In this document: positions 1-34,420 of the stretch, one piece after another | Position numbering within the stretch: position 1 is the first letter of the stretch | How the letters are laid out: each line of letters opens with the position of its first letter | NCBI GenBank assembly: GCA_025923995.1 | Contig: JAICEW010000025.1 | Coordinates: forward strand, 1 to 34,420 | DNA length: 34,420 bases | Origin: Vicinamibacteria bacterium | GTDB taxonomy: Bacteria > Acidobacteriota > Vicinamibacteria > Fen-336 | Reading direction: 5' to 3' | Made by a program: the position numbers and the translations under genes | The notes under the pieces: generated by a model | What the model saw: only the letters and a program-made list of their open reading frames with translations | Database searches by the model: none | What the model was told of the DNA's origin: nothing

Positions 1-1
1 G

Positions 2-934
2 CTCAACATCCTCGAGGACGTCGACCTCAAGGGCATGGGCTACAACTCCGCGCGCTACGTGCACACGGTCTATCAGGCGCTCAGCATGGCGTTCGCCGAC
101 CGAGACTTCTGGTACGGCGATCCCACGCGAGGGCCCGAAGAGCCGCTGAAGGGGCTGCTCTCGAAGGAGTACGCGAAGCAGCGCCGCGCGCAGGTGAGCC
201 TCGACAGGAACGATCCCGACGTGCGCCCGGGCGACCCGTATCCGTTCCAGGGCGGCACGAACCCCTTCAAGGAGCTGCACGCGGCCTGGCGGACCACGGG
301 CTCGCCGAAGCCAAAGGGTGACCCGCGCCGCGGCGGCGACCAGGATCGTCCCAGCGGCACGACGTCGATCGAAGCGGCGGACGCGGAGGGGTGGGTGGTG
401 TCGGTGACACCCTCCGGCGCCTGGGTGCCGGCGGTGATCGCCGGCCGCACGGGCATCGGCATGAGCCAGCGCATGCAGAGCTTCGTGCTGGACGCGGCCG
501 ACAACCCGTTCAACGTGGTCGAGCCGGGCCAGCAGCCGCGCGTGACGCTCACGCCGACGCTCGCGCTCAAGGACGGCAAGCCCTATCTGTCTTTCGCCGT
601 GCAGGGCGGCGACACGCAGGAGCAGAACCTGCTGCAGTTCTTCCTGAACGTGGTCGAGTTCGGCATGAACGTGCAGGAGGCGACCGAGGCGCCCAACTTC
701 AACACGTACCAGTTCCGCAACTCGTTCGGCGTGCACGAGTCGGAGCCGGGCCGCATCACGCTCGCGGAGTCGATGCCGGCCTGGGTGCGCACGGAGCTGG
801 TGCGCATGGGCTACAAGCCCGACTACCAGCGCCTGACGTCGGGGCCGATCAACGCGATCTTCTTCGACCGCAGGCACGGGACGTTCTGGGGCGGCTCGAG
901 CAACCACGGCGAGGACTACGGGATCGCCTGGTAG
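2..934 (+). CDS. gamma-glutamyltransferase family protein, 3' part
   Basis: The reading frame is open at the left edge, so the N-terminus is missing; 310 codons remain. It is the C-terminal half of an Ntn-hydrolase of the gamma-glutamyltransferase family. These enzymes are made as a precursor, cut themselves before a Thr, and transfer or hydrolyse gamma-glutamyl groups, usually in the periplasm or outside the cell. The first visible residues (LNILEDVDLKGMG, then AFADRDFWYGDP) match the end of the large subunit. The GTTS motif at bases 356-367 supplies the likely nucleophilic Thr (codon 359-361), and GGDTQEQ around base 607 corresponds to the glycine-rich oxyanion region. This region reads QGGD where classical enzymes have PGG, as in a common paralogous branch, so true glutathione activity is not certain. 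Family assignment is firm; substrate is not. Confidence 0.9.
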   Translation, partial: LNILEDVDLKGMGYNSARYVHTVYQALSMAFADRDFWYGDPTRGPEEPLKGLLSKEYAKQRRAQVSLDRNDPDVRPGDPYPFQGGTNPFKELHAAWRTTGSPKPKGDPRRGGDQDRPSGTTSIEAADAEGWVVSVTPSGAWVPAVIAGRTGIGMSQRMQSFVLDAADNPFNVVEPGQQPRVTLTPTLALKDGKPYLSFAVQGGDTQEQNLLQFFLNVVEFGMNVQEATEAPNFNTYQFRNSFGVHESEPGRITLAESMPAWVRTELVRMGYKPDYQRLTSGPINAIFFDRRHGTFWGGSSNHGEDYGIAW

Positions 935-984
935 GCGCCCCACGATTCAGGGCGCGCGAGCGATCGGTGTGATACTCGCGCTCG

Positions 985-1905
985 GTGTCCGACACTCCTG
1001 ACGACGCTCAGCGCTCCTGGCGGCGGGGCCTGCTCTACGGCGTCGCGGCGTACGGCTCGTGGGGCTTCATGCCCGTCTACATCAAGGCCGTCCGCGCGGT
1101 GCCCATCCTGGAGGTCCTGTCGCACCGCGTGTTCTGGGCCTTCCTGCTGCTGGTCGCGCTGTGCTGGAAGCAGGGCGAGCTGGCCACCATCCGGGCCGCG
1201 GTGCGGACGCCGCGCACGCTGGCCCTGCTCGCGGGATCGACCGTGGCCATCGCGGTCAACTGGCTGGCGTACATCTGGGCCGTCGTCCACGGGCACGTGC
1301 TGGAGAGCAGCCTCGGCTACTTCATCAACCCGCTGGTGAACGTGCTGTTCGGCGTGGCCATCCTGGGCGAGCGGCTGGACAGGCCCGTGCGCATCGCGGT
1401 GGGGGTGGCCGGCGCGGGCGTGCTCTGGATGGCGATCCGCGGCGGCCAGGTGCCGTGGATCGCGCTCACGCTGGCGACTTCGTTCGGGCTCTACGGCCTG
1501 CTGCGCAAGCTGGCTCCCGTGGGCGGCCTGGCGGGGCTGACGGTCGAGACGGGGCTGCTGTCCCCGCTGGCCGGCGGCTTCATCGGTTGGTCGATGGGGA
1601 ACGGCCAGGCGGGCTTCCTCGCCGGCGACGTGAAGACGGACGCGCTCCTGCTGCTGGCCGGACCCATCACGGCGGTGCCGCTGCTCTTCTTCGCGGGGGC
1701 CGCCCGGCGTCTCCCCCTCTCGACCCTCGGCTTCCTGCAGTACCTCTCGCCGTCGCTGCAGTTCCTGCTGGCCGTGTTCGCGTACCGCGAGCCGCTCGAC
1801 CCCGCTCGGCTGGTCGCGTTCGCGTTCATCTGGATGGCGCTGGCCATCTTCGGCATCTACACCGCACGCCACACGCGGCTGCCCGCGGGTAGGATCCGTG
1901 CATGA
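985..1905 (+). CDS. rarD: RarD-type EamA-family transporter
   Basis: This is a 306-residue inner-membrane protein with about ten hydrophobic segments, the usual EamA/DMT size. RarD-specific stretches are visible: YGSWGFMPVYIKAV near residue 23, NWLAYIWAVVHGHVLESSLG near 92, then YFINPLVNVLFG, and TLATSFGLYGLLRKLAP near 163. RarD relatives are exporters or permeases of small metabolites; the substrate here is unknown. GTG at 985 is the only sensible start because the frame is closed by TGA at 970-972. An extended -10-like TGTGATACT (968-976) ends only 8 bases before the start, so the mRNA may be nearly leaderless. The stop overlaps the next start (ATGA, 1902-1905), implying translational coupling with the PD40 gene. 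Confidence 0.93.
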   Translation: MSDTPDDAQRSWRRGLLYGVAAYGSWGFMPVYIKAVRAVPILEVLSHRVFWAFLLLVALCWKQGELATIRAAVRTPRTLALLAGSTVAIAVNWLAYIWAVVHGHVLESSLGYFINPLVNVLFGVAILGERLDRPVRIAVGVAGAGVLWMAIRGGQVPWIALTLATSFGLYGLLRKLAPVGGLAGLTVETGLLSPLAGGFIGWSMGNGQAGFLAGDVKTDALLLLAGPITAVPLLFFAGAARRLPLSTLGFLQYLSPSLQFLLAVFAYREPLDPARLVAFAFIWMALAIFGIYTARHTRLPAGRIRA

Positions 1906-3419
1906 AGACCCTCGAGGCGTCGGTCCTGGCGGCGGTGCTTCTCGTGCCCGGCCTCGCGTCGGCCTCCGGCCCGCTGGGCGACTTCGAAGGGCACGGCGAC
2001 GTCGGCTCGCCGCGCCTGGCCGGCTCCGCGGTCTACAACGCGGTCTCGCAGGACTACACGCTGGCCGCGGGCGGCACCAACATGTGGGGCGCGCGGGACG
2101 AGTTCCACTTCGTCTGGAAGCGGCTGCGCGGCGACTTCATCCTCCAGGCCCGCGTCGAGCTCGTGGGCCAGGGCGTCGATCCACACCGCAAGCTGGGACT
2201 CATCGCCCGCAGCAGCCTGGACGCGGACGCGCCCTACGCGGACGCGGTGGTGCACGGCGACGGGCTGACGTCCCTGCAGTACCGGCGCACCAGGGCGGCC
2301 GAGACGGAGCAGACGCAGTCGGCGGTCACCGGTGCCACGTTCGTTCAGCTCCAGCGCAAGGGCAACACCTACGTGATGTCGGCCGCCCGCTTCGGCGAGC
2401 CGCTCACGGTCACGCAGGTGGCGGACGTCCGCCTGGGCGACGAGGTCTACGCGGGGCTGTTCCTGTGCTCGCACAACCCGGACGTGGTCGAGCGCGCCGT
2501 GATCCGAGACGTGCGCATCATCCGGCCGGTCGAGGAAGGCTTCCGGCCCTACCGCGACTACATCGGGAGCGTGCTCGAGATCCTGGACGTGGCGACGGGC
2601 GACCGCCAGGTCGTGCGCGCGTCGGCCGAGCCCTTCGAGGCGCCGAACTGGACGCCCGACGGGGCGGCGCTCGTCTACAACAGCTCCGGCAGCGGCGAGG
2701 GCCGCGGGCGGCTGCACCGCTTCGACCTGCGCACGCGCGAGTCGCGGCTCATCGACACGGGCACGCACGTCCGCAACAACAACGACCACGTGCTCTCCTT
2801 CGACGGCACGCAGCTCGCGATCAGCGACCAGAGCGCGCCCGGAGGCGAGTCGGCCATCTACGTGCTGCCCGCCACGGGCGGGACCCCGCGGCGCGTGACG
2901 CCGCTGTCGCCGTCCTACCTGCACGGCTGGTCCCCGGACGGGACACAGCTCGTCTACACCGGCGGGCGCAACGGCGAGTACGACATCTACCGCATCGCGG
3001 CGGACGGGAAGTCGCCGGAGGTGAGGCTGACCGACTTCAAGGGCCTCGACGACGGCCCGGAGTACAGCCCGGACGGCCGCTTCGTCTACTTCAACTCGGT
3101 CCGCAGCGGACGCATGCAGATCTGGCGCATGAAGCCCGACGGCAGCTCGCCCGAGCCGGTGACGAACGACGAGTGGAACAACTGGTTCCCGCACCTGTCG
3201 CCCGACGGACGCACGATCGCGTTCCTGAGCTTCGGCCAGGATGTCGACCCGTCGGACCATCCGTACTACCGGCAGGTCACGATCCGCGTCATGCCGGCCG
3301 ACGGCGGGCCGGCGCGCGTCGTCGCGTACGTCTACGGCGGCCAGGGCACGATCAACGTGCCCTCCTGGTCCCCGGACGGCACGATGCTCGCGTTCGTGAG
3401 CAACACCGCTTTCGAATAG
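1902..3419 (+). CDS. secreted PD40/TolB-like beta-propeller protein with N-terminal beta-sandwich
   Basis: A 505-residue protein. Residues 1-22 look like a signal peptide (hydrophobic core ending ASVLA...ASA), so it is probably periplasmic or secreted. Residues 25-210 resemble a concanavalin-like (LamG/DUF1583-type) beta-sandwich, with DEFHFVWKRLRGDFILQARV as a typical strand pattern. Residues 225-505 carry TolB-type PD40 repeats with the core motif SPDG or TPDG followed by hydrophobic residues: near 250, 300 (FDGTQLA), 343, 389, 432 and 489, suggesting a six-bladed propeller. Such proteins usually bind ligands or partners rather than catalyse a known reaction. The gene overlaps rarD by four bases. 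The specific function is not recognised. Confidence 0.85.
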   Translation: MKTLEASVLAAVLLVPGLASASGPLGDFEGHGDVGSPRLAGSAVYNAVSQDYTLAAGGTNMWGARDEFHFVWKRLRGDFILQARVELVGQGVDPHRKLGLIARSSLDADAPYADAVVHGDGLTSLQYRRTRAAETEQTQSAVTGATFVQLQRKGNTYVMSAARFGEPLTVTQVADVRLGDEVYAGLFLCSHNPDVVERAVIRDVRIIRPVEEGFRPYRDYIGSVLEILDVATGDRQVVRASAEPFEAPNWTPDGAALVYNSSGSGEGRGRLHRFDLRTRESRLIDTGTHVRNNNDHVLSFDGTQLAISDQSAPGGESAIYVLPATGGTPRRVTPLSPSYLHGWSPDGTQLVYTGGRNGEYDIYRIAADGKSPEVRLTDFKGLDDGPEYSPDGRFVYFNSVRSGRMQIWRMKPDGSSPEPVTNDEWNNWFPHLSPDGRTIAFLSFGQDVDPSDHPYYRQVTIRVMPADGGPARVVAYVYGGQGTINVPSWSPDGTMLAFVSNTAFE

Positions 3420-3441
3420 GGAAAGCCCCGCGCGGGCGCTT

Positions 3442-3457
3442 CGTGACGCCCGTCACG
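3442..3457. promoter_or_regulatory. CRP/FNR-spaced palindrome upstream of the 75-residue gene
   Basis: CGTGAC-GCCC-GTCACG is a perfect 6-4-6 inverted repeat. Read as half-sites it is GTGA-N6-TCAC, the spacing of CRP/FNR-family operators. It lies about 21 bases before a TAACGT box (3479-3484) that could be a -10 element. In GC-rich DNA such a repeat can arise by chance or act as a weak terminator stem for the PD40 gene, so the regulatory reading is tentative. Confidence 0.25.
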
Positions 3458-3503
3458 GCCTGGCCGGCGCCCGATCCGTAACGTCTGCCTGGAGACGAGG
3501 GCG

Positions 3504-3731
3504 ATGGCCAGGAAGGTTCCTTTCCGGGATTTCGCGGGGCTCGCCGACGCCGAGCGCTCGGAGCTGGTGCGCGCGGTCGGCCGCCACGGGGACCTGATGG
3601 ACGTGTTCGCCTGGGGGCGCAAGCAGTCTCCGCCCGTGCAGCCGGCCGACCTGGTCAAGCAGGACGAGTTCACGCACGACGTCCTGGTCCCCTTCACGAA
3701 GGGGCGCTGGCTGGTCTACGGGACGACCTGA
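3504..3731 (+). CDS. small uncharacterised protein (75 residues)
   Basis: A short, probably cytoplasmic protein with no signal peptide or membrane segment. The N-terminal half is charged and helical (ADAERSELVRAVGRHGDL); the C-terminal half has an aromatic, beta-like pattern (DEFTHDVLVPFTKGRWLVYG) ending in TT. I do not recognise a family. Support for a real gene comes from nearly all codons ending in G or C, an ATG start with a purine-rich GGAGACGAGGG leader, and a TAACGT box at 3479-3484. A small hairpin (CGTCT/AGACG, 3482-3497) lies between that box and the start. It is followed 15 bases on by another small reading frame. Confidence 0.65.
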   Translation: MARKVPFRDFAGLADAERSELVRAVGRHGDLMDVFAWGRKQSPPVQPADLVKQDEFTHDVLVPFTKGRWLVYGTT

Positions 3732-3746
3732 CTGGGCGCCGTCACC

Positions 3747-3902
3747 ATGGTCTCGGTCTGGGACCACCTGCCCACGGCGCGCGAGATCCTGGACAAGCGG
3801 CTGGAGACCGGCTGGCGCCCGCGGCCCAGCCTCCTGCGGGAAGGGGACGTGGTGGAGGGGTTCGCCGCCTGCCTCTTCACCCCGCCCGCAGATCGAACTT
3901 GA
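3747..3902 (+). CDS. small reading frame, 51 residues, unknown
   Basis: An ATG-initiated frame starting MVSVWDHLPTAREILDKRLE and ending PPADRT. It sits between the 75-residue gene and the iron-regulated promoter. Codon third positions are almost all G or C until the last few codons, which suggests coding rather than spacer. No clear ribosome binding site is visible, and its stop (TGA, 3900-3902) lies inside the -35 region of the bfd promoter. No family is recognised. It could be a real small protein co-transcribed with the gene before it, or a decayed gene end. Confidence 0.45.
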   Translation: MVSVWDHLPTAREILDKRLETGWRPRPSLLREGDVVEGFAACLFTPPADRT

Positions 3903-3927
3903 AATCGGATTTCAGTTTCAGTATCAT
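3899..3927 (+). promoter_or_regulatory. sigma-70-type promoter for bfd
   Basis: TTGAAA (3899-3904), a 17-base spacer (3905-3921) and TATCAT (3922-3927) form a near-consensus vegetative promoter. It lies in an AT-rich patch that stands out from the surrounding GC-rich DNA. Transcription would start near 3933-3935. It drives the ferredoxin gene and probably bacterioferritin. Hexamers and spacing are read directly; activity is inferred. Confidence 0.65.
3900..3925. promoter_or_regulatory. Fur-family operator overlapping the bfd promoter
   Basis: TGAAATC-G-GATTTCA (3900-3914) is a perfect 7-1-7 inverted repeat, the geometry of the Fur box, with the TGA...TCA ends typical of that site. On the minus strand the same DNA reads as a hexamer array, GATACT-GAAACT-GAAATC-C-GATTTC. 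That is three direct units plus one inverted unit, like the extended Fur sites built from GATAAT-type hexamers. It covers the whole -35/-10 spacer, so binding should block transcription. The two following genes handle stored iron, which fits repression by Fur-Fe(II). Which Fur-family member binds is inferred. Confidence 0.6.
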
Positions 3928-3937
3928 GTGCGGGTCG

Positions 3938-4156
3938 ATGCTGACCCACTCCGTCGAGTGCGAGGCGTACCGCTCCCCGGCCCCCCGGGCCATGACCCGC
4001 TGCGAGTGCGCGGGTGTCTCCTTCCAGGAGATCGCCGCCCGCATGGAGGCCGACCGGGCCTCGCTGGACGAGGTCTGCCGCCGCACCCAGTGCGGCAACA
4101 CCTGCACCGCCTGCCTGCCGGACCTGGCGCGTTTCGTCGCCGCGCGTCAGAAGTAG
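3938..4156 (+). CDS. bfd: bacterioferritin-associated ferredoxin (Bfd-like [2Fe-2S] protein)
   Basis: The core (from MTRCECAGVSF, base 3992) has the Bfd-domain pattern: C-x-C (CEC), then about 30 residues, then C-x2-C (CTAC) followed by LPDL. These four cysteines hold a [2Fe-2S] cluster. In studied bacteria Bfd docks on bacterioferritin and passes electrons to its heme, reducing and releasing stored iron. The start is uncertain. ATG 3926 overlaps the predicted -10 box and is unlikely. ATG 3938 gives 72 residues with a very short leader, and the extra codons all end in G or C. ATG 3992 gives the standard 54-residue Bfd size. None has a good ribosome binding site. Bacterioferritin follows 61 bases downstream, so the pair forms a functional unit under the Fur-like operator. 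Confidence 0.85.
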   Translation: MLTHSVECEAYRSPAPRAMTRCECAGVSFQEIAARMEADRASLDEVCRRTQCGNTCTACLPDLARFVAARQK

Positions 4157-4217
4157 TCCACACCGCGCCGTTCTCCTCAGATAGACTTTCCGCATCCGAT
4201 ACAGACCGGAGGTGCGC

Positions 4218-4685
4218 ATGCAGGGCCATGCCGACGTCATCCAGCTCCTCAACGACGTCCTGTGCGCGGAGCTGACCGCCATCAACCAGTACTTCATCCA
4301 CGCCCGCATGCTCGAGAACCAGCGGTACACGAAGCTGGCCAAGCACGCGCAGGAGGAGTCGATCGGCGAGATGAAGCACGCCCAGAACGTGATCGACCGC
4401 CTCCTGTACCTGGACGGCGTGCCCAACATGCAGAAGTACATGAAGATCAACGTCGGCCAGACGGTCCCGGAGCAGCACCAGTTCGACCTGGCCACCGAGA
4501 AGGACGCCGTGGAGCGTCTCAACAAGGGGATCGAGCTGTGCCGGTCGCTGGGCGACAACGGCACGCGCGTGCTGCTGGAGGCCATCCTCACGGACGAGGA
4601 GGGCCACATCGACTGGCTGGAGGCGCAGCTCCTCCAGATCCAGCAGCTCGGCCTCGAGAACTACCTCGCGCAGCAGATCGAGTAG
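4218..4685 (+). CDS. bfr: bacterioferritin
   Basis: A 155-residue heme-binding ferritin that oxidises Fe(II) and stores it as a mineral in a 24-subunit cytoplasmic shell. All ferroxidase ligands are at their usual positions: E18, E51, H54, E94, E127 and H130, with Y25 close by. M52, the axial ligand for the inter-subunit heme, is also present. The ATG at 4218 has a strong GGAGG (4208-4212). A TAGACT box (4182-4187) suggests its own promoter in addition to read-through from bfd. The overlapping GTG at 4212 lies in the ribosome binding site and is not the start. Confidence 0.97.
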   Translation: MQGHADVIQLLNDVLCAELTAINQYFIHARMLENQRYTKLAKHAQEESIGEMKHAQNVIDRLLYLDGVPNMQKYMKINVGQTVPEQHQFDLATEKDAVERLNKGIELCRSLGDNGTRVLLEAILTDEEGHIDWLEAQLLQIQQLGLENYLAQQIE

Positions 4686-4694
4686 GCGGTCCCC

Positions 4695-5582
4695 ATGAGG
4701 ATCGTCGTCAGCGGCGGTACCGGCTTCATCGGCAGCGAGGTCGTCCGGAAGCTCCTGGAGGCGGGCCACGAGGTGGTGGCGACGTCTCGGGACCCGCGCA
4801 AGGATCCCTGGCGGGGCCGGGTGCGCGTGGAGCAGGCCTTCGCCGGCGACGCGGGCACGCTGGGGAAGGCCTTCACGGGCGCCGACGTCGTCGTCCACGC
4901 GATCCAGTTCCCCAACCACCCGGTCGAGGACCCGTCCCGCGGGCGCACGTACCTCGAGGTCGACGGCCGGGGCACCGAGGTGGCGGTGCGCTCGGCGAAG
5001 CGCGTGGGCGTGCGCCGCTTCGTCTACGTCTCGGGCGCGGGCGCCGGCCAGGGCCGCCCGCAGGTGTGGTTCCAGGCCAAGGACCGCGCGGAGGCGGCCA
5101 TCCGCGAGAGCGGTCTCGAGCACGCCTTCCTGCGCCCGTCGTGGATCTACGGACCACGCGACCACAGCATGAACCGCTTCGTGGCCTTCTGCCGCTACCT
5201 GCCGGTCGTGCCCGTGATCGGGGACGGGAAGACGCCCGTGTATCCCATCCACGTGGAGGACGTCGCGCGCTGCCTGGCGGACGCGGCCGTGCGCGAGGAC
5301 GCGACCGCGCTCGCGCTGGAGCTGGGCGGGGACCGCCTGACCATGGACGAGATCGTCCGCACCATCCAGAAGGTGCTGAAGAAGCGGCGGCCGCTGCTCC
5401 ACCACCCGGTGGGCCTGATGAAGCGCCTGGTCTGGCCCATGCGCTTCCTGCCCGAGCCCATGCTCTCGCCCGACGCGGTGGACTTCATCACCCAGGAGGT
5501 CGAGATCGACCCGCGCCCGGCGCAGGAGTTCTTCGGCTTCCGGCCCCGCGCACTGGAAGAGGGGCTGCGGGAGTACCTGTGA
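4695..5582 (+). CDS. atypical SDR, NAD(P)-binding epimerase/NDUFA9-like
   Basis: A 295-residue Rossmann protein. The nucleotide-binding motif GGTGFIGS lies at residues 7-14. A further conserved stretch, VRRFVYVSGAGAG, is near 108-120, and RPSWIYGPRDHSMNRF near 150 marks the atypical SDR branch related to complex I subunit NDUFA9 and NmrA-type proteins. There is no clear catalytic YxxxK; FQAKDRAE stands in its place, as in many members of this branch. The role may be binding or reduction of an unknown substrate. It starts 9 bases after bfr, and its stop overlaps the next start (GTGA, 5579-5582), so it is probably coupled to the ACT-domain gene. Confidence 0.85.
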   Translation: MRIVVSGGTGFIGSEVVRKLLEAGHEVVATSRDPRKDPWRGRVRVEQAFAGDAGTLGKAFTGADVVVHAIQFPNHPVEDPSRGRTYLEVDGRGTEVAVRSAKRVGVRRFVYVSGAGAGQGRPQVWFQAKDRAEAAIRESGLEHAFLRPSWIYGPRDHSMNRFVAFCRYLPVVPVIGDGKTPVYPIHVEDVARCLADAAVREDATALALELGGDRLTMDEIVRTIQKVLKKRRPLLHHPVGLMKRLVWPMRFLPEPMLSPDAVDFITQEVEIDPRPAQEFFGFRPRALEEGLREYL

Positions 5583-6241
5583 CGCCGGCCGACACCATCG
5601 GCCTGCTGGTGGAGACGGCGCCCGGCCCCGGCGTCCTGCACGAGCTGACGGGCGTGATGGCGCGGCACGGCGCGGACATCACGCTGGTCGAGATCCTCGA
5701 GAACAGGGACGACGGCAGCCGCCTCTACTTCGAGGCCGCTCGACCGGCCGCGACCGACGCGCTGGAGCGGGACCTGGGCTCGCTGCCGGTGGTGCGACGC
5801 GTGTCGGTGGTGAAGACGTTCCAGCGCATCTACGGCAAGCGCATCATCATCATGGGGGGCGGCGCCCAGGTGGGCCAGGTGGCGCTGGGCGCCATATCGG
5901 AGGCGGACCGCCACAACATCCGCGGCGAGCACATCTCGGTCGACACCATCCCGCTGGTGGGCGAGCAGACGCTCGCGGACGCGGTGCGCGCGGTCGCGCG
6001 GCTGCCGCGGGCGCGCGTGCTGGTGCTGGCCGGCGCGCTCATGGGCGGAGCCATCGAGGAGGCGGTACGCGAGATCCGGGCGCAGGGCGTGCTCGTCATC
6101 AGCCTCAACATGGCGGGCAGCGTGCCCGACGCCGCCGACCTGGTGGTGACCGATCCCGTCCAGGCCGGCGTGATGGCGGTGATGGCGGTGGCGGAGACGG
6201 CCCGCTTCACGATCGACCGGCTCAGCCGGCGGATCTTCTAG
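5579..6241 (+). CDS. ACT-domain protein resembling DUF5612
   Basis: A 220-residue protein starting at GTG 5579, which overlaps the SDR stop. Residues 1-75 form an ACT-type ligand-binding fold (DTIGLLVETAPGPGVLHELTG, then DITLVEILEN). After a linker, residues 85-215 form a Rossmann-like region with IIIMGGGAQVGQVALGAISEA near 87, VDTIPLVGEQTLADAVRAVA near 121 and SLNMAGSVPDAADLVVTDP near 180. From memory, this layout and wording match DUF5612, a family I associate mainly with methanogenic archaea. ACT domains usually sense amino acids or other small ligands; the output here is unknown. The frame stays open far upstream inside bfr and the SDR, but that extension is out-of-frame shadow. Confidence 0.8.
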   Translation: MTPADTIGLLVETAPGPGVLHELTGVMARHGADITLVEILENRDDGSRLYFEAARPAATDALERDLGSLPVVRRVSVVKTFQRIYGKRIIIMGGGAQVGQVALGAISEADRHNIRGEHISVDTIPLVGEQTLADAVRAVARLPRARVLVLAGALMGGAIEEAVREIRAQGVLVISLNMAGSVPDAADLVVTDPVQAGVMAVMAVAETARFTIDRLSRRIF

Positions 6242-6247
6242 GCCGGC

Positions 6248-6276
6248 TTGACCTGGCCGCCCCCATGCCCGATGCT
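6248..6276 (+). promoter_or_regulatory. promoter for the riboswitch-terC transcript
   Basis: TTGACC (6248-6253), a 17-base spacer and GATGCT (6271-6276). Transcription would begin around 6283, just where the 5' strand of the riboswitch P1 helix starts. The -35 is good and the -10 weak; the match in position to the RNA element raises confidence. Confidence 0.45.
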
Positions 6277-6280
6277 GGGA

Positions 6281-6420
6281 CGGTAGGTAGGGAGTAGCCG
6301 CCCGCACCCGCGGGTGGGCCAGATCGTCATCACGGAGCCTGCGGCTCCCGGTCTGGCCGGCGCGTCATCCGGCGCCAGCGCGAGACTGCCACGCGACCCG
6401 AAGGGTCCGCGGTGGCTCGC
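6281..6420 (+). ncRNA. candidate yybP-ykoY manganese riboswitch upstream of terC
   Basis: The leader contains GGGAGTAG (6290-6297), the hallmark of the yybP-ykoY family. An 8-bp hairpin follows (CCGCCCGC/GCGGGTGG, 6298-6317). Next comes a helix GCCAGA/TCTGGC (6318-6357) that encloses the conserved-looking GTCATCAC loop and a GGAGCC/GGCTCC hairpin. After that is GGCGC...GCGCC and then GCGAGA followed by CTGCC. GGTAG (6282-6286) can pair with CTGCC (6386-6390) to close P1. The following segment can instead fold GCGAG (6380-6384) with CTCGC (6416-6420), which would exclude P1 and could be the switch. This family senses Mn(II) and often precedes TerC/Alx genes. Folding was done by eye. Confidence 0.65.
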
Positions 6421-6447
6421 CCATCACGGCCTTCGCCGGAGGCTGTG

Positions 6448-7416
6448 GTGGTTCCTGTGGAAAGCGTCGGATCGCCTGCGTTGTGGGCCGGGTTCACGAT
6501 CTTCATCCTCGCGCTGCTGGCCCTCGACCTGGGGGTCTTCCATCGCAAGGCGCACACGGTCGGCTATCGCGAGGCCCTCTCGTGGAGCGCCGTCTGGGTG
6601 GGCCTGGCGCTCGCGTTCAACCTGCTCGTCTACCACTGGTTCGGCTCCGAGCGCGCGCTCGAGTTCCTCACCGGGTACCTCATCGAGAAGGCGCTGTCGG
6701 TCGACAACATCTTCGTGTTCCTGATGGTCTTCTCGTACTTCGCGGTGCCCGCCAAGTTCCAGCACCGCGTGCTCTTCTGGGGCATCCTGGGCGCCCTGCT
6801 GATGCGCGCCGCGTTCATCGTGGCCGGCGCCGCCCTGCTGCAGCGCTTCCACTGGGTCATCTACGTGTTCGGCGCCTTCCTCGTGCTGACCGGCGTCCGC
6901 CTGCTGATGGGCTCGGGCGCGGAGGTCCACCCCGAGCGCAATCCCGTCTACCGTCTCTTCCGGCGGTTCGTGCCGGCGGTCGACCACTATCACGGCGCCG
7001 CGTTCACCGTCGTCGAGAACGGCCGCCGCTACGCGACGCCTCTGCTGCTGGTGGTGGCGGTGGTGGAGGCCACCGACCTGGTGTTCGCCCTCGACTCCAT
7101 CCCGGCCATCTTCGCGGTGACGACGGATCCCTTCATCGTCTACACGTCGAACGTCTTCGCGATCCTCGGCCTGCGCGCGCTCTACTTCCTCCTGGCGGGA
7201 GCGCTGGGCCAGTTCCGCTACCTCAAGGTGGGCCTGGGGCTGGTGCTCTGCTTCGTGGGCGCCAAGATGGCGCTCGCCGACGTGTTCAAGATCCCCATCG
7301 GCGTCTCCCTGGCGATCGTCGCCACGCTCCTGGCGGGCTCGATCGCGGCGTCGCTGGCCGTCGCCGTCAGCGGGGATCGAGCTCCAGTCCCGCCTGATCC
7401 GCGAAACGACCCATGA
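6448..7416 (+). CDS. terC: TerC/Alx-family membrane protein, probable Mn(II) exporter
   Basis: A 322-residue polytopic inner-membrane protein of Alx-like size. Typical motifs are LALLALDLGVFHRKAH near residue 22, EKALSVDNIFVFLMVFSYF near 78, and VVEATDLVFALDSIPAIFAV near 206. The acidic residues in DLGVF, SVDN and ATDLVFALDS are the conserved membrane carboxylates thought to carry metal. Homologues such as Alx and YkoY are linked to manganese efflux or metalation of exported enzymes. GTG 6448 is chosen because GGAGG (6438-6442) is spaced correctly. The GTG at 6412 lies in the riboswitch hairpin, and GTG 6457 gives the classical ESVGSPALW N-terminus but is further away. The 3' end overlaps the convergent gene by 50 bases. 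Confidence 0.93.
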   Translation: MVPVESVGSPALWAGFTIFILALLALDLGVFHRKAHTVGYREALSWSAVWVGLALAFNLLVYHWFGSERALEFLTGYLIEKALSVDNIFVFLMVFSYFAVPAKFQHRVLFWGILGALLMRAAFIVAGAALLQRFHWVIYVFGAFLVLTGVRLLMGSGAEVHPERNPVYRLFRRFVPAVDHYHGAAFTVVENGRRYATPLLLVVAVVEATDLVFALDSIPAIFAVTTDPFIVYTSNVFAILGLRALYFLLAGALGQFRYLKVGLGLVLCFVGAKMALADVFKIPIGVSLAIVATLLAGSIAASLAVAVSGDRAPVPPDPRNDP

Positions 7417-8509
7417 GCCCCCAGCCGCCGAAGCTGTCGCTCACCAGGACGGCCAGCTCGTTCTCGCCGGCCGCGAGGGGCAGCCACACCCGCGCCTGGT
7501 CGTACCCGATCAGGCCCTCGCGGCGAGGCGCGTCGAAGCGGTAGCCCTGGTCGCCGTGGTAGAGCGGCTCCCCGTTGAGGAAGACCGTCGCGCGGTCGGA
7601 GTAGCCCAGGTCGAACGCGACGCGCCCCGCCTTCGCCGCGCGCACCCTCACCCGGGCGACACATGCTCCGGCGCGGCTGCCGGGCGGGAGCGTGACGTGG
7701 CGGTGCAGCTCCAGCAGCCCGCTCGCGTGCGTGGCGACCGTGCGCAGCGGGCCCAGCGCCTCCACGGAGGGGAGCGCGTCGGGGGGCTTGTCGGAAGGCG
7801 GGATCGGGCCCGAGACCTCCCAGCGCCGCACCACGCCCAGCGGGACCACCGGCGCCTCGACCGCGATCGAGGAGAAGTCGAAGGGGACGGCGTTGGGCCG
7901 GACCGTGACGTTCGCGAAGCGGGCGACCGGGCCCGAGCCGGGCGTGTCGGGCGGCACGAACGCGCGCAGCGCGACGTAGCCGGGCTTGGACTCCCGCTGC
8001 AGCCGCGCCACCATCACCGGGCGTTCGGCGGAGCCGAGGAAGACCGCCGCCCGCTGGCCCTGCAGCACCAGCCGCAGCCGCGTCCATGCGCCCGGCTCGA
8101 ACGCGACCGCCGCCGTCGAGCCCGGCCCGTGGTAGAGCTGCCAGCCGCTCTGTCCCTGGTGCACGGGCGCGTACTGCAGGGAGTCGGGCAGGCCCGACTT
8201 GTGCGGCCGCAGGTAGAGGTCCTCGTACTCCTTGTCGTCCTGCATGCGGAACGTGACGTACACGAACGAGCGGCGGCGCGTCACCTGCACGTCCATCTCG
8301 ATCGTGCCGTCCTGCAGCTTCACGTCCCGGCGCGTGGCCACGCCGGACTCGAACGCGAGCGTCTCGCGGCCGTCCACGGTCTCCGCGCGGACGCCCTGGG
8401 GGCTGAGCTCCCAGCGTCCGTCCGAGAAGGGCAGCGCGTCCTGCGCCGCGAGCGGAGCGGCGACGGGGAGCAGGGCGGCGAACGCCATCAGGCGGGTGCG
8501 GCTGTTCAT
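7367..8509 (-). CDS. secreted two-domain beta-sandwich protein, unknown function
   Basis: A 380-residue protein. Residues 1-22 form a clear signal peptide (SRTRLMAFAALLPVAAPLAAQ). Residues 25-205 resemble a LamG/concanavalin-like fold like those in sugar-hydrolase-associated domains: SFVYVTFRMQDDKEYEDLYLR, YHGPGSTAAVAFEPGAWTRL and FANVTVRP. Residues 225-380 look like a second beta-sandwich of the galactose-binding type (ATVFLNGEPLYHGDQGYR, LPLAAGENELAVLVSDSFGG). No catalytic motif is visible. ATG 8509 has a strong GGAGGG leader; the in-frame extension upstream lacks one. A TAAGGT box lies at 8546-8541. It ends inside the terC coding region, convergent, with a 50-base overlap. Confidence 0.8.
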   Translation of the reverse strand: MNSRTRLMAFAALLPVAAPLAAQDALPFSDGRWELSPQGVRAETVDGRETLAFESGVATRRDVKLQDGTIEMDVQVTRRRSFVYVTFRMQDDKEYEDLYLRPHKSGLPDSLQYAPVHQGQSGWQLYHGPGSTAAVAFEPGAWTRLRLVLQGQRAAVFLGSAERPVMVARLQRESKPGYVALRAFVPPDTPGSGPVARFANVTVRPNAVPFDFSSIAVEAPVVPLGVVRRWEVSGPIPPSDKPPDALPSVEALGPLRTVATHASGLLELHRHVTLPPGSRAGACVARVRVRAAKAGRVAFDLGYSDRATVFLNGEPLYHGDQGYRFDAPRREGLIGYDQARVWLPLAAGENELAVLVSDSFGGWGLMGRFADQAGLELDPR

Positions 8510-8622
8510 GGTCCCTCCGGGCCCCCGGAAGTCGTGGCCCACCTTAGCGCGACCCCGGGGCCCAAGGGAACGGCCAGGTGGCTCGTGCGGGTCCGGACGC
8601 CGTCCTCGGTTATCCTGGGAGC

Positions 8623-9828
8623 GTGAGCCAGACGTACTTCCAGAAGGGCTTCGGGCTGAAGCGCGCGGTGGGTCCCGTCCTCTCGGCCAGCTACGCGAGC
8701 GGCCTGGTGGACCGCCTCAAGGAGCTGGACTACGCGGCCCGCGCGGGCGAGATCGAGCTGCGGCTGGCCCGCGAGTTCGGGTTCTGCTACGGCGTGGACC
8801 GCGCGGTCGAGTACGCGTACGAGACGCGGCAGCAGTTCCCGCAGCGGCGGATCTTCCTCTCGGGCGAGATCATCCACAACCCGGAGGTGAACGGCCGCCT
8901 GCAGGACATGGGCATCCGCATCCTGCCCGAGCAGGCCGACGCGATCGCGCGCTACGCCGAGGTGCAGGCGGGGGACGTGGTGATCCTGCCGGCCTTCGGC
9001 GTGACCGTGGCCGAGATGGAGCACCTGCGCGCGACGGGCTGCGTCCTGGTGGACACCACCTGCGGGAGCGTGCTGAACGTCTGGAAGAACGTCCACAAGT
9101 ACGCGCGCGAGGGGTTCACCGCGGTCATCCACGGCAAGCACTACCACGAGGAGACCAAGGCCACCGCCTCGCAGGCGCTCACGCACGAGGGGGGCCAGTA
9201 CCTCTGCGTGCGCGACAAGGACGAGGCGGAGGCGGTCTGCGCCTTCATCCGCGGGACGGTCGCGGCCGACGAGATCCGGGAGCGGTTCGCGCACGCGGCC
9301 AGCCCCGGGTTCGATCCCGCGCGCGACCTGGGGAAGCTGGGACTGGCCAACCAGACGACGATGCTGATGAGCGAGAGCCTGGAGATCCAGGAGATGCTGC
9401 GCAGCGCCATGCGGGAACGGTACGGCGACGCCGGGCTCGCGGAGCGCTTCCGCGCCTTCGACACCATCTGCTCCGCCACCCAGGACCGGCAGGACGCGGT
9501 CCTGCGCATGCTCGAAGACAAGCCGCTCGACCTCATGGTCGTGATCGGCGGCTTCAACAGCAGCAACACGCAGGCGCTGGCCCGCATCTGCGCCGCCAAG
9601 CTGCCCACCTTCCACATCGACGGGCCGGACTGCATCGACGGGGACGCCATCCGCCATCGACGGCTGGGCGAGCACCACGACTCGCGGAGCGAGGAGTGGC
9701 TGCCGCCAGGCCCCGTCCGCCTGGGCCTGACCGCGGGCGCCTCCACGCCGAACAACGTGGTGGGCGAGGTCGTGCGCCGCATCCTGGCCCTGCGGGGCCT
9801 CACACCCGACGACCTGCGGGCGGCCTGA
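8623..9828 (+). CDS. ispH: 4-hydroxy-3-methylbut-2-enyl diphosphate reductase (long form)
   Basis: IspH catalyses the last step of the MEP pathway, making IPP and DMAPP with a [4Fe-4S] cluster. Motifs in order: EFGFCYGVDRAV, GEIIHNPEVNGRL, DTTCGSVLNVWKN, NQTTMLMSESLEIQ, DTICSATQDRQ, GGFNSSNTQ and TAGASTPNNVV. The cysteines in FCYG, TTCG and TICS are the three cluster ligands. At 401 residues it is the long type known from cyanobacteria and plants rather than the roughly 310-residue E. coli type. GTG 8623 gives MSQTYFQKGFGLK; a TTATCCT-like box (8610-8616) ends only 6 bases before it, so initiation may be nearly leaderless. It diverges from the secreted beta-sandwich gene. Confidence 0.96.
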   Translation: MSQTYFQKGFGLKRAVGPVLSASYASGLVDRLKELDYAARAGEIELRLAREFGFCYGVDRAVEYAYETRQQFPQRRIFLSGEIIHNPEVNGRLQDMGIRILPEQADAIARYAEVQAGDVVILPAFGVTVAEMEHLRATGCVLVDTTCGSVLNVWKNVHKYAREGFTAVIHGKHYHEETKATASQALTHEGGQYLCVRDKDEAEAVCAFIRGTVAADEIRERFAHAASPGFDPARDLGKLGLANQTTMLMSESLEIQEMLRSAMRERYGDAGLAERFRAFDTICSATQDRQDAVLRMLEDKPLDLMVVIGGFNSSNTQALARICAAKLPTFHIDGPDCIDGDAIRHRRLGEHHDSRSEEWLPPGPVRLGLTAGASTPNNVVGEVVRRILALRGLTPDDLRAA

Positions 9829-9918
9829 GCCGCCCGTCTACGATCGACGGCCGTAACCAGGCGTCCACGCGGCTGGATGCGAGGTCCGGGCTCGCCGGCC
9901 GGCCCGGGACGCTGTAGA

Positions 9919-9940
9919 CTCCGCTCTTCCTTGAGCGGAG
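9919..9940 (+). promoter_or_regulatory. hairpin hiding the ribosome binding site of the M36 gene
   Basis: CTCCGCTC (9919-9926), loop TTCCTT, GAGCGGAG (9933-9940): a perfect 8-bp stem whose 3' arm holds the GGAGG used by the ATG at 9946. A TAGACT box (9915-9920) touches the 5' arm. If that box is the -10, its transcript would start inside the hairpin and leave the site open. RNA reading through from ispH would carry the full stem and be poorly translated. A second imperfect GC stem (9884-9910) lies just upstream. Confidence 0.4.
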
Positions 9941-9945
9941 GTGTC

Positions 9946-11670
9946 ATGCCCACTCGCTTCACTGCGGCCGCGCTGACGGCGGCGATCGCGCTCGCGGCAT
10001 CCTGGCCGGCCGAGGCCAAGCAACCCAACCCGGCGTCGGAGGCGCTGCGCATGGTGCCCGACGAGAGCGAGAGCTTCTCGCGCACGCCGACCGGACGCGT
10101 CAGCAACGAGACCGGCTACCCGGCGGCGCTCTACCGCGTGAACCATCCGGTGACGAAGGACACGCCCGAGGCGATGGGCCGGCAGTACTTGCGCGAGGCG
10201 GCCGGGCAGCTGGGGCTGAGGCACGCGGACCTGTCCGACCTCAAGTTCCGTTCGTCGCGCACGGGGCTCGCCACCACCGCGGTCCGCTTCGAACAGACCT
10301 ACAAGGGCGTGCCCGTCTATCGGGCCGACCTCAAGGTCTCGCTGGACCGGCAGTCGATGGTCATCTTCCTGATGAACGGTTACAGGCAGGGCCTGTCGCT
10401 CGAGGACGCTACGCCCAGGGTCATGCCGGCGACCGCCCGCCAGGCGGCTCTCGCGTACCTCAAGGCGGAGGGGCCGATGCACTACGACCGCACCGACCTC
10501 GTCGTGTACCCCGGGAAGGCGGGGACCCGCCTGGCCTGGAAGGTGGTGGTCGAGCCCGCCTCGCCGATCGGCACCTGGGAGACGCTGGTCGACGCAAAGA
10601 CGGGCGAGCTGTTCAGGGCGGAGGACCTGGCGTGCTATCAGCGGAGCCCCGAGGGAGCCGTGAACGGGACGGGCACCGTCTTCAACCCCGACCCGCTCTC
10701 GTCCGCCCAGGCCGCCTACGGCGCGACCGGCTTCGTGGACGGCAACGACGCCGACACGCCGGAGCTCAACGGCCAGCGCGCGAACGTGACCCTGCGCGAC
10801 ATCGACAACAACGGTGGGACCTTCACCCTGATCGGGCCCCGGGCGGAGATCATCGACTTCGAGGCGCCGTTCAACGGCCTGTTCCCGCAGGCGTCGTCCG
10901 ACTTCAGCTCGACGCGCAGCCCGAACGTGTTCGAAGCGGCCAACACCTACTACCACATCGACACGTTCATGCGGTACATCAACGATCCGCCTCCGGCGGG
11001 GCTGGGCATCACGTTGATGCCGACCCAGTACGTGGGCGGCGTGCGCTTCGACCCCAGCGGCTTCAACGGCGCCGACAACTCGGCCTACTTCCCCTCCACC
11101 GGCCGCCTGACCTTCGGCGAGGGCGGGGTCGACGACGCCGAGGACGCGGACGTGATCATCCACGAGCTGGGCCACGGCATCCATCACTGGCTGCAGGGCG
11201 GCAGCGGCCCCTCGCAGGTGCAGGGGCTGTCCGAGGGCAGCGGCGACTACCTGGCGCAGTCCTACAGCCGCAGCTTCAACCAGTGGCCCTCGAGCGCGCC
11301 GGCCTTCCACTGGGTCTTCAGCTGGGACGGCCACAACCCGTTCTGGCCCGGCCGCACCACCAACTGGCCCAACCTGTGGCCGGGCGGGCTCACCGGCCAG
11401 ATCCACACCGACGGGCAGATCTGGTCCACCGCCAACATGCGCATCTGGAACCAGCTGGGGCGGCAGAAGACCGACGCCGTCTTCCTGGAGGGGCTCAACC
11501 TGACGACGCAGTCCACGAACCAGGACGACGCGGCGCAGGCCATGATGAACGCCGCTGCCGCGCTGGGCTACACGCTGCCCGAGATGACGATCATGTTCAA
11601 CGAGTTCACGGCGACCGGCTACACGGTCGTGATCGTGCCGGTCGAGCTGATGTCGGTGACGGTCGAGTAG
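9946..11670 (+). CDS. secreted M36-type (fungalysin-like) zinc metallopeptidase
   Basis: A 574-residue preproenzyme. Residues 1-24 are a signal peptide (TAAALTAAIALAASWPAEA). Residues 25-215 look like a thermolysin/fungalysin propeptide (FEQTYKGVPVYRADLKVSLD, LVDAKTGELFRAEDL). The catalytic domain follows. NTYYHIDTFMRYIND near 328 matches the M36 helix before the active site. HELGH at 406-410 gives two zinc histidines and the general base Glu. E430 in SEGSGDYLAQ is the likely third zinc ligand, corresponding to the EG-x-D of M36. It probably degrades extracellular protein. ATG 9946 has GGAGG and is preferred to the longer upstream frame. A strong inverted repeat follows the stop. Confidence 0.88.
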   Translation: MPTRFTAAALTAAIALAASWPAEAKQPNPASEALRMVPDESESFSRTPTGRVSNETGYPAALYRVNHPVTKDTPEAMGRQYLREAAGQLGLRHADLSDLKFRSSRTGLATTAVRFEQTYKGVPVYRADLKVSLDRQSMVIFLMNGYRQGLSLEDATPRVMPATARQAALAYLKAEGPMHYDRTDLVVYPGKAGTRLAWKVVVEPASPIGTWETLVDAKTGELFRAEDLACYQRSPEGAVNGTGTVFNPDPLSSAQAAYGATGFVDGNDADTPELNGQRANVTLRDIDNNGGTFTLIGPRAEIIDFEAPFNGLFPQASSDFSSTRSPNVFEAANTYYHIDTFMRYINDPPPAGLGITLMPTQYVGGVRFDPSGFNGADNSAYFPSTGRLTFGEGGVDDAEDADVIIHELGHGIHHWLQGGSGPSQVQGLSEGSGDYLAQSYSRSFNQWPSSAPAFHWVFSWDGHNPFWPGRTTNWPNLWPGGLTGQIHTDGQIWSTANMRIWNQLGRQKTDAVFLEGLNLTTQSTNQDDAAQAMMNAAAALGYTLPEMTIMFNEFTATGYTVVIVPVELMSVTVE

Positions 11671-11690
11671 GACGTCTTCGCGTCGGACGA

Positions 11691-11723
11691 ACGGCCGCCG
11701 GGTCTCACGGGTCCGGCGGCCGT
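11691..11723 (+). terminator. putative terminator hairpin after the M36 gene
   Basis: ACGGCCGCCGG (11691-11701) and CCGGCGGCCGT (11713-11723) form a perfect 11-bp stem with an 11-base loop, 20 bases after the stop codon. Only a short T run follows (CGTTT), so termination may be weak or may need Rho. Confidence 0.5.
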
Positions 11724-11730
11724 CGTGCGT

Positions 11731-11781
11731 TTGACGTCCCGTCGCGCGGTGGTAACGTGCCTCCCGACGTCGAACGGGAGG
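11731..11781 (+). promoter_or_regulatory. promoter and SD-masking hairpin before the FG-GAP gene
   Basis: TTGACG (11731-11736), 16-base spacer, TAACGT (11753-11758): a plausible vegetative promoter. One base later begins a perfect 7-bp hairpin, CCTCCCG (11760-11766)/CGGGAGG (11775-11781), whose 3' arm is the ribosome binding site for ATG 11786. The arrangement repeats what is seen before the M36 gene. Confidence 0.45.
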
Positions 11782-11785
11782 GGCC

Positions 11786-14700
11786 ATGCGCGTGGATCGC
11801 CTGAGGGTGCCGCTCGCGGTCGTATTTTCCGCCTTCGCGCTGCTCGACGCGCCGGGCGCCCTGGCCGACCCACGCCGTGCCCGGCCGGGCCCCGACGGCG
11901 CCGTCTCCTTCGAGCACCGGACGGCCCTGCTCCCGCACAGCGATCCCTACGGGATCGTGCTCGAGAGCTTCGGCATCTCCCTCGCGGTCTCGGGCGACGT
12001 CGCGGTGGTGGGGGCGCCGGGGAGCTTGTCCGCGCGCGTGTTCGTGCGCTCGGGAGGCGTATGGTCCGAGCAGCAGGTTCTGACCGGCACCGGCGCCGTG
12101 AACTTCGGCGTGACCGTCGCCATGTCGGGGGACACGATCGCAGTGGGAGGAATCGGGTTCGGCGATCCGGTTCCCGGTCCGGGCGCCGTCCACGTCTTCG
12201 TCCGTTCGGGCACGACCTGGGTGCTGCAGCAGAGGCTGCAGCCGGTGGGGATCACCAGCCAGTTCGGGATCCAGGTCGCGCTGGCGGGGGACACGCTGGT
12301 CGTGGGAGACCCGCTCGACGGTGCCTTTGCGGGGGCAGCGTACGTCTTCGAGCGTTCCGGGTCGGTCTGGGCGGCGCCACTGAAGCTGACATCGTCCAGC
12401 ACCGCCTCGAACGATCGGTTCGGAACCGCGGTCGCCGTCTCCGAGGATGCCGCGACGGTTGCCGTCGGCGCGCCCAATCACGGGAGTTCGCTCGGCAGCA
12501 CCCATGTCTTCGAACGGAGTGGAGCCTCCTGGACGGAACAGCCCATGCTGACGCCGGCCGGAGCCACGGGCCAATACAACTTCGGTAACGCCCTGTCGAT
12601 CTCCGGCGACACGATCGCCGTCGCCGCGTCGGGGGCCGACACGGCGGCCGGCACCAACGCGGGTGCGGTGCACGTGTTCGTGCGCGCCGCCGGCGTCTGG
12701 AGCGAGCAGCAGAGGCTGCTGGCGGACGACGCCGTTGCCGAGACGAACCTCGGCCGGTCGGTGCTGGTGGCGGGCGACCTGCTCCTTGCCGGCGCCTACC
12801 GCGGCCTGACGGGGCCGCAAGAGGGGGTCTACAGGTTCACGCGAACGGGCACCACGTGGACGCAGCAGCCGAAGCTGGTCGGTGACAAGACCCTGGCGCG
12901 CTTCGGATCGTCGCTCGGACTCACGGCGGACACCCTCCTCGTAGGCGCTTCACAAGAGGACGTGCGGGGCTGCGTGTACGCGTTCGACAGGGCCACCTGG
13001 ACGGCCGAACAGAAGCTCCGGTCGCTGGACTACCCCAACTGGGACGAGTTCGGCTGGGCCACGGCGGCCTCGGGCGACACGTTCGCGGTCGGCGCGGCGA
13101 ACGACTCCGGACCGGCCGCCGAGGAGGCGGGCTCGGTGGCGCTCTTTTTGAGGTCCGGTCGGGACGTCGTTGAGCAACAGAAGATCTTCGCGCAGGTGCC
13201 GGAAGACGGCAGATTCGGGTCGGCCGTCGCGCTCTCGGGGAACACGCTGCTCGTGGGCGCGTGGTCTTCATACTCGCCGTTCCCCGTCCGTCGAGGCACC
13301 GCCTACGTGTTCGTGCGCGCGGGCGGCACCTGGAGCTTGCAGCAGAAGCTGGACGCAACCGATAGCATCGACGGCCTTCACTTCGGCATCGCCGTCGCTC
13401 TCGAAGGCGATACCGCCGTGATCGGCACCAACCTGCCCTGGGGCGGCGCCTACGTCTTCACCCGGACGGGCACCACCTGGACCTTCCAGCAGAAGCTCAC
13501 GGTGCCCGACCAGAACGGATTCGGGGGGGCCCTGGCCCTCGACGGCGACACGCTGCTGGTGGGTGACGAGTACTTCAGCGCCGGCGCCAACCAGACCGGA
13601 GCCGCCTTCGTGTTCGTGCGCTCCGGCAACACCTGGACGCAGCAGGGGCCAATGCTGACGGCTTCGGACGCCGGCGTGCGGCGGTTCGGCCATTCCGCCG
13701 CCCTCTCGGGTGACACCGCGGTCATCGGCTGCCAGCAGGTGTCGCCGGGTCCGTGCTCGCCCGGAGCGGCCTACGTCTTCGTCCGCTCGGGCGGGACCTG
13801 GACGGAGCAGCAGAAGCTGACGGCGTCGGACGCCACCGCCTTCGATTCCTTCGGCGAGTCCGTCACCTTGCAAGGCGACGTCGCGGTCGTCGGCGCTCCG
13901 ACCGCGGTCGCGCCCGGTGCCTACGTCTTCACGCGGTCCGGCGGAACGTGGACCGAGCAGCAGAAGCTGCTGGACCCGGGGGGAACGGCAGGCCTGGGCA
14001 ACGCCGTGGCGCTTTCGAACGGCACGCTGGTCGTGGGTGCCAGGTTCGAGGTGGGCGGCTCCTTCACGGGCTCGGCGCACGTGTTCGACGCGGCCGCCGA
14101 TCTCGCCATCTCCATGACGGACGGCGCCCCGACCGCCGTGCCCGGCGAGCCGATCACGTACACGATCCGGGTGGACAACGCGGGCCCCAACCCGGCCACG
14201 GCGACGGTGGACGACGTCGTGCCGGCCGCGATCACCGGGGCCCGCTGGACCTGCGCGGCGTCGCCCGGCTCCACGTGCGCGCCCGGGGGCTCCGGAGACA
14301 TCCACGACACCGTGAGCCTGCTCGCGGGTGGAAGCGCGACCTACGAGCTGGTCGGCACGATCGCGCCGGGCGCCACGGGCACGCTGGCCAACACCGCGAC
14401 CGTCCAGGCATCTTCGAGCACGTTCGAGCCCAACCTCGCGAACAATTCCGCGGTCGACACCGACACGCTGACTCCGATCGCGGATCTCGGCGTCACCAAG
14501 ACCGATTCCGCCGACCCGGTCTCCCAGGGCGATCCGCTCGCCTACACGCTCACCGTCACCAACACGGGACCGTCCGACGGCCGGTCGCTCGAGGTGATCG
14601 ACACGCTCCCTGCCGGCGTCACGTTCCTGTCCTCGACGCCAGGTCCCCCTACCTGCACGCACGCTTCGGGGGTGGTCACGTGCGACATGCCGGTGCTGGC

Positions 14701-15526
14701 GTCCGCCGCGAGCACGACGATCACGGTGGACGTGACCGTGGCCGCGGGGAGCGGGATTCTCGTCAACAGCGCGTCCGTCTCCGGTCTCGACGACGACCCG
14801 GTCCTCGCGAACAACCAGGCGACCGCCGCGACCGCCATCGGCCGGCGCGACGGCGAGCTAACCCACGGCACGGCGTCGCTGCGCGACCTCGGACCCACGT
14901 CGGGCGGCGACGGCGAGGACACGTTCCGGCTGGTGCAGGCGCCGTTCGCGTCGTACGAGGTCGTGGTGGACGGAGCCTCGGGCGACATCGGGACGGGCGA
15001 CGGTCCGCTCGTGCAGCGAGTCGGCGCGGACGGCACGACCGTGCTCCAGGACTCGGTGCCGGCCGGGTCGGGCCCGAGCCGCAGCCTGCGCTGGATGAAC
15101 GCGACGTCGTCCCCGGTCGAGAGCGAAACCGTCCGCGTCCGCAGCGCCGGATGTTCGTCCGATTGTGGCGCGGACGACGTCTATCGCATCCGGGCTTACG
15201 AGACCACGCTGCGCGTGCCGCGGTTCAACAACGCCGGCACGCAGGTGACGGTCCTGGTGCTCCAGAATCCCGGCGGCTCACCGATCTCGGGCGAGGCCCA
15301 CTTCCGTCTGGCCTCGGGAGCCATCGCGGCCGTGCACGCCTTCACGCTGGGCCCACGGGAGACGCTCGTGCTCAACTCGTCCGGCCTGCCCGGTGCGGCC
15401 GGGGTGGCGGGCACGATCGCGGTCGTCCACGACGGCCCGTACGGGGGCCTGACGGGCAAGTCGGTCGCGCTGGAGCCGGCCACCGGCTTCAGCTTCGACT
15501 CGCCGGCCGAGGTCCGGCCGCGGTAG
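11786..15526 (+). CDS. large secreted protein with 14 FG-GAP-like repeats and two DUF11 domains
   Basis: A 1246-residue protein. Residues 1-27 are a signal peptide (PLAVVFSAFALLDAPGALA). Residues 62-770 hold 14 degenerate repeats of about 50 residues with the pattern FG-x2-VA-x-SGDT-x3-G...AYVF-x-RSG-x-TWTEQQKL. Fourteen FG-GAP-like units would make two seven-bladed propellers or one long array. DUF11 domains follow at about 771-895 and 898-1020 (TYTIRVDNAGPNPATATVDD; YTLTVTNTGPSDGRSLEVID). The C-terminal 220 residues contain a beta-rich module with one Cys pair (SAGCSSDCGADD) and a last domain (VPRFNNAGTQVTVLVLQNPG). The role is probably surface display or adhesion; no enzyme motif is seen. 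It starts behind GGGAGGGG and ends one base from a convergent gene. Confidence 0.88.
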   Translation: MRVDRLRVPLAVVFSAFALLDAPGALADPRRARPGPDGAVSFEHRTALLPHSDPYGIVLESFGISLAVSGDVAVVGAPGSLSARVFVRSGGVWSEQQVLTGTGAVNFGVTVAMSGDTIAVGGIGFGDPVPGPGAVHVFVRSGTTWVLQQRLQPVGITSQFGIQVALAGDTLVVGDPLDGAFAGAAYVFERSGSVWAAPLKLTSSSTASNDRFGTAVAVSEDAATVAVGAPNHGSSLGSTHVFERSGASWTEQPMLTPAGATGQYNFGNALSISGDTIAVAASGADTAAGTNAGAVHVFVRAAGVWSEQQRLLADDAVAETNLGRSVLVAGDLLLAGAYRGLTGPQEGVYRFTRTGTTWTQQPKLVGDKTLARFGSSLGLTADTLLVGASQEDVRGCVYAFDRATWTAEQKLRSLDYPNWDEFGWATAASGDTFAVGAANDSGPAAEEAGSVALFLRSGRDVVEQQKIFAQVPEDGRFGSAVALSGNTLLVGAWSSYSPFPVRRGTAYVFVRAGGTWSLQQKLDATDSIDGLHFGIAVALEGDTAVIGTNLPWGGAYVFTRTGTTWTFQQKLTVPDQNGFGGALALDGDTLLVGDEYFSAGANQTGAAFVFVRSGNTWTQQGPMLTASDAGVRRFGHSAALSGDTAVIGCQQVSPGPCSPGAAYVFVRSGGTWTEQQKLTASDATAFDSFGESVTLQGDVAVVGAPTAVAPGAYVFTRSGGTWTEQQKLLDPGGTAGLGNAVALSNGTLVVGARFEVGGSFTGSAHVFDAAADLAISMTDGAPTAVPGEPITYTIRVDNAGPNPATATVDDVVPAAITGARWTCAASPGSTCAPGGSGDIHDTVSLLAGGSATYELVGTIAPGATGTLANTATVQASSSTFEPNLANNSAVDTDTLTPIADLGVTKTDSADPVSQGDPLAYTLTVTNTGPSDGRSLEVIDTLPAGVTFLSSTPGPPTCTHASGVVTCDMPVLASAASTTITVDVTVAAGSGILVNSASVSGLDDDPVLANNQATAATAIGRRDGELTHGTASLRDLGPTSGGDGEDTFRLVQAPFASYEVVVDGASGDIGTGDGPLVQRVGADGTTVLQDSVPAGSGPSRSLRWMNATSSPVESETVRVRSAGCSSDCGADDVYRIRAYETTLRVPRFNNAGTQVTVLVLQNPGGSPISGEAHFRLASGAIAAVHAFTLGPRETLVLNSSGLPGAAGVAGTIAVVHDGPYGGLTGKSVALEPATGFSFDSPAEVRPR
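11969..14097 (+). repeat. 14 tandem coding repeats (about 140-170 bases each)
   Basis: In-frame degenerate repeats, each starting FG (twice LG) and ending with a tryptophan-containing WxxQQKL-like strand. Later units such as those near 13680-13990 are more alike (GGTWTEQQKL occurs twice), which suggests more recent duplication toward the 3' side. Confidence 0.8.
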
Positions 15527-15527
15527 G

Positions 15528-16502
15528 TCAGATCTCGCGGCTCATCACGCGGCGCAGGTTGGCCTCGTCGATGTTGGCTCCCGACAGGACGATGCCGACC
15601 TGCTGCCCGGCCAGCGTGTCGCGGAGCTTCAGGAGGCCGGCCAGGCCGGCCGCGCCCGCGCCCTCCACGAGGGTGTGCGTGGTGCGCAGCAGCAGGCGCA
15701 TCGCGTCCGCGATCTCGGCGTCGGTCGCCGTCACGAACCCGGCCAGCCCCGCGCGCAGGGCCGGGAACGTGAGCTCGTACACGCTGCGCGTGGCCAGGCC
15801 CTCGGCGAACGTGTCCACCTTCGCGAGCGTGCGGACGACTCCCGAGTGCCACGCGTCATGCGTCGCGGCCGCACCCGCGGCCTGCACCGCGAACACGCGC
15901 AGCCGGGGAGCCAGCTCGCGCGCCACCGTCATGGCGCCCACCGCCTGCGACCCGCCGCCGAGCGCGATGACCATCGCGTCCAGGCCCGGGTGGGCCTGCA
16001 GGACCTCCAGCGCCAGCGTGCCCGCGCCGGCCACGACGGTGGGCGAGTTGGTGGAGTGGACCAGCGTGAAGCCGCGCTCGCGCACCAGGCGGGCCGCCAC
16101 CTCGGTGGCCTCGTCGTAGTCGCGCCCCTCCTCGACGACGGCCGCGCCCAGGGCGCGCATGGCCGCGTTCTTCTCCGGGTTGTTGCCGACCGGCACGCAG
16201 ATGGTGACCGCCGCGCCCAGGCGCGATCCCGCGTAGGCGAGGCCCTGCCCGTGGTTTCCGGTGCTGGCCGCGACCACGCCGCGCGCGAGCGCGTCGGCCG
16301 GCAGCGCCGTGAGCGCGGACAGGCCGTTGCGGACCTTGAACGCCCCGGTGGGCAGGAAGTTCTCGTGCTTCACCAGCACCCGGATGCCGGCTCCGACCGC
16401 GTCGTCCAGCGTCGGGTACGAGCGCAGGGGCGACGGGGACAGGTACGGCCGGATCCGCTCGGCCGCGCCGGTGACGTCCGAGAAGCCGATGGGCCAGCTC
16501 AT
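15528..16502 (-). CDS. PLP-dependent threonine/serine dehydratase
   Basis: A 324-residue fold-type II PLP enzyme. K56 in [10 protein letters not shown] is the Schiff-base lysine. [13 protein letters not shown] near 90 contacts the substrate, the glycine-rich [11 protein letters not shown] near 180 is the phosphate loop, and [15 protein letters not shown] closes the chain. Such enzymes deaminate threonine or serine to 2-oxo acids. There is no C-terminal ACT regulatory domain, so it resembles catabolic TdcB-type enzymes or the related EutB and serine racemase types rather than biosynthetic IlvA. The phosphate loop reads GGGSQ instead of the common GGGGL. The ATG overlaps the stop of the upstream membrane gene (ATGA), so the true start is well placed. 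Confidence 0.9.
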
Positions 16503-16924
16503 GTGCGCGCCGAGAGGCGGCGCACGTCGAGGAGCAGGGCCAGCAGGCTCAGGACGGTGGGGATCATCGCCGCGCCGATTCCCAGCCGCGAGGACAGGAA
16601 GGCCATGCGCGCGAGCACGACCACCGCCAGGGTGAGGATCCCTCCGCAGAGCGCCCACCAGGCCCAGACGTCGCCGCGCCGATACGGCCCCGTCGCGATG
16701 GCGAGGAACAGGACGGCGAAGGCGGCCGCGTAGGCGGCCGAGGTCCCACGGATCCCGCGCAGGCCCTCCAGCACGGCCGTGCGGCCGGCGGCCACTTCCT
16801 CCAAGGGCGTGCCCGCCGAGCCGATCTGGTAGTCGCCCCGGTAGGCGATGTGGGCCGAGACGAGGCTGGCGAGTAACGTGAGCGTGCCCACGATCGTGAG
16901 CAGCACCCAGCTGGTCGTGCGCAT
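16499..16924 (-). CDS. small integral membrane protein, unknown function
   Basis: A 141-residue protein with about four hydrophobic segments: near residues 7-25, 62-80, 88-107 and 115-133. A probably extracytoplasmic loop ([19 protein letters not shown]) follows the first segment. No family is recognised. The start has an excellent AAGGAG leader and a TAGAGT box at 16960-16955, about 30 bases upstream. It overlaps the dehydratase gene by four bases, so both are likely one transcript; nothing in the sequence links their functions. Confidence 0.75.
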
Positions 16925-16981
16925 GGATTCTCCTTGGAGGCCCCCGAGGGATCGACTCTAACCGAAGATCGTGGGCCCGCC

Positions 16982-17734
16982 TCAGGGCGCCTTGGCGCCG
17001 ACCGCGTAGGCGATGCGCTCCTGCTCGACGCCGGCCGCGTCCATCCGCCGGACCTCCAGCATGGCGCCGGGAGCGAGTCCCTGCGCGTCCAGGACGAGGC
17101 GGCCGCGGTCGAGGCCTTCGGGGAGGGCGCCGGACCACAGCGTGACGCCGGTGCCGTCGACCAGCTCCGCCTCGATCCTCTGGCCCGCGGGGCGCGCCGG
17201 CAGCGCGAACTCGAGCACGACCATCGCCGCCGGCAGCGGCGTCGGCCGGTCGGGGGTCAGCACGAACGTCTGCGGGAACATCGCGCGCGCCGAAGGTCCG
17301 CGCTTCACGGCCGGGTCGGCGGGCGGCTCGGGCCGGACCGCGCCCGCCACGAAGAGGCCCGCGGGCACGCTCATCACCAGCGCCGCCGCCCAGGCCAGCT
17401 CGGGCCGGCGCCACCATGTGGGCCGGCGCTCGTGGCGGAGGGTGCCGTTCACCTCGCGCAGCGCGTCGCGCTCGGCCCGGCAGGCCGCGCAGAGGTCGAG
17501 ATGGGCGATGGCCTCGCCGCTCTCGGCCGCCTCGACGATCTCGTCCGGCGTCAGGTGGGTCGCACGCAGGCCGTCGAGCAGGGCGCGCACCTCCTGCAGC
17601 TCCGCGGCGCAGACCGCGCACGCCCTCGCGTGGGCTGCGGCCGCCGCGCGCTCCTCCGCGTCCAGGGTTCCCGCGGCCAGGAAGGGGATCAGCCCGTGCT
17701 CGGGGGCGGCGCAGTCCATGGGCTCCACGGTCAT
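16982..17734 (-). CDS. membrane anti-sigma factor with two zinc-finger motifs
   Basis: A 250-residue protein. The N-terminal cytoplasmic part has the zinc-binding anti-sigma motif: C8, then H35-x3-C39-x2-C42. A second copy, H78-x3-C82-x2-C85, is also present. A single membrane helix spans about 113-133 ([21 protein letters not shown]), and about 115 residues follow outside the cytoplasm as a beta-rich domain ([20 protein letters not shown], then [20 protein letters not shown]). It should hold the ECF sigma factor at the membrane and release it after a signal. ATG 17734 overlaps the sigma stop (ATGA) and has GGAG upstream; the long upstream frame is shadow. Double zinc motifs are unusual and may reflect domain duplication. 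Confidence 0.88.
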
Positions 17735-18282
17735 GGACGCTCCACCGGCCGCGGGGTTACGAGATCGTGTGCGATTCGTGACGCCTTGGCGCGGCAGCGC
17801 AGGGCGCGCACCTTCACGTTGCCCTCGGTGAGCCCCAGCCGCCGTGCGATCTCGGCGTAGGGGAGCTCCTCGAATGCGATCAGGGCCCACAACCGGCGGC
17901 ACTCCTCGTCGAGGCGCTCCAGGACGCGGCGGAACACCTGCCGCCGGTCCCGCGCCGCCACCTCCGCATCGGCCGCGTCCGCGCTGGCGGGCGCGGGGAT
18001 GGCCTCCAGCGGGACCGAGGCGCGCCGGCGGCGTCCACGCCCGTGGTCGATGGCGGCGCGCTGGGCGGCCTTCCACACGTACGTCCGGAGGGAGGCGTCG
18101 CCCCGGAAGCGCTCGGCCCGGAAGGACAGCAGCAGCTTCCGGCGGACCTCCTGCGCCACGTCCTCGAGGTCCGTCCCCAGCGCGAGGCGACGATGGGCGA
18201 GCACTTCGTGGATCCACCGGTCCACCTGCGCGTGGCACTCGCTCTCGCCCCTGAGGAAGCCGGCGATGAGGGCAGCGCTCAT
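17731..18282 (-). CDS. ECF-type RNA polymerase sigma factor
   Basis: A 183-residue sigma-70 family protein with only regions 2 and 4. Region 2 covers about residues 15-85, including [17 protein letters not shown] and the promoter-melting stretch [19 protein letters not shown]. Region 4 covers about 115-170, with the recognition helix in [22 protein letters not shown] basic RGRRRR linker follows region 2. It directs RNA polymerase to a small set of promoters once its anti-sigma partner (overlapping by four bases) lets go. No ribosome binding site is visible before ATG 18282; a TAGAGT box lies at 18304-18299. It is divergent from the TPR-CHAT gene, 73 bases apart. Confidence 0.93.
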
Positions 18283-18355
18283 GGCAGAGGAAGGTGCGAC
18301 TCTAGCACGGGGACAACTCGGCGGACGCCTCTGCTAGACTCCGCCGCCAAGCGGC
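18283..18355. promoter_or_regulatory. divergent promoter region between the ECF sigma gene and the TPR-CHAT gene
   Basis: The 73-base gap holds TAGAGT on the minus strand (18304-18299) and TAGACT on the plus strand (18335-18340), each 15-16 bases from its start codon. A GCCGC-CAA-GCGGC hairpin (18343-18355) abuts the CHAT start. No textbook -35 is evident, so these may be weak or alternative-sigma promoters; autoregulation by the ECF factor is possible. Confidence 0.4.
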
Positions 18356-21196
18356 ATGCTGAGCGCCCTGGTCGCCACCGTCCTGGCCGCTTCCCCCGCC
18401 CCGACGAAGGCGCCCGCGGAGGTCGTCAAGCCGATCAACGAGCTCCTCGTGCGCGGCAAGTACGCCCAGGGGCTGGCCCAGGCCGAGGCCCTCGCACGGC
18501 GGGCCGAGCGCGAGAACAACGTCGCCCTGCAGGCGCGCGCGCTGCTTCTCGCCTCGGACGCCCTCTACTACCTGAACCGCCAGCCGGAGTCGAAGCCCGT
18601 CATGGAGCGCGCGCTGGCGCTGTCCCAGGGCATCGACGACCCGGAAGGGATCGGGCGCGCGTACTACTCACTCTCGTTCCTGTACGAGCGCACCGAGCCC
18701 GAGCGCATGGTACGCCTGCTGGAGACGGCCTGGCCGTACGCCCAGCGCAGCGGCGACGCGCGCCTGCAGATGCTCGTGCAGAACGGCCTGGGCAGCGCGA
18801 AGTACACCCTCAACCGGGCCACTGACGCGCTCGTCCACTACCGCGAGTCGGTGCGCCTCGCGCGCGAGCTCAAGGAGGAGCACAGCCTGGCGGTCGCCCT
18901 CTGCAACATCGGGCTCATGGAGCAGCACCGGGCCCGCTACGCCGAGGCGGAGGCGGCGCTCCAGGAAGCGGGCGCGCTGCACGACCGGTTCGGCCCCTCC
19001 GTGCAGGCGGGGCTGGTCCTGGTGAACCTGGGGCTCGTCGCGCGCAGCCGCGGCGAGCCGGAGAAGGCGATGGCGCTCTACGAGCGCGCCCTCGCCCTCT
19101 ACGAGCAGTTCGGCTACCAGCGCTACGTCAGCGGGCCGCTGACCACGCTGGCGGAGCTGCACGAGGAGCAGGGAGACGCGGACGCCGCCGAGAAGATGCG
19201 CCGCCGCGCGCTGGGAATCGCGCAGGCCGCGAACGATCCCATCCGCGCCGTCGAGCTCCTCTCGCAGCTCGCGCGCCAGGCCGCCGCGCAGGGGCGCGAC
19301 CGCGAGGCCGACGAGCTGCTGGAAACGGCCGCGGCCGCCGCGCGGAGCCACGGCGATCCCGGCCTGCGCCTGGAAGTGGCCCTCACGCGCTCCCGCCTGA
19401 GCCTGCGCCGCGGGGACGGCGCGTCGGCCCTGGCCGCGGCCGAGGAGGCGACCCGCATCGCGCGCGAGGGCGACGACCCGCAGATGGAGGGCCTGGCCGA
19501 CCACCAGCGCGCCGAGGCCCTGGCGGCCCAGGATCGGCTCGAGGACGCGGCGGCGGCCTGGCAGCGCGCCATCGCCCGCTACGAGGACACGGCCACGTCC
19601 CGGCACCTGCACGTCTGGCACGGCCGGCTGGCCCGCGTCCTCGTCGCGCTGGGCCAGGACGCGCGCGCGCGCGTGCACTTCGAGGAGAGCCTGCGGCGGA
19701 CGCGCGACCTCGAGCGCGTCCTCGCCATCGACCGCTTCCGGCTGAGCCTCTTCGACGAGGTGGCGGACGTCCATCGCGAGTACGCGTGCTGGCTGGCGGC
19801 GCGGGGCGAGGCCGAGCGGGCCTGGCAGGTGCTGGAGCAGGGGCGCACGCGCGAGCTGCGGCTGCGGCTGGCGCAGGGCGGCCGGGGCCCGGACCCGACG
19901 CCGGAGGAGCGCGAGGCTCTGGCGCGGGTGAGCCTGCTGCAGCGCCGGCTGCGCGAGGAGGCCATGGACCGCGACGAGCGCCGCGCGCTGTCGCGAGCCC
20001 TCGCGCAGGCCGAGGACGACTACGAGCAGTCGCGGCGGCGCGCCCAGCGGGGCCGCGCGCCGTCCGCGGAGCCAGACGACGGGATCCTGGAGTTCGCGGA
20101 GGGCGTGACCGTGGTCGAGTACGCGCTGGCGGGCCCGCGGCTGCTGGTGCTGAGCCGCCGCGAGGGCGTCACCCGCGCGCGCCTGGCCGACGCGACGGGC
20201 CTGGCCGAGCGCGTGCGCGACCTGCGCGCGAGCGCCGCGGACGCCACCCGTCCCTTCGCCGCGGAGGCGGCCCGTGCGCTGGCCGAGCTGCTCCTGGGGC
20301 CGGAGACGGCGGGCCTGCCGCCCGGCCGGGTGGTGATCGTGCCCGACGACGCGCTGCACACGCTGCCCTTCGCGGCGCTCGTCGCGTCCGACGGGAGCTT
20401 CCTCGGCGAGCGGCTCGTGATCTCGACGGCGCCGTCCCTCGCGGCCTGGCACGAGCTGCGTTCGCGCTCGACCGCGCCCGCCGCGCGCACGCTGGCGGTG
20501 ATGGCCAACACCCGCTTCGTGGACGGCTCGGGCGAGGCCGAGCGTCCCCGCCTGGCCGCGGCCGCCGCGGAAGCGCGCGAGGTCGCGGGGCGGGCCGCCA
20601 ACCCGCTGCTGCTGCTGGACGCGAGCGAAGCGCGTCTCAAGCGCGAGCCGCTGGGCGACTTCCAGGCGCTGCACTTCGCGACCCACGTGGAGATCGACGA
20701 AGGGCGGCCGGAGCGCTCGCGCATCGTGCTGGCGGCGGGGGAGAGCGAAGACGGGTTCCTGCAGGCGCGGGAGATCGAGCGCATGCGCCTCAACTGCCGG
20801 CTGGCGGTCGTCTCCGGCTGCCGCAGCGGCGAGGGTCGCATCTTCGGCGGGGAGGGGGTGGTGGGCCTCTCGCACGCGTTCTACACCGCGGGCGCCCGCA
20901 GCCTGCTCATGAGCCTGTGGGACGTGAGCGACGAGAGCGCGGCCGCCCTCATGCGCCTGTTCTACGAGGCGCTGCCCGGCCGCACGCCGGCCCAGGCGCT
21001 GCAGCGCGCGCAGCGCGGCCTGCGCCGGTCGCGGCGGTTCGACCACCCCGCGCACTGGGCTGCGTTCTTCGTCTCGGGCGACGCCGACCAGCGGCTCGAC
21101 CTCGGCAGGGGCTGGCCCTGGTGGGCCCACCTGGCCTGGATCCTGCCCCTCGCGACCCTCGGCGTGGTGCTGATGGCCAGGCGCCATCCGAGGTGA
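18356..21196 (+). CDS. TPR-CHAT protein, putative membrane-anchored caspase-like protease
   Basis: A 946-residue protein. Residues 1-19 are hydrophobic (LSALVATVLAAS) and may be a signal sequence, though without N-terminal charges. Residues 25-480 are helical TPR-like repeats (for example AEAEAALQEAGALHDRFG, PEKAMALYERALALYEQFGY). A charged coil lies at about 480-570, and the CHAT domain covers about 573-910. The CHAT catalytic pair is visible: H777 in LHFATHVEI and C822 in VVSGCRSGEG. A hydrophobic segment near 922-940 (HLAWILPLATLGVVLMARR) could anchor the C-terminus. CHAT proteins are caspase-clan cysteine peptidases, often fused to TPRs that sense a trigger. Its divergent neighbours are an ECF sigma and a membrane anti-sigma factor. 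No start codon lies upstream in frame (TAG at 18335). Confidence 0.9.
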   Translation: MLSALVATVLAASPAPTKAPAEVVKPINELLVRGKYAQGLAQAEALARRAERENNVALQARALLLASDALYYLNRQPESKPVMERALALSQGIDDPEGIGRAYYSLSFLYERTEPERMVRLLETAWPYAQRSGDARLQMLVQNGLGSAKYTLNRATDALVHYRESVRLARELKEEHSLAVALCNIGLMEQHRARYAEAEAALQEAGALHDRFGPSVQAGLVLVNLGLVARSRGEPEKAMALYERALALYEQFGYQRYVSGPLTTLAELHEEQGDADAAEKMRRRALGIAQAANDPIRAVELLSQLARQAAAQGRDREADELLETAAAAARSHGDPGLRLEVALTRSRLSLRRGDGASALAAAEEATRIAREGDDPQMEGLADHQRAEALAAQDRLEDAAAAWQRAIARYEDTATSRHLHVWHGRLARVLVALGQDARARVHFEESLRRTRDLERVLAIDRFRLSLFDEVADVHREYACWLAARGEAERAWQVLEQGRTRELRLRLAQGGRGPDPTPEEREALARVSLLQRRLREEAMDRDERRALSRALAQAEDDYEQSRRRAQRGRAPSAEPDDGILEFAEGVTVVEYALAGPRLLVLSRREGVTRARLADATGLAERVRDLRASAADATRPFAAEAARALAELLLGPETAGLPPGRVVIVPDDALHTLPFAALVASDGSFLGERLVISTAPSLAAWHELRSRSTAPAARTLAVMANTRFVDGSGEAERPRLAAAAAEAREVAGRAANPLLLLDASEARLKREPLGDFQALHFATHVEIDEGRPERSRIVLAAGESEDGFLQAREIERMRLNCRLAVVSGCRSGEGRIFGGEGVVGLSHAFYTAGARSLLMSLWDVSDESAAALMRLFYEALPGRTPAQALQRAQRGLRRSRRFDHPAHWAAFFVSGDADQRLDLGRGWPWWAHLAWILPLATLGVVLMARRHPR

Positions 21197-21259
21197 GCAC
21201 GCGCCTCCGGCCGGGCGCGGACCTCCCGTGATAGAGTGCCCCGTTTCAGGGAGGCGTCA

Positions 21260-22033
21260 GTGCTGCTCGAAGGCAAGCGCGGGCTCATCCTGGGCGTGGC
21301 CAACAAGTGGTCGATCGCCTGGGGCATCGTCCAGTCGGTGACCCGCGAGGGCGCGAGGCTGGCCCTCACCTTCCAGGGCGAGAGGCTCGAGAAGAACGTC
21401 CGCGACCTGGCGTCGTCCCTCACCCAGCCCGTGATCCTGCCCTGCGACGTGACGCGGGACGAGGACCTGGACGCGCTGGCCGCCTCGGTCAAGCAGGAGC
21501 TGGGCGGGCTGGACTTCGTCGTGCACGCGGTCGCCTTCGCGCAGCGGGAGGAGCTGGACGGCGAGTTCATGAACACCTCGCGCGAGGGCTACCGCATCGC
21601 GCAGGACATCTCGTCCTACTCGCTCACGGCGCTCACCCGGCGGGTGGCGCCGCTCATGGAGAACGGCGGCAGCATCGTCACCTTGAGCTACCTGGGCGGC
21701 GAGCGCGTGGTGCCGCACTACAACGTGATGGGGGTGGCCAAGGCGGCGCTCGAGATGTCCGTGCGCTACCTGGCGTCGGACCTGGGGCCGAAGAACATCC
21801 GCGTGAACGCGGTCTCGGCGGGACCGATCAAGACCCTGGCCGCGTCCGGCGTCAAGGGCATCTCGAAGATGCTCGAGTACCACCAGACGCACGCACCCCT
21901 GCGCCGCAACACCGACCAGCGCGAGGTGGGCGACGCCACCCTGTTCCTCGTCTCCGACCTGTCGCGCGGGGTCACGGGCGAGGTCCTGCACGTGGACGGC
22001 GGGTTCCACGTGATGGGGATGTCGGCGCTCTAG
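21260..22033 (+). CDS. fabI: enoyl-[acyl-carrier-protein] reductase (NADH)
   Basis: A 257-residue SDR of FabI length; it reduces trans-2-enoyl-ACP in the last step of each fatty acid elongation cycle. LLEGKRGLILGVANKWSIAWG is the FabI nucleotide-binding start, where classical SDRs have TGxxxGxG. HAVAFAQREELDGEF follows near 88, and the catalytic pattern Y-x6-K reads YNVMGVAKAALE. RVNAVSAGPIKTLAASGVKG and TGEVLHVDGGFHVMGM complete the fold. GTG 21260 is preceded by a strong GGGAGG. TAGAGT (21232-21237) may be the -10 box. It follows the TPR-CHAT gene on the same strand and precedes lptD by 75 bases. Confidence 0.96.
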   Translation: MLLEGKRGLILGVANKWSIAWGIVQSVTREGARLALTFQGERLEKNVRDLASSLTQPVILPCDVTRDEDLDALAASVKQELGGLDFVVHAVAFAQREELDGEFMNTSREGYRIAQDISSYSLTALTRRVAPLMENGGSIVTLSYLGGERVVPHYNVMGVAKAALEMSVRYLASDLGPKNIRVNAVSAGPIKTLAASGVKGISKMLEYHQTHAPLRRNTDQREVGDATLFLVSDLSRGVTGEVLHVDGGFHVMGMSAL

Positions 22034-22069
22034 CGATTACCGGCCCACGCGGACCCCTGCCTTAGAATG

Positions 22070-22099
22070 ACCGAGGCGGCCGTACAGGGCCGCTTCGGT
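22070..22099 (+). promoter_or_regulatory. 12-bp hairpin in the fabI-lptD gap
   Basis: ACCGAGGCGGCC (22070-22081) pairs with GGCCGCTTCGGT (22088-22099) with one G-U pair and a GTACAG loop. It begins two bases after a TAGAAT box (22063-22068) and ends nine bases before the likely lptD start. It could be a weak fabI terminator without a T run, or a leader structure controlling lptD. Confidence 0.45.
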
Positions 22100-22108
22100 T
22101 CCTCGAAC

Positions 22109-24472
22109 GTGCGCTTCACCAGAACCTCCCTGACGATCGCGATCGCCCTCTGTGCAGGCGCGGTGTCGGCGCAGGCGCCCGCTCCCAGCCCGACGCCGAG
22201 CCCGGCCAGCCCCGCCCCCGCCTCACCGGCGCCGGCCAGCCCGGCGCCGAGCCCTGCGCCCGCCGGGACGGCCGCGGCGCCACCCGCCGTTCCCGAGGCC
22301 GCGCCCGCGCCCAACCCGGAAGAGGCGCCCTGCGACCCGGGGAAGGGCGACGTCTGCGTGAACGCGGAGCAGCTGCGTCGCAACGAGAAGAACCACCTGA
22401 GCTGGGAGGGCTTCGTGGACCTCCAGTTCGGCGACGGGCGCATCCAGGCCGAGCGGCTCGACCTCTACACCGAGGAGAAGCCGGACGGCACCACCGAGCG
22501 CCGCGTCGAGGCCGCGGGCAACGTCGTGTTCCTGCGCGGCGACGAGCGCCTGTCGGGCGAGCGGCTGGTGATGGACCTCGGCACCGGGAAGGGCACCTTC
22601 GAGAACGCGTTCGGCTACGCGGAGCCGGGCGTGTTCGTGGAGGCGAAGAAGATCGAGCGGGTGGACCCGCACACCTACCGCATCCACGGCGGGAAGTTCA
22701 CCTCCTGCGCCCAGCCGAACCCCCGCTGGAACTTCTCGGCCTCCTCCGCCACGCTCAAGGTGGACAAGCGGATCACCGCCACCAACGTGGTGTTCCGCGT
22801 GAAGGAGGTGCCGGCGTTCTACGTGCCCTACTTCGTCTACCCCATCGAGCAGGACCAGCGCTCGACGGGCTTCCTGTTCCCGCACTTCGGCCGCTCCAGC
22901 ACCCGCGGGTTCAACATCGGCACCGGGTTCTTCTGGGCCATGAACCGCAGCTGGGACCAGACCTTCTACGCCGACTACTTCTCGGAGTTCGGCCACGGTT
23001 TCGGCCACGAGCTGCGCTACGCGCTGGCCTCGCCCTCGCGCGCGACCTTCCGCACGTACTTCTTCCGTCGGGCGGAGGACGGGGCCCTGGAGCACGACTT
23101 CAACTGGACCGCGGTCCAGATGCTGCCGGGGCGCGTGCGGGCCAACCTCCTGGTGCAGGAGACGAGCGACCTCACCTTCCAGGAGCAGATCCACGACAAC
23201 CTGGACTACGCGCTGCAGCGCAACCGCCGCACGTCCCTGAGCCTGCAGCGCGCGTTCGGCCCGCACAACGTCCAGCTGCTGGCCGACTCGGTCGACACCT
23301 TCTTCCCCGACGGGGACCAGGTCATCCAGCGCACGCAGCGCCACCTGCCGCTGCTGCGGGTGAACGGCTCGCCCAAGAAGGAGAAGCACACCGGGCTGGT
23401 GCTGGGCTACGAGGCGCGGGCGGAGAACATCGGCAACGGCGACGAGAACGGGATCGACAAGTACTCGCGCTACGACGTCTACCCGCGCCTGTCGCGGCCG
23501 TTTTCGCTCTCCTTCCTGCAGTTCACGCCCGAGGTGCAGGCGCGCGGCACGCGCTACAGCGCGAGCGAGGTGCCGAACGAGGGGCTCACGGGCGGGCCGC
23601 TCACGCGCAAGTACTTCGAGACCAACGTCGACATGCGGGGCCCCATGTTCTCGCGCGTGCTCAACACGCCCGGCAACTTCTACTCCGAGCGCTACAAGCA
23701 CGTGATCGGCCCGGAGGTCACCTGGACCTTCCGCAACGGCGTGGGCGAGGAGTTCCTCTTCCTGCCCAAGTTCGACGGCAACGACTACATGGTGGACACC
23801 AACGAGTTCCGCTACGCGCTCGTGCAGCGTCTCTACTCGAAGCGGCCGTCGCGCACCGGCCGGCTCGAGCCCTACGAGTTCTTCACCTGGCGGATCTCGC
23901 AGACCTACTACAAGGAGGAGGCCGCCAGCGAGTTCGACCCCAACTACTCGAACCTGCTCTACGGCGAGACGGCGGTGCGTAGCAACTTCTCCCCGCTGCG
24001 GTCCCAGATGCGCTTCCGGCCCACGGAGAGCGTGCAGGGCAACTTCACCCTGCAGTACGACACCAAGTTCCACTACACGCGCAACGTCGACGTCTCGCTG
24101 GGGCTCAACTACCAGCGCTTCGGGCTCGACACCGGCTGGTCCCGGGCCGTGCGCCAGGGAGCCAACCCCGACAACCGCAGCCTCACCATCAACACCGTGC
24201 GCAGCGGCGCGCGCCTGAGCCTGCTGCCCGGGCGGTTCGTGGTGGAGGGGCGCGGGGACTACAACTTCATCGACGACCGGTTCATGCAGATCTCCGCCCG
24301 CGCCCGCTACGACGTGCAGTGCTGCGGGTTCATGGTGGAGTGGATACAGTCCGACTTCGGGTTCCGCGAGAAGGAGCGGCAGTTCCGCTTCTCCATCGAG
24401 CTGGCCAACATCGGCTCCATGGGAAACTTCATGGGCCAGGCGGCCGGCGGGCTCTCGGGTTACATGAGATGA
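22109..24472 (+). CDS. lptD: LPS-assembly protein LptD
   Basis: A 787-residue outer-membrane protein that inserts lipopolysaccharide into the outer leaflet together with LptE. GTG 22109 gives a compact signal peptide (RFTRTSLTIAIALCAGAVSAQA); ATG 22067 would add 14 residues and lies in a TAGAAT box. A long Pro-Ala-Ser linker follows (about residues 24-70). An OstA/LptA-like beta-jellyroll runs from about 85 to 240 (VEAAGNVVFLRGDERLSGER), leading to VPAFYVPYFVYPIEQDQRST and FLFPHFGRSSTRGFNIG, then the beta-barrel. Cysteines occur near the N-terminus (CDPGKGDVC), in FTSC, and as an adjacent pair (QCCGF) near the C-terminus. This parallels the interdomain disulfides of E. coli LptD. Its stop overlaps rfbB (ATGA). 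Confidence 0.95.
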   Translation: MRFTRTSLTIAIALCAGAVSAQAPAPSPTPSPASPAPASPAPASPAPSPAPAGTAAAPPAVPEAAPAPNPEEAPCDPGKGDVCVNAEQLRRNEKNHLSWEGFVDLQFGDGRIQAERLDLYTEEKPDGTTERRVEAAGNVVFLRGDERLSGERLVMDLGTGKGTFENAFGYAEPGVFVEAKKIERVDPHTYRIHGGKFTSCAQPNPRWNFSASSATLKVDKRITATNVVFRVKEVPAFYVPYFVYPIEQDQRSTGFLFPHFGRSSTRGFNIGTGFFWAMNRSWDQTFYADYFSEFGHGFGHELRYALASPSRATFRTYFFRRAEDGALEHDFNWTAVQMLPGRVRANLLVQETSDLTFQEQIHDNLDYALQRNRRTSLSLQRAFGPHNVQLLADSVDTFFPDGDQVIQRTQRHLPLLRVNGSPKKEKHTGLVLGYEARAENIGNGDENGIDKYSRYDVYPRLSRPFSLSFLQFTPEVQARGTRYSASEVPNEGLTGGPLTRKYFETNVDMRGPMFSRVLNTPGNFYSERYKHVIGPEVTWTFRNGVGEEFLFLPKFDGNDYMVDTNEFRYALVQRLYSKRPSRTGRLEPYEFFTWRISQTYYKEEAASEFDPNYSNLLYGETAVRSNFSPLRSQMRFRPTESVQGNFTLQYDTKFHYTRNVDVSLGLNYQRFGLDTGWSRAVRQGANPDNRSLTINTVRSGARLSLLPGRFVVEGRGDYNFIDDRFMQISARARYDVQCCGFMVEWIQSDFGFREKERQFRFSIELANIGSMGNFMGQAAGGLSGYMR
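22175..22320 (+). repeat. low-complexity Pro/Ala/Ser-coding stretch in lptD
   Basis: Short GC-rich repeats encode SPAP/ASPAP units in the linker between the LptD signal peptide and the jellyroll. Such linkers vary in length between strains; here it probably spaces the periplasmic domain from the barrel. Confidence 0.7.
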
Positions 24473-25473
24473 AGACGCTCGTCACCGGCGGGGCCGGGTT
24501 CATCGGCTCCAACTTCGTGCGCCACCTCGCGCGCACGCATCCCGACTGGCCGATCGTGGTGCTGGACAAGCTCACCTACGCCGGCCGGCGCGAGAACCTG
24601 CAGGACCTCGAGGGGCACCCCGGCTTCGAGTTCGTGCAGGGCGACATCACGGACCCCCAGGCGGTGGCCCGCACCATGGACGGCTGCGCCTACGTCGTGA
24701 ACTTCGCGGCCGAGACGCACGTGGACCGCTCGCTCTACGACGCGGGCAGCTTCATCCACACGGACGTGCACGGCACGTTCGTGCTGCTGGAGGAGGCGCG
24801 CCGGAGCCGGACGCTGCGCACGTTCGTCCAGATCTCGACCGACGAGGTGTACGGCAGCGTTCCCACCGGCTCCTCGCGGGAAACGGACCCGCTGATGCCG
24901 CGCAACCCGTACTCCGCGAGCAAGGCGGGCGCCGACCGGCTGGCCTACTCCTACTGGGCCACCTACGGGCTGCCGGTGCTGGTCACGCGCGCCTCCAACA
25001 ACTACGGGTCCCACCAGTTCCCCGAGAAGATCATCCCGCTGTTCGTCACCCACGCGATCGACGACATCCCGGTCCCGCTCTACGGCGACGGCCTGAACGT
25101 GCGCGACTGGCTGCACGTCGACGACCACTGCCGCGCGGTCGAGATGCTGCTGACCCAGGGGGCGCCGGGCGAGACCTACAACGTGGGCGGCGGCAACGAG
25201 GTCCCGAACATCGAGCTGACGAAGCGCATCCTGGCGCTGGTCGGCAAGCCGGAGAGCCTCATCCAGCCGGTCACCGACCGCATGGGGCACGACCGGCGCT
25301 ACAGCCTCGACTGCTCGAAGCTGCGCGCGATGGGCTGGTCGCCGCAGGTGCCCTTCGAGCGGGGGCTGGCCGAGACGGTCGAGTGGTATCGGGCGCATCC
25401 CGAGTGGTGGCGGCCGCTCAAGGAGGCGAACCCCGCGTTCCGCGAGCACTACCAGCGCCACTACCGGGGCTGA
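24469..25473 (+). CDS. rfbB: dTDP-glucose 4,6-dehydratase
   Basis: A 334-residue extended SDR that converts dTDP-glucose to dTDP-4-keto-6-deoxyglucose, an early step to rhamnose and other deoxysugars of LPS. Motifs: TGGAGFIGSN at residues 6-15, NFAAETHVDRSLYDAG near 80, STDEVYGS, the catalytic YSASK, and ASNNYGSHQFPEKIIPLFV. GDGLNVRDWLHVDDHCRA is the RfbB sugar-nucleotide signature. ATG 24469 overlaps the lptD stop. The remaining rhamnose genes (rfbA, C and D) are not in this window. Confidence 0.94.
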   Translation: MKTLVTGGAGFIGSNFVRHLARTHPDWPIVVLDKLTYAGRRENLQDLEGHPGFEFVQGDITDPQAVARTMDGCAYVVNFAAETHVDRSLYDAGSFIHTDVHGTFVLLEEARRSRTLRTFVQISTDEVYGSVPTGSSRETDPLMPRNPYSASKAGADRLAYSYWATYGLPVLVTRASNNYGSHQFPEKIIPLFVTHAIDDIPVPLYGDGLNVRDWLHVDDHCRAVEMLLTQGAPGETYNVGGGNEVPNIELTKRILALVGKPESLIQPVTDRMGHDRRYSLDCSKLRAMGWSPQVPFERGLAETVEWYRAHPEWWRPLKEANPAFREHYQRHYRG

Positions 25474-25484
25474 GCGGAAGAGCC

Positions 25485-26459
25485 TTGCGCGTCCTGGTCA
25501 CGGGCATCGCCGGCTTCGTGGGGACGCACCTGGTGGACTTCCTCCAGCGACAGGACCCGGCGCCGGATGTCTTCGGCCTGGTCAAGCCCAGGGGCACGTT
25601 CCCGGACCTGCCGCCCGCCGTGACGCTCATCGAGGCGGACCTGGAGGACGCCGCGTCGGTCGAGCGCGCGATGGACTCGGTGGTGCCGGACCGCATCGTG
25701 CACCTGGCGGCGCAGAGCAGCCCGCAGCTGTCGTGGGCCGACCCGGCCGGCACGTTCCGCACGAACGTGCTGGGCCTGCTGCACGTCCTGGAAGGCGTCC
25801 GCAAGCGGGGCCTCGCGCCCCGGACGCTGGTGGTGGGCAGCGCTGAAGAGTACGGCCTGGCCGACGCGCGCGACCTGCCCCTGCGCGAGGACGCGCCGCT
25901 GCGTCCGCAGTCGCCCTACGCCTCCTCCAAGGTGGCCCAGGGCTTCCTGGCCCTGCAGTACACGCTCGCCTACCGCCTGCCGATCGTGCGCACGCGCACG
26001 TTCCACCACACGGGCTCGCGCCGGGGCGAGGCCTTCGCGGAGAGCGCGTTCGCGCGCCAGCTGGCCGAGATCGAGGCGGGCCTGCGTCCGCCCCTCGTGA
26101 GCGTGGGCAACCTGGAGGCCGTGCGCGACTTCACGGACGTGCGCGACGTGCTGCGCGCGTACTGGCTGCTGCTGGACCGCGGCGTGCCGGGCGAGGTGTA
26201 CAACGTGTGCAGCGGCCGCGGCGTCCGCATCGGGGACCTGCTGGACCTGCTGATCCGGCTCTCGGGCGCCGACGTCGAGGTGAGGGTGGACCCGCAGAAG
26301 GTCCGCCGCGCGGAGATCCCGGAGGTGGTGGGCGATCCGTCCCGCATCCGGGAGGCCACGGGCTGGCAGGCCGACGTGCCGCTGGAGCGGACGCTGCGCT
26401 TCCTGCTGGACGGGTGGCGCGAGCGCCTGGCGCAAGCGCCTCCCGCGGCGTCGCGTTGA
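25485..26459 (+). CDS. GDP-mannose 4,6-dehydratase/Rmd-family SDR
   Basis: A 324-residue extended SDR. TGIAGFVGTHLVDFL at the N-terminus binds the nucleotide. HLAAQSSPQLSWADPAGTF near 73, VVGSAEEYGLADA, the catalytic YASSK, RTRTFHHTGSRRGEAFAESA and VGNLEAVRDFTDVRDVLRAY match GDP-sugar dehydratases and GDP-6-deoxymannose (GDP-4-keto-6-deoxymannose) reductases. The exact reaction cannot be decided from sequence alone. The start is TTG 25485, with GGAAGAG seven bases or so upstream and the protein beginning RVLVTG. Its stop overlaps the next start (TTGA, 26456-26459). It follows rfbB by 11 bases, so the sugar-nucleotide genes are one transcript. Confidence 0.88.
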   Translation: MRVLVTGIAGFVGTHLVDFLQRQDPAPDVFGLVKPRGTFPDLPPAVTLIEADLEDAASVERAMDSVVPDRIVHLAAQSSPQLSWADPAGTFRTNVLGLLHVLEGVRKRGLAPRTLVVGSAEEYGLADARDLPLREDAPLRPQSPYASSKVAQGFLALQYTLAYRLPIVRTRTFHHTGSRRGEAFAESAFARQLAEIEAGLRPPLVSVGNLEAVRDFTDVRDVLRAYWLLLDRGVPGEVYNVCSGRGVRIGDLLDLLIRLSGADVEVRVDPQKVRRAEIPEVVGDPSRIREATGWQADVPLERTLRFLLDGWRERLAQAPPAASR

Positions 26460-27433
26460 AGGTCCTCGTCACCGGGGGCACCGGCTTCCTCGGCAAGAAC
26501 GTCGCGCGGCGGCTGGCGGCGGCCGGCCACTCGCTGCGCCTGCTGGCGCGCGCGGGCAGCAAGCTCGAGGGGCTGCCCACCGACGCCGAGATCGTCCGCG
26601 GAGACGTCGCGGACGCGGAGTCGCTGCGCCTGGCCGCGGCCGGCTGCGACGCGATCGTCCACATGGCGGCCATGGTCAAGATGTGGACGACCGACCGGTC
26701 GCAGTTCGACCGCGTGAACGTGGACGGCCTGCGCAACGTGCTGGATGCGGCCGACGCGGCGCGTGCGCGCGTCGTCTACACGTCTTCGTTCATGGCGCTC
26801 GGCCCCGCCGGTCCCGCGCCGGGCGACGAGTCGCTCGTCCATCCGGGCTCTCCGCGCAACGACTACGAGCGCACCAAGGCGGCGGCGGACGTCGTCGCGC
26901 GCGCGGCGGCCGCGGCCGGCCGCGACATCGTCATCCTCTACCCCGGTGTCGTGTACGGCCCGGGCGACCTGACCGACGGCAACATCGTCGTCAAGATGGT
27001 CAGCGACCACCTCACGGGCCGCTTCCCCGGCATCGTCGGGCCCGGCGACCGGCTGTGGTGCTACTCGTTCGTCGAGGACGTCGTGGAGGGGCACCTGGCG
27101 GCGCTCGAGCGGGGACGGTCGGGCGAGCGCTACATCCTGGGTGGCGAGAACGTCTCCATGGACGGGCTGTTCGAGACGCTGCACGCGGTCTCGGGCAGGA
27201 AGCCGCCACCCCTCCACATCCCGTATCCCGCCGCGTCCGCGCTGGGCTACGCCTGCGTCGCCTGGGCGGAGCTGACGGGCCATCCGCCGCTGCTCACGCA
27301 CGAGGTGGTGGGCGTGTTCCGCGAGCACTGGGCCTACACGAGCGCGAAGGCGGAGCGGGAGCTGGGATACCGTACGCGTCCGCTGCGCGAGGGACTGCAG
27401 CGGACGGTCGCGTGGCTGAAGGAGCGCGCATGA
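26456..27433 (+). CDS. extended SDR, HpnA/dihydroflavonol-reductase-like
   Basis: A 325-residue NAD(P)-dependent protein with TGGTGFLGKNVARRL at the N-terminus, VHMAAMVKMWTTDRSQFD near 70, VVYTSSFMALGP near 102, the catalytic YERTK, LYPGVVYGPGDLTDGN near 162 and GERYILGGENVSMDG near 225. The last motif and the C-terminal SSAKAERELGY-like ending (TSAKAERELGYRTRPL) resemble hopanoid-associated HpnA epimerases and flavonol-reductase-like SDRs. The substrate is unknown; its position before an isoprenoid kinase and a prenyltransferase makes an isoprenoid or lipid-linked role attractive. TTG 26456 overlaps the previous stop, and the long upstream frame is shadow. Confidence 0.85.
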   Translation: MKVLVTGGTGFLGKNVARRLAAAGHSLRLLARAGSKLEGLPTDAEIVRGDVADAESLRLAAAGCDAIVHMAAMVKMWTTDRSQFDRVNVDGLRNVLDAADAARARVVYTSSFMALGPAGPAPGDESLVHPGSPRNDYERTKAAADVVARAAAAAGRDIVILYPGVVYGPGDLTDGNIVVKMVSDHLTGRFPGIVGPGDRLWCYSFVEDVVEGHLAALERGRSGERYILGGENVSMDGLFETLHAVSGRKPPPLHIPYPAASALGYACVAWAELTGHPPLLTHEVVGVFREHWAYTSAKAERELGYRTRPLREGLQRTVAWLKERA

Positions 27434-27455
27434 GCCGCGCGCTGCCCGACTGACC

Positions 27456-28796
27456 ATGCCGCTCACCGCGTCCGAAGCCAGGCGCAAGCTGGTCCACATC
27501 GGGGTGGGGGGCTTCGCGTTCCTGCTGCGCGACCTGACCTGGCCCCAGGCGGTCGCGATGGCCGTGGCCGCGTTCCTGTTCAACCTGATGCTGCTGCCGC
27601 GCATCGGCGGCAAGGGCATGTGGCGCGAGCACGAGCACGGGCGAGGCTACCCGCTCGGCATCCTGCTCTACCCGCTCGCGGTGCTGGCGCTGATCCTTGT
27701 CTTCCACGATCGGCTCGAGCTGGCGGCCGCGGTCTGGGGCATCCTCGCCTTCGGCGACGGGATGGCCTCGATCGTCGGACAGGCCGCGGGCGGACCGCGC
27801 CTGCCCTGGAACCCGCGCAAGGGCTGGGCGGGGTTCCTGGCGTTCGTCGTCTTCGGCGCGCTGGGAGCCGCGATCCTGATGGGGTGGACGCTGCGGCTTC
27901 CTCCGTCGGCCTGGCTCTCGCCCTGGATCCTCGGTCTCGTGCTGCCCGTGACGCTGTTCTGTGCGCTGGTCGAGTCCCTGCCCACCACGCTCGACGACAA
28001 CCTCACGGTCCCGCTGGCCGGAGCGGTGATGCTGCCGCTGCTGCTCGACGCCTCCCCGTCCGCGCTGCTCGCGCATCCCGACCTCGTGCGTCGCGCGCTG
28101 CTGGGGCTCGCGATCAACGCGGCCTTCGCCGGCTTCGCGTTCTGGCAGCGGTCGATCGACTTCGCGGGCGGGCTGTCGGCCGTGCTGATCGGCGTCGCCA
28201 TCACGGTCGGGCTGGGGCTGCCCGGGCTGTTCGTGATGATCGCGTTCTTCGTCCTCGGCAGCGCCGCCACGAAGCTGGGCTACCGCGTGAAGGCGGCGCG
28301 GGGGATCGCGCAGGAGAAGGGCGGCGCCCGCGGCTGGCGCAACGCGTGGGCCAACGGCGGCGTCGCCGCGTTCCTGGCGCTGATGGCGGCGCTCGACCCG
28401 CCGCGCGCCGGGCTGTACGCGGTCGCGTACGCGGCCGCGGTCGCGACGGCCGCCGCCGACACCTGCTCGTCCGAGATCGGCAAGGCCTACGGCCGGCGCA
28501 CGTTCCTGATCACCACGCTCCGCCCCGTCCCGCCCGGTACCGAAGGCGCGATCAGCCTGGAGGGCACGCTGGGCGGCTTCGCGGGCGGCGCGGTCGTCGC
28601 CGGCGTGGGCGCGCTGGGAGCCCTCTACTCGTGGCCCGTCGCGGGGCTGGTCGCGCTGGCGGGCCTGCTGGGCAGCCTGGCCGAGAGCGTGATCGGCACC
28701 GTCGCCGAGCGCCACGGCTGGCTCGACAACGACCTCCTGAACGCCTTGAACACCGCGCTGGGCGCGGCTATCGTGGTCGCCTTCGTGCGCTGGTAG
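27456..28796 (+). CDS. fused phytol-kinase/phytyl-phosphate-kinase-like protein (VTE5-VTE6 fusion)
   Basis: A 446-residue polytopic membrane protein made of two domains. Residues 1-210 match CTP-dependent polyprenol/phytol kinases (VTE5, dolichol kinase family): ARRKLVHIGVG, RGYPLGILLYP, AFGDGMASIVGQ, PWNPRKGWAG and ESLPTTLDDNLTVPL. Residues 220-446 match DUF92/VTE6: the catalytic-looking ADTCSSEIGKAYGRRTFL, LRPVPPGTEGAISLEGTLGG, and the end SVIGTVAERHGWLDNDLLN. In plants VTE5 phosphorylates phytol and VTE6 adds the second phosphate to give phytyl diphosphate. One chain would therefore carry out both steps, salvaging a free prenyl alcohol. ATG 27456 starts 22 bases after the SDR; a UbiA prenyltransferase follows by 11 bases. 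Confidence 0.87.
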   Translation: MPLTASEARRKLVHIGVGGFAFLLRDLTWPQAVAMAVAAFLFNLMLLPRIGGKGMWREHEHGRGYPLGILLYPLAVLALILVFHDRLELAAAVWGILAFGDGMASIVGQAAGGPRLPWNPRKGWAGFLAFVVFGALGAAILMGWTLRLPPSAWLSPWILGLVLPVTLFCALVESLPTTLDDNLTVPLAGAVMLPLLLDASPSALLAHPDLVRRALLGLAINAAFAGFAFWQRSIDFAGGLSAVLIGVAITVGLGLPGLFVMIAFFVLGSAATKLGYRVKAARGIAQEKGGARGWRNAWANGGVAAFLALMAALDPPRAGLYAVAYAAAVATAAADTCSSEIGKAYGRRTFLITTLRPVPPGTEGAISLEGTLGGFAGGAVVAGVGALGALYSWPVAGLVALAGLLGSLAESVIGTVAERHGWLDNDLLNALNTALGAAIVVAFVRW

Positions 28797-28807
28797 GAGC
28801 CTCTTCG

Positions 28808-29752
28808 ATGTCCACCGCCGTCAGCGTCCCGCCCGCCTCACCCGGCCGGGTCAAGGTCTACCTCGACTTCGCGCGGCCCTTCACGCTGCTGCCGCCCGCG
28901 CTGGGCGTGGTCTCGGGCGCGGTCACCGCCTGGGGCGCCGGCCACCTGAAGCCGCCGGTGACCTGGTCGCTGGTCATGCCCGTCGTCTACGGCGCGCTGA
29001 TGGCGGCGGTGCTCAACGCGGCCAGCAACGCCATCAACCAGATCTACGACCTCGCGATCGACCGCGTGAACAAGCCCAAGCGCCCGCTGCCCTCCGGCAC
29101 CATGACCATGGCGGAGGCCTGGTGGTTCACGATGGCGACGTTCGTGCTCGCCTGGGTTCTGGCCTGGCTGGCCTCGCCCGACGCGCGGCACGAGTGCTTC
29201 TGGATCGTCCTGTTCACGAGCGTGCTGGTCTGGGCCTACTCGGCTCCGCCCTTCCGCACCAAGCGGCACGGCATCTGGGCGAACGTGACCATCGCGATCC
29301 CGCGCGGCGTGCTGCTGAAGGTCGCGGGATGGTCGACCGTGAAGACGGTGATGGGCGTGGAGCCGTGGTTCATCGGCGCCATCTTCGGCCTCTTCGTGCT
29401 GGGCGCCTCGTCCACCAAGGACTTCGCCGACATCGAGGGCGACCGCGCGGACGGCTGCCAGACGCTGCCGATCCTCTACGGCGTGAAGAAGGCGGCCTGG
29501 ATGATCGCGCCCTTCTTCGTGCTGCCCTTCGTGCTGATCCCGATCGGCGTGTGGCTGGGGATCCTGACCGGCAACCGCACGCTGCTGCTGATCCTGGGCC
29601 CCGCGCTCGTCGCCTACGGCATCTACACGACCTGGCTGCTGGTGCGCCGTCCCGAGGAGCTGGCCGCGACGGAGAACCACCCGTCGTGGACGCACATGTA
29701 CATGATGATGATGGTCGCGCAGGTCGGCTTCGCGCTGGCCTACCTGTTCTAG
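28808..29752 (+). CDS. UbiA-family prenyltransferase
   Basis: A 314-residue membrane protein with about eight to nine helices and both Asp-rich motifs that bind Mg-diphosphate: NQIYDLAID followed by RVNKPKRPLPSG near residues 78-99, and DFADIEGDRADG near 207-218. The family joins a prenyl diphosphate to an aromatic or other acceptor (quinones, tocopherols, chlorophyll, heme O). The second motif followed by QTLPILYG recalls chlorophyll-synthase and homogentisate-type enzymes, but I cannot name the acceptor. The gene lies 11 bases after the kinase fusion with GGAG upstream, so the prenyl diphosphate made there is the likely donor. It ends six bases from the convergent grpE. Confidence 0.92.
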   Translation: MSTAVSVPPASPGRVKVYLDFARPFTLLPPALGVVSGAVTAWGAGHLKPPVTWSLVMPVVYGALMAAVLNAASNAINQIYDLAIDRVNKPKRPLPSGTMTMAEAWWFTMATFVLAWVLAWLASPDARHECFWIVLFTSVLVWAYSAPPFRTKRHGIWANVTIAIPRGVLLKVAGWSTVKTVMGVEPWFIGAIFGLFVLGASSTKDFADIEGDRADGCQTLPILYGVKKAAWMIAPFFVLPFVLIPIGVWLGILTGNRTLLLILGPALVAYGIYTTWLLVRRPEELAATENHPSWTHMYMMMMVAQVGFALAYLF

Positions 29753-29758
29753 GGCGCG

Positions 29759-30574
29759 CTACTTCTCGTCTTCCCGCGGGTCGTGCCAGAGCGGCTCGGC
29801 GTCGGTAAGGTCGCCCTCGCCGCCGACCGCCGCGGGCTCCTCGGCGGGCGGATCCTGCGCCTCGGCGCGGGCGATGATCTCCTCGAGCGTCGGCTCCGCG
29901 TCGGTCGCGGAGCGCCGCGGCTTCGGGGCCGCGGCGGCGACCGGGGCCCCCTCGGCCGAGGGCGCACGGTACTCGCCGACCACGACCCGGGACGCGCGCG
30001 CGACCTTGCCGGCGATGCGGTAGCCGCGCATCGGCTCGCGCACGACGACCTGGTGGTGGTCCGGGTCCGAGACCACCTCGGTGCCCACCGCTTCGCTCAC
30101 GTGCGGGTCGAAGGGAAGCCCCAGGACGGGGATGCGCTCCAGCCCCTCGTCCTGCAGCGTGCCCAGCAGCTGCGTGCGGACGAGGATCAGCCCCTCGACC
30201 AGCGGCTCGCCCGCGTACGAGGTCTGCGCGGCCTCGAGCGCGCGGTCCAGGTTGTCGAGGATGTCGATGAACTTGAGCAGGAGCTGCTGGTGGCGGTGGT
30301 CGAACCGCCGCTGGACGGTCTTGGTGAGCCGGTCGCGGTAGGCGTCGTTCTCCTGCCGCAGGCCGCGGTAGGCGGCCAGCACCTCGGCCAGGCGGTCCTC
30401 GGCCAGGCGGGCGCGCTGGTGGAAGGCCTCGGCGGCGTCGTCCGTGGGAGGGGCTTCGAGCGCCTCCTCGAGGGAGTGCGCTGGGTCCTCGGTCTCCTCG
30501 GAGAGGCCTGCGGCCTCGGGTTCCAGCGCCTCCAGCGGATCCTCGTCCCCGTCGTCGGGACGGTCGCTCGCCAA
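29759..30574 (-). CDS. grpE: nucleotide exchange factor GrpE
   Basis: A 271-residue protein; GrpE releases ADP from DnaK so that the chaperone can cycle. Residues 45-115 form the long coiled-coil (RLAEVLAAYRGLRQENDAYRDRL, then KFIDILDNLDRALEAA). The C-terminal beta domain has LPFDPHVSEAVGTEVVSDPD, VVVREPMRGYRI and KVARASRVVVGEYR. It is longer than usual (often about 190 residues) because of an acidic N-terminus and a roughly 65-residue acidic, Ala/Pro-rich tail after 205. TTG 30574 is the start, with GGGAGGGGGA directly before it. dnaK and dnaJ are not nearby in this window. Confidence 0.9.
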   Translation of the reverse strand: MASDRPDDGDEDPLEALEPEAAGLSEETEDPAHSLEEALEAPPTDDAAEAFHQRARLAEDRLAEVLAAYRGLRQENDAYRDRLTKTVQRRFDHRHQQLLLKFIDILDNLDRALEAAQTSYAGEPLVEGLILVRTQLLGTLQDEGLERIPVLGLPFDPHVSEAVGTEVVSDPDHHQVVVREPMRGYRIAGKVARASRVVVGEYRAPSAEGAPVAAAAPKPRRSATDAEPTLEEIIARAEAQDPPAEEPAAVGGEGDLTDAEPLWHDPREDEK

Positions 30575-30623
30575 TCCCCCTCCCGTGAAGTGATCAAGGA
30601 GGCCTCGGAGGGCCTTGCCACCC

Positions 30624-30641
30624 GGATTATAGGGCTAATCC
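30624..30641 (-). promoter_or_regulatory. TATAAT box inside a palindrome upstream of grpE
   Basis: On the minus strand TATAAT (30631-30626) is a perfect -10 hexamer, 51 bases before the grpE start. It lies within GGATTA-N6-TAATCC (30624-30641), a perfect inverted repeat that could be an operator. No convincing -35 or CIRCE element is seen. The palindrome touches the stop codon of the glycerate kinase gene. Confidence 0.45.
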
Positions 30642-32026
30642 CTCCGGCGTCCCGGGCGCGCGTCGCCGGCGAGCAGGAGCGTCAGGTCGACCACGTTGGT
30701 GCCGGTGGGACCGGTCACGATGAGGTCGCCCAGCGGTCCCAGGAAGTTCGTGGAGTCGTTCGCGGCCAGGATCTCGCCCACCGCGGGCAGGCCGGCCGCC
30801 TTCGCGCGCCGCAGCGTGTCGTGGTCGACCATGCCGCCCGCCGCGTGGCTGGCGCCGTCGACGCCGTCGGTGGCCATGCTGGCGACGACCGCGAAGTTGG
30901 GGAACTGGGCCAGCGGCTCGGCTGCCGCCACCGCCAGCTCCTGGTTGCGTCCTCCCGCGCCCTCGCCGCGCACGGTGACGGTCGTCTCGCCGCCCGCGAG
31001 CAGGCAGACGGGCGCGGCGGCGGGGGTGCCGGACTCGACGCACTCGCGCAGGATCGAGGTCAGCACGCGCGCGGCCTCGCGCGCCTCGCCCTCCAGGTAG
31101 GACGTCAACACCAGCGGCGTGAGGCCCAGCCGCCGCGCCTCCTGCGCCGCCGCCTCGATCGTCCAGCGGTTGCTGCCGATGACGCGGGTCACCACGCGGC
31201 GGAACAGCACGTCGCCCGGCTTGGGTGTCTCGGGCACGTCGCCGGCGGCGCCCGCCTCCAGGTGGCGCCGGACGCGCTTGGGCACCGCGGCCAGGATGCC
31301 GCGCGAGCGCAGGACGCCGAGCGCGTCTTCGTACGTCGTCGGATCGGGCACCGTCGGCCCGGAGGCGATGGTGCTGAGGTCGTCGCCCACGACGTCCGAG
31401 AGCACCAGGCACACCACGCGGGCCGGCGCCGCGGTGCGTGCGAGGCCGCCTCCCTTGAGGCGCGAGAGGTGCTTGCGGACGGTGTTGAGCTCGCCGATGT
31501 TGGCGCCCGAGCGCTGGAGCTGCGACGTGACCGCGGCCTTGTCCTCCAGCGAGATGCCGCGCACGGGCGAGGGCAGCAGCGCGGACGCGCCGCCCGAGAT
31601 GAGCACGAGGAGCAGGTCGTCCGCGCCCAGCCCACGCGCGAGCGTCTCGATCTCCGACGCGGCCGTCTGCCCCCGCTCGTCGGGCAGGGGGTGGCGCGCG
31701 ACGCGCAGGCGCGTCCGCGTGAGCGGCCGCGCGGGAGCGGACGAGTCCACCGCGATCGCCTCGGCCATCCGCTCGCCCAGCACCTCCTCGGCCGCCCGTC
31801 CCATGGCCGAGGCGGCCTTGCCCGCGGAGACCACCACCAGGCGGCCCCGACGGCCCAGGCGATAGGAGGAGCCCCCGACGTGGATCGCGTTGTCGTCCAC
31901 GCGCAGATGGCGCGCCACCAGCCGGGCCGGGTCGGCCGCGTGCAGGCCCGCGGCCAGGATGTCCTTGGCCGCCTGCCGCAGGCGCCTGCGGTCCCAGCGC
32001 GGTCCGTCGGCGGCGGACGTGCTCAT
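30635..32026 (-). CDS. glycerate kinase, type II (GckA/TtuD, DUF4147-MOFRL)
   Basis: A 463-residue two-domain protein. The N-terminal DUF4147 domain shows VVVSAGKAASAMGRAAEEVL near 65, HPLPDERGQTAASEI, and LVLISGGASALLPSP near 138. LNTVRKHLSRLKGGGLA and LVLSDVVGDDLSTIASGPT follow. The C-terminal MOFRL domain has LLAGGETTVTVRGEGAGGRNQE and SMATDGVDGAS. It phosphorylates D-glycerate to 2-phosphoglycerate, linking serine or glyoxylate breakdown to glycolysis. The family assignment is strong; glycerate is inferred from it. The gene is followed closely by grpE; nothing suggests a functional link. Confidence 0.93.
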   Translation of the reverse strand: MSTSAADGPRWDRRRLRQAAKDILAAGLHAADPARLVARHLRVDDNAIHVGGSSYRLGRRGRLVVVSAGKAASAMGRAAEEVLGERMAEAIAVDSSAPARPLTRTRLRVARHPLPDERGQTAASEIETLARGLGADDLLLVLISGGASALLPSPVRGISLEDKAAVTSQLQRSGANIGELNTVRKHLSRLKGGGLARTAAPARVVCLVLSDVVGDDLSTIASGPTVPDPTTYEDALGVLRSRGILAAVPKRVRRHLEAGAAGDVPETPKPGDVLFRRVVTRVIGSNRWTIEAAAQEARRLGLTPLVLTSYLEGEAREAARVLTSILRECVESGTPAAAPVCLLAGGETTVTVRGEGAGGRNQELAVAAAEPLAQFPNFAVVASMATDGVDGASHAAGGMVDHDTLRRAKAAGLPAVGEILAANDSTNFLGPLGDLIVTGPTGTNVVDLTLLLAGDARPGRRRD

Positions 32027-32069
32027 CGGTGGTTCATCGGCGGAAGGGACGCGCGCGTGCGGCCGCGCG

Positions 32070-32345
32070 TCAGTGGGATTGACGCCGGTCCTGCTCGCTC
32101 AGCCGGGTCAGGGTGTCGAAGCCCTGCAGGAGGCTCTCGGCCATCGCCTGGAAGTCGGAGCAGCAGCACACCCGCTCCAGGTCCTTCATGAGCTTGGCGT
32201 ACGCGCGGTCGATCACGGCCCGGTTGCCGTCGTTGACGAGGCCGCTGCACTGCAGGTGCTCGAGGTGCCTCAGGAACTCCTCGCGGTAGAAGGCCGTCAG
32301 GGCGCGCCGCATCTCAGGGCTCGCGCTGCGTTTGTCAGGCTCCAA
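32070..32345 (-). CDS. small unknown protein with a Cys-Cys-Cys motif (91 residues)
   Basis: A short, helical, soluble-looking protein. The N-terminal half is rich in Arg and Glu (MRRALTAFYREEFLRHLEHL). The C-terminal half contains LERVCCCSDFQAMAESLLQGF, with three adjacent cysteines and another Cys in LQCSG, which could bind a metal or sense redox state. No family is recognised. TTG 32345 is chosen because GGAGGT precedes it by three bases; a GTG at 32369 would add eight residues. Upstream on the minus strand, TTGGCT at -35 spacing from TTACCG and an alternative TAAGCT are weak promoter candidates. It is 43 bases from the glycerate kinase gene. Confidence 0.65.
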   Translation of the reverse strand: MEPDKRSASPEMRRALTAFYREEFLRHLEHLQCSGLVNDGNRAVIDRAYAKLMKDLERVCCCSDFQAMAESLLQGFDTLTRLSEQDRRQSH

Positions 32346-32430
32346 GGCACCTCCGGCGCTCACGGCCACGTCGGTAAAGAGCTGATTCGAGCTTAGCCAA
32401 GCGCCGCGCCCGATGTCAACCCGCGCCGCT

Positions 32431-34420
32431 TCAGCGGCCGAGCCGTCCGGGGCCCATCACGATGAAGCCGCCCCAGTAGAACGGATGCGCGTAGCGGCGG
32501 TCGGACTTGACCGAAAGCGCGGCCGTGCGCAGCGCGTCCGCCGTTCCGCGGCCTCCCGACAGCGCGCGGTGGAAGGCGACCATCAGCTTCGAAGTGCTCT
32601 GCGAGTCGACCTTCCACTGGCTCACGACCGTGGCGGGGCAGCCCGCGACGGCGAACGCCCAGCTGAGCCCGATCAGGCCCTCGCCGCGCCCGGGCCGTCC
32701 GCGTCCCGTCTCGCACGCGGAGAGGACCGCGACGTCGGCGCGCAGGTCCATCTCCATGATCTCCCACGCCTCGAGCAGCCCGTCCTCGGCCTCGCCGGGC
32801 GCGGGGCGCGCCAGCACCAGCTGCGAGTAGAGCGGGCTCGCGTCGTTGAGCAGGCCGTGTGCGGCGAAGTGCAGGAGCCGATGGCGTGCCGCCTCCGCCT
32901 TGACCCGCGCCTCGCGCGCCTCATCGCCGACGTACACGACGCTGCCGGCTCCGTACAGGCGGCCCAGCGCGCGCACTTCGTCCGCCGCCTCGGGCAGCGG
33001 ACCCAGGTCCGCGCCGCGATGCAGGGACGCCACCTGCCGCCGCTGGCGCTCGTCCACCGTGGGATCGCCCAGCGCCAGCAGCCCGAGCGTCTGGCCCACC
33101 CGCTGGGGGCGCCGGCTCATCTCGTGGAGCGCGGTGAACGAGGGGACGTACGCGACCGCGCGGTCCTCCAGCAGGTAGCGCCCCGGCCGGCACTCGAGCG
33201 CCTGGAAGGGCAGCTCCCACAGCGGCCCGTCGGGCACGACGACGAGCCGGTCGAAGGACGGCAGCTCGCGGCGCACGGGCCCCAGCAGCGTGGCACACAG
33301 GTCCCGGGCCTGAGCGCGCACGCCCAGGTCGCGCGCGGCCAGCGCCTCGCGGAAGCGCCGCGTGCGCTCCTGCAGCGCGCGCCGGCCGGCCGCGAGGGCG
33401 TGGAGCTTCAGCGGGCCCGAGCGGGACAGGGCGAACAGGTACGTCTCGTCGTCGGTGACGGCGTAGGAGACCGCGAGGGTCCGCTCGTCGAGCAGCGCGC
33501 GCGTGTCCTCCAGGCGCCAGGGCGCCGTCTGCCCGCTCCGCGTGCGGATCTCCGGATGGGCGGCGAAGACCTCGCTGCGGAAGGCCTCGTACTGGCGCCG
33601 GGCCTCCCGCAGGGTCTCGCGCGCGGCGGCGAGCCCGGCCGGGTCGGCGGGCTCCGCCCGCTCGCGCTCCTGGGCGCGCGCGCCGGCGCGCGCGAGCGCC
33701 TCGCGCAGGGACGTCTGCCGCTCGCGCTCGGACGCCGTGAGCAGCGAGTCGAGCCGCGTCCGGCCGCCGCCCAGCGCCTCGACCAGCGCGCGGGCTCGTC
33801 CCCGCTCCGCCTGGGCCAGCGCGGTCTCCGCCCGGCCCTGGCGCGCGCTGAGCCGCATCAGGCCCTCGTACGACGAGGTGTTGAGCTCGAGGAACCTCTG
33901 CTTCTCCACCTCGTCGCCCGCCACCTGGTCGCGGAGCGCTTCGGTGGCGCGGATGGAGTGCTCGAAGGCCGCGGCCGCCTCCTCGTCCCGTCCCAGCGCG
34001 GCCAGCGCGATGCCCTTCGCGTTCCACGCGTCCGCGCGACGGCGATCGCTGTCCAGGCGCTCCGCCGCGGCCAGCGCCTCGTCGGCCGGCGGCAGCGCCG
34101 CGGGGGCGCGGCCCAGCTGCACCAGCGTGAGGGCCTGCTGGCACAGGATCGGGATCAGCGCGTCGAGGTTCCCGCCGCGGACCACACCGACCGCGCGCTC
34201 CCCTTCGGCGGCGGCCTCCTCGTTGCGGCCGTCCTCGAGCGCCAGCCGCGCCAGCTCGGAGTGCGCCAGCGCGGCCGCTTCCCGGGCGCCCCCCTTGCCG
34301 GCCAGGGCGGCCGACTCCTCCAGGCTCGCGCGCGCCTCGGCGCTCCGTCCCAGCTCGGTCAGCACGCTGGCCGCCTGCACCCGCTCGAAGATCGCGCCGA
34401 ACTCGTTGCCCAGCTTCTCC
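32431..34420 (-). CDS. second TPR-CHAT protein, 5' end outside the window
   Basis: The frame is open at the right edge, so the N-terminus is missing; 662 residues are visible. The first 180 or so are TPR-like helices (AEARASLEESAALAGKGG, DEALAAAERLDSDRRRADAW, DEEAAAAFEHSIRATEAL). A long charged coil follows (ERERQTSLREALARAGARAQ), then a C-terminal CHAT domain of about 330 residues. The CHAT catalytic His is in LLHFAAHGLL (codon 32857-32859) and the Cys in LSACETGRG (codon 32713-32715). It ends FYWGGFIVMG followed by PGRLGR, a normal CHAT end with no membrane anchor, unlike the protein at 18356. A caspase-like protease or scaffold role is inferred. No partner gene is visible in this window. 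Confidence 0.9.
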   Translation of the reverse strand, partial: EKLGNEFGAIFERVQAASVLTELGRSAEARASLEESAALAGKGGAREAAALAHSELARLALEDGRNEEAAAEGERAVGVVRGGNLDALIPILCQQALTLVQLGRAPAALPPADEALAAAERLDSDRRRADAWNAKGIALAALGRDEEAAAAFEHSIRATEALRDQVAGDEVEKQRFLELNTSSYEGLMRLSARQGRAETALAQAERGRARALVEALGGGRTRLDSLLTASERERQTSLREALARAGARAQERERAEPADPAGLAAARETLREARRQYEAFRSEVFAAHPEIRTRSGQTAPWRLEDTRALLDERTLAVSYAVTDDETYLFALSRSGPLKLHALAAGRRALQERTRRFREALAARDLGVRAQARDLCATLLGPVRRELPSFDRLVVVPDGPLWELPFQALECRPGRYLLEDRAVAYVPSFTALHEMSRRPQRVGQTLGLLALGDPTVDERQRRQVASLHRGADLGPLPEAADEVRALGRLYGAGSVVYVGDEAREARVKAEAARHRLLHFAAHGLLNDASPLYSQLVLARPAPGEAEDGLLEAWEIMEMDLRADVAVLSACETGRGRPGRGEGLIGLSWAFAVAGCPATVVSQWKVDSQSTSKLMVAFHRALSGGRGTADALRTAALSVKSDRRYAHPFYWGGFIVMGPGRLGR

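Follow-up and report, generated by a model that had tools for sequence, protein, structure and literature searches.

Three adjacent genes of a Vicinamibacteria genome, coding for an ECF sigma factor, a membrane-bound anti-sigma factor and a TPR-CHAT protein, are tentatively read as a single unit for transmembrane signalling that corresponds, in split form, to DdvA of Myxococcus xanthus, and in which the CHAT protein would most likely be the site-1 protease of the anti-sigma factor (probability about 0.45). They lie within the window, i.e., the whole stretch of 34,420 nt that was analysed, and the evidence consists of gene linkage, a predicted shared compartment, a conserved catalytic pair, fused homologues, and an M50 protease in the same genome. 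Environmental bacteria very commonly carry CHAT proteins, nearly all of which are, to our knowledge, without a function outside CRISPR. The tie to membrane anti-sigma factors gives a testable role to a large set of exported TPR-CHAT proteins and extends the single studied case, DdvA, to a whole phylum; if cleavage were shown, bacterial transcription would here be triggered by a caspase-like protein in the periplasm.

Features of the three genes

The coordinates of the genes and of the region between them are given in Table 1. The sigma protein has regions 2 and 4 only, as expected of an ECF sigma factor, matches TIGR02937 (sigma70-ECF, E 2.4e-22), and has RpoE (1or7_A, E 5e-7) as its nearest solved chain. 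Its stop codon and the start of the anti-sigma gene overlap by 4 bases. The anti-sigma factor matches zf-HC2 (E 1.6e-4) at 22.2 bits, exactly the Pfam cut-off of 22.2, and has the other marks of a zf-HC2 membrane anti-sigma factor: an HxxxCxxC motif near the N-terminus (H35-x3-C39-x2-C42, each residue conserved to at least 90% in an alignment of 20 linked anti-sigma factors), a single transmembrane helix (about residues 115–133 by sequence prediction, 111–132 in the AF2 model, pLDDT 79), and an adjoining ECF sigma gene. A disordered linker (143–166) leads to a C-terminal domain of six strands that is FN3/Ig-like, with weak Foldseek matches to FN3/beta-sandwich domains. The TPR-CHAT protein carries about 20 TPR-type helical hairpins ahead of a CHAT domain (residues 637–909) that scores 211.9 bits against PF12770 (cut-off 24), and its AF2 model has a pLDDT of 87.7 and a pTM of 0.83. 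The presumed catalytic residues, H777 and C822, are invariant across 34 aligned CHAT domains, including those of the split type. An earlier note on this DNA had described a sigma gene overlapping that of a one-helix anti-sigma factor, a TPR-CHAT gene that diverges from both across 73 bases, and the retention of the His/Cys pair, and all three points are borne out.

Table 1. Positions of the three genes and the divergent region in the window.
Feature	Position	Strand	Description
Membrane anti-sigma gene	16982..17734	-	250 aa; zf-HC2, one helix, FN3/Ig-like domain
ECF sigma factor gene	17731..18282	-	183 aa; PF04542/Sigma70_r2 E 1.1e-5, PF08281/Sigma70_r4_2 E 1.1e-10
Divergent intergenic region	18283..18355		73 bp; imperfect inverted repeat
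TPR-CHAT gene	18356..21196	+	946 aa; PF12770 E 1.8e-62, TPRs, C-terminal helix

The two halves of the inverted repeat (18298–18307 and 18332–18341: GACTCTAGCA / TGCTAGACTC) place TAGACT and TAGAGT 15–16 nt ahead of both start codons, and we infer from this sequence that the repeat may be functional. A consensus sigma-70 promoter was sought in the 73 bp region and was not found.

Linkage of sigma, anti-sigma and CHAT genes

All 57 CHAT genes of the window's genome and 13 relatives were surveyed, and in 24 cases a sigma gene lies no more than 2 kb away. Sigma genes reach a density of 0.129 per kb up to 2 kb from a CHAT gene compared to 0.0092 per kb at 2–9 kb (0.0088 per kb genome-wide), and chance adjacency is rejected by this 14-fold enrichment (Poisson P 2e-20). 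Conversely, a CHAT gene adjoins 47 of 60 anti-sigma factors of the window's type, which were collected with an anti-sigma profile; as a single query, the window protein found almost nothing. About eight members of the anti-sigma family have no CHAT gene nearby, and these count against the main model.

Relative to the CHAT gene, the sigma gene is upstream on the same strand in 26 pairs, convergent in 21 and downstream in 11, the divergent arrangement of the window being rare (2 of 60 pairs). The linkage survives rearrangement of the gene layout, and of the expectation that the triple would be conserved in relatives, the triple itself is kept but its divergent layout is not. It accompanies a full-length orthologue (43% identical) in Vicinamibacteria ACD1 (genome G013, L056/L132), and is also found in Aminicenantes, Krumholzibacteriia, Myxococcota and at other loci, while Paraliomyxa miuraensis (L180) carries a split system. 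In many Acidobacteriota, an exported caspase-like protein is encoded next to a sigma factor and the corresponding membrane-bound inhibitor. A mirror-tree comparison gave r 0.55 (0 of 2000 shuffles), a value confounded by species and subfamily and with only three own-genome pairs usable. Giant surface proteins were noticed post hoc near some loci (8 of 67 linked versus 5 of 70 solo).

Co-selection of the sigma/anti-sigma pair with CHAT is also compatible with CHAT as a target gene, with chat transcribed under the sigma factor and its product acting in the periplasm as a protease on other substrates. ECF sigma factors often control the genes next to them, and the shared 73 bp region with its symmetric repeat would suit such an output, but the linkage is also kept in convergent layouts, which share no promoter, and anti-sigma/CHAT fusions exist (see later), so that we regard this explanation as unlikely. 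Some loci have two CHAT genes around a single sigma pair, an arrangement that is neutral on this question.

Predicted topology and fused homologues

The TPR-CHAT protein begins with a signal-peptide-like N-terminus (residues 1–20), which counts against the main model in being short and free of basic residues, and ends in a helix (about 922–943) followed by a positive tail, ARRHPR. Because of this signal peptide, and the C-terminal helix with its positive tail, the protein and the C-terminal domain of the anti-sigma factor are both predicted to face the periplasm. A crude signal-peptide score applied in bulk was too unspecific (positive for 43% of genes of at least 200 aa), and the topology is argued on the C-terminal-helix CHAT group only, by inspection of tails and starts. 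Nearly all members with intact 5' ends have signal-peptide-like N-termini, and the tails are net positive in almost all. At L098, L105, L113 and L288, a zf-HC2 domain, helix and TPR-CHAT are joined in one polypeptide whose gene follows a sigma gene (zf-HC2 E-values as low as 2e-8), and such fusions require CHAT to be on the periplasmic side. Prediction and fusions thus agree with the earlier proposal that CHAT and the anti-sigma C-terminal domain share one side of the membrane. A second, zinc-less type of anti-sigma factor is apparently also fused to CHAT (L292, L295 and L296).

The anti-sigma factor and the caspase-like sensor occur, then, as one protein or two. Since inhibitor and caspase form one protein in some relatives, the caspase-like protein probably responds to a signal beyond the inner membrane by unlocking the sigma switch, perhaps through a cut in the inhibitor. 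The fusions also bear on whether CHAT cuts at all. Three fusions, all from one genus (L287, L301 and L302), no longer have the His/Cys pair, and CHAT can therefore serve without catalysis; fusion to the anti-sigma factor holds it in a fixed stoichiometric role, and the DdvA structure has been described as that of an anti-sigma factor, not a protease. TPR-CHAT might accordingly be a non-proteolytic co-sensor, RseB- or DdvA-like, that binds the periplasmic part of the anti-sigma factor and alters its conformation or shields it from other proteases. Pure binding would not need the invariant H777/C822 pair, however, which DdvA and most fusions retain, and a role of this kind appears somewhat doubtful.

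Proposed mechanism

Under the preferred reading, with CHAT as a site-1 protease, the anti-sigma factor would tether the ECF sigma factor to the inner membrane via its cytoplasmic zf-HC2 domain and expose its FN3/Ig-like domain to the periplasm. After export, the TPR-CHAT protein would be held in this membrane by the helix at its C-terminus and would target the periplasmic portion of the anti-sigma factor. Its TPR superhelix would most likely sense a periplasmic signal or a misplaced protein and activate CHAT, whose cleavage of the anti-sigma factor is plausible; release of the sigma factor would then fall to an RseP-type M50 protease together with cytoplasmic proteases. Physical contact and proteolysis, along with the nature of the signal and the regulon, are what we infer here. 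The scheme resembles RseA/DegS/RseP in having a membrane anti-sigma factor with a periplasmic domain, and the window's genome has an M50 protease (G000:C22:4820-6070, E 7e-59), but the site-1 role of DegS would be taken by a cysteine protease of clan CD. The conserved Arg145 of the linker was considered as a cleavage site and rejected, as it is equally frequent in anti-sigma factors without a CHAT neighbour, and the loose motif, present in 58 of 60 linkers, still occurs in 78% of shuffled ones. It is possible, on a broader and still more tentative view, that TPR-CHAT proteins constitute a new class of site-1 proteases that act on anti-sigma factors in the periplasm, a separase/caspase-like (clan CD) counterpart of DegS that forms an interchangeable split or fused module in Acidobacteriota and some Myxococcota, Krumholzibacteriota and Gemmatimonadota.

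Comparison with known systems

In the PDB, both profiles match DdvA best, that of the anti-sigma factor at residues 7–114 (8rot_B, E 2.1e-8) and that of CHAT at residues 835–979 (E 1.9e-13). In DdvS/DdvA (PDB 8rot, 8rw5, 8rlz), as would be the case in the window, a transmembrane anti-sigma factor with an N-terminal zinc domain holds an ECF sigma factor, and the C-terminal CHAT domain of DdvA (991 aa) has a His and a Cys that align with H777 and C822. DdvA is a single chain, whereas the window has two proteins, encoded on opposite strands, and its anti-sigma factor retains an FN3-like domain of its own. The window seems to encode a DdvA-like sensor in a split form that is widespread. The signal of DdvA was reported as unknown (PMC4374960).

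DdvS/DdvA controls a CBASS/CRISPR defence island in M. xanthus (PMC12288465), but none is seen around the window triple. The unit might still sense phage at the envelope and drive defence genes, given that DdvA is its closest solved relative and that Csx29 and SAVED-CHAT are defence proteases. Against this, PADLOC gave no defence-family match for the ten neighbouring genes, or for the triple beyond a generic TPR model, the neighbours are fatty-acid, LPS-export and amino-acid genes, and the 19 CHAT genes of this one genome suggest many uses. A defence role is very unlikely; it concerns the output, and is compatible with the mechanism proposed above.

Csx29, the TPR-CHAT protease of type III-E CRISPR systems, cuts the sigma inhibitor Csx30 (PMC10028731), and had been put forward in the earlier note as the precedent. 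The parallel stands at the level of fold, with Csx29 the top Foldseek match of the TPR-CHAT model (8eey_B, E 2.6e-16; separase and DdvA 8rw5/8rot also matched), and of an ECF sigma factor and inhibitor in one locus, but the nearest relative by sequence is DdvA, a fused CHAT anti-sigma factor. Csx29 is Cas7-11-bound and RNA-activated, whereas the window CHAT is predicted to be exported and membrane-anchored, its putative partner is a zf-HC2 membrane protein, and no CRISPR gene was seen among its ten neighbours, in line with the note's view that CRISPR is absent here. Overall, the note's interpretation is upheld in part, in the conserved triple and the predicted periplasmic side, with cutting of the anti-sigma factor by CHAT a plausible proposal. 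In the type III CRISPR system CalpL-CalpT-CalpS, a protease also cuts an anti-sigma factor and frees the sigma factor (PMC11229360), but CalpL is a cytoplasmic, second-messenger-activated SAVED protease of the Lon family. CHAT-domain proteins are conserved in the genetic context of ECF54 sigma factors, a group described as lacking an anti-sigma factor (PMC8999054), which the window has. Three loci (L071, L075 and L102), where a sigma gene overlaps or adjoins that of a soluble TPR-CHAT protein without an anti-sigma factor, are closer to ECF54 than the window is.

The sigma/anti-sigma/TPR-CHAT triple

The coordinates that an earlier note had assigned to the three genes were borne out on re-reading of the window, and are listed in the Table together with other features. 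AF2 models the CHAT protein with confidence (pLDDT 87.7, pTM 0.83). Foldseek ranks Csx29, a type III-E protease, first against this model (8eey_B, E 2.6e-16); separases and DdvA, a transmembrane anti-sigma factor of Myxococcus xanthus, also come high in the list. The His/Cys pair noted previously, H777 and C822, is present and is invariant in an alignment of 34 CHAT relatives. No residue of the anti-sigma family is more strongly conserved than R145, and an equivalent Arg is likewise found in family members without CHAT.

Table. Features of the window
Feature	Positions	Strand	Remarks
Giant exported repeat protein	11786-15526		
Anti-sigma (zf-HC2, single helix)	16982-17734	-	Overlaps sigma gene by 4 bases
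R145 of the anti-sigma	about 17300		Arg in post-helix disordered linker
ECF sigma factor	17731-18282	-	
Imperfect inverted repeat	18298-18341		TAGACT/TAGAGT symmetrically ahead of both divergent start codons
TPR-CHAT protein, 946 aa	18356-21196	+	73-base gap to sigma gene
Second CHAT protein	32431-34419	-	Truncated by contig end; no sigma gene on readable side

Conservation of the gene neighborhood

The window genome (6.8 Mb) has 19 CHAT genes, many at contig ends. When its CHAT genes are pooled with all those of 13 relatives (n = 57), 24 lie at most 2 kb from a sigma gene; the density of sigma genes is 0.129 per kb inside that distance versus 0.0092 per kb at 2–9 kb (Poisson P = 2e-20), the latter equalling the genome-wide level (0.0088 per kb). 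The near/far ratio is 10 in the named genomes, which were picked by a CHAT motif scan. All links are based on our own ORF calls and small HMMs. The association is not due to chance. Conversely, a profile of the anti-sigma family was run against 297 genomes of the phylum, and the surroundings of 60 of the best hits were inspected; in 47 of them a CHAT gene lies no further than 4 kb away, although top hits lean towards CHAT-linked members because the profile was built from these, and about half of the other 13 lie near a contig end. The association recurs in relatives, for which the earlier note had proposed a neighborhood search.

Among 60 pairs, the sigma gene is upstream on the same strand in 26, downstream in 11, convergent in 21 and divergent in two, the window and L133 (a Krumholzibacteriia locus). 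The Vicinamibacteria ACD1 orthologue (43% identical) is convergent. The partnership is therefore conserved, while the divergon of the earlier note is not.

Fused forms and known systems

In several relatives, a single gene that encodes zf-HC2, helix, TPRs and CHAT overlaps the end of the sigma gene or begins a few bases after it (loci L098, L105/L286, L113/L302, L107/L301, L287 and L288). Another type of anti-sigma (YLLGxL), which has no zinc residues, is apparently joined to TPR-CHAT downstream of a sigma gene at L292, L295 and L296, and is encoded on its own next to CHATs in the window's genome (L016, L017, L018 and L022). Fusion in two anti-sigma types argues that anti-sigma and CHAT act together, and places CHAT on the periplasmic side; it also weighs against the possibility that CHAT is a target gene of the sigma factor. 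The H/C pair is retained in L098, L105, L288, L292, L295 and L296; it has been lost from L287, L301 and L302, all of one genus, which may be pseudo-protease sensors.

The best PDB match of both the anti-sigma and CHAT profiles is 8rot chain B (991 aa), the N-terminus of which matches 8rlz, named antisigma factor DdvA, and so the fused form is already known. According to the Foldseek entries, 8rot and 8rw5 are cryo-EM structures of this transmembrane protein (released 2024-11-06), and its His and Cys align at H777 and C822. No description of the split form or its spread was found in the searchable literature, apart from the context of ECF54 sigmas, which are reported to have CHAT proteins nearby and no anti-sigma (PMC8999054). 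At L071, L075 and L102, a sigma gene overlaps or abuts the gene for a soluble TPR-CHAT that has no signal peptide, and no anti-sigma is present; these loci may represent a third form, cytoplasmic and ECF54-like.

DdvS/DdvA controls a CBASS/CRISPR island in M. xanthus (PMC12288465), and the DdvA signal was unknown as of 2015 (PMC4374960). PADLOC found no match in ten neighboring window genes, and only a generic TPR model among defence models matched the triple; nothing in these results suggests that the window copy controls defence genes.

Topology and possible mechanism

Window-type CHATs have a C-terminal helix and, after it, a basic tail; nearly all of those with intact 5' ends also have a signal-peptide-like N-terminus when upstream starts are allowed (the window's own is short, with no basic residue). 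Of 23 CHATs of this kind, 20 are sigma-linked. The positive-inside rule predicts a cytoplasmic tail and a periplasmic TPR-CHAT part. In the anti-sigma, RRPTWWRR precedes the membrane helix, so its FN3/Ig-like C-terminal domain is predicted to be periplasmic too, in agreement with the same-side topology suggested before.

The triple is very probably a functional unit, whatever its mechanism (probability about 0.85). Csx29 is an example of a TPR-CHAT protease that can cleave a sigma inhibitor (PMC10028731), and an M50 site-2 protease is encoded in the window genome. Read most simply, the exported TPR-CHAT would sense a periplasmic cue and, as site-1 protease, make a putative cut in the anti-sigma. 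CHAT might instead act by binding only; the invariant catalytic pair, however, weighs against this. Proteolytic release itself is put at slightly under even odds.

In Aminicenantes (L143, L144, L147, L154, L175 and L179), a single sigma/anti-sigma pair lies between two CHAT genes, only one of which encodes a C-terminal membrane helix. Giant exported repeat proteins (FG-GAP/DUF11, cadherin/Ig, PKD, Calx-beta and beta-helix domains) occur near several window-type loci, including L056, L062, L162 and L186 as well as the window, and are possible regulon members, a post hoc observation.

Follow-up and report, generated by a model that had tools for sequence, protein, structure and literature searches.

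A fused VTE5-like and DUF92 protein co-inherited with a separate clade of UbiA prenyltransferases in Acidobacteriota

Phytol salvage depends on a pair of enzymes, the phytol kinase VTE5 and the phytyl-phosphate kinase VTE6, which are known from plants (Arabidopsis) and cyanobacteria (PMC9782597). In these organisms they are two separate proteins that feed tocopherol and phylloquinone. COG1836 has been linked through genome context to phytol-phosphate metabolism, and it is essential in Synechocystis (PMC3223725). Euglena longa keeps both VTE5 and VTE6 enzymes in its non-photosynthetic plastid (PMC7580956), so the pair has been seen before in a setting that lacks photosynthesis. Prenol salvage kinases have so far been identified in few organisms. 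Here we describe an Acidobacteriota version in which both domain types, with the same predicted order of reactions, are fused in one chain, and which, unlike the plant and cyanobacterial pair, is linked with another UbiA clade as well as with an HpnA-like short-chain dehydrogenase/reductase (SDR). In the literature covered, which does not include vom Dorp et al. (2015) on VTE6, a paper that may mention bacterial fusions, no description was found of the one-chain form, of its distribution in Acidobacteriota or of the UbiA clade. A one-chain kinase of this kind would be a handy enzyme for the production of phytyl- or geranylgeranyl-diphosphate.

The window, that is, the whole stretch of 34,420 nt analysed here, is a contig of a Vicinamibacteria draft genome. 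It includes the following run of genes, in which the fusion and the UbiA gene are together called the cassette:

22067..24472, + strand: lptD, LPS transport outer-membrane protein (Pfam LptD, 1.4e-14)
24469..25473, + strand: rfbB, dTDP-glucose 4,6-dehydratase (TIGR01181, 435.7 bits, cut-off 365.1)
25485..26459, + strand: SDR2, nucleotide-sugar reductase of the GDP-6-deoxyhexose reductase type (2pk3, E 8e-83; TTG start)
26456..27433, + strand: HpnA-like extended SDR (HpnA / 3beta-HSD-like; TIGR03466 HpnA, 262 bits)
27456-28796, + strand: fusion ORF, ATG...TAG, 446 aa
27456..28118, + strand: N-terminal half of the fusion, residues 1-221, VTE5-like (phytol/prenol kinase-like; hhalign and structure comparison)
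28116..28796, + strand: C-terminal half of the fusion, DUF92 (VTE6-type, prenyl-phosphate kinase-like; PF01940 and structure comparison)
28808-29752, + strand: UbiA-superfamily prenyltransferase, 314 aa (PF01040, E 4.7e-39), starting 11 nt past the fusion

The genes lptD and rfbB overlap (ATGA), as do those for SDR2 and the HpnA-like SDR (TTGA), and the remaining gaps are 11 nt (rfbB to SDR2), 22 nt (HpnA-like SDR to fusion) and 11 nt (fusion to UbiA). Because the genes overlap or sit 11-22 nt apart, this spacing suggests that the whole run from lptD to UbiA forms one transcript. The first-pass annotation had pointed to upstream SDRs and lptD as a sign of an envelope setting and to a UbiA prenyltransferase 11 bases downstream of the fusion; the former are present as this tightly packed run, and the position of the latter is exact. 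The best solved relative of SDR2 is a GDP-6-deoxy-D-lyxo-4-hexulose reductase (2pk3). The next SDR scores below the cut-off for HpnA, the hopanoid-associated sugar epimerase (262 against 367.65 bits), and its closest solved structure, 3wj7, is a "putative oxidoreductase", hence only the name HpnA-like is kept. The block from lptD to UbiA is kept across much of the class Vicinamibacteria, and among 48 loci with the lptD-type arrangement, 43 have lptD upstream of the fusion.

The C-terminal half of the fusion is a member of DUF92: residues 220-437 match positions 2-251 of the PF01940 profile (E 1.8e-57, 195 bits, cut-off 27.5), in agreement with the first-pass placement of residues 220-446, and TIGR00297 gives 185 bits, below its cut-off of 205.85. 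Its motif ADTCSSEIGKAYGRRTFLITTLRPVPPGTEGAISLEGTLGG is nearly identical to SDTCASEVGKAYGQRTFLITTLKPVPRGTEGAVSLEGTLAG of cyanobacterial DUF92 proteins. Over residues ~1-220, Pfam and NCBIfam gave zero matches. In cyanobacterial genomes this N half finds proteins of 233-244 aa with 28-31% identity (best E 1.9e-7), which, judging from their length and motifs, are presumably the characterised phytol kinase. Alignment with the cyanobacterial VTE5-like proteins by hhalign reaches 99.2% probability (E 1.7e-19) over 181 columns, and the motifs RK.VH, GDG.A...G, K...G and DNLTVP are common to both. The N half thus has the profile similarity and the motifs RK..H, GDG..(A/S)..G, K..(W)..G and DDN(L/I/V)(T/S)VP by which VTE5-like proteins (COG0170, CTP_transf_1) are recognised. 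The Pfam model CTP_transf_1 itself matches neither the window's N half nor the cyanobacterial VTE5-like proteins, and it matches the fusion homologue of Aminicenantes (L106; 28.9 bits, cut-off 24). Because of the cyanobacterial matches, the hhalign result, the shared motifs and the Aminicenantes match, the VTE5-like identity of the N half appears to hold well at the family level, and the initial claim that one polypeptide carries both domains stands. A sequence search of solved structures found no relative of the fusion, and no fused protein was found on plasmids, where matches to DUF92 are partial only.

How widely is this pair of genes distributed? The search covered 193 Vicinamibacteria genomes and, for the phylum, 396 evenly sampled genomes of Acidobacteriota. 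In the class, the fusion or parts of it occur in 70 genomes, UbiA in 63 and both in 60; in two of the three genomes with UbiA only, UbiA sits at a contig end. In the phylum sample the fusion query matched in 160 genomes, in at least 120 of them as a fused protein (some are cut at contig ends, and the weakest matches fall outside this count), and UbiA was found in 106. All of these 106 genomes also carry the fusion, including cases in which the two genes lie on different contigs. Conversely, the fusion occurs without the cassette UbiA in at least 14 phylum genomes, in some beside rfbB-SDR2 only, and none of the 26 DUF92-only genomes among the matches listed has the cassette UbiA. Pairs on the same contig are adjacent and on one strand, with UbiA downstream of the fusion, in 66 cases out of 77. 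The first-pass annotation had staked its reading on such a conserved neighbour, which is borne out here, and the other VTE5-VTE6 fusions that it proposed to look for have turned up in those genomes in two gene arrangements. Among the loci viewed, the best 80 of 303, the order in Vicinamibacteria is lptD-(rfbB)-SDR2-(HpnA-like)-fusion-UbiA and that in Terriglobia is UbiA-(HpnA-like)-fusion, with no lptD, rfbB or SDR2 nearby. The HpnA-like SDR adjoins the fusion in both, so that the persisting trio is fusion, UbiA and HpnA-like SDR. Because the order is rearranged in Terriglobia, the link between fusion and UbiA is more than mere synteny, and this rearrangement is a better argument for functional coupling than the co-occurrence p-value (Fisher, 1.8e-81), which ignores shared ancestry. 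Over 30 loci UbiA is the most conserved of four proteins (mean identity 72%, against 52% for SDR2, 51% for the fusion and 41% for LptD), and the distances of fusion and UbiA correlate with r 0.88 over 48 loci. Many Acidobacteriota, including non-photosynthetic soil and water bacteria, carry the fusion co-inherited with UbiA. In six Terriglobia-type loci the fusion is followed by a radical SAM / DUF3641 protein (e.g., L105, 3746-4699).

By a slight balance of probability, the fusion is predicted to be a bifunctional CTP-dependent prenol kinase that supplies a diphosphate to UbiA for an isoprenoid lipid. The outline of the proposed process is as follows: initially, the VTE5-like half would add a first phosphate to a free phytol- or geranylgeraniol-like prenyl alcohol at the membrane, where the DUF92 half would then convert the monophosphate to the diphosphate. 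UbiA, made from the same putative transcript, would join this prenyl diphosphate to a hydrophobic acceptor to give an isoprenoid lipid, and the co-inherited HpnA-like SDR may carry out an oxidation or reduction on either the acceptor or the product. What the analysis establishes is the domains, the motifs, the fold class, the conserved linkage and the separate UbiA clade; the reactions, their order, CTP as the donor and the coupling of the fusion to UbiA are what we infer. The genome of the window, a 6.8-Mb draft, encodes FPP/GGPP-type polyprenyl-diphosphate synthases, geranylgeranyl-reductase-family proteins and IspH. Since these synthases and IspH, an enzyme of the MEP pathway, let it make prenyl diphosphates itself, salvage is not its sole source of them; this supply leaves the need for salvage unexplained and counts against the salvage reading. 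The first-pass proposal that the fusion could turn a prenyl alcohol into its diphosphate keeps the two domain types on its side.

Several loci depart from this scheme. In one family (f3; L053, 9187-10823), a DUF92 protein of 240 aa, its catalytic motif altered, comes directly after lptD and is itself followed by the cassette UbiA; the VTE5 domain is absent at the locus, which makes it a natural reduced version. In genus g3 (L056, L060) the order is rfbB-SDR2-fusion, the HpnA-like SDR and UbiA being cleanly missing, and whole-genome searches of this genus found no UbiA of the cassette clade. In Aminicenantes (L106, L125) a fusion of ~30% identity comes directly after rfbB-SDR2, with UbiA absent. 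As family f3 has DUF92 and UbiA without VTE5 at the locus, salvage is not the whole story, and the exceptions together indicate that the parts of the cassette are separable and argue against a strictly obligatory role in alcohol salvage. The original description as a complete salvage and transfer cassette is supported for the two-kinase architecture and the coupling to UbiA, and its completeness is at most putative: the HpnA-like SDR travels along and makes the cassette larger than first described, family f3 lacks VTE5 at the locus, and genus g3 and Aminicenantes lack UbiA.

The UbiA-less loci of genus g3 and Aminicenantes, with the fusion beside rfbB-SDR2, would also fit recycling of a polyprenyl carrier, in which the fusion phosphorylates a long, undecaprenol-like polyprenol for an envelope glycan together with rfbB, SDR2 and lptD, and UbiA is a later partner. 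The frequent presence of lptD upstream of the fusion points the same way. However, a monophosphate carrier needs no second kinase to the diphosphate, the Terriglobia trio has no rfbB, SDR2 or lptD nearby, and the fusion is present in every sampled genome with UbiA; we consider such a role unlikely.

Structure models bear on the chemistry of the two halves. The AF2 model of the whole fusion has a pLDDT of 95.4 and a pTM of 0.92, and that of the N half alone a pLDDT of 89.9. Plain Foldseek against the PDB gave no significant match for the whole fusion or for the N half alone. With another aligner, which ranked ~1000 candidates per half and gave Z-scores that are modest for helical proteins, the C half, in its residues 318-446, has CarS (5guf, Z 9.4) and then CdsA (Z 7.6) on top, and the N half CdsA (Z 8.9) and then CarS (Z 7.6). 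The intramembrane CTP-transferase fold of CdsA (CDP-DAG synthase) and CarS (CDP-archaeol synthase) thus heads the structural ranking of both halves; the two enzymes differ in being single-domain cytidylyltransferases that act on phosphatidate or an archaeal lipid phosphate, and their identity to the fusion is 14-19%. A profile match between the N half and the C half is weak (26% probability, E 7e-4) with the catalytic motifs aligned, which is suggestive of an internal duplication. Because both halves rank CdsA and CarS first and their motifs align, albeit weakly, a tandem of CTP-transferase domains is supported, and we read the fusion as a predicted tandem CTP-dependent prenol/prenyl-phosphate kinase feeding UbiA. 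CdsA and CarS transfer CMP to lipid phosphates. The same ranking of CarS and CdsA for residues 318-446 would also fit a DUF92 half that is a cytidylyltransferase of this type, turning the monophosphate into a CDP-prenyl or another activated prenyl compound; we hold this to be improbable, as UbiA enzymes take diphosphates, DUF92/COG1836 is tied by genome context to phytol-phosphate metabolism (PMC3223725), and plant VTE6 mutants are deficient in pathways that depend on phytyl-PP (PMC9782597).

In the predicted kinase scheme, the diphosphate would be used by the neighbouring UbiA, which, besides its PF01040 match, has the three motifs of the superfamily intact: D81-x3-D85, Y144...K152 with YSxPPxRxK, and the second Asp motif D205/D208/D212. 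These catalytic motifs are common to the UbiA superfamily (PMC9385802). In a maximum-likelihood tree, in which the cyanobacterial and Acidobacteriota reference labels come from motifs and grouping and the BchG and DGGGPS labels from database annotation, the cassette UbiAs of Vicinamibacteria and Terriglobia form a single clade outside the ChlG, BchG, HPT, DGGGPS, cyanobacterial UbiA, MenA, MqnP-like, CyoE and DPPR-like groups. The comparison with homogentisate, chlorophyll-synthase and lipid clades proposed in the first pass thus places the protein in none of them. The sister group is cyanobacterial HPT, with moderate to weak support (93/84). All NCBIfam scores are far below their cut-offs: 135 against 269 bits for PRK12884, 124.6 against 313 for ChlG, 101.5 against 212.3 for BchG, 106 against 296 for DGGGPS and 96.4 against 226 for HPT. 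By score and by clade, the protein falls neither with the chlorophyll or bacteriochlorophyll synthases nor with the homogentisate phytyltransferases. EboC was also rejected (45 bits against 250), as was decaprenyl-phosphate phosphoribosyltransferase, for which the genome has a separate DPPR-like gene (L004) that groups apart. MenA/MqnP and CyoE were set aside as well, since the genome has three further UbiA-family genes, which by motifs and tree resemble MqnP, CyoE and DPPR, respectively.

Candidate acceptors were considered through the enzymes that would accompany them. HPPD makes homogentisate. No full-length HPPD was found in the window's genome (best E 2.8e-4), and HPPD is present in just 14 of the 63 cassette genomes and missing from 49; homogentisate was rejected as the acceptor on this ground. 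The tocopherol reading was likewise rejected, tocopherol cyclase being found in none of the 193 class genomes in a search without a positive control (the control genomes yielded only a single weak ring, with nothing above the cut-off). An archaeal-type glycerol ether lipid was rejected too, as no GGGPS/PcrB was found in the window's genome; archaeal DGGGPS shares with the cassette UbiA the superfamily, the Asp-rich motifs and the NKPxRPLPSG stretch, and differs in forming a separate clade. Because HPPD is mostly missing and tocopherol cyclase and GGGPS were not found, an acceptor other than homogentisate or an archaeal-type one is indicated, and the acceptor is probably neither homogentisate, chlorophyllide nor geranylgeranylglycerol phosphate.

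Could the cassette nevertheless make a known lipid, with UbiA an ordinary homogentisate phytyltransferase, chlorophyll synthase or DGGGP synthase? The weak sister grouping with cyanobacterial HPT (VTE2), the shared motifs (LNQ..D..ID, NKP, YSxPPxRLK, KDxxDxEGD, RG) and the moderate ChlG, DGGGPS and HPT model scores would agree with this, but the separate clade, the shortfall of every score and the missing partner enzymes leave it very unlikely. That the genes are an old operon kept without functional coupling, as the class-wide synteny of the lptD-rfbB-SDR2 block and the neglect of phylogeny in the p-values might suggest, is hardly credible given the same pair in the second, Terriglobia arrangement without those three genes and the 106/106 conditional presence, even across contigs.

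The reading of the fusion as a two-step prenol kinase serving UbiA can be carried further. The UbiA of this new family probably attaches a recycled isoprenoid chain to a molecule, and its near-constant association with the fusion among the sampled genomes hints at an isoprenoid lipid not yet described, in a phylum that is large and poorly cultured. In a fuller version, which we offer only tentatively, the fusion, which would have originated from two joined members of one CTP-transferase fold, would capture or recycle an alcohol, possibly plant phytol from soil, for transfer by the new UbiA to a new acceptor, the HpnA-like SDR finishing the product. A direct, testable expectation is a prenylated compound that cassette strains contain and that their close relatives lacking the cassette do not.

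Some other genes of the window are also recorded. A LytB/IspH gene of the MEP pathway (416 aa, 8578-9825) lies ~18 kb upstream, and LytB/IspH homologues are found upstream in the related loci L035, L038 and L039 too. Two proteins with CHAT domains and TPR repeats flank the region (18356-21193 and 32434-34380, the latter on the - strand), and an ACT + DUF5612 protein of unassigned function is encoded at 5600-6238.
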